From Oricola sp. (GTDB taxonomy: Bacteria > Pseudomonadota > Alphaproteobacteria > Rhizobiales > Rhizobiaceae), in NCBI RefSeq assembly GCF_022763245.1, contig NZ_JALEGV010000008.1:62001-126000 (forward strand): a DNA stretch of 64,000 nucleotides, read 5' to 3'. Shown one piece after another: positions 1 through 64,000 of the stretch; within the stretch, counting starts at the first letter, position 1; every line of letters starts with the position of its first letter. Under the pieces are notes generated by a model. That model saw only the letters and a program-made list of their open reading frames with translations. It was not told where the DNA came from and ran no database searches. The position numbers and the translations under genes are program-made.

Positions 1-543
1 GATCGCCTCGGTGTGGATCCAGAACTGGTAGACGAGGTTGAGGCCGCCGACAAAGGCGATCATCACGGGATGAAAGCCGATCAGCACCAGCGGTATGCGC
101 AACACGAACATGCCCGTGAAGGTGCTCGTCCAGCTCTGCCGAAGCGCCGTCGACAGATTGTAATGCTGCGAGGAATGATGATTGACGTGCTCGGCCCAGA
201 CCCAGCGCGAGCGATGCGCGATGCGGTGATACCAGTAGTAGCGCAAATCATCGAGCAGGAAGCACAGGGCCACCGCCCACCACGAAAACCCGAAATCATG
301 GATCCGGAACTGCCACGCCCACATCAGGACGCCGAAGGCGACGAAGCCGAGCAGCAGGCCGGACACGACATTGCCCGTCCCCATCAGCAGGGAGGTGAGC
401 GTGTCGCGCGTCTCGAACCCGGCCTTGCGCTCGGCATGAGTGAGTTTCAGATAGGCCAGTTCGGCCAGGATCGCGATGATGAAGAACGGAATTGCGATCT
501 GCGTCACGTCGGGATAGTTCGGAATGATCTGGCTCAGATCCAT
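1..543 (-). CDS. Sterol desaturase / fatty acid hydroxylase family protein (3' part outside window)
   Basis: Integral membrane di-iron oxygenase family that hydroxylates or desaturates lipid substrates; the exact substrate cannot be read from sequence. The 181 visible residues hold hydrophobic segments near 15-30, 55-75 and 88-98, then the histidine clusters HRIAH (106-110) and HVNHH (119-123) that ligate the di-iron centre, and the start of a later His region (FWIHT, about 174-178). The ATG overlaps the stop of the upstream small membrane protein gene by one base (TGATG), so the two are translationally coupled. The gene runs off the left edge, so its C-terminal His box is not visible. Family assignment is firm; specificity is not. 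Confidence 0.9.
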   Translation of the reverse strand, partial: MDLSQIIPNYPDVTQIAIPFFIIAILAELAYLKLTHAERKAGFETRDTLTSLLMGTGNVVSGLLLGFVAFGVLMWAWQFRIHDFGFSWWAVALCFLLDDLRYYWYHRIAHRSRWVWAEHVNHHSSQHYNLSTALRQSWTSTFTGMFVLRIPLVLIGFHPVMIAFVGGLNLVYQFWIHTEAI

Positions 544-983
544 CACGCGGCCCTTTCGTTTGTCATCGGCCCGATCTCGTCGGCAAACAGCCCGGCCACC
601 GTCACCGCGGTCTCGTCATCGGCGAAATGCAGCCGGGCGCGCGGCCATGTGATGTCGCCAGTATTCAGTTCCACCGCGCCGGCCTCGCTCGAACTGGTCG
701 TCGCCGACATCTCGCCGCGATTGACGAAGCGCGTCAGATACTTGCTGCCGATCGCATGGACGAGGCCGACATGGCCGTCATCCAGTTCGAGAACGGCGTC
801 GCACCGATCCTGCGACAGGATGCAACGCGTGACATCGACGTCCGGATAATCGATCGCGAAACGTTCCAGCGCGGCGCGTTCATCGGCGATCTCGGCAACG
901 CGCGAACCGCCGGTCAGATGCACAACCAGAACGATCACGGCGATGCCGCTCGCCACGACGGCGACAAGTACGGGTAACGGCAA
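543..983 (-). CDS. Small membrane-anchored protein of unknown function
   Basis: 146 residues with one N-terminal hydrophobic segment (about 3-24) followed by a soluble, acidic domain of about 120 residues that would lie in the periplasm. I recognise no family. The start is TTG, chosen because a strong Shine-Dalgarno (GGAGGAG) sits about six bases upstream. Its stop overlaps the ATG of the fatty acid hydroxylase gene, so it is likely an accessory or co-regulated partner of that enzyme. The palindromic site at 1032-1047 lies about 50 bases upstream. Confidence 0.7.
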   Translation of the reverse strand: MPLPVLVAVVASGIAVIVLVVHLTGGSRVAEIADERAALERFAIDYPDVDVTRCILSQDRCDAVLELDDGHVGLVHAIGSKYLTRFVNRGEMSATTSSSEAGAVELNTGDITWPRARLHFADDETAVTVAGLFADEIGPMTNERAA

Positions 984-1013
984 AGGCGGCTCCTCCCCCT
1001 GGCTCCCGCAGCG

Positions 1014-1047
1014 ATCCTAGCGCGTATGACTTTGACGTCAACGTCAA
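1014..1047 (-). promoter_or_regulatory. MerR/LiuR-type palindrome and candidate promoter for the hydroxylase operon
   Basis: Positions 1032-1047 read TTGACGTCAACGTCAA, with perfect 7-base arms around a 2-base centre. The shape and sequence are close to LiuR-type MerR-family sites (TTTACGT-N2-ACGTAAA). On the minus strand TTGACG (1041-1036), a 16-base gap and TAGGAT (1019-1014) form a plausible promoter overlapping the palindrome, directed at the genes starting at 983 and 543. The palindrome is seen; the regulator is inferred. Confidence 0.5.
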
Positions 1048-1067
1048 TGACGCGCCTTGCCTGGGCG

Positions 1068-1907
1068 TTATCCGCGCAGAGCCTCGCGAAGAAAGCGCCA
1101 CTGCACGGCAAGCGGCGAAAGCGAGATGGGCGAGGATGCCGCATCCGGTCCCGCGCGCTCCGCTTTGGCCAACAATGGCCCCACCGTGGAGAGCGGCAAA
1201 AAAGCGGGCCGCACCGATGAGTCGAGCGCCGAAAGCGCGGTTTCGGCCTTGCCGAGGTGCTCACGGCCGAGTTCGACCATGATCGCGACGGCACGGCCCA
1301 TGCCCGCACGGTCTTCACCCGCCACCCAGCCCGCCCCATCGAGCCCCGCAGCCGACAGGATGTCGGCCGGAACCATCACCCGGCCGCGCGAACGGTCCAG
1401 CGGCAACCCGCGCAGGATCCGTGCGATCCCGAGCGCCACGCCACCATGCCCCGCGGCATCCGCCGAGCGGGGATCGTCGCCGTTTGCCAGCACTTGCGCC
1501 GACATCTGGATCAGCACGGAAACCGTTTCGCCCAGATAACCCTCCAGCGTCACGCGGTCCGGCATCGGGTCGTCATAGAGGTCGAAAACACGCGCATCGA
1601 GCAGGCCGGTCAACGCCTGCCTGGACAGGGAATAACGTCCGATCGCGTCGACCAGAGCCGCAGCGACCGGGTTCTGCCGCGCCTCGCCATCGCGCGACCC
1701 ATCGACGACCTCGCGCCACCATTGCAACCGTATTTCGCCGGGCATCGGTTCGGAAACGAGATCACGAATTCGCGCGGTCTCCAGGTCGAAGGCCTGCAGC
1801 GCGGCAAGCGCCGGACGTTTGTCCTGCGGCGCGAACAGCACGGCCGTGTAGCGCTCGCGGTCGCCGGCACGCAAGAGATCCATGCAGTGATCAAAGGTGT
1901 CGTTCAT
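1068..1907 (-). CDS. Squalene/phytoene synthase-fold protein, NDUFAF6-like
   Basis: 279 residues with the trans-isoprenyl diphosphate synthase head-to-head fold. The usual catalytic aspartate motifs are degraded: the first region reads FDLETARIRD instead of DDxxD, and the second reads GIARILRGLPLDRSRGR, lacking the second DxxxD. This is the pattern of the complex I assembly factor NDUFAF6 and its bacterial relatives rather than of an active carotenoid or squalene enzyme. It follows the Mth938-like gene by about 20 bases in the secDF block. The longer frame opens with a TTG at 1916; I prefer the ATG at 1907. A real isoprenoid synthase role is less likely but not excluded. Confidence 0.8.
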   Translation of the reverse strand: MNDTFDHCMDLLRAGDRERYTAVLFAPQDKRPALAALQAFDLETARIRDLVSEPMPGEIRLQWWREVVDGSRDGEARQNPVAAALVDAIGRYSLSRQALTGLLDARVFDLYDDPMPDRVTLEGYLGETVSVLIQMSAQVLANGDDPRSADAAGHGGVALGIARILRGLPLDRSRGRVMVPADILSAAGLDGAGWVAGEDRAGMGRAVAIMVELGREHLGKAETALSALDSSVRPAFLPLSTVGPLLAKAERAGPDAASSPISLSPLAVQWRFLREALRG

Positions 1908-1926
1908 GGGCGGCAATATAGGCCGC

Positions 1927-2334
1927 TCAGGCCCGGTGTCCCGCGTCGTCCACGGCGATGAGCGCGGCGGCCACGGCCCGGTCCTCGGCCAGAAGGACGT
2001 TGTAGGTCCGAACCGCAGATCCGGTGCTCATGGAATCCGTGACTATCCCGTGCTCGCGCAACAGCGCCTGAAGCTCCTTGGGCACCCGGCGAAAATCGTG
2101 GCCCATGCCGACGAGAAGCACCTCGATCCCCGACGCCTCGGCCAGCACCGGCGCAAGCGCCTCGCTGGTCAGCCCTTCAGGCTCGGTGACATCCCAACCA
2201 TGCACACCAGTCGGCAGGCACAGGATCGAGCCGCGATGCGACATGTCCGCGAAGCGGAACCCGCCGGCGCCATAGGCGTCGATCGGCGGGCGTCCGGGAT
2301 AGTGCGCCTCACGAAACTCGATTCCCTTCGCCAT
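1927..2334 (-). CDS. Mth938-like (DUF498) protein, NDUFAF3 homologue
   Basis: 135 residues covering one complete Mth938-like domain (DUF498). Visible features are the GAGGFRF segment after the N-terminus, the LLVGMG strand-turn and the C-terminal part around STGSAVRTYNVL. The human homologue NDUFAF3 is a complex I assembly factor; the bacterial role is not established. The gene starts six bases after secDF ends and precedes the NDUFAF6-like gene, so the three are probably one operon. Confidence 0.88.
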   Translation of the reverse strand: MAKGIEFREAHYPGRPPIDAYGAGGFRFADMSHRGSILCLPTGVHGWDVTEPEGLTSEALAPVLAEASGIEVLLVGMGHDFRRVPKELQALLREHGIVTDSMSTGSAVRTYNVLLAEDRAVAAALIAVDDAGHRA

Positions 2335-2340
2335 TGGCGA

Positions 2341-4899
2341 TCAGGACGCTTCTAGGTCGACGGCCTGCGTGTTCGCTGTGGCCTGTTTCTCCGTGTCGTC
2401 CTTCTCGAACGCCCCCGGCCGCAACCTGAACAGGATCAGCAGAGGCGCCGCGATGAAGATGGACGAATAGGTGCCGACGACCACGCCGAAGATCATCGCC
2501 GCGACGAAGGACTGCAGTACCTCGCCACCGAAGAAGAACAGCGCCAGGAGCGCCAGAAGCGTCGTCAGCGACGTCTGGATCGTCCGCGGCAGCGTCTGGT
2601 TCATCGACAGGTCGAGCAACTCGGGCAGCGACAGCTTCTTGTAGCGCCTGAGGTTCTCGCGCACTCGGTCGTACACGACGACGGTGTCGTTCAGCGAGTA
2701 ACCCACGATGGTCAGGATCGCCGCGATACTCGACAGGTTGAACTCCAGCCCAGTCACCACGAACATGCCGATGGTCAACAGCACGTCATGCGTTGTGGCA
2801 ACGATCGCGCCGATGGCAAACTGCCACTCGAAGCGCAGCCAGATATAGACGAGGATCGCGAACAGCGCCGCCACGACGGCGATGGTGCCGGCCCGCGCCA
2901 GTTCGCCGGAGACGGTCGGTCCGACCACTTCCACGCGCCGGAAGTCGTAATCGGCCTCCAGCTCGCTGCGCACCTTGGTGATGACGCTCTGCTCGGCATT
3001 CTCGCCGCCGCCCTGCGCCTCGACGCGGATCAGCACGTCCTTCTCGGTGCCGAAGCCCTGAACCTGCACGTCGCCGAGATTGAGCGCCGACAGACGGCTG
3101 CGGATGTCGCCGGTATCAGCTTGGTCGCCCTTGGCCTGAACTTCGATGAGCGAACCGCCCTTGAAGTCGATGCCGAGGTTCATGTTGACCGTGCCGAACA
3201 ACACCATGGATGCGATCACAGTCGCCGCCGAAGCAGAGAACGTGATGCGGCGCAGCCACATAAAGCCGATCTTTGTGCCCTCGGGAACGAAGGTGACGGG
3301 ACCGCGCGGCAACTGCTTCGGCTTGGCGCGGCGCACCCAGAAGGCGATCAGCCAGCGCGTCAGCACGAAGGCGGTGAAGACCGTCGTCACGATACCGATG
3401 GCGAGCGTGACCGCGAAGCCGCGGATCGGGCCGGAGCCGAGATAGAACAGGATCACGGCAGCAATCAGCGTCGTGAGGTTGGCATCGACGATCGTCGCTA
3501 ATGCCTTCTGGAAGCCGGTGTCGATCGCCTGGATCACGGATCGTCCGCCCGCCCTTTCCTCGCGTATTCGCTCGAAGATCAGAACGTTGGAGTCCACCGC
3601 CATGCCGACGGTCAGCACGATGCCGGCGATACCCGGCAGGGTCAGCGTCGCGCCGAGGCCGGACAGCGCCGCCAGGATCAGCACAACGTTGATGAAGAGC
3701 GCGATATTGGCGACGACCCCGAACAGCCCGTAGGCCAACACCATGAAGACGATGACGAGCGCCGAGCCGATGAGACCGGCCACTTCGCCCGCCTCGACCG
3801 AGTCCGCACCGAGGCTCGGGCCGACAGTCCGTTCCTCGACGAAGGTGGGCGTCAGCGGCAGCGCGCCGGCCCGCAACAGGATGGCGAGGTCGTTTGCGCC
3901 TTCGACGGTGAAATTGCCGGAAATCTGGCCAGACCCGCCGAGGATCGGCTCGCGGATGACCGGAGCGGAAATCACCTGGTTGTCGAGGACGATGGCGAAG
4001 GGACGCCCGACATTCTCCTGCGTCGCACGTCCGAAGCGCTGCGCTCCGGTGCCGTCGAAGCGGAAGGAAACGATCGGCTCGTTGGTACGCTGGTCGAATC
4101 CGGCCTGCGCGTCCTCGAGATTCTCGCCCGTGACGATTTCACGGGTCTCGATGAGGTAGGGCACCGGCGGATCGTCGGTGGAATAGAGAACCTCGGTTCC
4201 TGCCGGCGGCCGGGTGTTGAGCGCGTCCTCCACCGGGGTGCTCACATCCACCATCTGGAAGGTCAGCCGCGCCGTGGTGCCGATCAGGTCCTTCAGGCGC
4301 TGCGGATCGTCGAGACCCGGCACCTGCACGATGATGCGGTCCGTGCCCTGACGTTGGATCACCGGTTCGGTAGTGCCCAGTTCGTCGATACGGCCGCGGA
4401 TCACTTCCACCGTCTGCGACACGGCCTGCGCCATGCGGAAATCGAGGCCCTGGTCGGTGATGGTGAACTGGAAGAGCCCGGTCTCGGGTTCCTCAAGTGT
4501 CACTTCCTGCACGATGCCGCCGCCCAGGAGACCGGCCGATTCCACCGCCGTCAGGGTCGACACGGCTTCCTTTGCCTTCTCCACATCCGCATCGTCGCGA
4601 ATGCGCACGGTCACCGTCTGGTCACGGCCGCTCAGGCCGGTATAGCCGATGCCTTCGGCACGCAGCAGGCGACGCACTTCGTCGCGAACCGATTCGAGCC
4701 GATTCTCGGCCAGTTCCTTGCGGTCGAGCTTGAGCTGCAGATGCACGCCGCCCTGCAGGTCGAGACCGAGGGCGAGCTTGCTCTGCGGCAGGAAGCCCGG
4801 AAGGCTGCCGGCCGAAAACATGTTGGGAAGCGCGAACAGGATACCGGCCAGCACCGCCAGCCAGATAAGCGCCGTCTTCCAGGGTGAAAAATAGAGCAT
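2341..4899 (-). CDS. secDF: Fused protein translocase subunit SecDF
   Basis: 852 residues: a complete SecD half (to about residue 520) followed by SecF in one chain. SecDF assists the SecYEG channel, using the proton gradient to complete export across the inner membrane. The SecD part has an N-terminal membrane helix, the DLQGG motif, the P1 periplasmic domain and a five-helix bundle containing GMAVDSNVLIFERIREE. The SecF part has DFKGGSLIEV and the matching SLNDTVVVYDRVREN helix. Bacterial genomes use split or fused forms; the fused form is usual in this order. It lies downstream of yajC, as in many bacteria. Confidence 0.97.
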   Translation of the reverse strand: MLYFSPWKTALIWLAVLAGILFALPNMFSAGSLPGFLPQSKLALGLDLQGGVHLQLKLDRKELAENRLESVRDEVRRLLRAEGIGYTGLSGRDQTVTVRIRDDADVEKAKEAVSTLTAVESAGLLGGGIVQEVTLEEPETGLFQFTITDQGLDFRMAQAVSQTVEVIRGRIDELGTTEPVIQRQGTDRIIVQVPGLDDPQRLKDLIGTTARLTFQMVDVSTPVEDALNTRPPAGTEVLYSTDDPPVPYLIETREIVTGENLEDAQAGFDQRTNEPIVSFRFDGTGAQRFGRATQENVGRPFAIVLDNQVISAPVIREPILGGSGQISGNFTVEGANDLAILLRAGALPLTPTFVEERTVGPSLGADSVEAGEVAGLIGSALVIVFMVLAYGLFGVVANIALFINVVLILAALSGLGATLTLPGIAGIVLTVGMAVDSNVLIFERIREERAGGRSVIQAIDTGFQKALATIVDANLTTLIAAVILFYLGSGPIRGFAVTLAIGIVTTVFTAFVLTRWLIAFWVRRAKPKQLPRGPVTFVPEGTKIGFMWLRRITFSASAATVIASMVLFGTVNMNLGIDFKGGSLIEVQAKGDQADTGDIRSRLSALNLGDVQVQGFGTEKDVLIRVEAQGGGENAEQSVITKVRSELEADYDFRRVEVVGPTVSGELARAGTIAVVAALFAILVYIWLRFEWQFAIGAIVATTHDVLLTIGMFVVTGLEFNLSSIAAILTIVGYSLNDTVVVYDRVRENLRRYKKLSLPELLDLSMNQTLPRTIQTSLTTLLALLALFFFGGEVLQSFVAAMIFGVVVGTYSSIFIAAPLLILFRLRPGAFEKDDTEKQATANTQAVDLEAS

Positions 4900-5001
4900 G
4901 TCGCCTGTGTCTCGCCTTAGCTGATCGCCGGACCGGCCGATCGAATTACGCTATCTGCCGCCTGCAATACGCCCTGGGCAAGGCGCGACGCATGAGACGG
5001 C

Positions 5002-5352
5002 TTATTTCTTCGTCGTGTCGTTCGCGGCGACGGGCTCACCCTTCACCCGCACTTCGGCGATCATGGCGCGTGCCACCCGGATCTTCACGTTCTGTGCTAT
5101 CTCGACCTCGACTTCGGCGTCGTCGACGACTTTCGTCACCTTGCCGATGATGCCGCCGCCGGTGACGATCGTGTCGTTGCGGCGAACGGACTTCAGCATT
5201 TCCTCGCGCTTTTTCATCTGGCTGCGCTGCGGGCGGATGATGAGGAAATACATCACCACGAAAATGAGCAGGAACGGCAGGATGCTCATGATGACATCGG
5301 CGCCGCCGGCCGAGCCACCGGCAGCCTGCGCATAAGCGGGGGTTACGAACAT
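5002..5352 (-). CDS. yajC: Preprotein translocase subunit YajC
   Basis: 116 residues: an N-terminal segment (MFVTPAYAQA), one membrane helix (about 23-43, ending in IIRPQRSQMKKREE) and a small cytoplasmic domain with the TGGGIIGKV motif of YajC. It associates with SecDF at the translocon. The start at 5352 is chosen over in-frame codons further upstream because GGAG lies six bases before it and the N-terminus matches the family. secDF follows after about 100 bases. Confidence 0.95.
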   Translation of the reverse strand: MFVTPAYAQAAGGSAGGADVIMSILPFLLIFVVMYFLIIRPQRSQMKKREEMLKSVRRNDTIVTGGGIIGKVTKVVDDAEVEVEIAQNVKIRVARAMIAEVRVKGEPVAANDTTKK

Positions 5353-5486
5353 GAAAAACTCCGTGGACGCGTGCCGAAGCACGCCTTGAAAATTTGTCGC
5401 GAATATAGTCAGCAAAAACCCCATTGCAACCATCCACGGGTGCGGTCCAAAGCCGGATCGCAAAAGGCCCGCCAAGGGAGCCCGCC

Positions 5487-6359
5487 ATGTCCGACGCAAT
5501 CGACGCGCTGAATGCGAAACTCGACCGCCTGATCGCCGCGATGGAGCGCCTCGCGCCGCCCGCGCCGCCCACGCCCGACTTCGCCGCCGCCGACTGCTTC
5601 GTGTGGGACGCCGCCATCGGTGCGCTCGCTCCGGTCCCGGTCGTCAACCGCGTTGAAATCGCGCTGATCCGTGGCGTTGATCGCGTGCGCGACATCCTGC
5701 TCGACAACACGCGCCGCTTCGCCGAGGGGCTGCCCGCCAACAACGTGCTCCTGTGGGGCGCGCGCGGCATGGGCAAGTCGTCGCTCATCAAGGCGTCGCA
5801 CGCCACGATCGGGGCCGAAACAGGCACGCCGCTGAAGCTCATCGAGATCCACCGCGAGGATATCGACGCCCTGCCCCGGCTCATGCATCTGCTCAAGCCG
5901 GCGGCCTCGCGCTTCATCGTCTTTTGCGACGACCTCTCCTTCGACCAGGACGACACGTCCTACAAGTCGCTCAAGGCCGCCCTCGACGGCGGCGTGGAGG
6001 GGCGGCCCGACAACGTCATCTTCTACGCCACCTCCAACCGCCGCCACCTCCTCCCCCGAGACATGATCGAGAACGAACGCTCGACGGCGATCAATCCGTC
6101 GGAGGCGGTCGAGGAGAAAGTGTCACTGTCGGATCGGTTCGGGCTGTGGCTTGGTTTCCACAAGTGCAGCCAAGACGATTATCTGGAGATGGTGCGCGGC
6201 TATGCCGCGCATTTCGGCTTGGAAATCGATCCCGAGGAACTGCGCCGCGATTGCCTGGAATGGGCGACGACGCGCGGCAGCCGCTCTGGCCGCGTCGCCT
6301 GGCAATATGTCAACGACCTCGCCGGCCGTCTCGGCGCGCAACTGTCACGCGCCGAATAA
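5487..6359 (+). CDS. DUF815 family P-loop ATPase
   Basis: 290 residues. An N-terminal helical stretch precedes an AAA-like ATPase core with Walker A GARGMGKSS (about residue 90) and Walker B FIVFCDDLSF, followed by a sensor-like YATSNRRHLL. This is the DUF815 family of unknown cellular role. The start is set at MSDAID because GGGAG lies just upstream; an earlier in-frame codon at 5424 lacks support. It is read towards nlpD-like and away from yajC, so it has its own promoter in the 134-base gap. Confidence 0.85.
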   Translation: MSDAIDALNAKLDRLIAAMERLAPPAPPTPDFAAADCFVWDAAIGALAPVPVVNRVEIALIRGVDRVRDILLDNTRRFAEGLPANNVLLWGARGMGKSSLIKASHATIGAETGTPLKLIEIHREDIDALPRLMHLLKPAASRFIVFCDDLSFDQDDTSYKSLKAALDGGVEGRPDNVIFYATSNRRHLLPRDMIENERSTAINPSEAVEEKVSLSDRFGLWLGFHKCSQDDYLEMVRGYAAHFGLEIDPEELRRDCLEWATTRGSRSGRVAWQYVNDLAGRLGAQLSRAE

Positions 6360-6368
6360 TCTGCATCA

Positions 6369-7889
6369 CTACTGCAGATAGGTCGCCGGATTGACCGGCT
6401 TGGAGTTCTTGCGCACCTCGAAGTGCAGTTGCGGCTGCTTGGCGGCCCCGGACATGCCCGAAGACGCGATCTGCTGGCCGCGCTTGACCTCCTGACCGCG
6501 TTTCACGTCGATCGCAGAGACATGGCCGTAGACGGTCACGACGCCGTCGCTGTGGCGCACGAGGATCGTCTTGCCGAGTTCCTTCAGCCCGTCGCCGGCA
6601 TAGATCACGACGCCGTTTTCCGCGGCCTTGATCGGCGTTCCCTTCGGCGCGGAGATGTCGATGCCGTCATTCGGCTTGCCGCCATTGTTGGAACCGAAGG
6701 CGCTGATGACACGCCCCTGCACCGGCCACCGCATGGTGCTGACGCCCGTCGCTTCCGGCGCCTTGGCCGTCTCTTGGGTCTCGATCTTCTGGATCGAGCC
6801 GCTTTCCGTCGAGGCGGACTGTTTCGGCGGCGTGTAGCCGGCAACATCGACCTTGCGCACCGGCGCCTTTTCCACCGAGCTCGTCTTGATCGGATCCACG
6901 GGCTTCACCGCGGCCTGCGCCACGCCCTGCGACGAGAGACCCGGAATGATCAGCGTCTGGCCGAGGCGAACCGTGTCGCTCGTCATGCTGTTGACGCGCT
7001 TGATCGAGGAGATGCTCGCACCTGTCCGTCGCGAAATCGCCGACAGCGTGTCACCAGCCACGACGGTGTATTGGCCGCCATCGCTGATCGCCTGCTGCCG
7101 GGCCGGCGCGGATTCCTGCGGCTTCTGCAGCGTCGCGACCTGTGCCGCGGGACGCGAAGCCGGTGTCGGTGCAGCGGTCGGCAGACGGCTTCCCGCCGTG
7201 GCGCTCGCCTTGGCGACGGACGGGTTCTTGTCGGGCGCCGAGACACCGACATTGCGCGAATAGACATAGGTCGGGATCAGGATGCGCTGGCCGACATGCA
7301 CGGTCTTGGCGTCGGAGATGCCGTTGGCCTGCATGATCGATTCGACCGGCACGCCGTAGCGCCGCGACAGATTGTAGAGCGTTTCGTTCTCGCCGATCGT
7401 CACCTGGGTCGCACCGGCCGTGGACCAGCCGTTCTTCCCTGCTGCGGCTGCAGGGGCGGTCGAAGCGCTCGCGGGCGGAATGGAGGCGGTGGTCTCCGAC
7501 GAGACGCCAGCGGGCGGCGTATAGGCAGGCGCAGTGTAGGTCGCTGCCGCAGTCTGCGGCGCCGCTAGCGGTGCGCCATTCGCGCCGACGACGTTGGTCG
7601 GCTGCGGAACCGGCGACGAGGCATCGGACGGACGCGGCAGCGCCGTGCGCTGAACGGTCTGCGTCGCGACGCTTCCGGTCGTCGATCGGTCGATATCGGG
7701 ATTGTAGTTGGGCTGGCCGTAGCCGGCTGCCGGGGCGGCCCCCGTCTGCTGCGGCACCGCGCCTGTGTAGAAGCCGTCATTGAAGCGGAGCACATCCGAA
7801 CTGCAACCGGCGGCAAGCCCGCCGATGGACAATATGGTCGCCGCCTTCAGAAGGCGCAGCATTTCCGGAGCTGAGAAAATCTTACGCAT
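6369..7889 (-). CDS. NlpD-like lipoprotein: two LysM domains and a degenerate M23 domain
   Basis: About 506 residues. A lipoprotein signal ends at LAAGC, then follow a low-complexity Pro/Ala/Thr stretch, two LysM peptidoglycan-binding modules (VTIGENETLYNLSRRYGV and YTVVAGDTLSAISRR), a second linker and a C-terminal M23 (LytM) domain. The M23 zinc site is incomplete: the HxxxD motif reads NDGID and the HxH motif reads QLH, although the VYGH histidine is kept. E. coli NlpD has the same kind of loss and acts as an amidase activator, so an activating role is more likely than peptidase activity. It follows pcm, matching the surE-pcm-nlpD order of other proteobacteria. Three ATGs (7916, 7901, 7889) are possible; 7889 gives the most usual signal length. 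Confidence 0.88.
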   Translation of the reverse strand: MRKIFSAPEMLRLLKAATILSIGGLAAGCSSDVLRFNDGFYTGAVPQQTGAAPAAGYGQPNYNPDIDRSTTGSVATQTVQRTALPRPSDASSPVPQPTNVVGANGAPLAAPQTAAATYTAPAYTPPAGVSSETTASIPPASASTAPAAAAGKNGWSTAGATQVTIGENETLYNLSRRYGVPVESIMQANGISDAKTVHVGQRILIPTYVYSRNVGVSAPDKNPSVAKASATAGSRLPTAAPTPASRPAAQVATLQKPQESAPARQQAISDGGQYTVVAGDTLSAISRRTGASISSIKRVNSMTSDTVRLGQTLIIPGLSSQGVAQAAVKPVDPIKTSSVEKAPVRKVDVAGYTPPKQSASTESGSIQKIETQETAKAPEATGVSTMRWPVQGRVISAFGSNNGGKPNDGIDISAPKGTPIKAAENGVVIYAGDGLKELGKTILVRHSDGVVTVYGHVSAIDVKRGQEVKRGQQIASSGMSGAAKQPQLHFEVRKNSKPVNPATYLQ

Positions 7890-8003
7890 CACGCCACTCA
7901 TAACCCTGCCGTTCACGGCATGATTAAAGCGGGTTAATGTTACTGTCCGGTTAAGCCTATGTTCGGGTTTTGGAGTCCGCCGGCCGATTCCGGCACGCCA
8001 TCC

Positions 8004-8666
8004 TCACAGAACGGCCGGCAAACCGCGCTGTATCGGCTGGAAACGCACCGTACCGATGTCCTCGCGTTCGAACCGGCTCCCGATCTTGGACATGCGCACG
8101 AGGATCTGCGCCTGCTCGCCACCGCCGATCGCGCAAATCATCACACCGGCCGAGACGAGGTGGTCGGCAAAGCTGCGCGGCGGTGAATCGAAGGCCGACC
8201 AGCAGACGATCCGATCGAACGGCCCAGCGTCGTCGCCCGCCGATCCGTCACCATGCGTGGCGACGACATTGGTGATGCCCAGCTGCCGCAGCCGTTGCAC
8301 CGCCTCCCCATGCAGCGTCTTGTAGCGCTCCACCGTGTGCACCCGCTTGGCGAGCCGCGACATGACGGCGGCCGTGTAGCCTGTGCCCGTTCCGATCTCC
8401 AGAACCCGCTGGGATCCGTCGAGCTGCAGCGCATGGATGATCCGGGCCTGCAGGTCCAGCCCTTCGATCGCCTCTCCGCAGGCAATCGGGATCGTGCCCG
8501 GCCCGAGGGCGACATGGTGGTATTCGGCGGCGACGAAGTTCCGCCGCGGCACCGATTCCATCGCCGCCATCAGCGTCTTGTCGTCGACACCGGCGGAGCG
8601 CATGCGCAGGACGAAAGCGGCGAACCCTTCGCGCTCGGCTTCCGAAACCTGCCGCGTGTCGCTCAT
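8004..8666 (-). CDS. pcm: Protein-L-isoaspartate O-methyltransferase
   Basis: 220 residues. It methylates L-isoaspartyl residues formed by protein ageing, using S-adenosylmethionine, and so starts their repair. The SAM-binding motif [13 protein letters not shown] is in the middle and the substrate-side segment RRNFVAAEY in the N-terminal third, as in the family. Its ATG overlaps the surE stop by four bases, so expression is coupled. The pairing surE-pcm is widely conserved. Confidence 0.94.
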
Positions 8667-9421
8667 GCCAGCGCCTCCTCCAGCCGCGCGGAAAGCTCAC
8701 GCGCGGTCAGATCGAGCTTCAGCGGCGTGACGGAGATGTGATTGGTCCGCAACGCGGTGATGTCGCTCTCCTCCGGCGCCTCGACCGGGGAGCGGCCAAA
8801 CCGGATCCAGAAATAGGGAAAACCGCGCCCGTCCTTGCGCTCCTCCACGAACAATCCGTGCAGGAGCTTGCCCTGATGGGTGACGAGCGTGCCCTCCACC
8901 TCCGACGGCGCGCAATTGGGGAAATTGACGTTCAGGAACGTGCCGGAATCCATTTCCACGGCGATGAGCTTCTTCAGAAGCGCCGGAGCATGGGTCTCCA
9001 CGACCTCCCAGGGCACCAACCGGCGCTGGTTCTCGAAATTGTAGGCCTGCGAAAGCGCGATGGAGCGGATGCCCAGCAGCGTGCCTTCCATGGCACCGGC
9101 GACGGTGCCCGAATAGGTCACGTCGTCGGCGAGGTTCTGGCCGGAATTCACCCCGGACAGGACAAGGTCCGGCTTTTCCGGCATCACATGCGTCACGGCC
9201 ATGATCACGCAGTCGGTCGGCGTGCCTCGCAACGCGAAGCGCCGTTCGCCGATCTCGCGCAGCCTGAGCGGATCGTTGATCGTCAGCGAATGTGCCAACC
9301 CGCTCTGATCGGTTTCGGGCGCGACCACCCAAACCTCGTCGGACAGCGTCGCCGCGATGCGCTCGAGGGCCGCGAGGCCCTCGGCATGGATGCCGTCGTC
9401 ATTGGTGATCAGAATGCGCAT
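8663..9421 (-). CDS. surE: 5'/3'-nucleotidase SurE
   Basis: 252 residues, the usual length. SurE is a metal-dependent nucleoside monophosphate phosphatase linked to stationary-phase survival. The N-terminal metal-binding signature [14 protein letters not shown] and the GxNSGQNL motif ([19 protein letters not shown] region) are intact. It starts 25 bases after serS and overlaps pcm by four bases. Confidence 0.96.
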
Positions 9422-9446
9422 GGTCAGCCCCTTCCGCCCGCGCCGT

Positions 9447-10724
9447 TCAGGCGCCGATGACCTCGATCCCGCCCATATACGGCTTTAGCGCCTCCGGCAC
9501 CCGAATCGATCCGTCGGCATTCTGATAGTTTTCCATGACGGCGATGAGCGCGCGTCCGACCGCGACGCCCGATCCGTTGAGCGTGTGGACGAAACGCGTC
9601 TCCTTCTCGCCCTCGGCGCGATAGCGCGCATTCATGCGCCGCGCCTGGAAATCGCCGCAGACCGAGCAGGACGAGATCTCGCGATAGGCGTTCTGGCCCG
9701 GCAGCCAGACCTCGATGTCGTAGGTCTTGCGCGCGCCGAACCCCATGTCGCCCGTGCACAGCACCACCGTGCGGAAATGCAGGCCGAGCTTGTCGAGGAT
9801 CGTCTCCGCGCATTTCGTCATGCGCTCATGTTCGTCGATCGAGCTCTCGGCATCGGTGACGGACACGAGTTCGACCTTGTAGAACTGGTGCTGGCGCAGA
9901 TAGCCCTTGGTGTCGCGCCCGGCGGACCCGGCTTCCGAGCGGAAGCAAGGCGTCAGCGCCGTGTAGCGGCGCGGCAAGGTCGCGGCATCGACGATCTCCT
10001 CGCGCACGAGATTGGTCAACGACACCTCGGCGGTGGGGATCAGCCAGAAGCCCTCGCGGGTCTGGAACAGGTCTTCGGAGAATTTCGGCAGCTGGCCGGT
10101 GCCGTACATCGCGTCGTCACGCACCAGCAGCGGCGGGTTGACCTCGGTGTAGCCATGCTCCTGCGTGTGCATGTCGAGCATGAACTGGCCGAGCGCACGC
10201 TCCAGCCGCGCCAGGCCGCCCTGGACGACCGCGAAACGCGACCCCGACAGTTTCGCAGCCGTCGCGAAGTCCATCTGGCCGAGCGCCTCGCCGAGTTCGT
10301 AATGCTCCTTCGGCGCGAAATCGAACGCCGGCTTCTGCCCGGTCAGGCGGACTTCGACATTGTCGTCTTCATCCGCGCCGACTGGCACGTCGTCCAGCGG
10401 CACGTTGGGCAGCCGCGACAGCGCGTCCTGCAGCTTTGCGGTCAGTTCGCGGTCGGTCTCCTCGCCGGATTGCAGGAACGACTTGATCTCGGCGACCTCG
10501 GCCTTCAGCGCCTCCGCCTTTTCCATGTCCTTGGCGGCCATGGCCGCGCCGATCTCCTTGGAGGCGGCGTTGCGGCGCATCTGCGCTTCCTGAACCTTGG
10601 TGGTGTGCGCCCGGCGCATTTCGTCGAGTTCGATCAGCGCGGCGCTCTCGGGCGCGGCGCCACGTTTCTTCAGCGCCGCGTCCAGCGCCTGCGGATTGTC
10701 ACGGATCCAGCGGATGTCGAGCAT
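9447..10724 (-). CDS. serS: Serine--tRNA ligase
   Basis: 425 residues, a class II synthetase that charges tRNA-Ser. The N-terminal coiled-coil arm (about 25-105) that grips the tRNA long arm is clear. Class II motif 2 is present around [17 protein letters not shown] and motif 3 around [17 protein letters not shown]. It lies between tatC and surE in the same direction, with about 90 bases to tatC that contain a short GTCGCC/GGCGAC inverted repeat. Confidence 0.97.
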
Positions 10725-10817
10725 GGCTCAAGTCCTGTGCGAAAGGATTATCGGGAATCGGGTGGGGTGTCGCCTGAAAGCCGGCGACGGTCAAGAGCAG
10801 CGCGCGCCGCGCCGCCC

Positions 10818-11669
10818 TCAGGACGACGCGCTATCGTCGCCTTCGCCCCCGGCGCCTTCGTCCGCCGTCTCTTCCCCGGCCTTGCGCCGCTGCTTTTCGA
10901 TCTGGCGCGCCGACAGGATCGACAACTCGTAGAGAAGGATCGTCGGAACGGCGAGCCCGATCTGGGTCAGCGGGTCGGGCGGCGTGAGAATAGCCGCCGC
11001 GACGAAGGCGAACACGATCGCATATTTGCGCTTGTCGACCAGACCCTGAACCGAGACGATCCCGGCCCGCGCCAGAAGCGTGATCGCCACCGGAAGCTGG
11101 AACACCAGCCCGAAGGCGAAGATCAGCGTCATGATCAGGCCGAGATATTCGGACACCTTCGGAAGGTGCTGGATCGAGGCCATCCCGTCGCCGCCGGTCT
11201 GCTCCATGGACAGGAAGAACCACATGGCCATGGGAATGACCATCAAATAGACCATCGCGGCGCCAAGCAGGAAGAGAACCGGCGTGGCGACCAGATAGGG
11301 CACAAAGGCCTGGCGCTCGTTCTTGTAGAGACCGGGCGCGATGAAGCGATAGAGCTGGCCGGCGATCACCGGGAACGCGAGCACGAGACCGCCGAACGCG
11401 GCGATCTTGATGCGCGTGAAGAAGAATTCCTGCGGCGCGGTGTAGATGAACCGCACTTCGTCATTGCCGAGACCATGCCAATCGACGGCCCACTGGAACG
11501 GCACGACCAGCAGGTTGAAGATATGCGCGGAGAGCGCGTAGCACAGGATGAAGGCGACGAAGAACGCCGCCACCGCCCACATCAGCCTCTGCCGCAACTC
11601 GATGAGATGCGACATCAGCGGAGCGGCCGATGCTTCCATCTCCGCTTCTTCATCGGACCTGCTGCTCAC
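10818..11669 (-). CDS. tatC: Twin-arginine translocase subunit TatC
   Basis: 283 residues with six membrane helices. TatC recognises the twin-arginine signal peptide together with TatB. The N-terminal LIELRQRL signature and the FIYTAPQEFFF region of the first periplasmic loop are present, and the C-terminal tail is charged. Its ATG overlaps the tatB stop by four bases. Two likely substrates of the pathway are encoded in this window, at 51545 and 60770. Confidence 0.97.
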   Translation of the reverse strand: MSSRSDEEAEMEASAAPLMSHLIELRQRLMWAVAAFFVAFILCYALSAHIFNLLVVPFQWAVDWHGLGNDEVRFIYTAPQEFFFTRIKIAAFGGLVLAFPVIAGQLYRFIAPGLYKNERQAFVPYLVATPVLFLLGAAMVYLMVIPMAMWFFLSMEQTGGDGMASIQHLPKVSEYLGLIMTLIFAFGLVFQLPVAITLLARAGIVSVQGLVDKRKYAIVFAFVAAAILTPPDPLTQIGLAVPTILLYELSILSARQIEKQRRKAGEETADEGAGGEGDDSASS

Positions 11670-12415
11670 GATTCGTCCTTGCCAGTCGTTTCGGCTGCCT
11701 TCGCCGCGGTCTTCGTTCGGGTCGCCCGCGCCTTCGGTTTGGCCGCACCGGCGTCACCATCCTTTGCGGGCGCGGCACTCTTGCTCGCCGTGCTCTTCGC
11801 AGCGGGCTTCTTCGCACTGGTCGTCTTGGCGGCGGTTGCTTTGGATGCGGCAGCCTTGGGCGCGGAGGCCTTGGCCGTCGTGCTCTTGGCCGCAGCGGGC
11901 TTCGAAGCGGCCGGCTTGGCGGCAGCGGATTTGCTCGCGGCCGACTTGGCCGGAGCCTTCTTCGTCGTGGTGGCTGGTTTCGCGGCAGGCTCCGCGGCCG
12001 GTTTGGCCGCGAGGTTCACCGGCTCGGGCTCTCCCGGGCCCACCGCGGCGGGCGTCTGGGCCGGTTTGGCGGCCTTCGCCGTCGAAGCCTTGTCGGACTT
12101 CTCGATGTCGCTGGCCGCCTTCTTGAGTTCCTTGTTGATGTCCTTGCCGACATCGCCAAGGGGGCCAAGCGCCTCCTTGATCGTTCCGCGCGGATCCAGC
12201 CCCTTCATGTCGCTCGCAAGCTGCCGGACATCGTCCAGCTCCGCTTCCTTGAGCGCATCGTCGAATTGGCGGCGGAAATCGCCCGCCATCTTGCGCAGGC
12301 TGGCCGTCGTCTTGCCGAAGGTGCGCAGCATCTTCGGCAAATCCTTCGGGCCGACGATCACGATCAGGATGATCGCGATGACCAGCAGTTCACTCCAGCC
12401 GAAATCCGGCAACAT
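11666..12415 (-). CDS. tatB: Twin-arginine translocase subunit TatB with long Ala/Lys-rich tail
   Basis: 249 residues. The N-terminal membrane helix (about 8-24, followed by GPKDLPKMLRTFGK) and the amphipathic helix that follows are typical of TatB. From about residue 110 the chain becomes a low-complexity tail made almost entirely of Ala, Lys, Ser, Thr and Pro in short AAKSAA-like repeats, similar in composition to histone H1 tails. Such a tail is not needed for the known TatB function. It overlaps tatC by four bases and follows tatA by about 67 bases. Confidence 0.93.
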   Translation of the reverse strand: MLPDFGWSELLVIAIILIVIVGPKDLPKMLRTFGKTTASLRKMAGDFRRQFDDALKEAELDDVRQLASDMKGLDPRGTIKEALGPLGDVGKDINKELKKAASDIEKSDKASTAKAAKPAQTPAAVGPGEPEPVNLAAKPAAEPAAKPATTTKKAPAKSAASKSAAAKPAASKPAAAKSTTAKASAPKAAASKATAAKTTSAKKPAAKSTASKSAAPAKDGDAGAAKPKARATRTKTAAKAAETTGKDES

Positions 12416-12482
12416 GGCAGCTATCCATCTGCGTCACGGCACGGCCGAACAACCCGGCAGCGCCGCGACTTTCAAAGGCTGA

Positions 12483-12713
12483 TCAGCTTTGTTTCTTGGC
12501 GGCCGTGGTCGTGTCGACGCCTTCTTCGGACTTGTGCTCGACCGTCTTGGCAGAGTCGGCTTTCTCGTCCGGGGCATCGTCGGCAAGGCCCTTGCGGAAG
12601 TTCTTGATGCCCTTGGCAACGTCACCCATCAGATCCGGAATCTTGCCGCGGCCGAACAGCAGCAACACGATAACCAGCACGATGACCCACTGCCACCAGC
12701 CAAACATACCCAT
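12483..12713 (-). CDS. tatA: Twin-arginine translocase subunit TatA
   Basis: 76 residues. It forms the oligomeric conduit of the Tat pathway. The single N-terminal helix ([16 protein letters not shown]), the hinge FGRGKIP and the amphipathic helix ending in FRKGL are standard. AGGAG lies about nine bases before the ATG. An ABC-transporter gene, not scpB, lies immediately upstream. Confidence 0.95.
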
Positions 12714-12750
12714 TGAAACGAACTCCTAGTCCAATCTTGTCACGTGACAC

Positions 12751-13863
12751 TTATGCGTTTTCGACACCAGTTTCAAACAGCATTGTGTCGGTTGGGCGCA
12801 CATAAATCGTCACATCACGCACGCCGGAGGGAAGTTCGTCGGCACGGATGCGCGCACGCACCGGCTGATCGGTTCCCGGCACCGCCAGCACGAGGCTTTC
12901 GGTGACGCCGAGGAACCGCCGGCTGACGATGCGTCCGGGTACGCCGCCCGGCTCGCCGTCGCCCGATCCCGCCTCCACGCGCAGCCCCGCGGTGCGAACG
13001 GCAACCGTCACGTCGGCACCCTCCCCGCCAGTGCTGCAGGCGAAGGTCCCGAGCGGCGTTTCCGCCTGACCCGCCCGGCACACCGACGCGAACACGTTCA
13101 GTTCCGAGAAGAAGCCCGCGACGAAGAGGTTGTGCGGCGCGTGATAGATCTGCTGCGCCGTGCCCGCCTGCACGATCTCGCCACTGTCGAGCAGCGCGAT
13201 GCGGTCGCCCATGCGCATCGCCTCCTCGGCGTCATGCGTCACCACGATCGCGGTCGCCCGCGTCTCGCGCAGGATCGCCAGCGTCTCGGCACGCACGCTG
13301 TCCTTCAGCCGCGTGTCGAGGCCGGAAAACGGTTCGTCCATCAAGATCACCGATGGCCTCGGCGCCAAAGCGCGCGCCAGCGCGACGCGCTGCTGCTCGC
13401 CCCCCGACAGGACATGCGGAAAGCTCATGAGGTGGTGCTCGAGTCCCACCCGGCGGATTGCCGCCAGCGCTTCGCGATTGGTGTCGGCCGCGCTCATGTT
13501 GCGCAGGCCGAACCGCACATTGTCGAAGATGGTCATGTGCGGAAACAGAGCGAAGTCCTGGAACATCAGGCCGACCGACCGTTTCTCCGGCGGCAGGAAC
13601 ACCTTCTCGCCGGCGATCTCGCGCCCGTTCATCAGCACCCGGCCGGAACTCTGCGCCTCCAGCCCCGCGGCAAGCCGCAGAAGCGAGGTCTTGCCCGAGC
13701 CTGACGGACCGAGAAGGCAGAGGATTTCGCCCGGACTGGCGACCAGAGAGATGCCCTTCAGCGTGTGAACGTCGCCGTAATGAAGGTGGATGTCTTCGAA
13801 GGCGAGTTCAGCCGCAAAGGTGACGCCGGTGCGTGGAAGCGATTTGTGCGGGCTTTGAACCAT
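12751..13863 (-). CDS. ABC transporter ATP-binding protein, iron/polyamine (FbpC/PotA-like) type
   Basis: 370 residues. Walker A GPSGSGKTS, the Q-loop in LMFQDFALFPH, signature LSGGEQQR, Walker B VILMDEP and the H-loop VVTHD are all present, and the C-terminal 120 residues form a TOBE-like regulatory domain. This arrangement is typical of importers for ferric iron, polyamines or sulfate. No permease or binding protein is nearby, so its partners are elsewhere. It lies between scpB and tatA, with only 48 and 37 bases at the two sides. The codon before the chosen ATG is an in-frame TTG (13866). Confidence 0.87.
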   Translation of the reverse strand: MVQSPHKSLPRTGVTFAAELAFEDIHLHYGDVHTLKGISLVASPGEILCLLGPSGSGKTSLLRLAAGLEAQSSGRVLMNGREIAGEKVFLPPEKRSVGLMFQDFALFPHMTIFDNVRFGLRNMSAADTNREALAAIRRVGLEHHLMSFPHVLSGGEQQRVALARALAPRPSVILMDEPFSGLDTRLKDSVRAETLAILRETRATAIVVTHDAEEAMRMGDRIALLDSGEIVQAGTAQQIYHAPHNLFVAGFFSELNVFASVCRAGQAETPLGTFACSTGGEGADVTVAVRTAGLRVEAGSGDGEPGGVPGRIVSRRFLGVTESLVLAVPGTDQPVRARIRADELPSGVRDVTIYVRPTDTMLFETGVENA

Positions 13864-13911
13864 CAAGGCGATCGGGAATGAAACGGACGGACGTCAGGCG
13901 CCCTGCCTGTC

Positions 13912-14682
13912 TCAATCATCGCCACCCTTGGGTGTCAACAGACCAAGCTCTTCCAGATCGATGTCTGTCAGTTCGTCCTCGTCCTCGGTCAGTTCGTCCG
14001 GATCGGCCGCCGGCATCGGCATCGAGAAGCTCGCCGGCATGCGCGTCGACAGAAGGCCGGCCCCCTTCAGCTCTTCCATGCCCGGCAGGTCGCGGATCTC
14101 CGCAAGGCCGAAATGGTCGAGGAATTCCAGCGTCGTCCCGTAGGTCACCGGGCGCCCCGGCGTCCGTCGACGGCCGCGCATTTTCACCCAGCCGGTCTCC
14201 ATCAAAACGTCCAGCGTGCCCTTCGACGTCTCGACGCCGCGGATGTCTTCCATCTCGGCGCGGGTCACCGGCTGGTGGTAGGCAATGATCGACAGCACTT
14301 CGAGAGCGGCGCGCGAGAGCTTCTTCTGGCGCACCTCTTCGCGCTGCATCAGGAAGCCGAGATCGCCCGCCGTGCGAAACGCCCAGCTGTCCTCGATGCG
14401 CACGAGATTGACGCCCCGCTTGTCGTAGAAGTCCTGCAGTTCCGTCATGAGCGCGCGAATGTCGACCCCGTCGGGAAGCCGCGCCGCAAGCGCCTTCTCG
14501 CTCACCGGCTCGCTGGAGGCGAACACAAGCGCTTCGGCCATGCGCATCGCTTCGGCCTCCATCAGCCGCCGCGCCGGATTGTCGGCCTCGATCACGGATT
14601 GGCCTTGATCGTCGCCGCCGAACTCCTCGAAATAGCCGTCCAGCGCCTCGGCGCCGTCCACGTCGTCGATCGTATCGGTCAT
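13912..14682 (-). CDS. scpB: Segregation and condensation protein ScpB
   Basis: 256 residues. ScpB is a winged-helix kleisin partner of SMC and ScpA in chromosome compaction and segregation. The motif LSIIAYHQPVTRAEMEDIRG is cut here for length; its core AYHQPVTRAE and VTYGTTLEFLDHFGL are characteristic. There is a family-typical acidic C-terminal extension. Its ATG overlaps the scpA stop by four bases. Confidence 0.95.
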   Translation of the reverse strand: MTDTIDDVDGAEALDGYFEEFGGDDQGQSVIEADNPARRLMEAEAMRMAEALVFASSEPVSEKALAARLPDGVDIRALMTELQDFYDKRGVNLVRIEDSWAFRTAGDLGFLMQREEVRQKKLSRAALEVLSIIAYHQPVTRAEMEDIRGVETSKGTLDVLMETGWVKMRGRRRTPGRPVTYGTTLEFLDHFGLAEIRDLPGMEELKGAGLLSTRMPASFSMPMPAADPDELTEDEDELTDIDLEELGLLTPKGGDD

Positions 14683-15467
14683 TGCTTCGATCCCGTGCGG
14701 GCCACGTCCCGCATGTAGAGCTTCGAGAAATGCGCGTCCTGGCGGATTTCCACGACCCGCTCGCGCACCAGTTCAAGACTTGCAGCAAAAGCGCTCGCCA
14801 GTGCCGTACGGCGCATCTGCGGCGTCGGCGCATAGGCGATGATGAAACTGTCCAGCTCGGTCCACTCGCCCATGTCGCCGACCAGCTTGCGCAGGATCTC
14901 GCGCGCTTCGGTCAGTGACCAGACGGCCCGCCTGGCGATCTCGACATGGTCGATGGCGACGCGCTGGCGCTGCTGGGCGTAGGCCGTCAGCAGGTCGTAG
15001 AGCGATGCGTGATATTCGGAGGTCTTCTCCACCACCACCGTTTCCGGCATGCCGCGCGCGAACACGTCCCGGCCCAGCCGGTTGCGATTGATCAGCCGCG
15101 CCGCCGCGTCGCGCATGGCTTCCAGCCGCTTCAGCCGGAATTGCAGCAGCGCCGCCATTTCCTCGCCCGATTGCTCGCCCTCGACCTTCGGCTCGGGGAT
15201 CAGCAGCTTCGATTTCAGGAAGGCAAGCCAGGCGGCCATGACCAGGTAGTCGGCCGCCAGTTCCAGCCGCAAGGCGCGGGCCTGCTCGATAAAGGCGAGA
15301 TATTGCCGCGCCAGTTCGAGAACCGAGATCCGCGTCAGGTCCACCTTCTGGTTGCGCGCAAGATGCAGAAGGAGGTCGAGCGGCCCCTCGAACCCGGCGA
15401 CATCGACGACGAGCGCGGGCTCAGCCGCGGCGCGTTCGGCGGTATTGTCTTGCCAGACGGCGTCCAT
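14679..15467 (-). CDS. scpA: Segregation and condensation protein ScpA
   Basis: 262 residues from the preferred ATG at 15467, or 282 from a TTG at 15527 that has GGGAG upstream. ScpA is the kleisin that bridges SMC heads. The N-terminal FEGPLDLLLHLA signature, the DYLVMAAWLAFLKSKLL helix and the C-terminal winged-helix region are clear. It follows nagZ and is translationally coupled to scpB. Confidence 0.94.
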   Translation of the reverse strand: MDAVWQDNTAERAAAEPALVVDVAGFEGPLDLLLHLARNQKVDLTRISVLELARQYLAFIEQARALRLELAADYLVMAAWLAFLKSKLLIPEPKVEGEQSGEEMAALLQFRLKRLEAMRDAAARLINRNRLGRDVFARGMPETVVVEKTSEYHASLYDLLTAYAQQRQRVAIDHVEIARRAVWSLTEAREILRKLVGDMGEWTELDSFIIAYAPTPQMRRTALASAFAASLELVRERVVEIRQDAHFSKLYMRDVARTGSKQ

Positions 15468-15578
15468 CGGCGCCGGCTTCGCGGCACCGCCCTTTCCGCC
15501 CGTCACATGCGTTCCCGTCGCGCCCAAGGGCGTTGTCTCCCGTTGCGCGGCGAAACCGCCGCTCCCGCCCCGTCGAGG

Positions 15579-16613
15579 TCAGGCGACGGGCGTGAAATAT
15601 CCGTTCAATTCGTCCCGCAATCCGGCGATATGCGCCGTGTCGTCGAGCCGGCCGTCATGGTCCGAGAGACGTGCCAGTGTCCGGCTTGCCCGTTCCAGCG
15701 CCTTGCCCTGCAAGGCCGGTGTCCGGGCGGCGACAGCCAGCATCTCGTCCATCACGCCGTTGCAATGTAGGACAACATCGCAGCCCGCGCCAAAGATGCT
15801 TTCGGTCCGATCGCCGAAATCCCCAGAAAGTGCTTTCATCGAGACGTCGTCGCTCATCAGCAGGCCGTCAAAACCGATTTCGCCGCGGATGATCTCCTCG
15901 ATGACAATCGGCGACGTGGTCGCGGGCCGCTGCGGATCGATTGCCGAATAGACGACATGCGCGGTCATCGCCATCGGCATGTCGGCCAGCGCCACGAAGG
16001 GCGGAAAGTCGTGCCGGCGCAATTCCTCCAGAGGGGTGTCTACGACCGGCAGCGCCAGGTGACTGTCCGAGAAGGCGCGCCCATGCCCCGGAATATGCTT
16101 GATGACCGGCGCGACGCCGCCCTCCAGGAGCCCCTCGGCAGCTGCTCGTCCGAGCACCGAGACCGCTTCCGGATCAGTGCCGTAGGCCCGATCGCCGATC
16201 ACGTCATGCGCGCCCGCCACGGGCACGTCCAGCACCGGCAGGCAATCGGCATTGATGCCGAGCGGCAGCAGGTCGGCGGCATGCAGGCGCGACATGGCGC
16301 GCGCCGCGCGCAGCCCCGCCTCCGTATCGCGCGCATGAACCGTGCCGATCGAAGCACCGGGCGGATAGGACTGCGTGATCGGCTCGCGAATGCGCTGCAC
16401 CCGTCCGCCTTCCTGGTCGATGAAGACCGGAGCGTCTCCTCGCCCGACGATCTCGCGGAACCGCGACGTCAGCGCACGGATCTCGTCCGCCGTTCCGATG
16501 TTGCGGGCAAACAGGATCAGCCCCCAGGGCAATTCCCGCTCAAGAAAGGCTGCCTCCTCCGGCGAAAGGCTCTTGCCGGCGCAACCCACGATCATGGCTT
16601 TCGAATCGGTCAT
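15579..16613 (-). CDS. nagZ: Beta-N-acetylhexosaminidase NagZ
   Basis: 344 residues, glycoside hydrolase family 3. It removes N-acetylglucosamine from muropeptides during cell wall recycling in the cytoplasm. The KHIPGHG motif that carries the general acid/base histidine and the nucleophile region LLMSDDVSM are present. It follows the SPOR-domain gene, from which it is separated by a clear terminator at 16644-16667, and precedes scpA. Pairing of a septal peptidoglycan-binding protein with a cell wall recycling enzyme is conserved in this order. Confidence 0.94.
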   Translation of the reverse strand: MTDSKAMIVGCAGKSLSPEEAAFLERELPWGLILFARNIGTADEIRALTSRFREIVGRGDAPVFIDQEGGRVQRIREPITQSYPPGASIGTVHARDTEAGLRAARAMSRLHAADLLPLGINADCLPVLDVPVAGAHDVIGDRAYGTDPEAVSVLGRAAAEGLLEGGVAPVIKHIPGHGRAFSDSHLALPVVDTPLEELRRHDFPPFVALADMPMAMTAHVVYSAIDPQRPATTSPIVIEEIIRGEIGFDGLLMSDDVSMKALSGDFGDRTESIFGAGCDVVLHCNGVMDEMLAVAARTPALQGKALERASRTLARLSDHDGRLDDTAHIAGLRDELNGYFTPVA

Positions 16614-16643
16614 TGCGAATCATAGTCACAATCCGCCGAAACG

Positions 16644-16667
16644 AAAAAGGGCGGCCTCGCGCCGCCC
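16644..16667 (-). terminator. Rho-independent terminator of the SPOR-domain gene
   Basis: A 7-base-pair GC stem (GGGCGGC at 16649-16655 with GCCGCCC at 16661-16667) has a 5-base loop and is followed on the minus strand by five T residues (16648-16644). It lies 30 bases after the SPOR gene stop and before the nagZ start, so nagZ probably has its own promoter or depends on read-through. Confidence 0.8.
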
Positions 16668-16696
16668 TGATCCGGTGTGCTGTTGAGCCGTCGCCG

Positions 16697-19123
16697 TTAG
16701 CGGGCCACGAAGCAATTCCCCCCAGCCTGCTTGAGCGACTCGCAAAGCGCGACCGCGTCTTCCTTGCTCGACGCAGACACCCTGACCCGGTGGAAGGTTC
16801 CCCGACCCTCGATCTCGGCCTGCTGGATCGTGATGGCACGTCCGCCGAGGATGCTCCCGAAGCGGCGCGACAGATCGACGACGGCCGACCGGGCGAGTTC
16901 CCGCGACGGCTGCGAGGAAATCTGCACCGAATAGGCGCTCGCCTGGACCGTCGGTTCCGGCGCGGTCGCAGGCGCCGGCACGGGCGCGGAGGCTTCCACC
17001 GTCGCCGGTTCGGGCCGCTGCGGAATGGCGGCGGGCGTCGGCACGTTGCCGGTGCCGATCTGCACGCCCTGCGAGGGTGTCGTGTCCGTCGATGCGTTCG
17101 GAGCGGGCACAGCGGCCATTTCCTGCAGCGCTTCCGTTTCCTGTTGCGAGATGGTCGTCGAAGGTGCCGTCAGGCCTGGTTCGGTCGATGCGGCCGCAGC
17201 CGGCTCGGTTCTGGCCTGCAGCGACGGCGCGCGCGGGTCTTCCGTTGCCTGTTCGGACACGTCTGCCGGCGTGCTCACGATCGTGCCGTCCGGCTTGACC
17301 GTCACTGTGCGCACCTTGCGCGGCGGCAGCAGCACCTGGGCGCTGGACTGGCCGGTCAGCGTGCTGGTGTCCCCACTGGCATCCGGCGCAAGGCGATCCT
17401 CGCCCTTGGCGGTTTCCGTGACGCCGTTCGGCAGGATCTGCGAGCCGGTTCCGGTCAGGTCGATCGGTTCCTCGGCCGTGGTGACGAGCGTTTCCTGCGT
17501 CGGCGCGGTCTCGCCATTGCCATCGACCTCGCCATAGACGACGCGGTTCTGGTTCGGCACCTGCTTGCCGCCCGGATCCTCCGGAACGACCTTCACCGGA
17601 TCCGAATCCGCCTGCACGAGCACCGGACCACTTTCGCCACCAACATCGCCACCCGACAGCATGAACGCCCCAACTGCCCCAAGGATCGCGATCCCGCCGA
17701 CCACGGCGGCGATGATCAACCCTCGGGAAGCGGGCGCACGGTCGTCGTCCAAGGCGCCATCGTCGTAATAATGGCCGAGATCGTCCTCTTCGCCATGAAG
17801 GTCCGAATCATGGGTGGAATATTCGAGATCCCGTGCGAGATCGTCTTCCATGTCACGGGCGAGGTCGTCCTCGAACACGTCGAAGTCGTCCTCTTCCGCG
17901 AACATCTCCTCGGCGCTGTCCTCGATGACAGGCTCCGGCACGCCCGGCTCGTCATAGTGATTGTAGTCCGAGAGCGCGACGTCGAGCTCACGCTCGATGT
18001 CCGGCGCCGGCGGCCTGCGCACCTCCTCGGCGGCCGGCATGTCCGGCAGGCTGAGCGGGCGCATGGCCTCGATCTCGGCAACGGAAAGATCGGCAGTGTC
18101 GATCGCCGGCGGTTCCATCCGCGCCACGACCGCCGGGGCTTCCTCTTCCACCGGCTCCAAGCCTACATCATCGTCCGCAGGCTCTTCATAGGCATGATCG
18201 AGATTGAGCTCGTCCTCGATCGAGACGTCTTCATCCGCCTCTTCTGAAGCGCGCGAGATCTCGCCCGTCATCTCATCGAAGGTCGCAGAGAGACCCGCAT
18301 TGAACTCGCTCTCGAAGGCGTCGAGCAGGGCGTTGTCCTCCGGGGCCGCCATCGGCGCCTCCGGCTCACTGTCGTCGTCTTCGAGCCAGAACGGCTTCGG
18401 CGCCGTCGCGGGCGCTTCAGCGGCGGGGGATGACGACTGCGCTTCCTCGGGGCGGCCGAACAGCATTGCGAGATCGTTGAGATCCTCTGCCACGGACGCC
18501 TCGGCGGATGATTGCGCACCCTCCCAGGATTCGCCCGCCTGCGCACCGATGCTACCGAGGAGATCGAGCAGTTCGTCTTCCAGGGTTTCGGTGTCCACCT
18601 GCTGCGTCGGCGTGGCCTGCCGCGACTGAACCGCCGGCTCGGGCGCAGGCGCTGCCACCGTCCGCGCAGCCGGAGCGGGCGCCGGTGCAGGCTCGGCTTC
18701 AAAATCGGACTGGAACAGTTCGGCTTCCATCGCGTCGGCGTCGAACGCGTCGTCGGGAGCCGGCTCTGCGGCTTCCGGTTCGGCGAACATGTCGCTTAGC
18801 TCGCGCTCGAGATCGACATCGCGCGACGCCCTCTCATCGAACTGCCGCGCGGAAGGAGTGGACACCGGCTCGGGGGCGAAACTCTTCTGAAGATCGACAG
18901 GCTCGCGCTCGAACGAAGGCTCCGGCTCGACCTGCTCGTCGAGCTCGCGGATCAGATCGCTCTCGAAATCGATCTCGTCCTCCGGTTCGGCATGCCGGTG
19001 CGACATATCGTCCGAACTCGAATAGCCGATGATCTGGGACAGCTCGAACAGCGGGTCGTCCCGCGAGATCTCGTCCCGATCGCTATTCTTGACGTCCGGC
19101 TTGCGATTGGTTGCGTCCGCCAT
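16697..19123 (-). CDS. Large SPOR-domain membrane protein
   Basis: 808 residues in three parts: a very acidic, low-complexity cytoplasmic region of about 465 residues rich in Glu, Asp, Ala and Pro; one membrane helix (about 468-490); and a periplasmic Pro/Thr/Ser-rich linker ending in a C-terminal SPOR domain (about 730-808). SPOR domains bind denuded glycan at the division septum, so a role in division or cell wall growth is likely, with FtsN as a topological analogue. Homologues next to argS, dgt and nagZ are common in this order. The cytoplasmic part is too long and disordered for the standard FtsN. Confidence 0.88.
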   Translation of the reverse strand: MADATNRKPDVKNSDRDEISRDDPLFELSQIIGYSSSDDMSHRHAEPEDEIDFESDLIRELDEQVEPEPSFEREPVDLQKSFAPEPVSTPSARQFDERASRDVDLERELSDMFAEPEAAEPAPDDAFDADAMEAELFQSDFEAEPAPAPAPAARTVAAPAPEPAVQSRQATPTQQVDTETLEDELLDLLGSIGAQAGESWEGAQSSAEASVAEDLNDLAMLFGRPEEAQSSSPAAEAPATAPKPFWLEDDDSEPEAPMAAPEDNALLDAFESEFNAGLSATFDEMTGEISRASEEADEDVSIEDELNLDHAYEEPADDDVGLEPVEEEAPAVVARMEPPAIDTADLSVAEIEAMRPLSLPDMPAAEEVRRPPAPDIERELDVALSDYNHYDEPGVPEPVIEDSAEEMFAEEDDFDVFEDDLARDMEDDLARDLEYSTHDSDLHGEEDDLGHYYDDGALDDDRAPASRGLIIAAVVGGIAILGAVGAFMLSGGDVGGESGPVLVQADSDPVKVVPEDPGGKQVPNQNRVVYGEVDGNGETAPTQETLVTTAEEPIDLTGTGSQILPNGVTETAKGEDRLAPDASGDTSTLTGQSSAQVLLPPRKVRTVTVKPDGTIVSTPADVSEQATEDPRAPSLQARTEPAAAASTEPGLTAPSTTISQQETEALQEMAAVPAPNASTDTTPSQGVQIGTGNVPTPAAIPQRPEPATVEASAPVPAPATAPEPTVQASAYSVQISSQPSRELARSAVVDLSRRFGSILGGRAITIQQAEIEGRGTFHRVRVSASSKEDAVALCESLKQAGGNCFVAR

Positions 19124-19210
19124 GCCACTTCCCTGTACTCTTCACCCCGAAGACTTCATGCCTTCGACACGCTCCATGCCAGCGCATTATGGGCAAAAGG
19201 TGACAGGGTA

Positions 19211-20959
19211 TTACCGCATTTCCGTCGGGGAATCAGCCCCGACGATGGCAAGGCCCGACCGAAGTACATGGAGCACACCCTGCACCAGACCCAATCTGGC
19301 ACGGGTCAATTGTGGATTGTTAACCTTAACAAAGCGTAAGTCGTCATTGTCCGTGCCGCGATTCCACTGGCTGTGGAACACGCTGGCGAGATCGTAGAGG
19401 TAGAACGCGATGCGATGCGGCTCGTGCGCCTGCGCCGCCGCCTCGATGACGCGAGGGTACTCGGCGAGCTTCCTGATCAGTGCGATCTCGCCCTCGTCGG
19501 ACAAGAGGTCCAGCGCATCCGGATCGGGCTCCACCGGCGCGCCGAACTGTTCGGCCGCCTGCCGGAAGGCCGAATGGCAGCGCGCGCTCGCATATTGCAC
19601 GTAGAAGACCGGATTGTCCTTGGAGCGCTCAGTGACCTTGGCGAAATCGAAATCGAGCGGCTCCATGTTCTTGCGATACAGCATCATGAAACGCACCGGA
19701 TCGCGTCCGACTTCGTCGACCACGTCCCGCAGCGTCACGAACTGGCCGGCCCGTTTCGACATGCGCACCGGCTCGCCGTCGCGGTAGAGCTTGACCAGCT
19801 GGCACAGAAGCACCGTCAGCTTCGCATTGCCGCCGGTCACCGCGCGCGCCAGCGCCTCAAGGCGCTTCACATAGCCGCCGTGGTCGGCGCCCAGCACATA
19901 GATCATCTCGGAGAAGCCGCGCTTGTACTTGTCCATGAAGTAGGCGACGTCGGCGGCGAAATAGGTGTAGGAGCCGTCCGACTTCACCAGCGGGCGGTCG
20001 ATGTCGTCGCCGACGGCTGTCGAGCGGAACAGCGTCTGCTCGCGGTCTTCCCAGTCCTCCGGCAACTGCCCCTTCGGCGGCGGCAGCTTGCCCTTGTAGA
20101 CATGCCCGTTGATCGTCAGCTCGTTTATCGCGGTGCGAATCCGCCGTGCGCCGTCGGCATGCAGATCCCGCTCCGAGAAGAAGACGTCGTGATGGACGTT
20201 CAGCGCGTCGAGATCCTCGCGGATCATCGTCATCATCGCGTCGATGGCCCGGTTCTTGACGATGGCCAGCGACTCGTCGTCCGGCATCTGCAAGAGATCG
20301 CGGCCATATTCCTCCGCGAGCGCCTCGCCCACGGGAACGAGATAGTCACCCGGATAAAGCCCTTCGGGAATCTCGCCGATCTCGTCGCCGAGCGCCTCGC
20401 GGTAACGCAACATCACCGACCGGGCCAGCACGTCGATCTGTGCGCCGGCGTCGTTGATGTAATATTCCTTGGTCACCTCGTAGCCCGCACAAGCCAGAAG
20501 ATTGGCAAGCGCGTCGCCGACCACGGCGCCACGGCAATGGCCGACATGCATCGGGCCGGTCGGATTGGCCGAGACATATTCGACATTGATCTTGGCGCCA
20601 TCGCCAAGCGTCGAGCGGCCGTAGTCGTCTTGGCGTTCGAGGATCGTCGCGAGCTGCTTGCGCCAGAACCCGTCCGACAGCTTCAGATTGACGAAGCCCG
20701 GCCCTGCAACACCGGAGGATTCGACGTCGGCGTCTTCGCCCAGCTTCGCGGCGATCTTTTCGGCGAGTTCGCGCGGCGGCATGCCGGCCTGCTTCGCCAG
20801 AACCAGGGCGGCATTCGTGGCGATGTCGCCATGCGACGCATCGCGCGGCGGCTCGATGCCCAGCTTGGCGAAATCGAGCGCGCCGCCGTCTTTCGCCTCC
20901 ACGCCGAGTGCGTCCACGGCCTTGACGACCCGATGCCTGAACTCGGTGAAAATGTTCAT
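19211..20959 (-). CDS. argS: Arginine--tRNA ligase
   Basis: 582 residues, a class I synthetase. The N-terminal Add-1 domain is present, the HIGH motif reads HVGH in [14 protein letters not shown], and the KMSKS loop reads RMSKRAG, as is normal for bacterial ArgS. The DALR anticodon-binding domain fills the C-terminus. AGGAC lies eight bases before the ATG. A GC-rich inverted repeat (CGTCGGGG/CCCCGACG, 19223-19244) lies within the last codons. Confidence 0.97.
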
Positions 20960-21013
20960 GAGCGCTGTCCTGGATAATCTGTAAGAACCGGTGTCCGGTC
21001 TGCGGAGGCGTCG

Positions 21014-22243
21014 CTAACGCAAATCGGGAGTGCGGTCAAACAGCCGTCTGTGTTCCGACAGGGCGAACGTGTCGGTCATGCCGGCGAGATAGTCGGCGAC
21101 GCGGCGCGCCAGGGCATGGTCGTCCAGTTGCGATAGCTGCTCCGACCAGTGGCCGCCCATCCGCTCCGGTGCGGCGAGAAAAGCACCGAACAGGTCGCGC
21201 ACGACCTCTTCCGCCTGCGCCCGAACGCGCATCACGTCGGGATGGCGGTACATGTTGGCGAACATGAACGCCTTCAGTTCCTTTTCGAGCGCCGCCATCT
21301 CCGGCGAGAATTCGGCCATGGTCCGGCCCGCGCCGTATATGTCCGCCACGGTGCCGGGCCGAAGCGCGTCGAGATTGGCGGCGGTGCGCCCGATCACGTC
21401 CTCGACCATCCGCGTGATTAGACGTCGCGTCATTTCATGGCCACGTCGGCTGTCGTCGAGGCCTGGATAACGGCTGTCGACTTCGGCCAGGATGTCGCGC
21501 GGCAACGCCACCTCGCGCAGCATGTCGAAGGTCAGCAGGCCCGCGCGGAGGCCGTCGTCGATGTCGTGTGTGTTGTAGGCGATGTCGTCGGATATCGCCG
21601 CGAGCTGCGCCTCGAGCCCGGCGTGCCGGTCGATTTCCAGGTCGAAGGCCTCGCAGATATTGAGAATGGTCACCGGCACGGGCCCGTCCAGCCCCTCGCC
21701 CGTCACGGGGTCGCGCAATGGCCCGTTGTGCTTGACGAGACCTTCGAGCGTCTCCCATGTCAGGTTGAGGCCGTCGAACTCGGCGTAGCGGCGCTCCAGC
21801 TTCGTCACCACACGCAACGCCTGGGCGTTGTGGTCGAAGCCGCCATGCTCGGCCATGCAGGCGTCGAGCACGTCCTCGCCGGTGTGACCGAAGGGCGTGT
21901 GGCCGAAATCATGCACCAGCGCCACGGCCTCGGCGAGATCCTCGTCCAGCCGGAACGCGCGCGCCAGGGCACGGGCGATCTGCGAGACCTCGATCGTGTG
22001 GGTCAGCCGCGTGCGAAAATGATCGCCCTCATGGCTGAAGAACACCTGCGTCTTGTGCTTCAGCCGGCGAAACGCCGTGGAATGCACGATCCGGTCGCGG
22101 TCGCGCTGGTATTCCGTTCGCGTCCGGCTGCGCGGCTCCTCGACCAGCCGACCGCGGCTGCGCTCTGACACCGTCGCATAGGGCGCGCGCTCGCCCAGGC
22201 CGAAGCCAATGCCCTGCAATGTCGCATCCGAAACCGGCTGCAT
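21014..22243 (-). CDS. dgt: Deoxyguanosinetriphosphate triphosphohydrolase-like protein (dGTPase)
   Basis: 409 residues, HD superfamily. It splits dNTPs into nucleoside and triphosphate and so controls dNTP pools. The metal-binding HD motif is in [15 protein letters not shown], with the upstream [11 protein letters not shown] helix. The length fits the shorter, non-enterobacterial class of dGTPase-like proteins. AGGGGA precedes the ATG. It lies upstream of argS and divergent from erpA. Confidence 0.93.
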
Positions 22244-22360
22244 CGTTCAAGTCCCCTGCCGCGCATCCACACCGCCATATTGACGCGCTCCGCACCGCTT
22301 CATACCTATGAAGCAAAGCATTGAACACCGTGTGAACCGAAGCCGGCGAGGACGCGAACC

Positions 22361-22714
22361 ATGACCGCCCATGCACCGATGGCAGACAAGACCGTGACCA
22401 TGACCGACGCCTGCGCCGCCCGCGTGACGAAGATCGTCGAGGGCGAAGCCGACAACAAGGCGTTGCGCATCACGGTGGAAGGCGGCGGCTGCTCCGGATT
22501 TTCCTACAAGTTCGACCTCGTGCCCGGCCCCGCGGAAGCCGACGACATCGTCATCGAGAAAAACGGCGCCACCGTCCTGATCGACGAGTTGTCGATGGTC
22601 TACATGGCCGGATCGGAGATCGATTTCGTCGACGACCTGATCGGCCAGTCCTTCCAGATCAGGAACCCGAACGCGGTGGCGAGCTGCGGCTGCGGCACCT
22701 CGTTCAGCATCTGA
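22361..22714 (+). CDS. erpA: Iron-sulfur cluster insertion protein ErpA
   Basis: 117 residues, A-type carrier that delivers Fe-S clusters to apoproteins. The three conserved cysteines are visible: one in GGGCSGF and two in CGCG near the C-terminus (SCGCGTSFSI). GAGGA lies seven bases before the ATG. The gene is divergent from dgt, as in many Hyphomicrobiales. Confidence 0.94.
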   Translation: MTAHAPMADKTVTMTDACAARVTKIVEGEADNKALRITVEGGGCSGFSYKFDLVPGPAEADDIVIEKNGATVLIDELSMVYMAGSEIDFVDDLIGQSFQIRNPNAVASCGCGTSFSI

Positions 22715-22762
22715 GGCAGCCCGCCCGGGGGCGGACCGCCGGATTTCATCTCATGCGGGCGC

Positions 22763-24133
22763 CTATTCAGCCGCCTCGGCAGTCTTGCCGACGCTGTCGG
22801 GGATGATCAGCGACAGGATGATCGCGGTCAGGCCGCTCAGCGTGATCGGCGTCGCGAACACCTTCTGCATGATGTCCGGCAACTGCTTGATCGCGTCAGG
22901 CACCAGCGTCACGCCGAGCCCCAGCCCGAACGACACCGCCATGATGTAGATCTTGCGGCGATCGATCTCCTGTGACGCCAGGATGCGGATGCCGGCGACC
23001 GCAATCGAGCCGAACAGCACCAGCGTGGCCCCGCCAAGCACCGATTTAGGCACCAGCAGGAAGATGCCGCCGATGATCGGGAAGAAGCCGAGCACCACCA
23101 GGATGCCGGCGATGTAGTAGCCGACATGACGGCTCGCGACGCCGGTCATCTGGATGACGCCGTTGTTCTGGCTGAAGGTCGTGTTCGGGAAGGTGTTGAA
23201 GATCGCGGCGATGCCCGAATTGACGCCGTCAGCGAGAACGCCGCCCTTGATGCGTCCCATATAGACGTCACCTTCCACCGGCTCGCCCGAGATCACGGAG
23301 TTCGCCGTCAGGTCGCCCGTCGTCTCGATCGCGGTGATCAGATAGACGAAGGCGATCGGGATGAAGAGCGCGATATCGAAGGAAAACCCGAACTTGAACG
23401 GCACCGGGATCGCGAAGACCGGCTGCGAGCCGAAGGCCGAGAAATTCACCTGCCCGAGAATGGCCGCCACGATGAACCCAGCGACAAGGCCGATCATGAT
23501 CGCCGAGATGCGGATCATCGGGTTCTTCTGGAAGGTCATGACCAGAATGACCGCGACCACGAGAATGCCGAGCGCCAGATTGACCGGGCTGCCGAAGGAC
23601 TCACCGGCGCCGACACCGCCGGCAAAATCGGTGAAGCCGACCTTGACGAGGCTGAGGCCGATGACCGTGATCACGACACCCGTCACGGTCGGAGTGATGA
23701 TCCGGTCCATCCTGTCGATGAACTGGCTGAGAATGACCTCGACCAGGCAGCCGACAAGACAAAGGCCGAAGATCATCGCCAGGATGTCCTCCGGCGTGCC
23801 GCCCCTGCCCTTCACCGCGAAGCCCGCCGCCAGGATGGAGCCCAGAAATGCAAAGCTCGTGCCCTGAAGGCTCAAAAGACCGGACCCCACCGGCCCGATG
23901 CGACGACACTGGATGAACGTCGCGACGCCGGACACGAAGAGCGACATCGCGATCAGATAGGGCACGTGCTCGCCCAGCCCCAGAACCCCGCCGATCACGA
24001 GGGTCGGCGTGACGATGCCGACAATACTCGCCAGGATATGCTGTGCGGCCGCCAGAAAAGCCGGCCCCGGCGGCGGTGTATCGTTAAGTGTATAGACCAG
24101 CGAACTATCCGCAGGTGCCTGATTATTAGCCAT
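22763..24133 (-). CDS. NCS2 family nucleobase:cation symporter (urate/xanthine type)
   Basis: 456 residues with about 14 hydrophobic segments, the nucleobase-cation symporter-2 fold. The motif SQNNGVIQMTGVASR corresponds to the QNxGxIxxTGVxSR signature typical of xanthine/urate carriers rather than of uracil carriers such as UraA. GAGAGG lies about eight bases before the ATG. No purine catabolism genes are adjacent. It converges with erpA and diverges from xthA. Confidence 0.88.
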   Translation of the reverse strand: MANNQAPADSSLVYTLNDTPPPGPAFLAAAQHILASIVGIVTPTLVIGGVLGLGEHVPYLIAMSLFVSGVATFIQCRRIGPVGSGLLSLQGTSFAFLGSILAAGFAVKGRGGTPEDILAMIFGLCLVGCLVEVILSQFIDRMDRIITPTVTGVVITVIGLSLVKVGFTDFAGGVGAGESFGSPVNLALGILVVAVILVMTFQKNPMIRISAIMIGLVAGFIVAAILGQVNFSAFGSQPVFAIPVPFKFGFSFDIALFIPIAFVYLITAIETTGDLTANSVISGEPVEGDVYMGRIKGGVLADGVNSGIAAIFNTFPNTTFSQNNGVIQMTGVASRHVGYYIAGILVVLGFFPIIGGIFLLVPKSVLGGATLVLFGSIAVAGIRILASQEIDRRKIYIMAVSFGLGLGVTLVPDAIKQLPDIMQKVFATPITLSGLTAIILSLIIPDSVGKTAEAAE

Positions 24134-24306
24134 TTTTGAAACCTCTCATCACTTCAAACGTGCTTGTTGACGCGATTCCCCTCGCCACAGACAGGCAACG
24201 CATGATCCGTGCCAGATGCCGCGCAGACGCTTGCCGGCTTTACGCGCCCGCCGCATGGCGATACCAACGAGGTCCCCGTACGGGCAGAATCTGGAGACCC
24301 TTCTTC

Positions 24307-25089
24307 GTGAAAATCGCGACCTGGAACATCAACGGCGTCAAGGCACGGCTCGACACGGTGAAGAGCTGGCTGGAACAGGCCTCCCCCGACATCGCCTGCC
24401 TGCAGGAGATCAAGTCGGTCGACGAAAATTTCCCGCGCGGCGAGTTCGAGGCGCTCGGCTATCAGGTCGAGACCCACGGGCAGAAGGGGTTCAACGGCGT
24501 CGCCATCCTGTCGAAGCTGCCCTTCGACGAGGTCAATCGCGGCCTGCCCGGCGACGACGAGGATGTGCAGGCGCGTTTCATCGAAGGCGTCTTCTCGGTT
24601 GAGAGCGGCGTGCTGCGGGTGGTCTCGCTCTACCTGCCGAACGGAAATCCGGTCGACAGCCCGAAATTTCCCTACAAGCTCGGCTGGATGGAACGGCTGC
24701 ACGCCTGGACCGAGGAACGCCTCGCGCTGGAGGAACCGTTCATTCTCGCGGGCGACTACAACGTGATCCCGCAGGCTGAGGACTGCCACGACCCGAAGGT
24801 GTGGGAGGGCGATGCGCTGTTCAGGCCGGAGACCCGCGCCGCGTTCCGCCGGCTCGTCAATCTCGGCCTGACGGAAGCGATCCGCTCGGTCACCGACGCA
24901 CCCGAAACCTACACCTTCTGGGATTACCAAGCCGGTGCCTGGCAGAAGAACAACGGCATCCGCATCGACCACCTGCTTCTTTCCCCAGAAGCCGCCGTCC
25001 ATCTGCGCGCCGCCGAGATCGACAAGCATGTGCGGGCCTGGGAAAAGCCCTCAGACCATGTACCCGTGGTGATCGATTACGCTGCGTGA
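24307..25089 (+). CDS. xthA: Exodeoxyribonuclease III (AP endonuclease)
   Basis: 260 residues, the family length, from a GTG start at MKIATWNINGVKARL. It cleaves DNA at abasic sites and degrades from 3' ends. Catalytic and metal residues are visible in CLQEIK, GDYNVIP and SDHVPV. In-frame codons further upstream would add 57 residues with no resemblance to the family, so they are rejected. The 173-base gap to the permease gene must hold both promoters. Confidence 0.95.
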   Translation: MKIATWNINGVKARLDTVKSWLEQASPDIACLQEIKSVDENFPRGEFEALGYQVETHGQKGFNGVAILSKLPFDEVNRGLPGDDEDVQARFIEGVFSVESGVLRVVSLYLPNGNPVDSPKFPYKLGWMERLHAWTEERLALEEPFILAGDYNVIPQAEDCHDPKVWEGDALFRPETRAAFRRLVNLGLTEAIRSVTDAPETYTFWDYQAGAWQKNNGIRIDHLLLSPEAAVHLRAAEIDKHVRAWEKPSDHVPVVIDYAA

Positions 25090-25149
25090 CGCGACGCCTT
25101 TTGCCGGAACGCCGGACCCGTGATACGCTTCACGGCGGAGGGACCGGCC

Positions 25150-25413
25150 ATGACCCAACGCCTCGCATGCATCTCACTGACATTTGCCTTGGGCGTCTTC
25201 GCGCAATCCGCGACGGCGGCTTCGAACTGCACCTGTCGCGGCAACGGCAGTGACGTTCCGGAAGGCCAGACGATTTGCCTGAAGACGTCGGCGGGCGCGA
25301 AGCTGGCGCGCTGCGAGCGGGTGCTCAACAACACGTCCTGGACCATTCTCGAAGAAGACTGCCCGACAGCCGCGCTGCCGCAGCTCTCCACTTGGCTCCC
25401 CGTCAAGAGCTGA
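25150..25413 (+). CDS. Small secreted Cys-rich protein of unknown function
   Basis: 87 residues: a Sec signal peptide (about 1-24, ending SATAA) followed by about 60 mature residues with five cysteines, which suggests disulfides in the periplasm. I recognise no family. GGAGGG lies upstream of the ATG. It follows xthA by 60 bases and converges with exoR at a 6-base gap. Confidence 0.65.
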   Translation: MTQRLACISLTFALGVFAQSATAASNCTCRGNGSDVPEGQTICLKTSAGAKLARCERVLNNTSWTILEEDCPTAALPQLSTWLPVKS

Positions 25414-25419
25414 TCGAGG

Positions 25420-26223
25420 TCAGTTCCGTCCGGCCAACGCGATCGCGGTGCGACGGTCGCTTTCCGAGGCAACGGCGAAGGCTGCTTCCTGCAATGTGCG
25501 GATCCAGAGGCTGTCCGCTTCCGACGCCTTGTTGAGTGCACTCGTCAGGTAGGAGAGCCCTCGCGCGGTCTTGCCGGAATCGAACAGGATCTTGCCGAGC
25601 AGCGCTTCCGACCCGACATGGCCCTTGCGCATTGCCAGATTGAACCAGCGCGCCGCCTGGACCAGGTCCACCGGACCGCCCTCGCCGGACATGTACATGC
25701 GTCCGAGCTCGAATTGGGCGCCGGCGTCGCCGAACTGGCTCGCCGCCTGTAAATAGAGTTGGCGCGCGCGCCACGGGTCGGCCGAGATCGGTGAATTGGG
25801 AATGCCACGGCGCAGATAGCTCGCCAGCGACGTCAGCGAATTGGCGATGAAGGTCTCGTCGCGCGTGCCCGGCGCCGCACCTTCGTTGACGACGCCCTCA
25901 TACAGCCGGAAGGCCTCGTAATCGTCTTCCTTGACCCCGTCGCCGGAGGCATACATCGTCGCCAGCTTCCAACGGGCGCCCGCATGGCCATGCTCGGCGG
26001 CGTCGCGATAGGCCTTCAACGCCTCGTCCTTGCGCCCGTCCTTGTAGGCAAAGAAACCGAAGCGGAACATTGCCCACGGCCCCTTGCGCTCCCCGTCCGA
26101 AGACTGGGCGGCACAGGACGCTGGCTGAAAGACGGCAAGAGCGAGCGCGAGGCCCCCGATCGCCGCCATCGAGGCGGCGCGCATGCCGGAAGTGCTTGAT
26201 TTGTCAGACCAGATCGCGGTCAT
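25420..26223 (-). CDS. exoR: ExoR-like periplasmic Sel1-repeat regulator
   Basis: 267 residues: a signal peptide (to about residue 39), then Sel1-like helical repeats such as AEHGHAGARWKLATMYASGDG and QFGDAGAQFELGRMYMSGEG. The whole-length pattern (AMFRFGFFAYKDG near the N-terminus, SDRRTAIAL near the C-terminus) matches ExoR of Sinorhizobium and Agrobacterium, which holds the ExoS sensor kinase inactive in the periplasm and so controls exopolysaccharide, motility and host or acid responses through ChvI. ilvD lies upstream in the same direction. exoS-chvI are not in the window. A different Sel1 protein is possible but less likely. Confidence 0.82.
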   Translation of the reverse strand: MTAIWSDKSSTSGMRAASMAAIGGLALALAVFQPASCAAQSSDGERKGPWAMFRFGFFAYKDGRKDEALKAYRDAAEHGHAGARWKLATMYASGDGVKEDDYEAFRLYEGVVNEGAAPGTRDETFIANSLTSLASYLRRGIPNSPISADPWRARQLYLQAASQFGDAGAQFELGRMYMSGEGGPVDLVQAARWFNLAMRKGHVGSEALLGKILFDSGKTARGLSYLTSALNKASEADSLWIRTLQEAAFAVASESDRRTAIALAGRN

Positions 26224-26239
26224 GATACTCGTTTACATC

Positions 26240-27964
26240 CTAGATATCGGCGTAGCAGAGCGTCTCCACAGCTCCGCCGGGGTGTGTCACGGCGCCGCGG
26301 CGGGCATCGCCCACCGTCTGCGCATATTTCCAGAGAACGCCCGAGGTGTAGGCGGTCTCGCGCGGCGCCCATTCGGCCTGGCGCGCCGCCAACTCCTCCT
26401 CGCTCAGATCGACGTCCAGCGTTCCCGCCACCGCGTCGATCGTGATGGTGTCGCCGTCCCGCAATAATGCGATCGGGCCGCCGACCGCCGCTTCCGGACC
26501 GACATGACCGATGCAGAAGCCGCGCGTCGCGCCGGAAAACCGGCCGTCGGTGATCAGCGCGACCTTGTCGCCCATGCCCTGCCCGTAAAGCGCTGCCGTC
26601 GTGGCCAGCATTTCGCGCATGCCGGGACCGCCTTTCGGTCCCTCATAGCGAATGACCAGCACCTCGCCTTCCTTGTAGGTCCGGTTGGTCACCGCCTCGA
26701 AGCACTCTTCTTCCGAATCGAAGCATCGCGCCGGGCCGGAGAACTTCTGGTTCGCCATGCCGGCCACCTTCACGATGGCCCCGTCGGGCGCCAGATTGCC
26801 CTTGAGCCCGACAACCCCGCCGGTGGTGGTGATCGGCTTGTCGGCCGGGTAGACCACGTCCTGATCCGGGTTCCACTGCACGTAATCCATGTTTTCGGCC
26901 AAAGTGCGACCGGTCACGGTCAGGCAGTCGCCATGCAGGAAGCCGTGCTCGAACAGCGTCTTCATGAGAAGCGGGATGCCGCCGGCCTCGAACATGTCCT
27001 TGGCCACATACTTCCCGCCCGGCTTCAGGTCGGCGATGTAGGGCGTCTTGCGGAAGATCTCGGCGACGTCGAACAAGTCGAACTCGATGCCCGCCTCATG
27101 CGCGATCGCCGGCAGGTGCAGCGCGCCGTTGCTCGACCCACCGGTCGCGGCGACCACCGCTGCGGCGTTTTCCAGCGCCTTGCGCGTAACGATGTCGCGT
27201 GGGCGGATGTTGCGCGCGACGAGTTCCATCACCTTCTCGCCGGACGCGAAACAGAAACGGTCGCGCAGCTCGTAGGGAGCCGGCGCGCCGCAGGAATAGG
27301 GCAAGGCAAGGCCGATCGCCTCGGCCACGGTCGCCATGGTGTTGGCGGTGAACTGCGCCCCGCAGGAGCCGGCCGACGGACACGCCGCCTGCTCGATCTC
27401 GAAGAGGTCGTCGTCGGACATGCCGCCGACAGAATGCTGGCCGACCGCCTCGAACACGTCCTGGACGGTGATCTCGCGGCCGCGAAAGGAGCCCGGCAGG
27501 ATGGAGCCGCCATAGACGAAGACGGAAGGCACGTTGAGGCGAACCATCGCCATCATCATGCCCGGCAAGGACTTGTCGCAGCCGGCGAGCCCGACAAGCG
27601 CGTCATAGCAGTGCCCGCGCATCGTCAGCTCGACAGAATCGGCGATGACGTCGCGCGACACCAGCGACGCCTTCATGCCCTGGTGGCCCATGGCGATGCC
27701 GTCGGTCACGGTGATGGTGCAGAACTCGCGCGGCGTGCCGTTGGCGGCCGCAACGCCCTTCTTGACCACCTGGGCCTGGCGCATCAGTGCGATGTTGCAG
27801 GGTGCGGCCTCGTTCCAGCAGGACGCCACGCCGACCAGAGGCTGCGCGATTTCCTTCTCGGACAGCCCCATCGCATAGAGGAACGAGCGATGCGGCGCGC
27901 GCGCCGGGCCGACCGTCGTATGACGGCTCGGCAGCTTGTCCTTCGAGATGACCTTGGCGTCCAT
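26240..27964 (-). CDS. ilvD: Dihydroxy-acid dehydratase, [2Fe-2S] type
   Basis: 574 residues. It dehydrates dihydroxy acids in valine, isoleucine and pantothenate synthesis. Cluster-binding cysteines lie in [21 protein letters not shown] and [10 protein letters not shown]. The length and motifs fit the shorter class that carries a [2Fe-2S] cluster, as in plants, rather than the longer E. coli class. The start at 27964 is chosen because AGGA precedes it and MDAKVISK fits the family; an upstream start at 28051 adds 29 unrelated residues. exoR follows 16 bases after the stop. Confidence 0.95.
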
Positions 27965-28161
27965 GAATTCCTGTCCCTTGCCTGCCGTGAGCATGCGCCC
28001 CGCGGCGAGACACCGCTGCGATGCGCCCGGTTTATGGCGGCAAATGGGCATCTCGCCCGGCAGGGCTTCTAGAGGAAATCTTAGAACGAAGGTGTTGCCA
28101 AATCGTCACAAAGACCGCGGTTTCAGGAGATTTGGCGGCCTTGCGGTGTCTGGCAGGGCCT

Positions 28162-28197
28162 CAAAGAAGAACCCCGCCGCATGAACGTGCGGCGGGG
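28162..28197 (-). terminator. Rho-independent terminator of the fadL-type gene
   Basis: A perfect 10-base-pair stem (CCCCGCCGCA at 28172-28181 with TGCGGCGGGG at 28188-28197) has a 6-base loop. On the minus strand it is followed by a T-rich stretch (TTCTTCTTT). It lies 25 bases after the porin stop codon. Confidence 0.85.
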
Positions 28198-28222
28198 TCG
28201 AAAAGGATCGGCGTGGCCGATA

Positions 28223-29509
28223 TCAGAACTTCAGGCTGCCGGACAGCGACAGGGCGTAGCCCCACTCACCCGGCGAGTAGGCGGTGTAGTCGCCCTCGGT
28301 CTTCTGGCCTTCGGACAGGTAGATGGCGGCGCCGCCGGCGCTCAAGGTCATGTTGTCCTTGGCGTAACGCACACCGCTCGCGACCGTCCAGGTGTCGGTC
28401 AGCGTGTCGTAGCCGCCCGAAACGCCCTTGTCCCATGTGACGGAGAAGGATCCTGCCAGTGTTTCGTTAAACTGGTGAGCCAGACCGCCGGTGACCGTCC
28501 AGCCATCCTTGAAGAAGAAGCTCGAGCTGGAGAAATCCTGGCCCGCGATCCCCTCGACAACCTGGATCTGCTGCAGCACGCTCCAGTCGGTCCACTTGAC
28601 GGAAGCGAAAGCCAGCCAGCCCGGACGAATGCCAGAACGCAGGGCGAATTCGACGCTCTGCGGCAGGGACGCCGACGCGCTTGCGGTGGTCGAAAGCTGC
28701 GACTGGTAGAGGTTGCCCTGAACATAACCCAGCGCGCCGGCATAGTTGCCGTAGAACGGGCTGTCCGGATCGCCGGCGATCTGGTGCGCGGCGATGGTCG
28801 CGAACGGCGTGCTGCTGTACATGCCCGTCGCGTCGTAATCCGTCTGCGAGCGGTACATCAGGCTGCCGCGCAGCGCGATCTCGGGGATTTCGAAGCCGAC
28901 GCCGATCCGGTAGCCCCAGGACTCGCCGGTCAGGTTGAGGCTGCTGACGTCGCCGGCATTGGGGCCGTAGACGCCGTCGTCGAAGAACGGGTTCGGCAGC
29001 GGGATGCCGTCGTAGAGCTGGAAGTCCTGCGCCTCGTTGTAATCGAGGCTCTCATGGAACACGCCACCGATGAGATAGGCGCGGCCGGGACCGGCGTCGA
29101 AACCGACCGAACAGGTCAGGCCGAGCTCGTCCACGACGAAATTCTGATAGGCCGTGTCGAACTGGATGGCACCCGAATATTCCGAGTCGCCGCCATAGGG
29201 CTGCGTGTAGGAACCGACGCAATTCAGGTTCCCGGCGAGCTTTCCGCCCACGGACACGTAAGGGATGAAATAGTCATTGGAGAAGGTCTGGTCGGGTGCG
29301 TCCAGGAAACCCTCCAGGCTGTAGCCCGAGATGTTCTCGTAGGACCGCCCCGGCGAGACGAACGTCACGCCGCTGTAGAACTCGAAGCCGTCGCCATACA
29401 GCCCGTCGAGATTGGCGCTGCCGCGGCTGAATCCCCCCGCCAGCGCAGCGCTGCTCAGCACCGTCGCGCCAAAGAGACCGATCGTTATTGTTTTTGTGCC
29501 CCTACGCAT
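28223..29509 (-). CDS. OmpP1/FadL/TodX family outer membrane transporter
   Basis: 428 residues: a signal peptide (about 1-24, ending ALAG), then a long-chain fatty acid channel of the FadL type in the outer membrane. Hallmarks are the plug-like N-terminus of the mature protein, many alternating beta-strand segments and a C-terminal strand ending in Phe (SLSGSLKF). GGAGG lies seven bases before the ATG at 29509. A palindrome of the LiuR type lies about 140 bases upstream (29648-29663). Substrate could be fatty acids or other hydrophobic compounds. Confidence 0.9.
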   Translation of the reverse strand: MRRGTKTITIGLFGATVLSSAALAGGFSRGSANLDGLYGDGFEFYSGVTFVSPGRSYENISGYSLEGFLDAPDQTFSNDYFIPYVSVGGKLAGNLNCVGSYTQPYGGDSEYSGAIQFDTAYQNFVVDELGLTCSVGFDAGPGRAYLIGGVFHESLDYNEAQDFQLYDGIPLPNPFFDDGVYGPNAGDVSSLNLTGESWGYRIGVGFEIPEIALRGSLMYRSQTDYDATGMYSSTPFATIAAHQIAGDPDSPFYGNYAGALGYVQGNLYQSQLSTTASASASLPQSVEFALRSGIRPGWLAFASVKWTDWSVLQQIQVVEGIAGQDFSSSSFFFKDGWTVTGGLAHQFNETLAGSFSVTWDKGVSGGYDTLTDTWTVASGVRYAKDNMTLSAGGAAIYLSEGQKTEGDYTAYSPGEWGYALSLSGSLKF

Positions 29510-29814
29510 TCTTGTCCTCCAAACCATGCTTTTCCATAGTTCTGACGGAGGATGCGCTCAAATTTCAAGCAGATTTTAGCCAAATAAACGCCACATTTCG
29601 GACCGCCCTCGACCCCGAAAACGGCAATCTGCGTCGAACTGACGCTTTTTACGTTTACGTTAAGGGCAGAAGGGGCCGAAAAGGCATTTTTTCGGCAACT
29701 TCCGCGTCGTCTGCCTGATAAAATTGCGCGAAATGCGCGTTGTTGCAAAATCGACACAACCGACGGCTTTCTGCGCACAACCGTCGGCCATGCGACAAAC
29801 CGCCGGCCGTTGCG
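29510..29814. other. Intergenic region between fadL-type gene and valS
   Basis: 305 bases without a gene. It holds the promoter region of the porin gene, including the palindrome at 29648-29663. There are two hairpins: GCCGAAAA/TTTTCGGC (29675-29682 and 29689-29696) and CCGACGG/CCGTCGG (29760-29766 and 29781-29787). The second is followed on the minus strand by a modest T-rich run and may end valS transcription. Neither is a textbook terminator. Confidence 0.5.
29648..29663 (-). promoter_or_regulatory. LiuR-like palindrome upstream of the FadL-type porin
   Basis: TTTACGTTTACGTTAA has 7-base arms around a 2-base centre with one mismatch, the same layout as the site at 1032-1047. MerR-family LiuR sites have the form TTTACGT-N2-ACGTAAA and often control lipid and branched-chain catabolism genes. 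A matching -10 is weak, so binding is inferred. Confidence 0.4.
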
Positions 29815-32628
29815 TCAGCCAATCTGCTCGATGCGGCCGAGTGCCGCCTTCAGCGAATCGCGTTCGCTCAAGGCGTCTTCCAGCTTGTCGCGTTCGCCTG
29901 CGACGATTTCGGGCTTGGCGTTGGCGAGGAACTTCTCGTTGCCGAGCTTGCCCTGCAACTTGCCGATATCCGCCTCGACCTTGCCGATCGCCTTCGCAAG
30001 CCGGGCGCGTTCCGCATCCACGTCGATCAGGCCACCGAGCGGCAGGCACGCCGTCGCCTCGCCGATGATGATCTGCGCCGAGCCCTTCGGCACCTCGCTC
30101 TCGGCCAGGATGTCCTCGGCGCGGGCGAGCCGCTTGATCGCGGAATCGTGGCGCAGCAGGCGCTCGCAGGTTTCGGTGCTCGCGCCGACCATGACCAGCG
30201 GCGCGCTGGCCGATGCCGGAACGTTCATTTCGGCGCGCACTGAGCGGATGCCGCTGACGAGTTCGATCAGCCAGTTGATCTCGCTGGCCGCCTCGTCGTC
30301 CGCGAATTCCGGACGCGGCCATTCGGCGTGGCACAGAAGCGTGTCGCGACGATCGGCGGTCAGCGCCCACAATTCCTCGGTCATGAACGGCATGAACGGA
30401 TGCAGCAATTTGTAGACGCCGTCGAGCACATAGGCCGCGCAGGCCTGCGCCTCGGTCTTCGCCGCCTCGTCGTCGCCGTTGAAGATCGGCTTCAGCAGTT
30501 CCAGGTACCAGTCGCAGAATGTGTGCCAGACGAAGCTGTAGGCCGCGCCCGCCGCTTCGTTGAAGCGGTACTGGTCGATCCCCGTCGCGACATTCGCCGC
30601 CGTGCGGGCGAACTCGGTCAGGATCCAGCGATTGACCTGCAGCGTCGCGCCCGCCGGATCGAAATCGGGATCCTGCTTGACGCCGTTCATCTGCGCGAAC
30701 CGCGTCGCGTTCCAGAGCTTCGTGCCGAAATTGCGATAGCCGGCGATGCGCGCCGGGTCGAGCTTCACGTCGCGCCCCTGCGCGGCCATGATCGCCAGCG
30801 TGAAGCGCAGCGCATCGGCGCCGTATTCGTCGATCAGCTCCAGCGGGTCGATGACGTTGCCCTTCGACTTCGACATCTTGGCACCGTGCTTGTCGCGCAC
30901 CAGCGCGTGCACATAGACGGTGTGGAAAGGCTCGACCGGAACCTCCTTCTCGTCCTTCATGAAGTGCAGGCCCATCATCATCATACGGGCGACCCAGAAG
31001 AAGATGATGTCGAAGCCGGTCACCAGAACGCTGGTCGGATACCAGGTCTCGAGCGCCTTGGTCTGCTCCGGCCATCCAAGCGTCGAGAACGGCCACAGGG
31101 CAGAAGAGAACCACGTGTCGAGAACATCCTCGTCGCGCGTCAGGTCAACCGCTTCGCCATAATGCCGGCTGGCGGCAGCGACTGCGTCCTCCTCGCTCTT
31201 CTCGACGAACACGGTCCCGTCCGGCCCGTACCAGGCCGGGATCTGGTGGCCCCACCAGAGCTGGCGCGAGACGCACCAGGGCTGGATGTTCTCCATCCAG
31301 TTGAAATAGGTGTTCTCCCAGCTTTTCGGCACGAACTCGGTGCGCCCCTCGCGCACCGATGCGATCGCCGGCTTGGCCAGCGTCGCCGCATCGACATACC
31401 ACTGGTCGGTCAGGAACGGCTCGATCGGCACTCCGCCGCGGTCGCCATGCGGGACCTGGTGCTTGTGCGGCTCGATCCGGTCGACCAGGCCCCTCGCCTC
31501 CAGCATCGCGACGATGCGATCGCGCGCCTCGAAACGGTCGAGCCCGTCGAGTTCGCTCATCGTGGACGCCAGCTCTTCCGTCTGCTCGACGCCGTAATGG
31601 AAATCGGCGTTGCCCTTCAGGACCACGCGCGCTTCCCCGTCGAGAACGCTCACGGCGGCGAGGTTCTGCCGCTTGCCGACCTCGAAATCGTTGAAGTCGT
31701 GCGCCGGCGTCATCTTCACCGCGCCGGTGCCCGCTTCCGGATCGGGATATTCGTCGGCGACGATCGGAATGTGCCGGCCGACCAGCGGCAGGATCACGTG
31801 CTTTCCGACAATGCCCTGGTAGCGCGGATCGTCCGGATGCACCGCGACGCCGGTGTCGCCGAGCATCGTTTCGGGACGCGTCGTCGCCACGACGAGATAG
31901 TCGCGCGTCTCGTATCCGGCGGGCTCGCCGTCGGACGGCTTCCAGGCGATCCGGTTGCCCTCGTCGTCGAGATTGTAGGGGTGCTCATAGGTCGCCCCGT
32001 CGGCCAACGGATAGCGGAAATGCCACAGATGGCCGTCCACTTCCTTCGGCTCGACCTCGAGATCGGAGATCGCCGTGTGCAGCTTCGGATCCCAGTTGAC
32101 CAGCCGCTTGTCCTTGTAGATCAGACCTTCCTTGTAGAGCCGCACGAAGACTTCCAGCACAGCCTCGGACAGGCCGTCATCCATGGTGAAGCGCTCGCGC
32201 GACCAGTCGCAGGAGGCGCCGAGGCGCTTCAGCTGGTTGAAGATCATCCCGCCGGATTCGTTCTTCCACTGCCACACGCGCTCGATGAACTTCTCTCGGC
32301 CCATCTGGCGGCGCGACATGTTCTCGCCGCTCTCGGCAAGCTGCCGCTCCACGACCATCTGCGTCGCGATGCCGGCATGGTCCATGCCCGGCTGCCACAG
32401 CACGTTGTTGCCGTTCATCCGCTGGTAGCGGATCATGATGTCCTGCAGCGTGTTGTTGAGCGCGTGGCCCATATGCAGCGAGCCGGTCACGTTCGGCGGC
32501 GGAATCACGATGCAATAGGGATCGGCGCCTTCGCGCGAGCCTGCGCCGGCGGCGAAAGCGTCGGCCTCCTCCCAGATTTTGGCAATTCTCGGTTCGACGC
32601 TGGTCGCGTCAAAGGTCTTGTCGAGCAT
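29815..32628 (-). CDS. valS: Valine--tRNA ligase
   Basis: 937 residues, class I. The HIGH motif reads HMGH (VTGSLHMGHALNN), the KMSKS loop reads KMSKSKGNV, an editing CP1 domain lies between them and the C-terminus is the coiled-coil arm typical of bacterial ValRS. A TTG at 32658 would add ten residues; the ATG at 32628 begins the usual MLDKTFDA. It is followed by no other gene on its strand, and popZ-like and tolC lie upstream in the same direction. Confidence 0.96.
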   Translation of the reverse strand: MLDKTFDATSVEPRIAKIWEEADAFAAGAGSREGADPYCIVIPPPNVTGSLHMGHALNNTLQDIMIRYQRMNGNNVLWQPGMDHAGIATQMVVERQLAESGENMSRRQMGREKFIERVWQWKNESGGMIFNQLKRLGASCDWSRERFTMDDGLSEAVLEVFVRLYKEGLIYKDKRLVNWDPKLHTAISDLEVEPKEVDGHLWHFRYPLADGATYEHPYNLDDEGNRIAWKPSDGEPAGYETRDYLVVATTRPETMLGDTGVAVHPDDPRYQGIVGKHVILPLVGRHIPIVADEYPDPEAGTGAVKMTPAHDFNDFEVGKRQNLAAVSVLDGEARVVLKGNADFHYGVEQTEELASTMSELDGLDRFEARDRIVAMLEARGLVDRIEPHKHQVPHGDRGGVPIEPFLTDQWYVDAATLAKPAIASVREGRTEFVPKSWENTYFNWMENIQPWCVSRQLWWGHQIPAWYGPDGTVFVEKSEEDAVAAASRHYGEAVDLTRDEDVLDTWFSSALWPFSTLGWPEQTKALETWYPTSVLVTGFDIIFFWVARMMMMGLHFMKDEKEVPVEPFHTVYVHALVRDKHGAKMSKSKGNVIDPLELIDEYGADALRFTLAIMAAQGRDVKLDPARIAGYRNFGTKLWNATRFAQMNGVKQDPDFDPAGATLQVNRWILTEFARTAANVATGIDQYRFNEAAGAAYSFVWHTFCDWYLELLKPIFNGDDEAAKTEAQACAAYVLDGVYKLLHPFMPFMTEELWALTADRRDTLLCHAEWPRPEFADDEAASEINWLIELVSGIRSVRAEMNVPASASAPLVMVGASTETCERLLRHDSAIKRLARAEDILAESEVPKGSAQIIIGEATACLPLGGLIDVDAERARLAKAIGKVEADIGKLQGKLGNEKFLANAKPEIVAGERDKLEDALSERDSLKAALGRIEQIG

Positions 32629-32721
32629 GTGGAAACGTCCGCGAGCGATGTCGGTCAATCAGCGCCCGTGTAAATCCGAAGCACGGTGGCCTGTCAACAA
32701 AGGCGCGGTTGGGACCGGCGA

Positions 32722-33636
32722 TCAGGCCGGGCGCGGCTCGCCGCGTGCGATGCGCTCGATCTCCGCGCGAACCAGCCGCTCGACCAGCGACGGCAGGTTG
32801 TTGTCGAGCCATTCCTGCAGCATCGGCCGCAGCATCTCTTCCGCCATGGCGTCGAGGTCCGGTGCGGCGCGCTGCGGCAGGGCTTCGGCCAGGCTGGAGA
32901 GGCTGGACAGGGATTGCGAGACGCTGTTCGAAACCGCCTCGGAAACCAGCGACGTCTGCTTGTCGCGACCGGCCGGCGGCGCCTTGGCCTCGACCTCGAA
33001 CGTGCCGCGCAAGAGATCGCCAACCTTCTGGAATGTCCCGTTGTCGGCCTCGCTGAACCGGGCGTCGTATTTCGCCCGCTTCTCGGCAAGCAGGTCGCGG
33101 TCGACATCGGAGAAGTCGCCGAGCAGCACGGCCTCGGCCTCCGACATGTCCGGCTCCGCCGGCGTCGGATCGATATCCATCGCGGGAGAGGAATAATCGT
33201 CGTCCACGCGCCCGTTCAGCGACGCCGACAGCCGCAGCCCCGAATCGCGCAACGGCGTTTCAAACGCGCTGAAATCGGGCAGCTCAGGCTCGATGCGCGC
33301 CGGCTTGCGGCTCAGGCTTTCCTCGGCGAGATAGGCGCTGACCGCCGCCTCGATGTCGTCGTCCAGCCCGTCAGCGGTGTTCGAACGCGGCGTGACGCGC
33401 TCCGGCGCACGACGTGTCTGGGGCTGTTGCGGCGACATGGATTGCGGCGCGCGCATCCGGGTGAAGCCCGGATCGTTGGCCGGCGGCGGAACCGCCGTCG
33501 AAGCGGGCTCGACACGTTCCTCGACCGGCTTCACCGGCGGCTTGGAACGGGCATCCCCGGCGTCGATGATCCTGCGGATCGACGCGAGAATCTCGTCCAT
33601 CGAGGGTTGTTCGCGAAGCGCGCTGCCGTGTGCCAT
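32722..33636 (-). CDS. popZ: PopZ-family (DUF2497) polar organizing protein
   Basis: 304 residues. The two conserved ends are present: the N-terminal helix SMDEILASIRRII and the C-terminal oligomerisation region EEMLRPMLQEWLDNNLP then VERLVRAEIERIARG. Between them is a long acidic, Pro-rich linker. PopZ forms a polar matrix that anchors chromosome origins and recruits cell cycle proteins; in polar-growing Hyphomicrobiales it marks the growing or new pole. The order tolC-popZ-valS is widespread in the group. An internal ATG at 33600 is a possible alternative start. Confidence 0.88.
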   Translation of the reverse strand: MAHGSALREQPSMDEILASIRRIIDAGDARSKPPVKPVEERVEPASTAVPPPANDPGFTRMRAPQSMSPQQPQTRRAPERVTPRSNTADGLDDDIEAAVSAYLAEESLSRKPARIEPELPDFSAFETPLRDSGLRLSASLNGRVDDDYSSPAMDIDPTPAEPDMSEAEAVLLGDFSDVDRDLLAEKRAKYDARFSEADNGTFQKVGDLLRGTFEVEAKAPPAGRDKQTSLVSEAVSNSVSQSLSSLSSLAEALPQRAAPDLDAMAEEMLRPMLQEWLDNNLPSLVERLVRAEIERIARGEPRPA

Positions 33637-33771
33637 TCGAGACTACCATAACCCTTGGAACGCCGAATCATCCGGCGAATCATCCTGCAAGGGTAGCCGA
33701 TGATCCGGACGATGAGAATCGGCTCGGCGGAAGCCGCCGAGCCAACTCACAGGAATCGCAATTGCTTATGG

Positions 33772-35136
33772 TTAACGGCCGTCCGGCGTCCGCAGTCCGA
33801 ACCACTTGTCCTGGACGGCGTCGAAATGCTCCTTGGGGTCGTGCAGCGCGACACGAAGCCCGAGGCTCCTGGCGGTCAGGCGACCGGTGGCGGATCTCAG
33901 CGCATAGCTGGAGACCACGACGTCGCGCTCGGCCTGCACCATGGCGATCTGGGCGCTCAGCACGTCGGCCTGGGCGTTCAGAACGTCGAGCGTCGTGCGC
34001 TGGCCGACATCGCGCTCCTGCACTACCCCGTCAAGCGCCAGGCGGGAGGCACGCAGCGTCTCCTGGTTGGCGGAGACCGCGGCGCGGGAGGCCTGAAGCT
34101 GCGTCCATGCAGAGGCGACGGCGGCGCGCACCTGATCGCGCGCGACATCGACATTGATGCGTGCCTGGCCCAGCTGTTCCTTCTTCTGGCGCACATTCGC
34201 ACTGGCCTGACCGCCCTGATAGATCGGCACGGTGACCTGGGCGCCGATCGAAGCGGAGTTGCCCGTGAACGAGCCGCCGCCGGCGGTGCGGCTGGTGTAG
34301 CTGCGACCCACAGAGGCCGAAAGCCCGACCTGAGGCAGGAACGCGCCCTCGGCGGCCTTGACGCTGAACAGGCCGGAATCGACCAGGTGATTGTTGACCA
34401 TGATGGCCGGATGCTCGGCGAAGGCGACCGACTGGGCCGACTGCAGCGACCCGGGCATGCCCTTGCTCAGCGCCGACGCGGCCTGAAGATTGTCCGGCTC
34501 CGAGCCGGTGAGCTGGCGGTAGACCGCCGCGCTGGAAAGCGCCGCGGCGCGGGCCGCCTCGAGCTGCGCCTGGGCGGCCGCACGGGTCGCCTTGGCCTGC
34601 TCGACATCGGTGCGCGTGCCCTCGCCCACGTCGAAGCGCGCCTGCGCGGCACGCACCTGCTCGTCGAGGAAGGCCAGGTTGCGCTGGCGCAGCACCGCGA
34701 TCTGGCGGTTCTGCAGCACGTCCATATAGGCCTGCGCGGTGTCGAAGAGGACGTTCTGTTCGGTGTTGCGCAGATTCTCGCGCTGGGCGAGCACGCCCGA
34801 CGTCGCCGCCCGCACATTGTTGCCGGTCTGGAAGCCGTCGAAGATCGACTGGCTGATCTCCACGCCGAAGCTGGCGCTCGTCACGCCGACGCCGACCGCC
34901 GACGATTCGCTCCAGGAATTCGTGATGCCCGCAGTGCTCTGGATGCGCGGGCGGTAGCCCGAGCGCGCCAGCGCGACGTTTTCATCCTGCACCCGCACCC
35001 CGGCTCGCGCCGAGTTCAACTCCGAATTGTTTTCGTAGGCTTTGGCGAGCGCACCGAAGATGGTCTCGGCTTGCGTGGCCTGCGGCGCCATGGAAACGGA
35101 AACGGCGAGGGCCGCGGCTACAAGGAAATAACGCAT
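33772..35136 (-). CDS. tolC: TolC family outer membrane channel protein
   Basis: 454 residues: a signal peptide (about 1-23, ending ATQA) then two tandem repeats of the outer membrane efflux protein domain with long helices. The family feature IFDGFQTGNNVRAA and the repeat equivalent IYQGGQASANVRQK are visible. It is the outer membrane exit duct for tripartite efflux pumps and type I secretion. AGGA lies eight bases before the ATG at 35136. The upstream gene encodes a PIMT-like protein. Confidence 0.94.
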   Translation of the reverse strand: MRYFLVAAALAVSVSMAPQATQAETIFGALAKAYENNSELNSARAGVRVQDENVALARSGYRPRIQSTAGITNSWSESSAVGVGVTSASFGVEISQSIFDGFQTGNNVRAATSGVLAQRENLRNTEQNVLFDTAQAYMDVLQNRQIAVLRQRNLAFLDEQVRAAQARFDVGEGTRTDVEQAKATRAAAQAQLEAARAAALSSAAVYRQLTGSEPDNLQAASALSKGMPGSLQSAQSVAFAEHPAIMVNNHLVDSGLFSVKAAEGAFLPQVGLSASVGRSYTSRTAGGGSFTGNSASIGAQVTVPIYQGGQASANVRQKKEQLGQARINVDVARDQVRAAVASAWTQLQASRAAVSANQETLRASRLALDGVVQERDVGQRTTLDVLNAQADVLSAQIAMVQAERDVVVSSYALRSATGRLTARSLGLRVALHDPKEHFDAVQDKWFGLRTPDGR

Positions 35137-35236
35137 CCGAACTATCCTGACTGAAATGACCAACCTGTCGTCGGTCCAAACGTTTTATTAACCGCCTTGT
35201 GTGTCGGCAATACCAAGCCCTGACAAGCGCCCGAAC

Positions 35237-35264
35237 AAAAAGCGAGGTGTTGCCGAGCGGCAAC
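35237..35264 (-). terminator. Possible weak terminator after the PIMT-like gene
   Basis: GTTGCCG (35249-35255) pairs with CGGCAAC (35258-35264) over a 2-base loop, and a run of five T on the minus strand follows after seven bases. The tight loop and the delay before the T run make it weak. Confidence 0.3.
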
Positions 35265-35273
35265 CCTTCGGCG

Positions 35274-35945
35274 CTAGAGCGAGAATTCCGGCTTCCGCGC
35301 GAAACCAGGCAATGCCTTGACGCTCAGGTTAAAGGCTTTTCGTCCGGAAACGTAATCGCCTTCCTTGAGATAAAATGTCGCAAAGCCGCTCAGGCCCTGC
35401 CCTTCGACCACGACCAGCCGGCCGCCGTCCTTCAACTGGTCGAAAAGCGCCTCGGGCACGGCATCGACGGAGCCGCCGACGAAAATCACGTCATAGGGAC
35501 CCTCGGCCGCATAGCCTTCGGTCAGCGGGCCGGTGACGACCGCGACATTGTCGAAGCCGTTTTCAAGAAGCAGGTCGGTCGCCCGGTCGCTCAGCTCCGA
35601 ATCGCTCTCAAGCGCGATGACCGCATTGGCCAGCCGCGAGAGCACCGCAGAGGAGTAACCCGTGCCGCATCCGACATCGAGAACGAGGTCGCCTGCGCGC
35701 ACGTCGGCGAGCTGCACCAGCTTGGCGAAGGGCGACGGCTTCATCACGAAGCGCCGCGTGTCCGCCATCGGGCCGGTAACCTCGATGTCGTCATCAATGT
35801 AAGCGAAGGGCTTGCGCTGATCGGGAACGAACGCCTCGCGCGGCACGGAGAGCAGCGCGTCGATGACCCGCAGGTCGGTCACGTCTGTTGTACGAACCTG
35901 ACTGTCGACCATCGCCTGGCGCAGTTCGTCGAATTTGTGCCCCAT
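35274..35945 (-). CDS. Protein-L-isoaspartate O-methyltransferase family protein (second copy)
   Basis: 223 residues, SAM-dependent methyltransferase of the PIMT family. The SAM motif VLDVGCGTGYSSAVLSRLA is clear and the N-terminal ALLSVPREAFVP matches PIMT. It is distinct from the pcm at 8004-8666 and belongs to the group encoded just upstream of tolC in alphaproteobacteria, whose substrate is not established. Isoaspartate repair is possible but not shown. Confidence 0.85.
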   Translation of the reverse strand: MGHKFDELRQAMVDSQVRTTDVTDLRVIDALLSVPREAFVPDQRKPFAYIDDDIEVTGPMADTRRFVMKPSPFAKLVQLADVRAGDLVLDVGCGTGYSSAVLSRLANAVIALESDSELSDRATDLLLENGFDNVAVVTGPLTEGYAAEGPYDVIFVGGSVDAVPEALFDQLKDGGRLVVVEGQGLSGFATFYLKEGDYVSGRKAFNLSVKALPGFARKPEFSL

Positions 35946-35987
35946 GATTATAGCCCGCCTTCGTCGTATCGCCGGTCACCCGAACGC

Positions 35988-36061
35988 TGGAGGCCTCGCC
36001 CGGAATCGAACCGGGGTGCAAGGATTTGCAGTCCTCTGCGTAACCACTCCGCCACGAGGCC
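35988..36061 (-). tRNA. tRNA-Cys (GCA)
   Basis: The minus strand folds as a full cloverleaf. The acceptor stem is GGCCTCG with CGAGGCC, the anticodon loop CTGCAAA carries GCA, the T loop is GGTTCGATTCC, and CCA is encoded at 35990-35988. Discriminator is U, as expected for tRNA-Cys. It is transcribed towards the PIMT-like gene. Confidence 0.96.
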
Positions 36062-36155
36062 GTCCGGGTGCGTTGTCGTTGATCGGATAGGGATTTTCCG
36101 AAAGCGGGTCAAGCGGCATTCTGAGAAGTTCGCGGCACTATCCTCAACGATCGCT

Positions 36156-36479
36156 TTATCGATCCGTTCGTCTTTGCCCGCGGCGCGCGAATCGCACGAT
36201 CAATCTGCGCCGCCAGCGCCGCACGCGGGCGACGTCATGGGCCAGCACCAGAAGGCCAAGCGGCAGCATCCAGAAGCCCACCACCGGCAGGAATCCCAGC
36301 GCTCCGCCGACGACCAGCGCCGAGCCGAGCGCGATCCGCCCGGCCCTTGAGGCAGGCAGCGGCATTGTCCTGTTGAGAACCCTGATCGTGCTGCGCGTCG
36401 GCCGGTCGCTCGCGCGGCCGGTCTCGCCGGATGCATTCGCCATGATGTCGGTTACCGGTTTCGCCCCGCAGATAGGCAT
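36156..36479 (-). CDS. Small membrane protein of unknown function
   Basis: About 107 residues with one or two hydrophobic segments (GSALVVGGALGFLPVVGFWMLPLGLLVLA, shown in part: LGFLPVVGFWMLPLG) followed by an Arg-rich basic tail. Proteins of this pattern are common in Hyphomicrobiales as uncharacterised membrane proteins. The start is uncertain: 36479 has GAGGGG upstream; 36443 and 36566 are alternatives. Confidence 0.55.
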   Translation of the reverse strand: MPICGAKPVTDIMANASGETGRASDRPTRSTIRVLNRTMPLPASRAGRIALGSALVVGGALGFLPVVGFWMLPLGLLVLAHDVARVRRWRRRLIVRFARRGQRRTDR

Positions 36480-36610
36480 CGCGGGCCCCTCTTTCCACAG
36501 GCGGAGCCACCGCCGGCGACGCCCGCGAAAAATAGGCTCAAAAAAGTTTGATTCCCGCCTTGGCAAATCGGAAGCACCTTTGATATACGCTCCGCTCAGC
36601 CTGAGCGCTA

Positions 36611-36685
36611 TTCCCCGGTAGCTCAGTGGTAGAGCAACCGGCTGTTAACCGGTTGGTCGCTGGTTCGAATCCGGCCCGGGGAGCC
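36611..36685 (+). tRNA. tRNA-Asn (GTT)
   Basis: The acceptor stem TCCCCGG pairs with CCGGGGA, the anticodon loop CTGTTAA carries GTT, the T loop is GGTTCGAATCC, and a discriminator G plus encoded CCA (36683-36685) complete a 75-base tRNA. Confidence 0.97.
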
Positions 36686-36760
36686 AGTTTCAAAAGGGTC
36701 AGCAGTTTCACTGCTGGCCCTTTATGGTTTCCGGCGCCGCCGCTCCCCGCTTTCCTGCCT

Positions 36761-36791
36761 TTAACGTTACGTCAAACTCGTCGGGCAGAAT
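36761..36791 (+). promoter_or_regulatory. LiuR-like palindrome with 19-base promoter spacer
   Basis: TTAACGT (36761-36767) and ACGTCAA (36769-36775) are inverted arms with one mismatch and a 1-base centre. TTAACG (36761-36766), a 19-base gap and CAGAAT (36786-36791) give the long spacer that is typical of MerR-family promoters. It points at the secreted protein gene at 36825. The odd centre makes it the least certain of the four similar sites. Confidence 0.35.
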
Positions 36792-36824
36792 GGCTCTTCA
36801 GAAATGCTGAACCGAGGAGCTGCC

Positions 36825-37253
36825 ATGAAATCCGCGACGACGACATTCGCCGTTTTCACCGCCCTGTCGCTTTCCGGCCTGTCGCCGGCCCATGCGGCGG
36901 ACTATCCGCCGCTCTACCTCGAGATGGCGCTGCCGGAATATCCGGGCGCGACCGTCACGGAGATCGGGCGTTCGAACGACACTCTGGAAGACGGCATCAG
37001 CGTGACGCTGGAAACCGGCGCCTCCTATGGCGAACTGCGCGCCTTCTACGAGCAGGCGCTTCAGGATGCCGGATGGGCCCTCCAGGAAACGCCGGCCATG
37101 GCCGCGATGCGGCAGGCGGGCATGCTGGATAATTTTCCGTTCAACGCGCTCTTTTGCAAGGGCGACGGCACCGGCTTCGCGACCAACACGACCGATTTCG
37201 GCACGGTCCGCCAGATGAACATTTCCGTCACCCGCGGCGCCAACGGCTGCTAG
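36825..37253 (+). CDS. Secreted protein of unknown function
   Basis: 142 residues: a signal peptide (about 1-24, ending AHAA), then a compact domain with the pattern PEYPGATVTE and SYGELRAFYEQALQDAGW, which recalls small periplasmic proteins that measure a squared-difference or stress-type fold, but I cannot assign a family. Two cysteines remain near the C-terminus. GAGGAG lies upstream of the ATG at 36825. It converges with the secreted protein gene that ends at 37265. Confidence 0.65.
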   Translation: MKSATTTFAVFTALSLSGLSPAHAADYPPLYLEMALPEYPGATVTEIGRSNDTLEDGISVTLETGASYGELRAFYEQALQDAGWALQETPAMAAMRQAGMLDNFPFNALFCKGDGTGFATNTTDFGTVRQMNISVTRGANGC

Positions 37254-37264
37254 GCGCCGGGGCG

Positions 37265-37753
37265 CTATTCCTGGCGCACGCGCTCATAGGCTATTTCGTC
37301 GAGAATCAGGCGGACACGGTCCTGCACGCTGCCGGTGCGCGTCGATCCGTCGTCGCAGGCAAATGTCGGCCACGCGGTGATGCGGCAGCCCTGCCAGCGA
37401 CAGAAGCCGTCGAGGCACTCCTCCTCGCGCAGCCTGTAGTTTCCGTCGAGCGTGCGGTTGATGAACGCGCCGCCCTCGTTGCGCCAGACCCAGAAGGAAT
37501 GCTGAACTTCCTTCTCCGCCGGCACCAGATCGCAGGCGATCTCCCGGCTCGCCAGCATCCTGGCCGCACAATCGATCATCGCGTCGCCGTAGCGCACATC
37601 CTCCAGCGGCTGGTCGAGACTGTCCAGGTAGAGGCTCGCGCCGTCGCTCGCCCGCGCCTCCACGGCCAGAAGCCCGGACGCGACCGCCGTCGCCGCGATC
37701 CCGTAAAGGATGCCGCGCAGACACGCTCGCTTGGACCCTGTGCCAATCGTCAT
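37265..37753 (-). CDS. Secreted Cys-rich protein of unknown function
   Basis: 162 residues: a signal peptide (about 1-35) and a mature domain with about seven cysteines, several in the pattern LREEECLDGFCRWQGCR, so disulfide-stabilised in the periplasm. I recognise no family. It is divergent from the photolyase gene. Confidence 0.6.
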   Translation of the reverse strand: MTIGTGSKRACLRGILYGIAATAVASGLLAVEARASDGASLYLDSLDQPLEDVRYGDAMIDCAARMLASREIACDLVPAEKEVQHSFWVWRNEGGAFINRTLDGNYRLREEECLDGFCRWQGCRITAWPTFACDDGSTRTGSVQDRVRLILDEIAYERVRQE

Positions 37754-37882
37754 CGCTGTCCCATGCCCCCTGCGTTTGCATCATCGCAGATACATCAACC
37801 CGCTTCCGCGACCAAGACCGCCCCTCCTCTTTCCCGCGCCGATCGCCCCGCGAGGGCCGGATCCGGCGGTCCGAATTTCGGC

Positions 37883-37912
37883 TGATCCGAATGCGCGCAT
37901 GCCGCGTATCGA
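37883..37912 (+). promoter_or_regulatory. RpoE(ChrR)-type promoter of the photolyase operon
   Basis: TGATCC (37883-37888), an 18-base gap and TATCGA (37907-37912) match the promoter pattern TGATCC-N17/18-TA of the singlet-oxygen sigma factor RpoE of Rhodobacter sphaeroides. The photolyase ATG at 37947 is about 30 bases beyond the expected transcript start. Same pattern as 41859-41888 and 46951-46980. Confidence 0.55.
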
Positions 37913-37946
37913 TCACCATGACCGGAACCACGCTCCCAAGACAGAC

Positions 37947-39413
37947 ATGACCAGCACGAAAAAATCCGACAAGGCCACCGCACCGGTCATCGTCTGGTTC
38001 CGCAACGATCTGCGCGTGGCCGACAACCGGGCACTCGACGCCGCAGCAGAATCGGGGCGTCCCGTCGTTCCGCTATTCGTGCTGGAAGACGCCGAGGATG
38101 CGATCCCGCTTGGCGGCGCGCAGCGCTGGTGGCTGCATCATTCCCTTGCCGCACTTTCCAAGTCGCTCGAAGAACTTGGCGCACCGCTCATTCTTCGCCG
38201 GGGCGATCCGCTGGCGATCCTCAAGGAGATCGCGGACGAAACCGGCGCCGACACCGTCTTCTGGAATCGTCGCTACACGCCGACCCTGACGAAGCGCGAC
38301 GCCGAGATCAAATCCGACCTGCGCGCCGCCGGCTGGACGGTGGAAAGCCATGAAGGGCCGTTGCTGCACGAACCGACGCGCCTGAAGACTGGCTCCGGCG
38401 GCCCCTATCGCGTCTACACGCCCTTCTGGCGCGCCTTTTCCGAGACGCCGCCCCCGCGCCCGCCTCTCGACGCGCCCGACAGCCTGATCGCGCATGACGG
38501 CGACACCGCCTCTGACGAACTTGTCGACTGGTCGCTGCTGCCGACGAAGCCGGACTGGTCGGGCGGCATCGCCGACGAATGGACGCCCGGCGAGGATGGC
38601 GCGGCCGAGAGGCTCGAGCGGTTTCTCGACGAGGCGATCGACGGCTACGGCGACGCGCGCGACTGCCCGGACGGCGAGACCACGTCGAAACTCTCGCCGC
38701 ATCTCGCCTTCGGCGAAATCACCCCGTTCCAGATCTGGGAGGCGACGGAGGAACGGCGCGGCGACGCTCCCTCGTCCGATATGACCAAATTTCGAAAGGA
38801 ACTCGTCTGGCGCGAATTCTCCTGGCACCTGCTGGTCAACTTCCCCGACCTGCCGACCGCCAACTTCAACGAGGATTTCGACGCCTTTCCCTGGCGCGAA
38901 CCGGGCGAGGACCTGACCGCCTGGCAGAAGGGCCGCACCGGATATCCGATCGTCGACGCCGGCATGCGTCAGCTTTGGCAAACCGGCTGGATGCACAATC
39001 GCGTCCGCATGATCGTCGCCTCCTTCCTGATCAAGCATCTGCTGATCGACTGGCGGCACGGCGAGAGCTGGTTCCGCGACACGCTGGTCGACGCCGATCC
39101 GGCCTCCAACGCGGCGAGCTGGCAATGGGTCGCCGGCTCCGGCGCGGACGCCGCCCCCTATTTCCGCATCTTCAACCCGATCCTGCAGGGCGAGAAATTC
39201 GATCCCGACGGTGCCTATGTCCGCCACTTCGTGCCCGAGCTCGAGGCCCTGCCCGACAAATACCTGCACAAGCCCTGGGACGCGCCGGAATCGGTTCTGT
39301 CCAAGGCCGGCGTGAAACTCGGCGACACTTATCCTCGTCCCCTTGTTGAACACGCCGGTGCGCGCGAGCGCGCCATGGTCGCCTATAAAGACATGAAAGG
39401 GAAAGCCGCGTGA
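37947..39413 (+). CDS. phrB: Deoxyribodipyrimidine photolyase (class I CPD photolyase)
   Basis: 488 residues. It uses blue light and FAD to split pyrimidine dimers. The N-terminal antenna-binding Rossmann domain (IVWFRNDLRVADNRAL) and the C-terminal FAD-binding domain with WMHNRVRMIVASFL, DWRHGE and WQWVAGSGADAAPYFRIFNP are complete. Start chosen at 37947, giving the family length; 37899 and earlier codons lie within or before the candidate promoter. The last codon overlaps the start of the FAD oxidoreductase gene, so the two are coupled. Confidence 0.95.
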   Translation: MTSTKKSDKATAPVIVWFRNDLRVADNRALDAAAESGRPVVPLFVLEDAEDAIPLGGAQRWWLHHSLAALSKSLEELGAPLILRRGDPLAILKEIADETGADTVFWNRRYTPTLTKRDAEIKSDLRAAGWTVESHEGPLLHEPTRLKTGSGGPYRVYTPFWRAFSETPPPRPPLDAPDSLIAHDGDTASDELVDWSLLPTKPDWSGGIADEWTPGEDGAAERLERFLDEAIDGYGDARDCPDGETTSKLSPHLAFGEITPFQIWEATEERRGDAPSSDMTKFRKELVWREFSWHLLVNFPDLPTANFNEDFDAFPWREPGEDLTAWQKGRTGYPIVDAGMRQLWQTGWMHNRVRMIVASFLIKHLLIDWRHGESWFRDTLVDADPASNAASWQWVAGSGADAAPYFRIFNPILQGEKFDPDGAYVRHFVPELEALPDKYLHKPWDAPESVLSKAGVKLGDTYPRPLVEHAGARERAMVAYKDMKGKAA

Positions 39414-40783
39414 CCGTCAATGTCGTCCCGCCCGCTACAGCCATGCGCCTGCCGGGCAGAAGAAGGATCGCCGTCATCGGCAGCGGCATTTCCGGCGTCT
39501 CGGCGGCCTGGGCGCTGTCCAAGCGCCACGACGTCACGCTCTACGAGGCCGAAACCCGGCCGGGCGGCCACACCTGCACGGTCGACGTGGATTACGACGG
39601 CAAGCAGATGGCCGTCGATGTCGGCTTCATCGTCTTCAACGAGCGCAACTATCCGAACCTGACCGCACTCTTCGATCATCTGGGCGTGAAGAGCGAAGTC
39701 TCGAACATGAGCTTCGCCCTGTCGCTCGACGGCGGCGCGCGCGAATGGTGCGGCGAGACCCTGCTCTCGCTCTTCGCGCAGCGCAGCAACCTCGTCTCTC
39801 CCTCCTTCTGGTGGATGCTGAAGGACATCCTGCGCTTCAACCGCCAGTGCCTGGCCGACCGGCAGGCGGGCCTGCTCGACCGCGTCACCATCGGCGACTA
39901 TCTGGCGCTGCGCAGCTTTTCCATGCGCTTTCGCGACGACTACCTTATCCCCATGGCGGCGGCCATTTGGTCGACGCCGCGCGTCCGCATGCTGGATTTC
40001 CCGGCGCGCGCCTTCGTCAGCTTCTTCGAAAACCACCGCCTTCTGGAGATCGCACCGCCGCTCTGGCAGACCGTGTCGGGCGGATCGCGAAACTATCTCG
40101 ACCGCATGATCGCGGATTTCGACGGACGCCTCCTGACGGGCGCCGCGGTGCGCGACGTCACGCGTGTCGCCGGCGGGGTCGCCGTGACCAGAACCTCGGG
40201 CGAAACGGCGCTCTATGACGACGTGGTCATGGCCGCGCACAGCGACCAGATACTGGCCATGCGCCGGGCCGAGGCCTCGGCCGAGGAGCGCTCCATCCTG
40301 GAAGCGATCCCCTACAAGCCGAACCGCGTGGTCCTGCACCGCGATCCCGGTTTCATGCCGAAGCGTCGCCCGGCCTGGGCCGCATGGAACTATCTGCGCG
40401 ACGCCAATCGCGGCGAAGAGAGCGAAATCTGCGTGACCTACTGGATGAACCGGTTGCAGAACCTCGACCCGGCCCGGCCGCTCTTCGTGACGCTTAACCC
40501 GGTTCGCGAACCCGCGCCCGGCACGATCTTCGGCGAATGGACCTTCGATCATCCGCAATATGATGCGGCCGCCTTCGCCGCGCAGGCCCGCCTCGCCCGC
40601 ATCCAGGGCCATGGCGGCCTCTGGTACGCCGGCGCGTGGACAGGCTACGGCTTCCACGAAGACGGCCTGCGCTCCGGCCTGTCGGTGGCGGAGGCGCTCG
40701 GCGGCGTCATCCCCTGGCGATCCCGCCACGACACCGCGCCCGCCAATGAGTCATGGCCGGCATTCGTCGAAGCCGCAGAATAG
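39410..40783 (+). CDS. FAD-dependent oxidoreductase (COG2907, amine oxidase-like)
   Basis: 457 residues. The N-terminal FAD-binding motif AVIGSGISGVSAAWAL and the ETRPGGHT segment mark the flavin-containing amine oxidase-like fold. Family members lie next to DUF1365 and CFA-synthase-like genes in many proteobacteria and are linked to modification of unsaturated fatty acyl chains under oxidative stress; the reaction here is not known. It starts with GTG overlapping the phrB stop (GTGA). In this window the usual partner DUF1365 gene is displaced by about 1.1 kb. Confidence 0.9.
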   Translation: MTVNVVPPATAMRLPGRRRIAVIGSGISGVSAAWALSKRHDVTLYEAETRPGGHTCTVDVDYDGKQMAVDVGFIVFNERNYPNLTALFDHLGVKSEVSNMSFALSLDGGAREWCGETLLSLFAQRSNLVSPSFWWMLKDILRFNRQCLADRQAGLLDRVTIGDYLALRSFSMRFRDDYLIPMAAAIWSTPRVRMLDFPARAFVSFFENHRLLEIAPPLWQTVSGGSRNYLDRMIADFDGRLLTGAAVRDVTRVAGGVAVTRTSGETALYDDVVMAAHSDQILAMRRAEASAEERSILEAIPYKPNRVVLHRDPGFMPKRRPAWAAWNYLRDANRGEESEICVTYWMNRLQNLDPARPLFVTLNPVREPAPGTIFGEWTFDHPQYDAAAFAAQARLARIQGHGGLWYAGAWTGYGFHEDGLRSGLSVAEALGGVIPWRSRHDTAPANESWPAFVEAAE

Positions 40784-40995
40784 CCCTAGCGCTTCTCACG
40801 CCTGGCGCGATCGTGGATCTCTCTTGGAAAATGCTGATTGAAGAACGGCGTCCAGGCCCATGCGGGACATGAAGTAGAGATGACCCGAGATCGGCGGAGC
40901 TTAGGAGTCCGGGACGCTTCGACCATCTGGCCCACGCAAGAGCGCCGCACCCGATCTACGATTACAGCATCGGCGCGGCGCAAGCTGAAATGCCA

Positions 40996-41027
40996 CGTAT
41001 GGCCGAAGCGGACGCTCCGGCCATACG
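40996..41027 (-). terminator. Hairpin after the glycine-rich gene
   Basis: A 10-base-pair perfect inverted repeat (CGTATGGCCG at 40996-41005 with CGGCCATACG at 41018-41027) has a 12-base loop with its own short stem. It lies 12 bases after the minus-strand gene stop. The T run that would follow is poor, so it may be a weak terminator or a 3' stability hairpin. The rest of 40784-41038 holds nothing I can assign. Confidence 0.5.
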
Positions 41028-41038
41028 CACAGTCCGAA

Positions 41039-41581
41039 TCAGAGGTATTTCTGCAGCAGCCTGCAGAAGGCGACGAGGTCGCGGTCGTATCCGCGGCCGT
41101 TCACGCCGAGGGCCTGCCGGCAGGTCTTTTTGACTCGCGCCTGGCTCGATCCGGACATTGCGTTGAACCCGCGGACGAGCTGAACGACACCGTCTCCGCC
41201 GCCGCCACCGGCACCACCGCCGCCGCCAGCACCGCCGCCACCGCCACCGGTGCCGCCACCGCCTCCGATGCCGATATCGACGCCCACGCCGGCGCCCGAA
41301 CCACCCGAGCCGCCGATCGAAGCGTTGACCGAGGCTCCGAGCCCGCCGCCGCCCGATCCGCCGAGCGAGGCGCTCGCCGACGCGCTGCCGCCACCGCCGC
41401 CGGACACGCCGACACTGGCGCTCACACCGCCGCCGCTGCGGCCACCGCCTCCAACGGACGCGCTGACGCTCGTTCCGCCGACCGAGGCACCGAGATCAAT
41501 GGCATAGGCGTTCCCGCTGGCCAGGCAAAACAGCGCCGCTGCCGTGATCCGGAAAGGCGCCTGGATCTGAAACGATTTCAT
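41039..41581 (-). CDS. Glycine-rich secreted protein of unknown function
   Basis: 180 residues: a signal peptide (about 1-28, ending AYA), a central segment of about 110 residues made of Gly/Ser/Ala/Val repeats (ASVGGxS and SASLGGSGG-like units) and a compact C-terminal domain with two cysteines (KKTCRQALG and VAFCRLLQKYL). The repeat part may form a flexible or beta-type structure; I recognise no function. It interrupts an otherwise conserved gene set, is read in the opposite direction, and its upstream region is AT-rich. Confidence 0.7.
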   Translation of the reverse strand: MKSFQIQAPFRITAAALFCLASGNAYAIDLGASVGGTSVSASVGGGGRSGGGVSASVGVSGGGGGSASASASLGGSGGGGLGASVNASIGGSGGSGAGVGVDIGIGGGGGTGGGGGGAGGGGGAGGGGGDGVVQLVRGFNAMSGSSQARVKKTCRQALGVNGRGYDRDLVAFCRLLQKYL

Positions 41582-41890
41582 GTCAAAACTCCGCTGGTTA
41601 CTGCTTTCGTCATTGCTCGACGTCCTCCTCCCGGAGTGTCTGCAATGTAAAAATCGTCCCCGCGGCGCTTTAAGGAAAGCCTCTCAAATCTGTAAAATTC
41701 TAAACTGTAAAACTATCTACGATAAGGGGCATCTCAAATACCTGTTTTGAATGAGAATTCAAAAACTAGCTAGAAACTTTACTAGGCGATCACATTTTCG
41801 TGTACGCGATGCCGAAATCCATTATCCCCATGTTTCTGAAGAAAAAATCGCTCTGAAGTGATCCGGAAAACGCCGAAACGCGTAGGATAA
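41582..41890. other. AT-rich intergenic island with inverted repeats
   Basis: About 310 bases, of which 41641-41850 is strikingly AT-rich against the GC-rich surroundings. It holds two copies of CTGTAAAA (around 41690 and 41705), a perfect inverted repeat TTTTGAAT-GAGA-ATTCAAAA (41745-41764), the palindrome CTAGCTAG (41766-41773) and the end of a sigma-E-like promoter (41859-41888). Such AT-rich promoter islands in this order are often bound by the silencer MucR/Ros; that link is inference. It serves the glycine-rich gene leftwards and the DUF1365-cfa genes rightwards. Confidence 0.6.
41859..41888 (+). promoter_or_regulatory. RpoE(ChrR)-type promoter of the DUF1365-cfa operon
   Basis: TGATCC (41859-41864), an 18-base gap and TAGGAT (41883-41888) are close to the Rhodobacter sigma-E consensus (TGATCC-N18-TAAGA). 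If used, the transcript would start near 41895, after the ATG at 41891, so the true start of the DUF1365 gene would be the ATG at 41927. Confidence 0.6.
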
Positions 41891-41926
41891 ATGACGAATA
41901 ATGCGAGCGCGAATACTCAAGCCAGC

Positions 41927-42787
41927 ATGACGACCCTGCACGCCGAATCGAACCCCCGAGAATCCTTCCCGCCCGTGGCCGAAGCCGCGCGGCTCTACCC
42001 GGGCCAGGTGATGCATGCGCGGCTCAATCCGTTCGGTCACCGCTTCACCTATCGCGTCTTCTCGCTGCTGATCGATCTCGACCGGCTTGACGACGCCGAT
42101 CGGCTGTCCGCGGCGTTCTCGGTCAATCGCGCCAACCTCGTCGCCTTCCACGAGATGGATCACCTCCCCGGCGAGACGCCGCAGGCCAGCCTGCGCGCCG
42201 CCGTCGACGCGCTCGTCGCCGACGCCGGCCTCGACCGTCCCGCCAAGGTCCATCTCCTCGCCTATCCGCGCATCCTGGGCTACGTCTTCAATCCGCTGTC
42301 GGTCTATTACTGCTACGGTGCGGACGGCGCCCTGACGGCGGTGATCTACGCGGTGCGCAACACCTTCGGAGAGCGGCACAGCTATGTCTGCCCGGTCGAG
42401 GACGGCCAGATGAGCGCCGCCGGCCTGCGCCAGGAACGCACCAAGATCTTCTACGTCTCACCCTTCATCGATCTCGGCGCGCGCTACCATTTCCGCGTCC
42501 TGCCGCCGGGCGACGCGGTACGATTGCGCATCCTCGAAACCGAACACGGAACGCCGTTGCTGTCGGCCGCCTTCGCCGGCGAGGCCCGGCCCCTGACCTC
42601 CGCGACGCTCCTTGCCCTGGTGACGCGCCTGCCCTTCATGACGCTCAAGGTCATGGCCGGCATCCACCTCGAAGCGGCGAAGCTGTGGCTGAAGGGCGCG
42701 AAGTTCCATACGCGCGGCGCACCGCCGCAAGCGGTCAGTTACCGTGATGGCGACGCCCCTCTGGCACCGGTGAAACAATCCGGCTAG
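41927..42787 (+). CDS. DUF1365 domain-containing protein
   Basis: 286 residues from the ATG at 41927, or 298 from 41891. The family sequence HARLNPFGHRFTYRVFSLLIDLD and NPLSVYYCY are typical. DUF1365 proteins are of unknown activity but are almost always encoded with a FAD oxidoreductase (COG2907) and a CFA-synthase-like methyltransferase, so a role in fatty acyl chain modification is inferred. The start at 41927 is preferred because the promoter match at 41859-41888 would place the transcript start after 41891. cfa follows after nine bases. Confidence 0.9.
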   Translation: MTTLHAESNPRESFPPVAEAARLYPGQVMHARLNPFGHRFTYRVFSLLIDLDRLDDADRLSAAFSVNRANLVAFHEMDHLPGETPQASLRAAVDALVADAGLDRPAKVHLLAYPRILGYVFNPLSVYYCYGADGALTAVIYAVRNTFGERHSYVCPVEDGQMSAAGLRQERTKIFYVSPFIDLGARYHFRVLPPGDAVRLRILETEHGTPLLSAAFAGEARPLTSATLLALVTRLPFMTLKVMAGIHLEAAKLWLKGAKFHTRGAPPQAVSYRDGDAPLAPVKQSG

Positions 42788-42796
42788 TGTCGCGCC

Positions 42797-44083
42797 ATGA
42801 GCGCAGATTACGAATTGACGAGCGGATCCGCCTCACAAGGGGGATTCGCGGAAACATTGAAGACGGATGCGGTGCGGCTAACGCCGGACAACATCCGCCG
42901 GACCCTTCAGGGCATTCCGCTGAAGGCGAAGCTGGCCTTGCGCGCCGCGATGCAGCTTCCGCACGGCACATTGACCGTGCAACTGCCGGACGGGCGGGGA
43001 ATCAGCGTCGGCGGCAACGCGCCCGGACCGGACGCCGAACTGATCCTGCACAACTGGAACCTGCCCCGCCGCGCCCTGTCCGAAGCGACCGTCGGCGTCG
43101 GCGAGAGCTACATGGACGGCGACTGGGACAGCCCGGACGTGACCGCCTTCCTCGAACTCTTCGTCGCCAACGAGACGCTCGGGTACCAGATCGCCCGCGC
43201 CAACCGCCTGTTCCGCGCCTTCAACACGTTCCGCCACTGGCTGAACCGCAACACCAAGACCAATTCCAAGCGCAACATCTCGGCCCATTACGATCTCGGC
43301 AACGACTTCTATTCGCGCTGGCTCGACAGCAGCATGACCTACTCCTCCGCCCTCTATGGCGAAGGCGCCAATGACCTGCCGTCGGCCCAGGCCGCCAAGT
43401 ACCGGGCGCTCGCCCGCGCGACCGGCATCGGCCCGGACGACCATGTGCTGGAGATCGGCTGCGGCTGGGGCGGTTTCGCCGAATTCGCGGCCACCGAGAT
43501 CGGTTGCCGCGTCACCGGCCTAACGATCAGCCAGGAGCAGCTCGATTTCGCCCGCAAGCGCATCCGCCGCGCCGGCCTCGACGACAAGGTGACGCTGAAG
43601 TTCCAGGATTACCGCGACGAGACCGAGACCTATGACCGGGTCGTGTCGATCGAGATGTTCGAGGCGGTCGGCGAGCAGTACTGGCCGACCTATTTCGACA
43701 AGCTGCGCGACGTGCTGAAGGCGGGCGGCCGCGCAGGCCTCCAGATCATCACGATCAACGAGCGCGCCTTTCCCGAATACAAGGCCAATCCGGATTTCAT
43801 CCAGCGCTACATCTTCCCGGGCGGCATGCTGCCGACGCCGCAGATCCTCGACGCGCTAACCGCCGAGCGCGGCCTCTCCCGCGTCGCCGAACGCGTCTTC
43901 GCTCAGGACTACGCCCGCACCCTCGCCGCATGGCGCGAACGCTTCCAGCACGCCTGGGAAGACATCGCCAATCTCGGCTTCGACACCCGCTTCAAGCGCA
44001 TGTGGGAATTCTATCTCCACTATTGCGAGGCGGGTTTCCGCGACGAGTTCATCGACGTCCGCCAGATCGTCTACGCGCGGTAG
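42797..44083 (+). CDS. Cyclopropane-fatty-acyl-phospholipid synthase family protein
   Basis: 428 residues. SAM-dependent methyltransferase acting on unsaturated acyl chains of membrane phospholipids. Visible are the ISAHYDLGNDFYSRWLD segment, SAM-binding VLEIGCGWGGFAEFA and the YFDKLRDVLKAGGR motif, as in CFA synthase. The partner genes (DUF1365, FAD oxidoreductase) suggest it could make a modified product other than a plain cyclopropane ring, as shown for related RpoE-controlled methyltransferases in Rhodobacter. Substrate is unproven. Confidence 0.93.
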   Translation: MSADYELTSGSASQGGFAETLKTDAVRLTPDNIRRTLQGIPLKAKLALRAAMQLPHGTLTVQLPDGRGISVGGNAPGPDAELILHNWNLPRRALSEATVGVGESYMDGDWDSPDVTAFLELFVANETLGYQIARANRLFRAFNTFRHWLNRNTKTNSKRNISAHYDLGNDFYSRWLDSSMTYSSALYGEGANDLPSAQAAKYRALARATGIGPDDHVLEIGCGWGGFAEFAATEIGCRVTGLTISQEQLDFARKRIRRAGLDDKVTLKFQDYRDETETYDRVVSIEMFEAVGEQYWPTYFDKLRDVLKAGGRAGLQIITINERAFPEYKANPDFIQRYIFPGGMLPTPQILDALTAERGLSRVAERVFAQDYARTLAAWRERFQHAWEDIANLGFDTRFKRMWEFYLHYCEAGFRDEFIDVRQIVYAR

Positions 44084-44096
44084 GCGTGAAGCGGGA

Positions 44097-45251
44097 TCAT
44101 CGCTTGGGCCAGTTCCACGGCGGCGGATCGCAATCGACCACGGTTTCGCCGAGCTCCTTGCGCAACTCGTAGCAGGCCGTGTCCGGCTGGCCCTGCAGCG
44201 GCTCGATCAGCAGCGCCGAATGCGACACCACGATCACCTGCGACCGGCGGGCGGCCTTCGCCATCAGCCGAGACAGCGCCGGCAGGAGGCTCGGATGCAG
44301 GCTGGATTCCGGCTCGTTGAGCACCAGGAGCGGCGGCGGGCGCGGCGTCAGCAGCGCGACGACCAGCAAGAGGTAGCGCAGCGTGCCTTCCGAAAGCTCC
44401 GCCATGCGCAGCGGCCGCAGGAGCCCCGGCTGCCGCATCTCCAGTTCGAACATCCCGTCGGTGACGCGCACGTCGAGCGCACTGCCCGGAAACGCATCCT
44501 CGATCGCCTCTTCGAGCCCGCTCTCGTCGCCGATCTCGCGTATCGTCTGGAACGCCGCGGCGAGATCGGCCCCGTCGGCCGAAAGCGTCGTCGTGCGCGT
44601 GCCCGTCTGCGGAACGCGCGAGGGCGCGTCACGGTCGGTGCGCAAATGATCGTAGAACCGCCAGGCGCGCATGCGCTCGCGCGCCGCCAGCAATTCGGGC
44701 GCGCCACGCGGGTCGGCGGCATGGGTCATCATGCTGTCGAAGCCCGGCAGGTCCGTGAAGGCCGTCTTGCGCCGCCCCTCCTCGGTCAGCAGTTGGACAT
44801 GCGGACCCGACCGGTTGGCGACCTCGTTCGACCGCCGCAGGCAATCGCCCAACCACAGCGATTCGGCCTTGATCTCCGGGTCCGAATTGAATTGCGAGGC
44901 CGGCGCGGGCACTGGCATGCCGAGATCGATCGCATAGCCGAAATCCTCTTCGGCGAAACCGAGCTTCAGGCTGACCGGCCCGTCGCGGACCGTGCCCTGA
45001 ACCGGGTGTTCCCCGGTCTTCATCGCCCGCGAGATGGTTTCCGGCCCCGCCCAAAGCGTCGATGTCAGCCCGCCTTCGCGCGCCAGCGCCCCGATGAGGC
45101 CGCCCTGCGCGACATCGGCCAGCAAGTGGATGGAGCGATAGAGCGACGACTTCCCGCTGCCATTCGCGCCGGTGATCAGCGTCAGCCGATCCAGCGGAAG
45201 GACCAGGTTCCGGAGCGAGCGATAGCCCGAAACGGCCAGTGTGATGATCAT
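44097..45251 (-). CDS. AAA family ATPase (ABC-like, SMC/RecF type)
   Basis: 384 residues. Walker A GANGSGKSSL lies near the N-terminus, and the signature LSEGTLRYL and Walker B LLVLNEPESSLHP lie near the C-terminus, with H-loop VVSHSALLIE. It is a single-gene ABC-type ATPase like those of the AAA_21 group, with no nuclease or partner gene beside it. Function unknown. It sits between cfa and the SDR gene and is read against cfa. Confidence 0.85.
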   Translation of the reverse strand: MIITLAVSGYRSLRNLVLPLDRLTLITGANGSGKSSLYRSIHLLADVAQGGLIGALAREGGLTSTLWAGPETISRAMKTGEHPVQGTVRDGPVSLKLGFAEEDFGYAIDLGMPVPAPASQFNSDPEIKAESLWLGDCLRRSNEVANRSGPHVQLLTEEGRRKTAFTDLPGFDSMMTHAADPRGAPELLAARERMRAWRFYDHLRTDRDAPSRVPQTGTRTTTLSADGADLAAAFQTIREIGDESGLEEAIEDAFPGSALDVRVTDGMFELEMRQPGLLRPLRMAELSEGTLRYLLLVVALLTPRPPPLLVLNEPESSLHPSLLPALSRLMAKAARRSQVIVVSHSALLIEPLQGQPDTACYELRKELGETVVDCDPPPWNWPKR

Positions 45252-45331
45252 GCTCGCCCTCCCGGCGCATCGCGGTCAGGCGGACTATAGGCGAACGCCC
45301 TGCCGTCGCAATCGCGGCGGACCGTCGACGC

Positions 45332-46165
45332 CTATCGCGACCGGTTCGCCGCGGGCGTCGTGTCGCGGAAATCGAGCGGCCGCGTGCTCCATCCGGTCGC
45401 GCGGTTCATGATCGCGAAATAGAGCGGATGCGGCAGCATGCGCAGGAGCTTCAACTGCCATGTGAAGCGGCGCGGAAAAGTGATTTCGAAACCACCGTTT
45501 TCGATACCCGCCAGCATGCGCGCGGCCGCCTTTTCCACCGGCATCAGATACGGCATCTCGTAGGCGTTCTGCTCGGTCGCCGGCGTGTCGACGAAGCCGG
45601 GATTCACCACCTGGATGCGGATGTTCATCTTGGAGAAGTCGAACGACAGCGATTCCGCCATGTTGATCAGCGCCGCCTTGGTCGCGCCATAGGCCGAGGC
45701 CGACGGCAGGCCCGAATAGCCGCTCACCGAGGCGACGATCACCACCTGCCCGCACCCATGCGCCTTCATCCGCTCCACGACCGGCGCGAGCCCGTTGAGA
45801 ACGCCGGTCAGGTTCACGGCGAAGGTCTTGTCGAAATCGTCGGGCGCCAGCGCCTCGCCATGCGTCGGGATGTAGATGCCGGCATTGAAAACCGCGAGCC
45901 GGACCGGCCCCGCCTGCGCCTCGATCGTGCCGACGGTCTCGGCCATCGCGGCCCGGTCGGTCACGTCGCAGGCAAATGCCCGAACGGTTCCCTCCAGCGC
46001 GGCGCTGTCACGCTCCAGCGCGCTGAGCGCGTCTTCGCCGCGCGCCGTCGCCGCGACGTCATAGCCCAGCGCCGCCATCTGCAGCGCCAGTTCGCGGCCG
46101 AGCCCGGTGCTCGCACCGGTGATCCAGGCAACGCCGTCACCCGGCGTCGCACGATAAAGCGACAT
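45332..46165 (-). CDS. SDR family NAD(P)-dependent oxidoreductase
   Basis: 277 residues. The dinucleotide-binding motif TGASTGLG and the catalytic YGATKAA (YxxxK) with the preceding serine in VASVSGYSGLPS are intact. SDR genes of this type occur in the same cluster as COG2907, DUF1365 and cfa-like genes in many proteobacteria. The start at 46165 is preferred over 46174 because GGA is too close to the latter. It follows chrR by 90 bases and may share its promoter. Confidence 0.9.
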   Translation of the reverse strand: MSLYRATPGDGVAWITGASTGLGRELALQMAALGYDVAATARGEDALSALERDSAALEGTVRAFACDVTDRAAMAETVGTIEAQAGPVRLAVFNAGIYIPTHGEALAPDDFDKTFAVNLTGVLNGLAPVVERMKAHGCGQVVIVASVSGYSGLPSASAYGATKAALINMAESLSFDFSKMNIRIQVVNPGFVDTPATEQNAYEMPYLMPVEKAAARMLAGIENGGFEITFPRRFTWQLKLLRMLPHPLYFAIMNRATGWSTRPLDFRDTTPAANRSR

Positions 46166-46255
46166 GGTCTTCATTCCGATTGCTGTGTCTGGCCGGTCTA
46201 CGCAGACCCGCCTCGCCCGGTTTGCCTTTTCCGCAAAGAAATCGGCGACTTGGGC

Positions 46256-46909
46256 TCAGGTCGTGCCGAGAATGTCGGAGATCCGCTGATACAGCGGGCC
46301 CGTCAGCCGCAGCGGCGCGTCGGTGACGGCAAAGGCGATGCAGGCCCGCCCCTTCTCTGCGACCGGACGATGGTCCAGCGATTCGTCGGCAAACGAGATG
46401 TCGCCGCGGCCGAACCGCCCGTTCACATCGGTGAAAGCGCCGTCGAGCACGAGCGTCAACTCCGCGCCTTCATGGGTGTGCGCCGGCATGGTCCGCCCGG
46501 GCTTGATCCACATCAGCGTGGCATGGCAGCCATCCGCCTCACCGAGGTCGTATTCGCGGTATCCCGGCAGCTTCGTCTTCCAGGGAATGGTCTCGATCGT
46601 GTGGCCGACGAAGTCGTGCAGCGCGTGCGGAAGCACTGCGCCCGGCTCGCGCGGTCTCGTCGTCATTCCGGAAATTTCGTCCTTGGAGGCGAAGATCGCC
46701 TCCAGGCGCGCATCACGCGATGTCAGCGGCACGGGTGTTTCGGCCTCGAGCAGGTCGCCGGCCGAAGCCTCCATGGCTCGCACAAGCGCGCGGCTTCCCG
46801 CTGACAATTCCAGATGCGCGGCCACCATGACCGCCACCGGCCTTGGCAGCGTCCCGGCCACAAAGCCGGCCATCAGGGCATCCATGTTTTCGAATCTGCT
46901 GTCGCTCAT
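46256..46909 (-). CDS. chrR: ChrR family cupin / anti-sigma-like protein with degenerate zinc motif
   Basis: 217 residues: an N-terminal anti-sigma-like domain (about 1-75) and a C-terminal cupin domain (about 105-210). In Rhodobacter ChrR the first domain binds zinc through Cys and His residues and holds RpoE inactive. Here the HxxxCxxC motif reads HLELSAGSR: both Cys are Ser, from codons TCA and AGC. The N-terminal zinc His is also absent. The cupin keeps HTHEGAE and a later His. No sigma factor gene is adjacent. It may be a paralogue or an altered regulator. Confidence 0.85.
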   Translation of the reverse strand: MSDSRFENMDALMAGFVAGTLPRPVAVMVAAHLELSAGSRALVRAMEASAGDLLEAETPVPLTSRDARLEAIFASKDEISGMTTRPREPGAVLPHALHDFVGHTIETIPWKTKLPGYREYDLGEADGCHATLMWIKPGRTMPAHTHEGAELTLVLDGAFTDVNGRFGRGDISFADESLDHRPVAEKGRACIAFAVTDAPLRLTGPLYQRISDILGTT

Positions 46910-46950
46910 GGTTGAATGTCGTCACGCCCGTTCCAGGCGCTTCAATGCCA

Positions 46951-46980
46951 TTGCTACGCGCGTTGCCGCAATGCGGATCA
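46951..46980 (-). promoter_or_regulatory. RpoE(ChrR)-type promoter of chrR
   Basis: On the minus strand TGATCC (46980-46975), an 18-base gap and TAGCAA (46956-46951) match the pattern seen before phrB and before DUF1365. The expected transcript start leaves a leader of about 35 bases to the chrR ATG at 46909. Confidence 0.55.
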
Positions 46981-47113
46981 CAAGAATTATGCCACGTGAC
47001 CGGTTTTTTCGAGAAGCTGAATCCGCGATCACGCCTTCCAGCCGAAATAGTTGTGCCTTGAAGCACGCGAGTCGAGGACATACTGTCGCGCGAAAATATG
47101 CAAGGAACGGGAT

Positions 47114-48148
47114 ATGCTCACATCGGTGCTCGAGGCCATCGGCAACACGCCGCTCATCAAGCTCAAGCGCGCGTCGGAGGAGACCGGCTGCACCATTCTG
47201 GGCAAGGCCGAATTTCTCAATCCCGGCCAGTCGGTGAAGGACCGCGCGGCGCTGTTCATCGTCCGCGACGCTGAGGAAAAAGGCCTGCTCAAGCCGGGCG
47301 GCGTCATCGTCGAGGGCACGGCCGGAAACACCGGCATCGGCCTGTCCCTGGTCGCGCGTGCCTCCGGCTATCGTTCCGTGATCGTCATCCCGGAAACCCA
47401 GTCGCAGGAAAAGAAGGACGCCATCCGGCTCTACGGCGCGGAACTGGTCGAGGTCCCGGCGGTGCCCTACCGCAATCCCAACAACTATGTCCGCGTCTCC
47501 GGCCGCCTGGCCGAACAGATCGCCGCAACCGCCGACGAGGGCGCGATCTGGGCCAACCAGTTCGACAACGTCGCCAACCGTCAGGCCCATGTGGAGACGA
47601 CCGCGCCTGAGATCTGGCGCGACACGGGCGGCATGGTCGACGGCTTCATCTGCGCCGTCGGCTCCGGCGGCACGCTGGCCGGCGTCGCCGAGGGGCTGCG
47701 CTCCAAGCACGCCAGCGTCAAGATCGGCCTCGCCGACCCGATGGGCGCCGCGCTCTATTCCTATTACACCTCCGGCGAGTTCAAATCCGAAGGCTCCTCC
47801 ATCACCGAGGGCATCGGACAGGGTCGCGTCACCGCCAATCTCGAAGGCTTCAAGCCCGATTTCGCCTACCAGATCCCCGACGAGGAGGCGCTGAAGATCA
47901 TCTTCGCGCTGGCCGAGGAAGAAGGCCTGGTCATGGGCGGCTCGACCGGCATCAACATCGCCGGCGCGATCCGCATGGCCAGGGAAATGGGCCCCGGGCA
48001 CACCATCGTCACCGTGCTCTGCGATTACGGCAACCGCTACCAGTCGAAGCTCTTCAACCCCGAATTCCTGCGCGGCAAGGACCTGCCCGTGCCTGAATGG
48101 ATGGACAAGACCACCGACATCGACGTCCCGTTCGAGGAGACCGAGTGA
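47114..48148 (+). CDS. cysK: Cysteine synthase A
   Basis: 344 residues, PLP-dependent. It makes cysteine from O-acetylserine and sulfide. The PLP lysine is in SVKDRAALF, the substrate loop reads GTAGNTG and the phosphate loop GSGGTLAG. The C-terminal extension beyond the usual 310 residues is common in rhizobial CysK. AAGGAACGGG lies before the ATG at 47114. The stop overlaps the start of the AlaX gene by one base. Confidence 0.93.
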   Translation: MLTSVLEAIGNTPLIKLKRASEETGCTILGKAEFLNPGQSVKDRAALFIVRDAEEKGLLKPGGVIVEGTAGNTGIGLSLVARASGYRSVIVIPETQSQEKKDAIRLYGAELVEVPAVPYRNPNNYVRVSGRLAEQIAATADEGAIWANQFDNVANRQAHVETTAPEIWRDTGGMVDGFICAVGSGGTLAGVAEGLRSKHASVKIGLADPMGAALYSYYTSGEFKSEGSSITEGIGQGRVTANLEGFKPDFAYQIPDEEALKIIFALAEEEGLVMGGSTGINIAGAIRMAREMGPGHTIVTVLCDYGNRYQSKLFNPEFLRGKDLPVPEWMDKTTDIDVPFEETE

Positions 48149-48885
48149 TGGCGCATTCGGTCAAGGCGCTGTTCCGCGACGACGCCTATCTGTCCGTCGC
48201 CGAGGGCAAGGTCGTCGCGATCAACGATCGCGGCGGCATCATCCTCGACCAGACCTGCTTCTACGCCACGTCCGGCGGCCAGCCCGGCGACACCGGCTTC
48301 TTCGAGCGCGCCGACGGCACCAGGATCGCCATCGCGGCCACGGTCTGCGGCGAGACCAAGGACGAGATCATCCACGTCCCCGCGCCCGACCAGCCGGTCC
48401 CCGGCATCGGCGAGACGCTGACCCTGCATATCGACTGGGACCGGCGCTACAATCTGATGCGCATGCACACGGCCTGTCACCTGCTCACGGTCGTCTGCCC
48501 CTACCCCATCACCGGCGCGTCCGTCGGCGAAACGGAAAGCCGGGTCGATTTCGACATCCCCGAACTCGACGGCGACAAGGCCTCGATCAGCGAGAAGCTG
48601 ATGGAGCTGGTCGCGGCCAACCACCCGATCTACACCGAAACGATCACCGACGCCGAACTGGCCGCCAATTCCGGTCTGGTCAAATCCAAGAACGTCCGCC
48701 CGCCGACCGGCACCGGCGAAATCCGCCTCGTCTGCATCGGCAAGGACGCCTCCGTCGACAGCCAGCCCTGCGGCGGCACGCATGTGACCGAGACGCAAGA
48801 GGTCGGCGAGATCCATATCGGCAAGATCGAGAAAAAGGGCCGCGAGAACCGCCGCTTCCGCATTCGCTTCGGCCCGCAGCCCTGA
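48148..48885 (+). CDS. Alanyl-tRNA editing protein (AlaX type)
   Basis: 245 residues. It deacylates mischarged tRNA-Ala in trans. The zinc-binding HxxxH is in MRMHTACHLLT and the second metal site is in QPCGGTHVTE, both as in the AlaRS editing domain. It starts within the cysK stop (TGATG), so the two proteins are made together. An alanine racemase or AlaRS is not adjacent. Confidence 0.92.
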   Translation: MAHSVKALFRDDAYLSVAEGKVVAINDRGGIILDQTCFYATSGGQPGDTGFFERADGTRIAIAATVCGETKDEIIHVPAPDQPVPGIGETLTLHIDWDRRYNLMRMHTACHLLTVVCPYPITGASVGETESRVDFDIPELDGDKASISEKLMELVAANHPIYTETITDAELAANSGLVKSKNVRPPTGTGEIRLVCIGKDASVDSQPCGGTHVTETQEVGEIHIGKIEKKGRENRRFRIRFGPQP

Positions 48886-48898
48886 TCGGCGTGGCCGC

Positions 48899-49927
48899 CT
48901 ACCGGCCTTCCGCGTCCAGCGCCTCGAGAAGCGCGCGCTTGTAGACTTCGATCAGCGGCCCGTGCCGCACGGTGAAGAAGTGGCTGAGCCGCAAGTTCCA
49001 GCGTGAGGCGATCGTCCGCGTCAGCCCGTCCGGCTTGCGGTCGTTCGCCGACAGCCCGGCCGTCGGATAGACGGTGATTTCGCCGCCATAGAGCTCGCCG
49101 CCGAGGTCGAAGAAATCGGCGCGCACATAGTCCAGACCGCCGCCGAGCGCCGCGCATTGGCGAATGACCTCGCGATAGGATGCCGGGACCTCGAAACCGT
49201 CATCCTCCCAGCCATCCTCGCCGATTTCCATCTCCCGGCGGCGATTGCCGTCGAGGTCGAAATAGGCGATCCGCTCGTTCTCGGTCTTCTGGTTGGTGGT
49301 CGAGGACAGGAGGAAGGGCTCCCCATCGACGACGCGCGCCTGGATCTCGGTCATACGCGCGCCCGGCTTGCTCAGGAATTCCTCGATGAACAGCGTCCGC
49401 CGCGCCTTGGAATAGAGATATTCGTAGTTGCGGCGGTTGTAGTGCCGGCGCATCCATTTGCGCGCCAGCCGCTCCACGGCAGCCCGCTCGAGCCTGTCGC
49501 GCGCCGGGATGTAGTTGAAGTTGCAGCCGTGATTGGCCTTCAGCACCGCGCCCTGCTCCAGCAGCGCATGCGCCTCGTCATCCAGCCGGTCGCCGACCCA
49601 CAGCGTCTTCGCCAGCTTGAGGTCGGGCGCCTTCTCGCGGATGTAGTCCTTCGTCGCCAGCTTGTCGCAGAAACGGGCGTAGACCGGGTTGCGGTCGAAC
49701 ACCTTGCGCCAGAAGATCAGCTCCTGGTACTCGCCCGGATGCGCCACATTGGGGAAATGCCCGACCCTCTTGCGAAACCGCACGACCAGATGCGCATGCC
49801 GGATATAGATGAGGACGTTGGCGACGAAGAGAACGACGCGTCTGCGCGCCGTCCGGGGCGCATGGGCCGCCACTTCTCGATTCACTGCCACGACTGCTCC
49901 AATTGCTGACGATTTCCCTAGTGGCAT
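48899..49927 (-). CDS. ATP-grasp (TupA-like) family protein
   Basis: 342 residues. The N-terminal part contains basic residues and one hydrophobic stretch (VVLFVANVLIYI), and the rest resembles the ATP-grasp group TupA, which includes teichuronopeptide and glycan-modifying enzymes: KANHGCNFNYI, FIEEFL, and the metal region ADFFDLGGELYGGEITVYP. It probably joins an amino or acyl group to a cell surface polysaccharide. No glycosyltransferase lies beside it. Confidence 0.8.
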   Translation of the reverse strand: MPLGKSSAIGAVVAVNREVAAHAPRTARRRVVLFVANVLIYIRHAHLVVRFRKRVGHFPNVAHPGEYQELIFWRKVFDRNPVYARFCDKLATKDYIREKAPDLKLAKTLWVGDRLDDEAHALLEQGAVLKANHGCNFNYIPARDRLERAAVERLARKWMRRHYNRRNYEYLYSKARRTLFIEEFLSKPGARMTEIQARVVDGEPFLLSSTTNQKTENERIAYFDLDGNRRREMEIGEDGWEDDGFEVPASYREVIRQCAALGGGLDYVRADFFDLGGELYGGEITVYPTAGLSANDRKPDGLTRTIASRWNLRLSHFFTVRHGPLIEVYKRALLEALDAEGR

Positions 49928-50027
49928 GCACTTCGAACCGGCGCAACCCGCTGCTCCTGGGGGTGTTTTCGGCAGAGCACTTGGCTATAGCTGGTGGCGG
50001 TTTCCATCTTTCACGAGGACACGGTCT

Positions 50028-50885
50028 GTGAGCGAAAAAAGCCCCTTCGTCGTATCGCCCGAGTGGCTGGTCGCCCACCTGAAGGATCCCGGCCTGTCGA
50101 TCGTCGACGCGTCCTGGTATCTGCCGGCCCACGGTCGCGACGCCCGCGCCGAATACGAGGCCGCGCATATCCCGGGCGCCGTCTTCTTCGACCAGGACGC
50201 GGTGGTCGATCCCGACAGCGACCTGCCGCACGCCCTGCCCTCGCCGCTCGTCTTCGAACAGCATGCCAGCGGCATGGGCATCGCGCGCGACGACACCATC
50301 GTCGTCTATGACGGGCTCGGCATGTTTTCCGCGCCGCGCGTCTGGTGGCTGTTCCGGGTCATGGGCGCCGAGAAGGTGTTCGTGCTCGACGGCGGCTTCG
50401 ACAACTGGAAGAAGGACGGCCACATCGTCACCGACCGGCCGACCAAGATCGCCTCGGCCGCCTTCCTGCCGAAATTCGACGCCTCCAAGGTGGCCGCCTT
50501 CGACGACATGCTGAAGATCGCCGGCGACGGCTCGCGCCAGATCGCCGATGCGAGGCCTGCCGGGCGCTTCACCGGCAAGGACGCCGAACCGCGCCCCGGC
50601 ATGCGTTCCGGCCACATGCCCGGCGCACGCAACGTTCCGGTGACGACCCTGTCGCAGGACGGCTGGCTGAAGGACCTCGACGGCCTGCGCGCCGCGCTCG
50701 ACGAAGGCGGCATCGATCCGGACGGCCCCGTCGTCACCACCTGCGGCTCCGGCGTCACCGCCGCCGTCATCGTGCTCGCGCTGCAGTCCATCGGCGCAAA
50801 CGACGTGCAACTCTATGATGGTTCGTGGTCCGAATGGGGCGCCCGCGACGACACGCCGGTGGAGACCGGCCCAGCGCAAGGGTGA
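50028..50885 (+). CDS. sseA: 3-mercaptopyruvate sulfurtransferase
   Basis: 285 residues with two rhodanese domains. The active cysteine lies in the second, in VTTCGSGVTAA, whose CGSGVTA loop is typical of mercaptopyruvate rather than thiosulfate sulfurtransferases. The start is GTG at 50028 with GAGGA upstream; in-frame codons before it would add over 70 unrelated residues. A GNAT gene follows after eight bases. Confidence 0.93.
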   Translation: MSEKSPFVVSPEWLVAHLKDPGLSIVDASWYLPAHGRDARAEYEAAHIPGAVFFDQDAVVDPDSDLPHALPSPLVFEQHASGMGIARDDTIVVYDGLGMFSAPRVWWLFRVMGAEKVFVLDGGFDNWKKDGHIVTDRPTKIASAAFLPKFDASKVAAFDDMLKIAGDGSRQIADARPAGRFTGKDAEPRPGMRSGHMPGARNVPVTTLSQDGWLKDLDGLRAALDEGGIDPDGPVVTTCGSGVTAAVIVLALQSIGANDVQLYDGSWSEWGARDDTPVETGPAQG

Positions 50886-50893
50886 ATCAGATC

Positions 50894-51469
50894 ATGAGCA
50901 AAGACGCCGAAACCATTGATGTCACGGTCACTTATCTCGAGATGACGACCCCGCCGGCCCGGCGCTGGTCGCTGCCGCTCGGCGTCAATGCGGCGATCCT
51001 GCACGCCGAAAAGCCGCAACTTGCCTTCTACCGCTTCCTGCAATTGCAGGTCGGCTATCCGTGGAAATGGGAATATCGGCTGCGCATGGACGACGAGACG
51101 CTGGCCGGCATCATCCATGCCGACACGAGCGAGATCTACGTCCTCTATATCGACGGCGCACCGGCCGGCTTCTACGAGGTCAACCGCGCCGACGACGAGA
51201 CCACCGATCTCGCCTATTTCGGCCTGATGCCGCATGCGGCGGGCCGCGGGCTGGGTCGCTGGTTCCTCGGCCAGGCGATCGAATCCTGCTGGGCCGGCGA
51301 GCCGGAGCGCATCACGGTCAACACCTGCACCGCCGACCACCCGGCGGCGCTGCCGCTCTACCAGAAGCTCGGCTTCGAACCCCTCCGGCGCGAAGAGGCA
51401 ACGCTGACGCCGCTGACCGTCGACGACCTGCACCGGCTGGGCGCTGCGAGCGTCGGCGCGACAGGCTGA
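50894..51469 (+). CDS. GNAT family N-acetyltransferase
   Basis: 191 residues with the GNAT core: acetyl-CoA-binding region around LMPHAAGRGLGRWFLG and the later ITVNTCTADHPAALPLYQKLGF. Substrate unknown. It is read just after sseA, so likely co-transcribed with it. AAGGGTGA lies before the ATG. Confidence 0.88.
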   Translation: MSKDAETIDVTVTYLEMTTPPARRWSLPLGVNAAILHAEKPQLAFYRFLQLQVGYPWKWEYRLRMDDETLAGIIHADTSEIYVLYIDGAPAGFYEVNRADDETTDLAYFGLMPHAAGRGLGRWFLGQAIESCWAGEPERITVNTCTADHPAALPLYQKLGFEPLRREEATLTPLTVDDLHRLGAASVGATG

Positions 51470-51544
51470 ACGGCACGTTCAGGCACCGTTCAGGCGCCGC
51501 CCGCTATCTCTGGCACACGACAACGACCTCCAAAGGAGTGTGCC

Positions 51545-52120
51545 ATGAACCGCCGCAACTTCGTGAAATCCCTCGCCGCCGTCGGCGCGACCGCCCTCGT
51601 CCCGGCTCTCGTCACCGAGGCCGCCGCTCAGGCAACGCCCGACGCCCAGACCATCACGCGCCAGTTGAAGCGCGCGCCCTCGCGCACCATCGCGCCGAAG
51701 GCCCGTGTCACGATCGACCAGATCAAGCGCAACCATCACCTGCGCAGCCAGGCCCCGTCGATCGACATCCAGTCGATCAACTTCGCCTTCGGCTCGTCGG
51801 CCATCGACCAGAGCCAGTACTGGAAGGTCCAGCAGATCGCCATTGCGATCAACCAGATGCTCGGCAACGGCCATCGCGAGCTGTTCCTGATCGAAGGCCA
51901 CACCGACGCCGTCGGGTCGCGCTACGCCAACCAGGCCCTGTCGGAAGCCCGCGCCGCGTCGCTGGCCGGTGTTCTCGCCCAGCGCTTCGGCGTGCCCTAC
52001 CGGGCGCTGAACACGATCGGTTACGGCGAGGACTATCTGCTCGTCCCGACGCCGGCCGCCGAATGGCGCAACCGCCGCGTCACGCTGCGCCGGGTCACGG
52101 ACTTCGTGTCCGCCTATTGA
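51545..52120 (+). CDS. OmpA-domain protein with a twin-arginine signal
   Basis: 191 residues. The N-terminus MNRRNFVKSLAA has the RRxFVK pattern of a Tat signal, with a cleavage site after TEAAAQ. The mature part has an OmpA C-terminal-like peptidoglycan-binding domain with the LIEGHTDAVGSRYANQALSEARAAS region (EGHTDAVGS, LSEARA) near 117-140. Tat export of an OmpA-like protein is unusual, since most are Sec-exported lipoproteins or porins. AAGGAG lies before the ATG. Could tie to the tatABC genes in this window. Confidence 0.85.
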   Translation: MNRRNFVKSLAAVGATALVPALVTEAAAQATPDAQTITRQLKRAPSRTIAPKARVTIDQIKRNHHLRSQAPSIDIQSINFAFGSSAIDQSQYWKVQQIAIAINQMLGNGHRELFLIEGHTDAVGSRYANQALSEARAASLAGVLAQRFGVPYRALNTIGYGEDYLLVPTPAAEWRNRRVTLRRVTDFVSAY

Positions 52121-52201
52121 TCCTGGCCTGAATCGGGTGGCGGCCGCCCGCCGCCCGGCCTACCGCTCTGTCGATCGTCCCACGAGCCGATGGAGCTGGA
52201 C

Positions 52202-52675
52202 ATGACCGAAATCGGATTTCGCGCCCTGGAAACCGACGCCGTCCGTGCTCTGCAGCGCGGCGGCGACGATGCCTACGGCAACCCGCCGCAAAGGCTCGTC
52301 TCCGACGGAAGCGGCATCCCCTGCCGCCACTGCCTGCAGCCGGTGCGGGACGGCGATCCTTTTCTCGTGCTTGCCCACCGCCCCTTCGACGCGCCGCAGC
52401 CCTATGCGGAGACGGGCCCGATCTTCCTGCATGCCGAGGAATGCGAAAGAGCCTCGGACACGGACGACCTCGCGCCGATGTTCCGGTTCGGCGGCAGCTA
52501 CATCCTGCGCGGTTATCGCAGCGACGACTGGATCGACTATGCGACCGCCGAGGTCGTCGAGGCTGCCAACATCGTGAAAACGGCGCGGGCCATGCTGGAC
52601 CGCGCCGAAGTCGCCTATCTGCACATGCGCTCGTCGCGCTTCAACTGCTACCAGGCGCGCATCGAGCGCGCCTGA
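52202..52675 (+). CDS. DUF1203 domain-containing protein
   Basis: 157 residues. The sequence CRHCLQPVRDGDPFLVLAHRP and HMRSSRFNCYQARIERA is that of the small DUF1203 family of unknown function, with conserved cysteines. The start at 52202 is chosen because GGAG lies seven bases before it. It converges with the padR gene. Confidence 0.85.
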   Translation: MTEIGFRALETDAVRALQRGGDDAYGNPPQRLVSDGSGIPCRHCLQPVRDGDPFLVLAHRPFDAPQPYAETGPIFLHAEECERASDTDDLAPMFRFGGSYILRGYRSDDWIDYATAEVVEAANIVKTARAMLDRAEVAYLHMRSSRFNCYQARIERA

Positions 52676-52695
52676 TACGGCAAGGCGGCAAGGCT

Positions 52696-53355
52696 TTAGT
52701 CCTCTTTCGGCTCCAGCCGGTCGGCGGCGTCGAGCAGCAGCTTGACGATCTCGCCCGAGCGCTTCTCGTCCGCAGCGATGGCGCGGGCGACCGTTTCGCG
52801 CAGATGCAGCAGTGCGGTGTCCAGGCTGCGCGGCAGCTCCGGCCCGTCATCCCTGCCGTGGCCCTCGCGCTTCGACTTGCGCCGCTCCATGCGCCCGCCG
52901 ATGGCGGACAGGCGCTCGAAGATCGCATCGACCATCTCGCGATTTTCCTCCAGATAGGCTCGCCCGTCCTCGGTGATGCTGTAGGACTTCTTGTTGCCGT
53001 CCTCTTCAGCCTGCACATGGCCGGCTTCTTCCAGATAGGTCAGCGTCGGATAGACGACGCCCGGGCTCGGCGCATAGGAACCGCCCGACATCTCCTCGAT
53101 CTGCTTGATGAGGTCGTAGCCGTGACGGGACTCGTCGCCGATCAGCGCCAGGATGACGAGGCGAAGGTCGCCCCGGATCAGCCGCCGGCCGAACCGGCCG
53201 CCGTCCCCGTCGCCGAAGCCGCGCCCCCTGCGCCCGCCCCGGCCGCGATGACCGCCGGAATCCTCGCCGCCCATCGCATGAAATGCCTTGCCGCGACACT
53301 GGCCGCGACCGTGCCTGTGCAGCCCGTCTTCGGGGCCTTCCATCGATCCAAACAT
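52696..53355 (-). CDS. PadR family transcriptional regulator with His/Gly-rich N-terminus
   Basis: 219 residues. An N-terminal stretch of about 60 residues rich in Gly, His and Arg precedes the winged helix (DLRLVILALIGDESRHGYDLIKQIEEM) and the C-terminal dimer helix. Such PadR proteins often repress their own gene. The upstream region holds four related motifs (see 53377-53540). The His/Gly tail could bind metal; that is inference. Confidence 0.88.
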   Translation of the reverse strand: MFGSMEGPEDGLHRHGRGQCRGKAFHAMGGEDSGGHRGRGGRRGRGFGDGDGGRFGRRLIRGDLRLVILALIGDESRHGYDLIKQIEEMSGGSYAPSPGVVYPTLTYLEEAGHVQAEEDGNKKSYSITEDGRAYLEENREMVDAIFERLSAIGGRMERRKSKREGHGRDDGPELPRSLDTALLHLRETVARAIAADEKRSGEIVKLLLDAADRLEPKED

Positions 53356-53376
53356 GGTTTTCTCCGTTTCGATTGT

Positions 53377-53540
53377 TTTCGATATATCGGCAAATAGGCA
53401 ATACCGACATGATCGTCAAGATACAGATATATCGAAAAAAGAACGAACGACGATATGTCGATACCATGAATGAGCATTTTCAATGCCTTAAACGGCACAC
53501 GAACGATCGGAAAAATGTACGATAAAGATACATATCGAAA
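53377..53540. promoter_or_regulatory. Four repeated CGATATATCG-type operator motifs
   Basis: CGATATATCG (53380-53389) is a perfect palindrome. Close variants are AGATATATCG (53425-53434), CGATATGTCG (53451-53460) and the reverse-oriented TACATATCGA (53529-53538). They lie 25-185 bases upstream of padR. Such arrays fit autoregulation by the PadR product. Binding is inferred. Confidence 0.6.
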
Positions 53541-53547
53541 GAAGCAC

Positions 53548-53580
53548 AAAAAAACGGGCGAAGCCTTCTGCTCCGCCCGT
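53548..53580 (-). terminator. Rho-independent terminator of ald
   Basis: ACGGGCG (53554-53560) pairs with CGCCCGT (53574-53580), and on the minus strand seven T residues follow directly. It lies about 80 bases after the ald stop. Confidence 0.8.
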
Positions 53581-53662
53581 CGCCCCATCGAAAGGGTTCG
53601 GTCATGTGTGAGAACGGCCGGCCACGGCAATCGTGACCGGCCTTGTCACGCTTTCAGGTCTG

Positions 53663-54781
<1,119 letters not shown>

Positions 54782-54927
54782 TGATGTCTCCCTTGAGCCC
54801 GGCGTTGTGCATGGGAAGGATGATCGTCGAAATCGCGGTCAATGTCCTTGCAAAGTGGGGCTGCGACATCCTGTCTTTTCGCGTATTGTTGCGTCAGAAA
54901 TGCCAAAAGAAGGGAAAGATTGCGCGC

Positions 54928-55401
54928 ATGGAACTCGATTCGATCGATCTCTCGATACTCGCCACGCTTCAGGCCGATGGCCGCATCTCCAACGTGGCGC
55001 TCGCCGAAGCCGTCGGCCTGTCGCCCTCGGCCTGCTCGCGCCGGCTCGACGCGCTGGAGAAATCCGGCGCGATCCGCGGCTATCACGCCCGCGTCTCAAA
55101 CAAGGCACTTGGCTACACGCTGACCGTGATCGTCCACATCTCGCTGTCCGGCCAGTTCCAGAAAACGCTGCGCGAATTCGAGGACGCCATCAAGCGCTGC
55201 CCCAATGTGCTGGTGTGCTACCTGATGAGCGGCGAATACGACTACATCCTGCGCATCGCCGCCAAGGACCTGGCCGATTACGAGCGCATCCACCGCGACT
55301 GGCTGTCGTCGCTGCCGCATGTGGTCAAGATCAACTCGTCCTTCGCGCTGCGCGAGATCATCGACCGCCCGAATGTCGGCATCGACCCCGCGATGGTCTG
55401 A
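54928..55401 (+). CDS. Lrp/AsnC family transcriptional regulator
   Basis: 157 residues: an N-terminal helix-turn-helix (ILATLQADGRISNVALAEAVGLSPSACSRR shown as NVALAEAVGLSPSA) and a C-terminal RAM domain that binds amino acids. It is divergent from ald, with 146 bases between, so it is most likely the alanine-responsive ald activator (AldR type). AAGGGAAAG precedes the ATG; upstream in-frame codons overlap the ald promoter. Confidence 0.93.
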   Translation: MELDSIDLSILATLQADGRISNVALAEAVGLSPSACSRRLDALEKSGAIRGYHARVSNKALGYTLTVIVHISLSGQFQKTLREFEDAIKRCPNVLVCYLMSGEYDYILRIAAKDLADYERIHRDWLSSLPHVVKINSSFALREIIDRPNVGIDPAMV

Positions 55402-55445
55402 GCGCGGGCTCGCTCACGGCGCGATCCGGGCCTGGCCTCCTCCTG

Positions 55446-57737
55446 TCACCAGGAGAACAGCGCTCCCGCGCGCCCGGCGACCTGTCCGCCCGCCACCGCG
55501 ATGCCGCCCGTCAGATGGACGTTTTCCGAGACCTTGCCGCCGAAATTGCCGCCAAAGGCCGAGATCCCGTCAAACGAGCTGACGTTGAACCCCATGGCGA
55601 ACTGCTTGCCGTAAGGCACCCAGAAGTTGGAGAGCGCCATCGCCATGGCGACGCCTTCCTTGTTCTCGCCGATCTGCACATAGAGCTCCCGGTCGGCGGC
55701 CAGATTGCCGAACTGGTCCGTGGTCGCCAGCGACAGCGGCCCGACCTGCGATGCCGTGCTGTTCAGCGAAGCGATGCCGGGCATGGTGTAGGTGTTGGCG
55801 GCGACGCCGAAGACCTGCTGGTTCGCCCGCGTCGCCGTGGCGCCCGCGCCGAAGGCCGCCGAGCCCGAATAGGCCGCGCTGCTCTCCGCACCCATCGCGG
55901 TCGCATACGGCCCGGTCGCCTGCGCCGACATGCCGGTCGCGGTGGCGTTGGCCTGCGTTGCCGCCGCGCCTTGTCCGAGGGCCGTCGTGCCCGTCCCCGT
56001 CGCCGAGGCGAGCTGGCCGAGCGCCGTGGCGTTCTCCTGGCTTGCGGTCGCCGTCTGGCCGAATGCCGTCGCATAATCGCCGGTGGCGAGCGCCCCCTGG
56101 CCCGTTGCCGTGGCGTTCAGGCCCGAGGCTTCCGAATTCTGGCCGACCGCCGTCGTCAGCAGGTTGCTCGCAAGCGCGCTCTGCCCGATCGAGGTCGACT
56201 GCGAGCCGACCGCGATCGCGGATTCGCCGACCGCCGTGGAGGCTTCCACGCCGGCGAAGGTGTCGTTACCGATCGCGGTGGACGATGCGCCCAGAGCCAC
56301 GGCGAACTGACCGAAGGCGCTCGCGCCCTCCTCGAAGGCGAGCGCGTTCTGCCCGACCGCCGAGCCGTTCGCAGCGGCGACTTCGGCGCTCTGACCGATC
56401 GCGGTGCCGTTGGCCCCGCCGGAATAGACCCGGGAGCCCTGCCCCAGCGCTGTCGCGCCGTCGGCAAACGCCCAGGCGCCCTGGCCGACCGCCGTCATGT
56501 TCTGGCCGTTGAGGAAATTGCCGGTCGTCGGATCGAAGGCCTGCGCGCCGTCGCCGATGGCGGTGTTGCCGGTGCCCGCCGCGATCGCCTCGGTCCCGAC
56601 GGAGGTCGAGTCGGCCCCGATGGCCTGCGCCTGCGTGCCGACCGCGGTCACGTCCGTTCCGGCGGCAAAGGCGGTCTCGCCAAGCGACGTCGCGCGTGTG
56701 CCAAGCGCCTGCGCGCCGGCACCGAACGCCGCCACACTCTCCCCGTCGGCGATGGCCCCCGCACCGAACGCGATCGCCCCGACCCCGCTCGCATAGGCGC
56801 CGTCACCGAACGCGATGGCGTATTCGGAGAGCGCCTGCGAGCCGTTGCCGATCGCGATGGCCGTGACATCCGCCGTGTAGGCGTAGTCCCCGCCGAAGCC
56901 GGCACCGCCCACGCCGCCGCCGCCGATCGTGATACCCTCGAAATAGTATTCGACCGCGACATCGGCCGTCCCGTCGAAATCCGGATTGCCGAGATAGCCG
57001 AGCGTGATGCGGCCGTTATGCGCCGACACGCCCATGTTGGCGATGACGTTGGCGTCCGTCATGACGCTGCCGGTGAAGACGCCCTCGCAATTCGGCAGGC
57101 CGAATGTCTGGACGCCCTCGATGATCAGGCTGCCGGTCTGCAGACCGACGCCGACGGCCTGCACCGCGTTGGAGGCGGACTCGGTCAGGCCGGTGAAATC
57201 GAGCGCAGTGGCGATCTCCGATCCCACGCCGACGGCCTCCGTCGCAAGCCCGGCGACGTCGAGCGCATAGGCGAAGGGATCGAGCTGCTCGGCGCAGGAA
57301 GCGGTCGCGGTGACGGCGTTCGGATCGATGGTGTTGGCGGCGTCCTGCAGCGCCGTCAGGGCCGCGTCGCGCGCCGCGGCGGCATCCTGAACATCCTGTG
57401 GATAATCCGGATCCCAGAGGCATGTCGGCGCGTCCGGGTCGCACGGGCTGCCGCCGCTCCCGTCGTCGGGCGGGTTCTGCCGCAGAAGCGCTTCCGCCGC
57501 GGCCGCCGCTTCATAGGCGGCGATTTCGTCGTCGAGATCGATGGTGCCGGCGCCGCCCAGGATCGATGTCTCGACGAAGGCCGGCCCGGTCGTGTTGGGC
57601 GCGTCCACCGTGGAAACGTCGGGCGAACCCGGCGTGGACGGCAAGTACTGGGCCTGCGCCGCCGAAACGCCCGCAAGAACGAGGGCAGATCCGAGACACG
57701 CGCTGCTGAACCGATGGAGCGTCCCAAGAACAGGCAT
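55446..57737 (-). CDS. YadA-like trimeric autotransporter adhesin
   Basis: 763 residues: a signal peptide (about 1-29), an N-terminal domain of about 260 residues with four cysteines, a head of 20 or more 14-residue YadA/Hep-Hag repeats (about 291-645; units such as STAIG, NATALGQ, AAxG), a short neck and a C-terminal YadA-type anchor of about 70 residues ending in Trp. It is secreted by the type Vc path and forms surface trimers used for adhesion. GGGGGAG lies seven bases before the ATG at 57737. No separate transporter gene is needed. Host or surface target unknown. Confidence 0.88.
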   Translation of the reverse strand: MPVLGTLHRFSSACLGSALVLAGVSAAQAQYLPSTPGSPDVSTVDAPNTTGPAFVETSILGGAGTIDLDDEIAAYEAAAAAEALLRQNPPDDGSGGSPCDPDAPTCLWDPDYPQDVQDAAAARDAALTALQDAANTIDPNAVTATASCAEQLDPFAYALDVAGLATEAVGVGSEIATALDFTGLTESASNAVQAVGVGLQTGSLIIEGVQTFGLPNCEGVFTGSVMTDANVIANMGVSAHNGRITLGYLGNPDFDGTADVAVEYYFEGITIGGGGVGGAGFGGDYAYTADVTAIAIGNGSQALSEYAIAFGDGAYASGVGAIAFGAGAIADGESVAAFGAGAQALGTRATSLGETAFAAGTDVTAVGTQAQAIGADSTSVGTEAIAAGTGNTAIGDGAQAFDPTTGNFLNGQNMTAVGQGAWAFADGATALGQGSRVYSGGANGTAIGQSAEVAAANGSAVGQNALAFEEGASAFGQFAVALGASSTAIGNDTFAGVEASTAVGESAIAVGSQSTSIGQSALASNLLTTAVGQNSEASGLNATATGQGALATGDYATAFGQTATASQENATALGQLASATGTGTTALGQGAAATQANATATGMSAQATGPYATAMGAESSAAYSGSAAFGAGATATRANQQVFGVAANTYTMPGIASLNSTASQVGPLSLATTDQFGNLAADRELYVQIGENKEGVAMAMALSNFWVPYGKQFAMGFNVSSFDGISAFGGNFGGKVSENVHLTGGIAVAGGQVAGRAGALFSW
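55803..56867 (-). repeat. Tandem 14-residue repeats of the adhesin head
   Basis: This segment codes for successive degenerate repeats of about 42 bases, each giving an A-x-A-x-G-x-x-(S/T/A)-x-A-x-G pattern. The repeats differ in most positions, so recent expansion is unlikely over most of the array. Confidence 0.7.
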
Positions 57738-57934
57738 GATGTACTCCCCCAGCACGATGTCAAACGCCAAACTCGTTGCCATCGCACAACCCAACACACC
57801 AGCAGATCAGGCAAAAAGAACGCCATGCCCCCGCGTTCCCGATACGATCTACTGAGCTGATTATGCAGCGTAGTCAGGAAATTAACGGTTTGGCAACCCT
57901 TGCGCGACGCAAGGGAAGCTCCAGTGACCCAACG

Positions 57935-58786
57935 TCACCGGATCGGGCGGGACAATGGCACGGGTATCGCGACGGGCTCGGTGCGCGTTTCGGCCAGCGG
58001 TTCCGGATCCGGCTCCGCCGCAGTCTCCGCCTCTGCCGCAGGTATAGGCTCAGGGTCCGCCGCGGGCACCGGCAACGCCTCGGCGGCGGGCTCGGGCTGC
58101 GGCTCCGGTTCCGGTTGCACCTCCGGCTCGATCGTCGGCAGCGTGCTTCGTGTCGGCACGATGCTTCGTGTCGGCTCCACGCTTCGGGTCGGCTCGGGGC
58201 TTGTCGCGGGCGCAGCCTGCGGCGCCGGCGCAGGTGCGGGATTCGGCGCCTGCGCGGTGTTCGCGGCGGGCGCGGTATTTGCGGCGGGCGCGGTATTTGC
58301 GGCGGGCGCGGCATTCGCCGGCTGCACGGCGGCGGTGGAGACGGAGAGCCCGAAGATGCGCCACCGGTCCTCCACCGGTTCGAAGATCGCGTAGAAGTTC
58401 ACGCGCCTCGGACGGCTGTCGAAGAACCCGCGCACCTGCAGCCGCTTGCCGTTGTCGATCATGTCGGCCTGCGTGAAGGTCGGCGGCAGCACCAACACGG
58501 GCGCGAGATTGACCTTCTCCTCCCTCAGCGCCTGGAAGATCTGCGCCAGCCTGGCGGGATCGTTGACGGCGGCGAAGTTGGGAGACGCATAGTCGCGCAG
58601 CACGGTGTAGTTGCCCGTCCAGTTGGCCTGGTTGAGTGCTGCGATCGCGTCGCGCACAAGAATGACCACGAGGTCCGTGTCCGGCCGCGGCGGCTCCGCC
58701 CGGGCAGGCGAACTCATTCCAACGGCGAGAAAAACAGCGAGGAAGAGGTGTGCTGCACGCTCACGGATCAGGCCTGGAATTCGCAT
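57935..58786 (-). CDS. Secreted NTF2-like protein with Pro/Ala-rich tail
   Basis: 283 residues: a signal peptide (about 1-30), an NTF2-like domain (about 35-152; VVILVRDAIAALNQANWTGNYTVLRDYASPNF in outline) and a Pro/Ala/Glu-rich tail that carries tandem APAANT repeats (about 158-178) and repeated PTRS units. No catalytic residue can be named. It is read away from the adhesin gene's upstream side; the two may be unrelated. Confidence 0.7.
   Translation of the reverse strand: MRIPGLIRERAAHLFLAVFLAVGMSSPARAEPPRPDTDLVVILVRDAIAALNQANWTGNYTVLRDYASPNFAAVNDPARLAQIFQALREEKVNLAPVLVLPPTFTQADMIDNGKRLQVRGFFDSRPRRVNFYAIFEPVEDRWRIFGLSVSTAAVQPANAAPAANTAPAANTAPAANTAQAPNPAPAPAPQAAPATSPEPTRSVEPTRSIVPTRSTLPTIEPEVQPEPEPQPEPAAEALPVPAADPEPIPAAEAETAAEPDPEPLAETRTEPVAIPVPLSRPIR
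58256..58320 (-). repeat. Tandem 18-bp repeat within the NTF2-like gene
   Basis: Three units at 58256-58273, 58274-58291 and 58292-58309 and a partial fourth (to 58320). The second and third are identical, the first differs at three bases. They code for the A-A-N-T-A-P repeat. Near-identical units suggest recent slippage. Confidence 0.8.
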
Positions 58787-58939
58787 CTGTCGCTGCTCTT
58801 GGCTTCGTTCGCTTCCTTCGGTCGGCCAACGCTATATCGCGAATAGCAAGATTTTGGGACTCCTTCGTGACGCGGCGGCGTCCATGCCAGCTCGGTCCTC
58901 AAGGGAAAGCGTTTGCTTACGCGCGTCCGCACCCAACGA

Positions 58940-60223
58940 TCACTCCGGGCCGGTCTCCCGCAGACCCACCCCGAGCGACTTGAGGGCTTCCCAATAGGCC
59001 GGAAAAGTCTTCGACACGCAGCCGGGATCGAGGATGGTCACGCCGGCCGTCTTCAGGCCGGCAAGTGCGAAGCTCATCGCGATGCGGTGGTCGGCGAAAC
59101 TGTCGATATTCGCGTCGACGGTCGCCCCGGCCAGCGTCGGCCGGGCATGGACGATCAGGTCGTCCTCCTCCTCTTCGGCCAGCCCCTGGCTGATGTTGTT
59201 CAGCCCCTTGCGAAGCGCCGAAATCCGGTCGCATTCCTTGACGCGCAGATTGGCGATGCCGGTGAAACGCACCGTCGTATTGTTGTAGGCGGCCAGCACC
59301 GCCAGCGTCGGCACGGCGTCCTGCATCTGCGATCCCTCGATCACGGAGGGCATGTCGGGAAACTGCGCGATGATGGCGCGCGCCCGCGCATCGGGCTGGG
59401 TGAAGGCGTCGGTGGCGACGCCCAGGTCGATGTTCCCGCCGGTCAGCTGTTCCGCCGCCCACAGATAGGTGGCGGCCGACGCGTCCGGCTCGACGAAGAA
59501 ATTGACAGCCTTGTAGGGCTGCGGCTCGACCCGCCATTCCGCCGCGCCCCGCCGCTCGACGGAAACGCCGAACGCGCGCATGGCCGTCAACGTCAGGTCG
59601 ACATAGCCGCGCGCGCCGATCTGCGGCCCGACAAGCGCCACCTCGACCGGACCGTCGGCCAGCGGCGCGAGCATCAGGATGGCGGAGACGTACTGGCTGG
59701 ACAGCCCGCCGTCGATCTCGACGCGGCCGCCGGCGAAGCGGCCATGCCCGCGCACCGTGACGGGCGGATAGCCGCCGACCGATTCCGCGTCGATGCCCAT
59801 GTCGCGCAGCGCTGTGACCAGCGGGCCGATCGGCCGCTTGCGCATGTGCTTGTCGCCATCGACGGTCACCGTGCCCTGGACCATCGAGGCCGCCGCGGTC
59901 AGAAACCGCGTCGCGGTCCCCGCATTGCCCAGGAAGAGAGGTTCGGCCGGTTCGCAAAGCGCCCCGGTTCCGGCGACGACGAAGGTGGTCGGGTTCGGCT
60001 CTTCCACCGTCACGCCCATGGCGCGGATCGCCTTCGCCATATGCGCGGTGTCGTCGCTCTTCAGCGCGCCGGTGATCCGGCTCTCGCCCCGCGCCAGCGC
60101 GGCCAGCAGCAGGGCGCGGTTGGTGATCGACTTCGATCCCGGCGGCGTCGCCTTTCCGGTCAGCGGCTTGTCCACCGGCGTGATCGTCAGCGCGGGTGCC
60201 GCAAGATACTCGTATGCCGGCAT
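58940..60223 (-). CDS. aroA: 3-phosphoshikimate 1-carboxyvinyltransferase (EPSP synthase)
   Basis: 427 residues. It joins shikimate-3-phosphate and phosphoenolpyruvate in aromatic amino acid synthesis. The N-terminal PGSKSITNRAL, the loop LFLGNAGTATRFL, DGDKHMRKRPIGPL, and the C-terminal SFADHRIAM and DPGCVSKTFPAYW are clear. The loop has Phe where class I enzymes have Pro (E. coli P101) and Thr where they have Met99. It is unlike the class II enzyme (GNAATGCRL) common in rhizobia. The gene is not beside cmk and rpsA as usual. Confidence 0.93.
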   Translation of the reverse strand: MPAYEYLAAPALTITPVDKPLTGKATPPGSKSITNRALLLAALARGESRITGALKSDDTAHMAKAIRAMGVTVEEPNPTTFVVAGTGALCEPAEPLFLGNAGTATRFLTAAASMVQGTVTVDGDKHMRKRPIGPLVTALRDMGIDAESVGGYPPVTVRGHGRFAGGRVEIDGGLSSQYVSAILMLAPLADGPVEVALVGPQIGARGYVDLTLTAMRAFGVSVERRGAAEWRVEPQPYKAVNFFVEPDASAATYLWAAEQLTGGNIDLGVATDAFTQPDARARAIIAQFPDMPSVIEGSQMQDAVPTLAVLAAYNNTTVRFTGIANLRVKECDRISALRKGLNNISQGLAEEEEDDLIVHARPTLAGATVDANIDSFADHRIAMSFALAGLKTAGVTILDPGCVSKTFPAYWEALKSLGVGLRETGPE

Positions 60224-60304
60224 GGCTCTCTCGGTCCTCGGTGAGCGGGTGTTCCGCCTAAGGCCGGCCCGGCCTTACGTCAAGCCGAGCGGCGTCATCC
60301 GTCG

Positions 60305-60616
60305 TCACACCGCGCGGTCCTCGCCGCGCCACAGCCCGTCGCCATTCTGGTCGACGATCAGCCGCGCCTTGCCGAGCGCCGCGCTTCTGGCCGTCTCTTC
60401 GTCCGGCAAGAGGTCGGCGCGCATGAACTTGCGCTCCACCGCCTCTCCGTCGACCTGCTTGCGCAGGAGGCCGGCGACGCGCCACTGCCCCCCTTCCTTC
60501 ACGGGACGCGCGAACACCTCGACATCCTTGTAGACCTCGTCCGGATCGCCGGACGGCGGGGCCGCTTCGCCCCCCTCCGAGGAACCGCCGAAGAGCCGCT
60601 TGAGAAAACCAGCCAT
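60305..60616 (-). CDS. HlyU family protein
   Basis: 103 residues. The domain with VFARPVKEGGQWRVAGLLRK and FMRADLLPDEETARSAAL is that of HlyU-like proteins. The Vibrio member regulates hemolysin genes, but the alphaproteobacterial ones are uncharacterised and small. It is upstream of aroA in the same direction, with an 81-base gap. Confidence 0.8.
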   Translation of the reverse strand: MAGFLKRLFGGSSEGGEAAPPSGDPDEVYKDVEVFARPVKEGGQWRVAGLLRKQVDGEAVERKFMRADLLPDEETARSAALGKARLIVDQNGDGLWRGEDRAV

Positions 60617-60769
60617 GACCTCACTCCTGTCGCGGCAGCATGGGACCCGGCCCCGCCGCCTGTCAATTATCGCAGGGTGTCACAGTCTTGACACCGAAAT
60701 GCAATGCGTATGCCATCGAAAGCGGATTGTTTCCGATATCCATCCGTCGTCTTCCAAAGGGAGTGAATC

Positions 60770-62761
60770 ATGTCTTCAAACCAATCGACGCTCGCATTGC
60801 ATCCGATCACGCGGCGTTCGCTGCTCGCCGGCGCGGCCGCCACGGGAGCGATGATCGCGCTGCACCCCTATTCGGCGCGCGCGCAGGCGAACCAGGCGCA
60901 TCTGCGCATCATGGAGACGACGGACATCCACGTCGCCGTTCTGCCCTACGACTATTATGCCGACCGCCCGAACGACACGATGGGCCTCGCCCGCACCGCC
61001 TCGATCATCGACGGGTTCCGCAAGGAAGCCACCAACACGATGCTGATCGACAATGGCGACTACCTGCAGGGCAACCCGATGGGCGACTGGGTCGCCTATG
61101 AGCGCGGCATGAATGACGGCGACGTCCATCCCGTCATCGAGGCGATGAACGTGCTCGGCTACGATTGCGGCACGCTCGGCAACCACGAGTTCAACTACGG
61201 CCTGTCCTTCATGGACAAGGTCAATGCCGGCGCGAATTACCCGATCGTCTGCGCCAACCTCGTCAACGGCACCCAGCTCGCTGCCAATCCGCGCGACGAC
61301 AAGCTCTACATGGAGCCCTACGTCATTCTCGAGAAGGCCATCGAGGACGGCGCCGGCAACGCGCAGCGCGTGCGTGTCGGCATCATCGGCTTCGTGCCGC
61401 CGCAGATCATGACCTGGGATTCCCGCCACCTCGTCGGCAACGTCATGACGCGTGACATCGTCGAGACCGCGAAGGCCTGGGTGCCGCAGATGAAGGAGGA
61501 AGGCGCCGACATCGTCATCGCGCTGTCGCACTCCGGCATCGACGGCGTGCAGACCGAGATGATGGAGAACGCCTCGCTCTTCCTGGCGGGCGTCGAAGGC
61601 ATCGACGCCGTCTTCACCGGTCACCAGCACCGCGTCTTCCCGGGCGATTTCGACGGCATCGAGGGCGTCGACAACGTCAAGGGCACGCTGATGGGCAAGC
61701 AGGCGGTCCAGGGCGGCTTCTGGGGCTCGCATATGGGCCTGATCGATCTCCTGATCGAGCGTGACGGCAACAGCTGGAAGGTCATCGACGGCATGTCGGA
61801 GGCGCGTCCGATCTATGTCCGCGACGAGAACCGCAAGGTCGTCCCGCAGGTCGAGAACCTGGCCGCCGTCGAGGAGGCCGTTTCCGACGAGCACGAGGCG
61901 ACGCTCGCCTATGTCCGCACGCCGGTCGGCGAGACCTCGGCGCCGCTCTACTCCTATTTCGCCCTCGTCGCCGACGATCCGTCCGTGCAGATCGTCAGCC
62001 AGGCGCAGATCTGGTACGTCTCCCACCTGCTGAAGGACGGCGAATACAAGGACCTTCCGGTTCTCTCCGCCGCCGCCCCCTTCAAGGCCGGCGGCCGTGG
62101 CGGTCCGGACTACTACACCGACGTCGCTGCCGGCGCCGTCGCCATCAAGAACGTCGCCGACCTCTACCTCTATCCCAACACCGTGCGCGCGGTCGCCATC
62201 GACGGCGCGACGGTCAAGGAATGGCTGGAAATGTCGGCCGGCATCTTCAACCAGGTCGAGCCCGGCAAGGCCGACCAGCCGCTGATCAACCCGGATTTCC
62301 CGTCCTACAATTTCGACGTGATCGACGGCGTCACCTACAAGATCGACCTCTCCCAGCCGGCGAAATACACGCCCAAGGGCGAGATCGCCAATGCCGACGC
62401 CAGCCGCATCACCGACTTGATGTTTGACGGAAAACCCGTTGATCCGACTCAGAAATTCGTCGTCGCGACCAACAACTACCGCGCCGGCGGCGGCGGCAAT
62501 TTCCCGGGCATCAACAACGACGTCGTCATCCTGTCGGCGCCCGACACCAACCGCGACGTCATCGTGCGCTACATCGTCGACCAGGGCACCATCAACCCGT
62601 CGGCCGACGCCAACTGGACCTTCGCCCCGGTCGAGGGCGCGACCGTGCTCTTCGAGACCGGTCCGAAGGGCGCGCAATATGCCGGCGACGTGAAGGGCGT
62701 GACCATCGAGCCCGCCGGCGAAGGCGCCGACGGCTTCGCCAGCTTCCGCATCACGCTGTAA
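60770..62761 (+). CDS. cpdB: 2',3'-cyclic-nucleotide 2'-phosphodiesterase/3'-nucleotidase, Tat-exported
   Basis: 663 residues. The N-terminus ITRRSLLAGAAATG is a Tat signal with the cut after ARAQA. A metallophosphoesterase domain follows (METTDIHVAVLPYDYY, GDYLQG, LGNHEFNYG, HSGID) and then the 5'-nucleotidase C-terminal domain. It releases phosphate and nucleosides from periplasmic nucleotides. GGGAG lies before the ATG. A hairpin terminator follows at 62786. Confidence 0.93.
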   Translation: MSSNQSTLALHPITRRSLLAGAAATGAMIALHPYSARAQANQAHLRIMETTDIHVAVLPYDYYADRPNDTMGLARTASIIDGFRKEATNTMLIDNGDYLQGNPMGDWVAYERGMNDGDVHPVIEAMNVLGYDCGTLGNHEFNYGLSFMDKVNAGANYPIVCANLVNGTQLAANPRDDKLYMEPYVILEKAIEDGAGNAQRVRVGIIGFVPPQIMTWDSRHLVGNVMTRDIVETAKAWVPQMKEEGADIVIALSHSGIDGVQTEMMENASLFLAGVEGIDAVFTGHQHRVFPGDFDGIEGVDNVKGTLMGKQAVQGGFWGSHMGLIDLLIERDGNSWKVIDGMSEARPIYVRDENRKVVPQVENLAAVEEAVSDEHEATLAYVRTPVGETSAPLYSYFALVADDPSVQIVSQAQIWYVSHLLKDGEYKDLPVLSAAAPFKAGGRGGPDYYTDVAAGAVAIKNVADLYLYPNTVRAVAIDGATVKEWLEMSAGIFNQVEPGKADQPLINPDFPSYNFDVIDGVTYKIDLSQPAKYTPKGEIANADASRITDLMFDGKPVDPTQKFVVATNNYRAGGGGNFPGINNDVVILSAPDTNRDVIVRYIVDQGTINPSADANWTFAPVEGATVLFETGPKGAQYAGDVKGVTIEPAGEGADGFASFRITL

Positions 62762-62785
62762 GCGCGAACAGCCCCACCCGCATGC

Positions 62786-62819
62786 GGATCGCCGTCCTTC
62801 GGGGCGGCGATCCTCGTTT
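62786..62819 (+). terminator. Terminator-like hairpin after cpdB
   Basis: GGATCGCCG (62786-62794) pairs with CGGCGATCC (62805-62813), extended inwards by three more pairs with one bulge, and TCGTTTG follows. The T run is short, so termination may be partial. Confidence 0.6.
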
Positions 62820-62863
62820 GCGGCCTGCCGTCAGGGCATGAATTGCCAAGCTTCCGGACCGCC

Positions 62864-62899
62864 TTTACGGTTACGTAAACGCCTCATCGCGGCCATCAT
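62864..62899 (+). promoter_or_regulatory. LiuR-like palindrome before the alpha/beta hydrolase
   Basis: TTTACGGTTACGTAAA (62864-62879) has 7-base arms with one mismatch around a 2-base centre, close to the LiuR consensus. TTACGT (62871-62876), a 17-base gap and CATCAT (62894-62899) form a possible promoter overlapping it. It lies about 47 bases before the hydrolase start. Confidence 0.45.
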
Positions 62900-62926
62900 C
62901 GGCCGCGCACATGACCGAGTGGCCGA

Positions 62927-63928
62927 ATGACCGCAGACAGACCCCGAAGACGCTTTGCCTGGTTCAGGACCGTGATCGCCCTTCTCCTCGTCCTCATCGT
63001 CGCCGGCGCGCTTGCCTGGGTCTTCGCCCCCCGCGAGCCCGTCGACCTCAGCCTCGCCTTCGACCCGGCCGCGCTCGGCGAGGATCTCGACGCCTATCTG
63101 CGCGACGAGGAGGCGAAATTCGACGACGTGCGCCCGACCGCCGCCAAGGAGATCGTCTGGGCCTATCCCGCCTCGCACGCCAAGACGCCCGTCGCCCTCG
63201 CCTATCTGCACGGCTTCTCCGCCGCCAAGGCCGAAATCCGGCCGGTGCCCGACATGGCTGCCTCGCAACTGGGCGCCAACCTGTTCTATTCCCGCCTCGC
63301 CGGCCACGGCCGCGACGGCGAGGCGATGGCCGAGGCGACCGTCAACGCCTGGGTGCAGGACGCCGCCGAGGCCGTCGCGATCGCCGAGCGCATCGGCGAG
63401 AAGGTCGTCCTGATCGGCACCTCGACGGGCGGCACGCTCACCACGCTGGCGGCCAGCATGCCGGACCTGAAGGACCGCATCGACGGCGTCGTCCTGATCT
63501 CGCCGAACTTCGCCATCCGCGCGTCCGGCTCGCAGATGCTCACCTGGCCCTTCGCCGAAACCCTCGTCCGGCTCGTCGTCGGCAAGGAACGCGGTTTCAA
63601 GCCGCAAAACGAGGCGCACGGCCAAAACTGGACGACGCGCTATCCTTCCCGCGCGGTCCTGCCCATGGCCGCCCTCGTCAAATACACCGCCGCCCTGCCC
63701 GTCGAGGACATCGCCATTCCGGCGCTTTTCGTCTTCCACCCGGACGACACCGTTGTCGACCAGTCGGTCACCGCGGCGATCGCCAAGCGCTGGGGCGGCC
63801 CGGTCACCGTGTCGCCGGTCGAAACCACCGACAATCCCTCCAACCACGTCATCGCCGGAGACATCCTGTCGCCCTCCAACAACGAGACGGTCGCCGCCGC
63901 CATCCGGCAGTTCGTCGAGGGGCTTTAG
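62927..63928 (+). CDS. Alpha/beta hydrolase fold protein
   Basis: 333 residues. An N-terminal membrane anchor (about 14-33), then an alpha/beta hydrolase with the nucleophile elbow GTSTGGT (about residue 164), a likely acid in FHPDDTVVD and the catalytic histidine in NHVIAGD. Probably a membrane-bound esterase or lipase-like enzyme facing the periplasm. Substrate unknown. The last 72 bases of the window hold no gene. Confidence 0.87.
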   Translation: MTADRPRRRFAWFRTVIALLLVLIVAGALAWVFAPREPVDLSLAFDPAALGEDLDAYLRDEEAKFDDVRPTAAKEIVWAYPASHAKTPVALAYLHGFSAAKAEIRPVPDMAASQLGANLFYSRLAGHGRDGEAMAEATVNAWVQDAAEAVAIAERIGEKVVLIGTSTGGTLTTLAASMPDLKDRIDGVVLISPNFAIRASGSQMLTWPFAETLVRLVVGKERGFKPQNEAHGQNWTTRYPSRAVLPMAALVKYTAALPVEDIAIPALFVFHPDDTVVDQSVTAAIAKRWGGPVTVSPVETTDNPSNHVIAGDILSPSNNETVAAAIRQFVEGL

Positions 63929-64000
63929 CGCTGTCACGCACAAACGATGTTGAAGACGCAGTTGAAAACGGCGCGGCAATCTCCACAATGGAGAGGTGAC

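Follow-up and report, generated by a model that had tools for sequence, protein, structure and literature searches.

Three transcription units in a 64-kb stretch of the Oricola sp. genome (64,000 nucleotides, here called the window) are preceded by RpoE-type promoter motifs, and one of them encodes the anti-sigma factor ChrR. The initial annotation had noted that no sigma factor gene lies beside them, which raises the question of which sigma factor would read these promoters and how this ChrR would control it.

Target genes and promoter motifs in the window

The features on which the analysis is based are as follows.

37883..37908, plus strand: putative RpoE-type promoter of the phr-ufaD unit, TGATCCG-N13-CGCGTA (pattern search; conserved in relatives)
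37947..39413, plus strand: DNA photolyase, phrB (Pfam FAD_binding_7, 309.7 bits; DNA_photolyase, 183.3 bits)
39410..40783, plus strand: FAD-dependent amine-oxidase-like protein, UfaD-like by family (Pfam Amino_oxidase, 78.7 bits)
40784..41858, no strand: insertion between ufaD and ufaO (gap comparison with related loci)
41039..41581, minus strand: Gly-rich 180-aa ORF inside the insertion (ORF list)
41859..41884, plus strand: putative RpoE-type promoter of the ufaO-ufaM unit (pattern search; rare elsewhere)
41891..42787, plus strand: DUF1365 protein, UfaO-like by family, putative furan-forming step (Pfam DUF1365, 261.7 bits)
42797..44083, plus strand: CFA-synthase-like methyltransferase, UfaM-like by family (Pfam CMAS, 276.2 bits)
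45332..46174, minus strand: SDR family oxidoreductase, following chrR in its unit (Pfam adh_short, 158.5 bits)
46256..46909, minus strand: ChrR, with HLELSAGS replacing HxxxCxxC in the anti-sigma domain (TIGR02451, 143.6 bits)
46955..46980, minus strand: putative RpoE-type promoter of the chrR-SDR unit (pattern search; conserved in relatives)

Pfam and TIGR02451 bore out the gene identities given initially (photolyase, FAD amine-oxidase-like, DUF1365, CFA-like, SDR, and ChrR). The last 4 bases of phr also belong to the ufaD-like gene. By analogy with RSP1091, which acts in furan fatty acid synthesis according to PMC7380195, the UfaD-like protein may carry out the desaturase step of that pathway; the same paper describes UfaO as a DUF1365 protein. 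For the window UfaO, an alternative start at 41927 is possible because the first ATG lies only 6 bases past the GTA of the -10 element. Judged by family, the targets (photolyase, furan-fatty-acid genes, chrR, and SDR) appear to be those of the known core RpoE-ChrR regulon, and the set likely protects against light-generated oxygen damage.

TGATCC-N18-TA, which we take to be the form recognized by Rhodobacter sphaeroides RpoE, had been placed upstream of the phrB, DUF1365, and chrR units with a spacing of 18 in each, and exactly these three matches were recovered in the window. The consensus of R. sphaeroides RpoE was not found spelled out in letters in PMC6852236, PMC3441632, or PMC3688512. 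Part of the counting is compatible with chance, in which case the genes would not be co-regulated by an ECF sigma factor. Dinucleotide shuffles of the window contained a mean of 0.62 matches, and 3 of 100 shuffles reached three. Genome-wide, the bare pattern gave 23 matches versus 11 for the reversed control, so that it nearly falls to the chance frequency that the initial annotation had named as fatal to its reading. Moreover, 19 of the 20 matches outside the window fall inside an ORF of at least 120 codons in any of six frames, a mechanical test that also flags a site on C17 that looks real. Against chance stands the longer form common to all three window sites, TGATCCG-N13-CGCGTA, which has 3 exact matches in the 5.63-Mb genome, all inside one 9.1-kb region of the window. 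The same words at the wrong spacing (N15) gave 1 exact match; with one mismatch allowed, the extended motif was hardly better than its control (10 versus 6). Over five genomes, TGATCC-N16-CGTA was found 31 times, versus once for the reversed control. The TGATCC-N18-TA motif also precedes rpoE in 30 of 31 canonical loci, and relatives have RpoE-type sites ahead of phr (48 of 55 loci) and of chrR (75 of 80). The exact extended motif and the conserved sites thus depart from chance frequency, and we consider a chance origin very improbable.

Two of the three putative promoters, those of phr and chrR, are conserved in relatives, and the ufaO promoter is not: only 1 of 52 other loci, L181 from Oricola indica, has an RpoE-type site before the DUF1365 gene. 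In 51 of 52 related loci, no more than 111 bp separate the matches to ufaD and ufaO; the exception, with 997 bp, is again L181. The ufaO promoter goes together with the ufaD-ufaO insertion, which is found in one other locus. No Pfam match was obtained for the Gly-rich ORF within it.

The unlinked sigma factor gene

The genome has 11 Sigma70_r2 matches, all of them outside the window, in line with the initial annotation, which had also predicted an RpoE-like sigma factor elsewhere in the genome and had named the lack of one as refuting its reading. Such a gene was found: the closest relative of R. sphaeroides RpoE is encoded on contig C35, and the window lies on C29. Its best PDB match (2q1z_A, 158.7 bits; next match, 88) marks it as an RpoE-like ECF sigma factor. 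By our reading of the search results, the genome has eight ECF-like sigma factors. Loss of the sigma gene can be dismissed, given the gene on C35.

The C35 rpoE gene is adjoined by ialB-like, rlmN, and DUF1232 genes. At none of 80 chrR-B loci (those of the ChrR subfamily described below) was rpoE found, and no anti-sigma gene was seen beside rpoE-B, the corresponding sigma gene. An RpoE-type site was missing from all 30 rpoE-B upstream regions, which argues against autoregulation. Nevertheless, the two genes are kept or missing together, rpoE-B and the zinc-less chrR co-occurring in 52 of the 54 genomes that hold either, a count that ignores phylogeny and comes from a survey in which most of the 247 genomes were classed by score and position, not by ligand reading. 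A conserved element, GGCAASAGTTTGAC, is found upstream of rpoE-B in loose form in 26 of 30 cases. It was rejected as an rpoE-B control site: congener G146, which is without rpoE-B, also keeps it, and the element may therefore belong to ialB. In a tree rooted on a single distant outgroup, the canonical RpoE set formed a clade (0.986) and RpoE-B did not, so monophyly of RpoE-B is unsupported and our claim goes no further than a clean separation of the two sets. For a possible RpoHII cascade, no RpoE-type site was found before rpoH on C35. Congener G058 does have an RpoE-type site before its rpoH.

A ChrR subfamily with an altered anti-sigma domain

The window ChrR consists of an anti-sigma domain and a cupin domain and scores above the TIGR02451 cut-off of 124.5 bits; other TIGR02451 matches in the genome were weak (19.5 and 19.2 bits), leaving no candidate for a second chrR. 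Against NF051881, the equivalog model for stress-responsive ChrR, the protein scored 119.4 bits, below the curated cut-off of 300. Its subfamily, ChrR-B, was examined in a sample of 81 sequences. The ZAS motif HxxxCxxC is absent from the anti-sigma domain of the window ChrR, and neither zinc cysteine of this domain occurs in any of the 81 sequences; at the corresponding positions, 36 and 39, Lys and Asn predominate and Cys is never found. Position 7, equivalent to H6 of R. sphaeroides, is never His and is acidic in 71 of 81, and His32, the H31 equivalent, is kept in 78. Three of the four zinc ligands of this domain are thus absent, with only the H31 equivalent kept. The cupin metal ligands H144, H146, E150, and H180, equivalents of R. 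sphaeroides H141, H143, E147, and H177, are invariant (81/81). In a tree of 20 zinc-less and 31 canonical sequences, the zinc-less ChrRs formed a separate clade (support, 1.0).

Decay of the altered domain finds no support in its median dN/dS of 0.13 (pairs of 60 to 97% identity, some with dS above 1), a value that points to purifying selection. The cupin domain has a dN/dS of 0.06, the anti-sigma domain evolving about twice as fast. The domain is predicted to fold like that of ChrR, with pLDDT above 90 across residues 11 to 50. Our literature search, covering titles and the starts of abstracts, recognized no report of a zinc-less ChrR, and an earlier description is possible; the passages on ECF11 in PMC8999054 and PMC10880074 make no mention of one.

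A proposed split sigma/anti-sigma pair and its known relatives

We favor, with a probability of roughly 0.6, a core singlet-oxygen regulon of the RpoE-ChrR type in which the sigma/anti-sigma pair is split and the anti-sigma domain is metal free. The reading builds on the observed sequences, positions, conservation, co-occurrence, and predicted fold. The three promoters would be read by the RpoE-like ECF sigma factor encoded on the other contig; ChrR would still hold this factor through a metal-free helical domain and would be released through a cupin/furan-lipid route. Because transcription of chrR would depend on the sigma factor and that of the sigma gene would not, the arrangement would act as simple negative feedback. 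Of the dispersed regulon proposed in the initial annotation, the RpoE(ChrR)-type regulon stands and the dispersal does not: the targets are clustered, and the sigma gene is what lies apart. Beyond that proposal, the separation holds in a whole conserved subfamily, not in Oricola sp. alone, and it comes with the loss of zinc ligands, an rpoE without an RpoE-type promoter, and a third promoter tied to an insertion.

In R. sphaeroides, ChrR reportedly requires bound zinc to inhibit its sigma factor (PMC6852236), so the loss of the ligands could mean that the zinc-less ChrR has ceased to act as an anti-sigma factor. The invariant ligands and better conservation of the cupin domain fit this alternative, as does the lack of an anti-sigma gene seen beside rpoE, and EcfQ of Bradyrhizobium offers a precedent for ECF sigma factors with conserved upstream motifs and no linked anti-sigma factor (PMC3420878). 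However, the anti-sigma domain is predicted to be folded, is under purifying selection, and belongs to a protein whose presence tracks the sigma factor across genomes; we regard a lost anti-sigma role as unlikely. It is also conceivable that this is an ordinary RpoE-ChrR system whose sigma gene has merely moved, the altered ligands being meaningless and another site in the anti-sigma domain binding zinc. Promoters, kinds of target gene, and fold are the same as in canonical systems, and His32 together with the acidic position 7 could be partial ligands. The Lys and Asn residues in place of both cysteines, the separate clade, and the missing RpoE-type promoter of rpoE-B speak against it, and we find this quite improbable.

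Returning to the split, metal-free pair, we see even odds that it describes the whole subfamily, each ChrR acting on a trans-encoded sigma factor in a rewired circuit and sensing through cupin metal and furan lipids. If this is true, singlet oxygen cannot be sensed at the zinc site, leaving cupin metal and furan lipids as the route, and an autoregulated operon would have been rewired into an independently made sigma factor and a brake that this factor induces. A 2019 review called the role of the anti-sigma-domain zinc in the singlet-oxygen response unknown (PMC6852236). Loss of the ligands is retained in many related species, and the group includes Rhizobium johnstonii 3841 (L258). A natural and widespread zinc-less group that includes tractable rhizobia makes the role of zinc directly testable, and it exemplifies a pair whose genes lie apart and still share presence and absence. 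The host is a relative of root-nodule bacteria.

Among known systems, EcfQ and the class 33 ECFs of Bradyrhizobium likewise have no linked anti-sigma gene and a conserved upstream element. EcfQ is an oxidative-stress sigma factor that its authors put in another ECF class, and its motif differs (GAAAC repeats, TGTTTC-N17-GAAACA, not seen here), according to PMC3420878. RseA-type anti-sigma domains are likewise helical bundles without zinc, a likeness in principle only, drawn via PMC6852236, which compares ChrR with RseA, a protein cleaved in its membrane-spanning region. Canonical rpoE-chrR operons of the same family, including that of congener G146 (L105), have the same promoter, and L105 likewise has ufaD-, DUF1365-, and SDR-like neighbors. 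These loci differ from chrR-B loci in that rpoE adjoins chrR in all 31 examined, and their ChrRs, a separate group, keep both zinc cysteines in 30 of 31. In R. sphaeroides, rpoE and chrR form one autoregulated operon and ChrR has the zinc ligands H6, H31, C35, and C38, whereas the Oricola rpoE is unlinked and without an RpoE-type promoter, and three of the four ligands are missing from the Oricola-type ChrR. Common to this RpoE-ChrR (ECF11) system and ours are the kinds of target (furan-fatty-acid genes and chrR), the predicted ChrR fold, the cupin metal ligands, and the sigma factor sequence.

Promoter sites and gene units of the window

The initial annotation had placed TGATCC-N18-TA sites before phrB, DUF1365-cfa and chrR-SDR, and our search recovered exactly three in the window, each where it had been reported. 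The pattern alone is not rare: of 100 window shuffles, 3 equaled the observed count, and the genome contained 23 matches, compared to 11 for the reversed pattern. Nineteen of the 20 remaining genomic sites fell inside an ORF of 120 or more codons in one frame or another, a mechanical criterion, and at least one of these ORF-internal sites, on contig C17, is likely real. TGATCCG-N13-CGCGTA was common to all three window sites, and its three exact matches in 5.63 Mb were all in the window; with one mismatch allowed, the genome yielded 10 matches, compared to 6 for the control.

In the first unit, the genes for the photolyase (phr) and a FAD amine-oxidase-like protein (ufaD) overlap by 4 bases. 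The second comprises a DUF1365 gene (ufaO) and a CFA-like methyltransferase gene (ufaM), while the third, chrR and an SDR gene, is transcribed divergently to its cysK-like neighbor (Pfam PALP). R. sphaeroides is described as converting vaccenate to a furan fatty acid by the action of UfaM, UfaD (RSP1091) and UfaO (RSP1090, a DUF1365 protein), in turn (PMC7380195). Given this route, the whole pathway is likely encoded in the window, as judged by family membership rather than direct comparison. A 2019 review assigns rpoE-chrR and the furan-lipid genes to the core regulon and states that ChrR turnover requires furan lipids (PMC6852236). The phr-ufaD-ufaO-ufaM series of the window is divided by 1.07 kb of inserted DNA that carries a Gly-rich gene, and an ATPase gene lies further along:

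41039-41581, minus strand, Gly/Ser-rich 180-aa ORF within the ufaD-ufaO insertion, signal-like start by eye
44097-45251, minus strand, AAA_21-type ATPase flanked by ufaM and the SDR gene, with weak resemblance to MAD3, a defence ATPase (61.4 bits against a cut-off of 420)

Profile searches of the 180-aa ORF against Pfam and NCBIfam returned no match. The ufaD-ufaO gap was at most 111 bp in 51 of the 52 other loci holding both genes. The sole exception, from Oricola indica (L181), has a gap of 997 bp and is also the one locus of 52 with a site before DUF1365; thus, the extra promoter goes with the insertion. Such a promoter would bring the genes downstream of the insertion back under control.

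A zinc-less ChrR subfamily

The window chrR encodes the only ChrR of the genome, and it aligns HLELSAGS with HLSLCDEC of R. sphaeroides ChrR. For the latter, the anti-sigma domain ligands are given as H6, H31, C35 and C38 and the cupin ligands as H141, H143, E147 and H177 (PMC6852236). Among 81 zinc-less sequences (the window and 80 loci), none had His at the H6 equivalent or Cys at either Cys position; the H31 equivalent was retained in 78 and the full set of four cupin ligands in all 81. ChrR scores across 247 family genomes split into two groups, and the zinc-less proteins (ChrR-B) formed a separate clade with a support of 1.0 (tree of 20 versus 31 sequences). The closest named loci by ChrR were those of Oricola species (L181-L183; 61-69% identity). 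rpoE adjoins chrR in 31/31 canonical loci and was present in 0/80 chrR-B loci. Both Cys residues were retained in 30 of the 31 canonical proteins. In the exception (L093, genome G017), rpoE is adjacent, HQ replaces HH and Ser replaces the second Cys; part of the zinc site was apparently lost independently here.

The RpoE-type promoter site preceded zinc-less chrR in 75 of 80 loci, and four of the five misses held near-variants by eye. It also preceded phr in 48/55 loci and cfa in 2/58, and was found before none of the ufaD (0/52), SDR (0/79) and cysK-like (0/80) genes. In the commonest arrangement (52/80 loci), cysK / chrR-SDR faces one phr-ufaD-ufaO-ufaM series. The same motif precedes rpoE in 30/31 canonical loci. 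In five zinc-less-type genomes, TGATCC-N16-CGTA occurred 31 times, compared to once for the reversed control.

An unlinked RpoE-like sigma factor

The sigma factor gene described as missing beside these units is indeed absent from the window, which holds none of the 11 Sigma70_r2 matches of the genome (profile search; eight ECF-like by our reading), but not from the genome, where contig C35 encodes an RpoE-like ECF factor. It scored 158.7 bits against R. sphaeroides RpoE (next PDB chain, 88). Its gene is flanked by a divergent ialB-like gene together with rlmN on one side and by an ORF resembling endonuclease V and DUF1232 on the other; no anti-sigma gene was seen among these neighbors. Over 30 loci of this sigma gene (rpoE-B) including this genome (1.5-kb flanks, gene clusters named by us), the ialB-like gene was present in 29, DUF1232 in 25 and rlmN in 23, and an RpoE-type site preceded rpoE-B in none. 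Between the divergent ialB and rpoE-B genes lies the element GGCAASAGTTTGAC (L049, where it stands 100-odd bases before rpoE, and L294). Its loose form was found in 26/30 such loci, and it is retained in G146, where rpoE-B is absent.

Without phylogeny correction, 52 of the 247 genomes carried both genes, one chrR-B only (G239, 81% complete), one rpoE-B only (G053, 88% complete) and 193 neither. Ligands were read directly in the window and the extracted chrR loci only; other genomes were classed by score and position. chrR-B was assigned by score (about 118-156 bits) and by the position at which the profile match begins, and rpoE-B by a score >195 bits and by not adjoining chrR; G008 (131.5 bits) was counted as canonical because its sigma is adjacent. 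G146, G204 and G105 have a canonical operon and neither of the two genes, which their congeners carry; G146 has DUF1232 next to its ialB-like gene, with no rpoE between. A sigma and ChrR pair encoded apart is the best-supported account of these data. The main alternative is that ChrR-B, with its cupin ligands intact, is an effector that no longer acts on sigma.

Possible wider regulon and circuit

RpoE-type sites preceded a DUF3833 gene in G210 and G233 (L263, L277; Pfam run on the G233 copy) and a LysR gene in G058 and G210 (L262, L271; Pfam run on the G210 copy). Another precedes the gene for a 61-aa protein that has no Pfam match, in the window's genome (G000:C17:468601-468973; L005, L286) and also in G210 and G099 (further loci, L276 and L288). 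Homologues occurred in 5/121 genomes, all carrying the split pair; the site was upstream in the window's genome and G099 and absent in the other three. In G058 (L270, G058:C6:367835), a site stands 66 nt before an rpoH resembling the C35 rpoH of the window's genome and of RpoHII type by eye, an arrangement that recalls the R. sphaeroides cascade from RpoE to RpoHII. Before rpoH in the window's genome, no such site was found.

In the split pair, the sigma would be produced from a promoter of another kind, and its putative brake, ChrR-B, from an RpoE-type promoter. Whereas sigma and brake rise together in the canonical operon, the split circuit would be simple negative feedback if ChrR-B binds the sigma.
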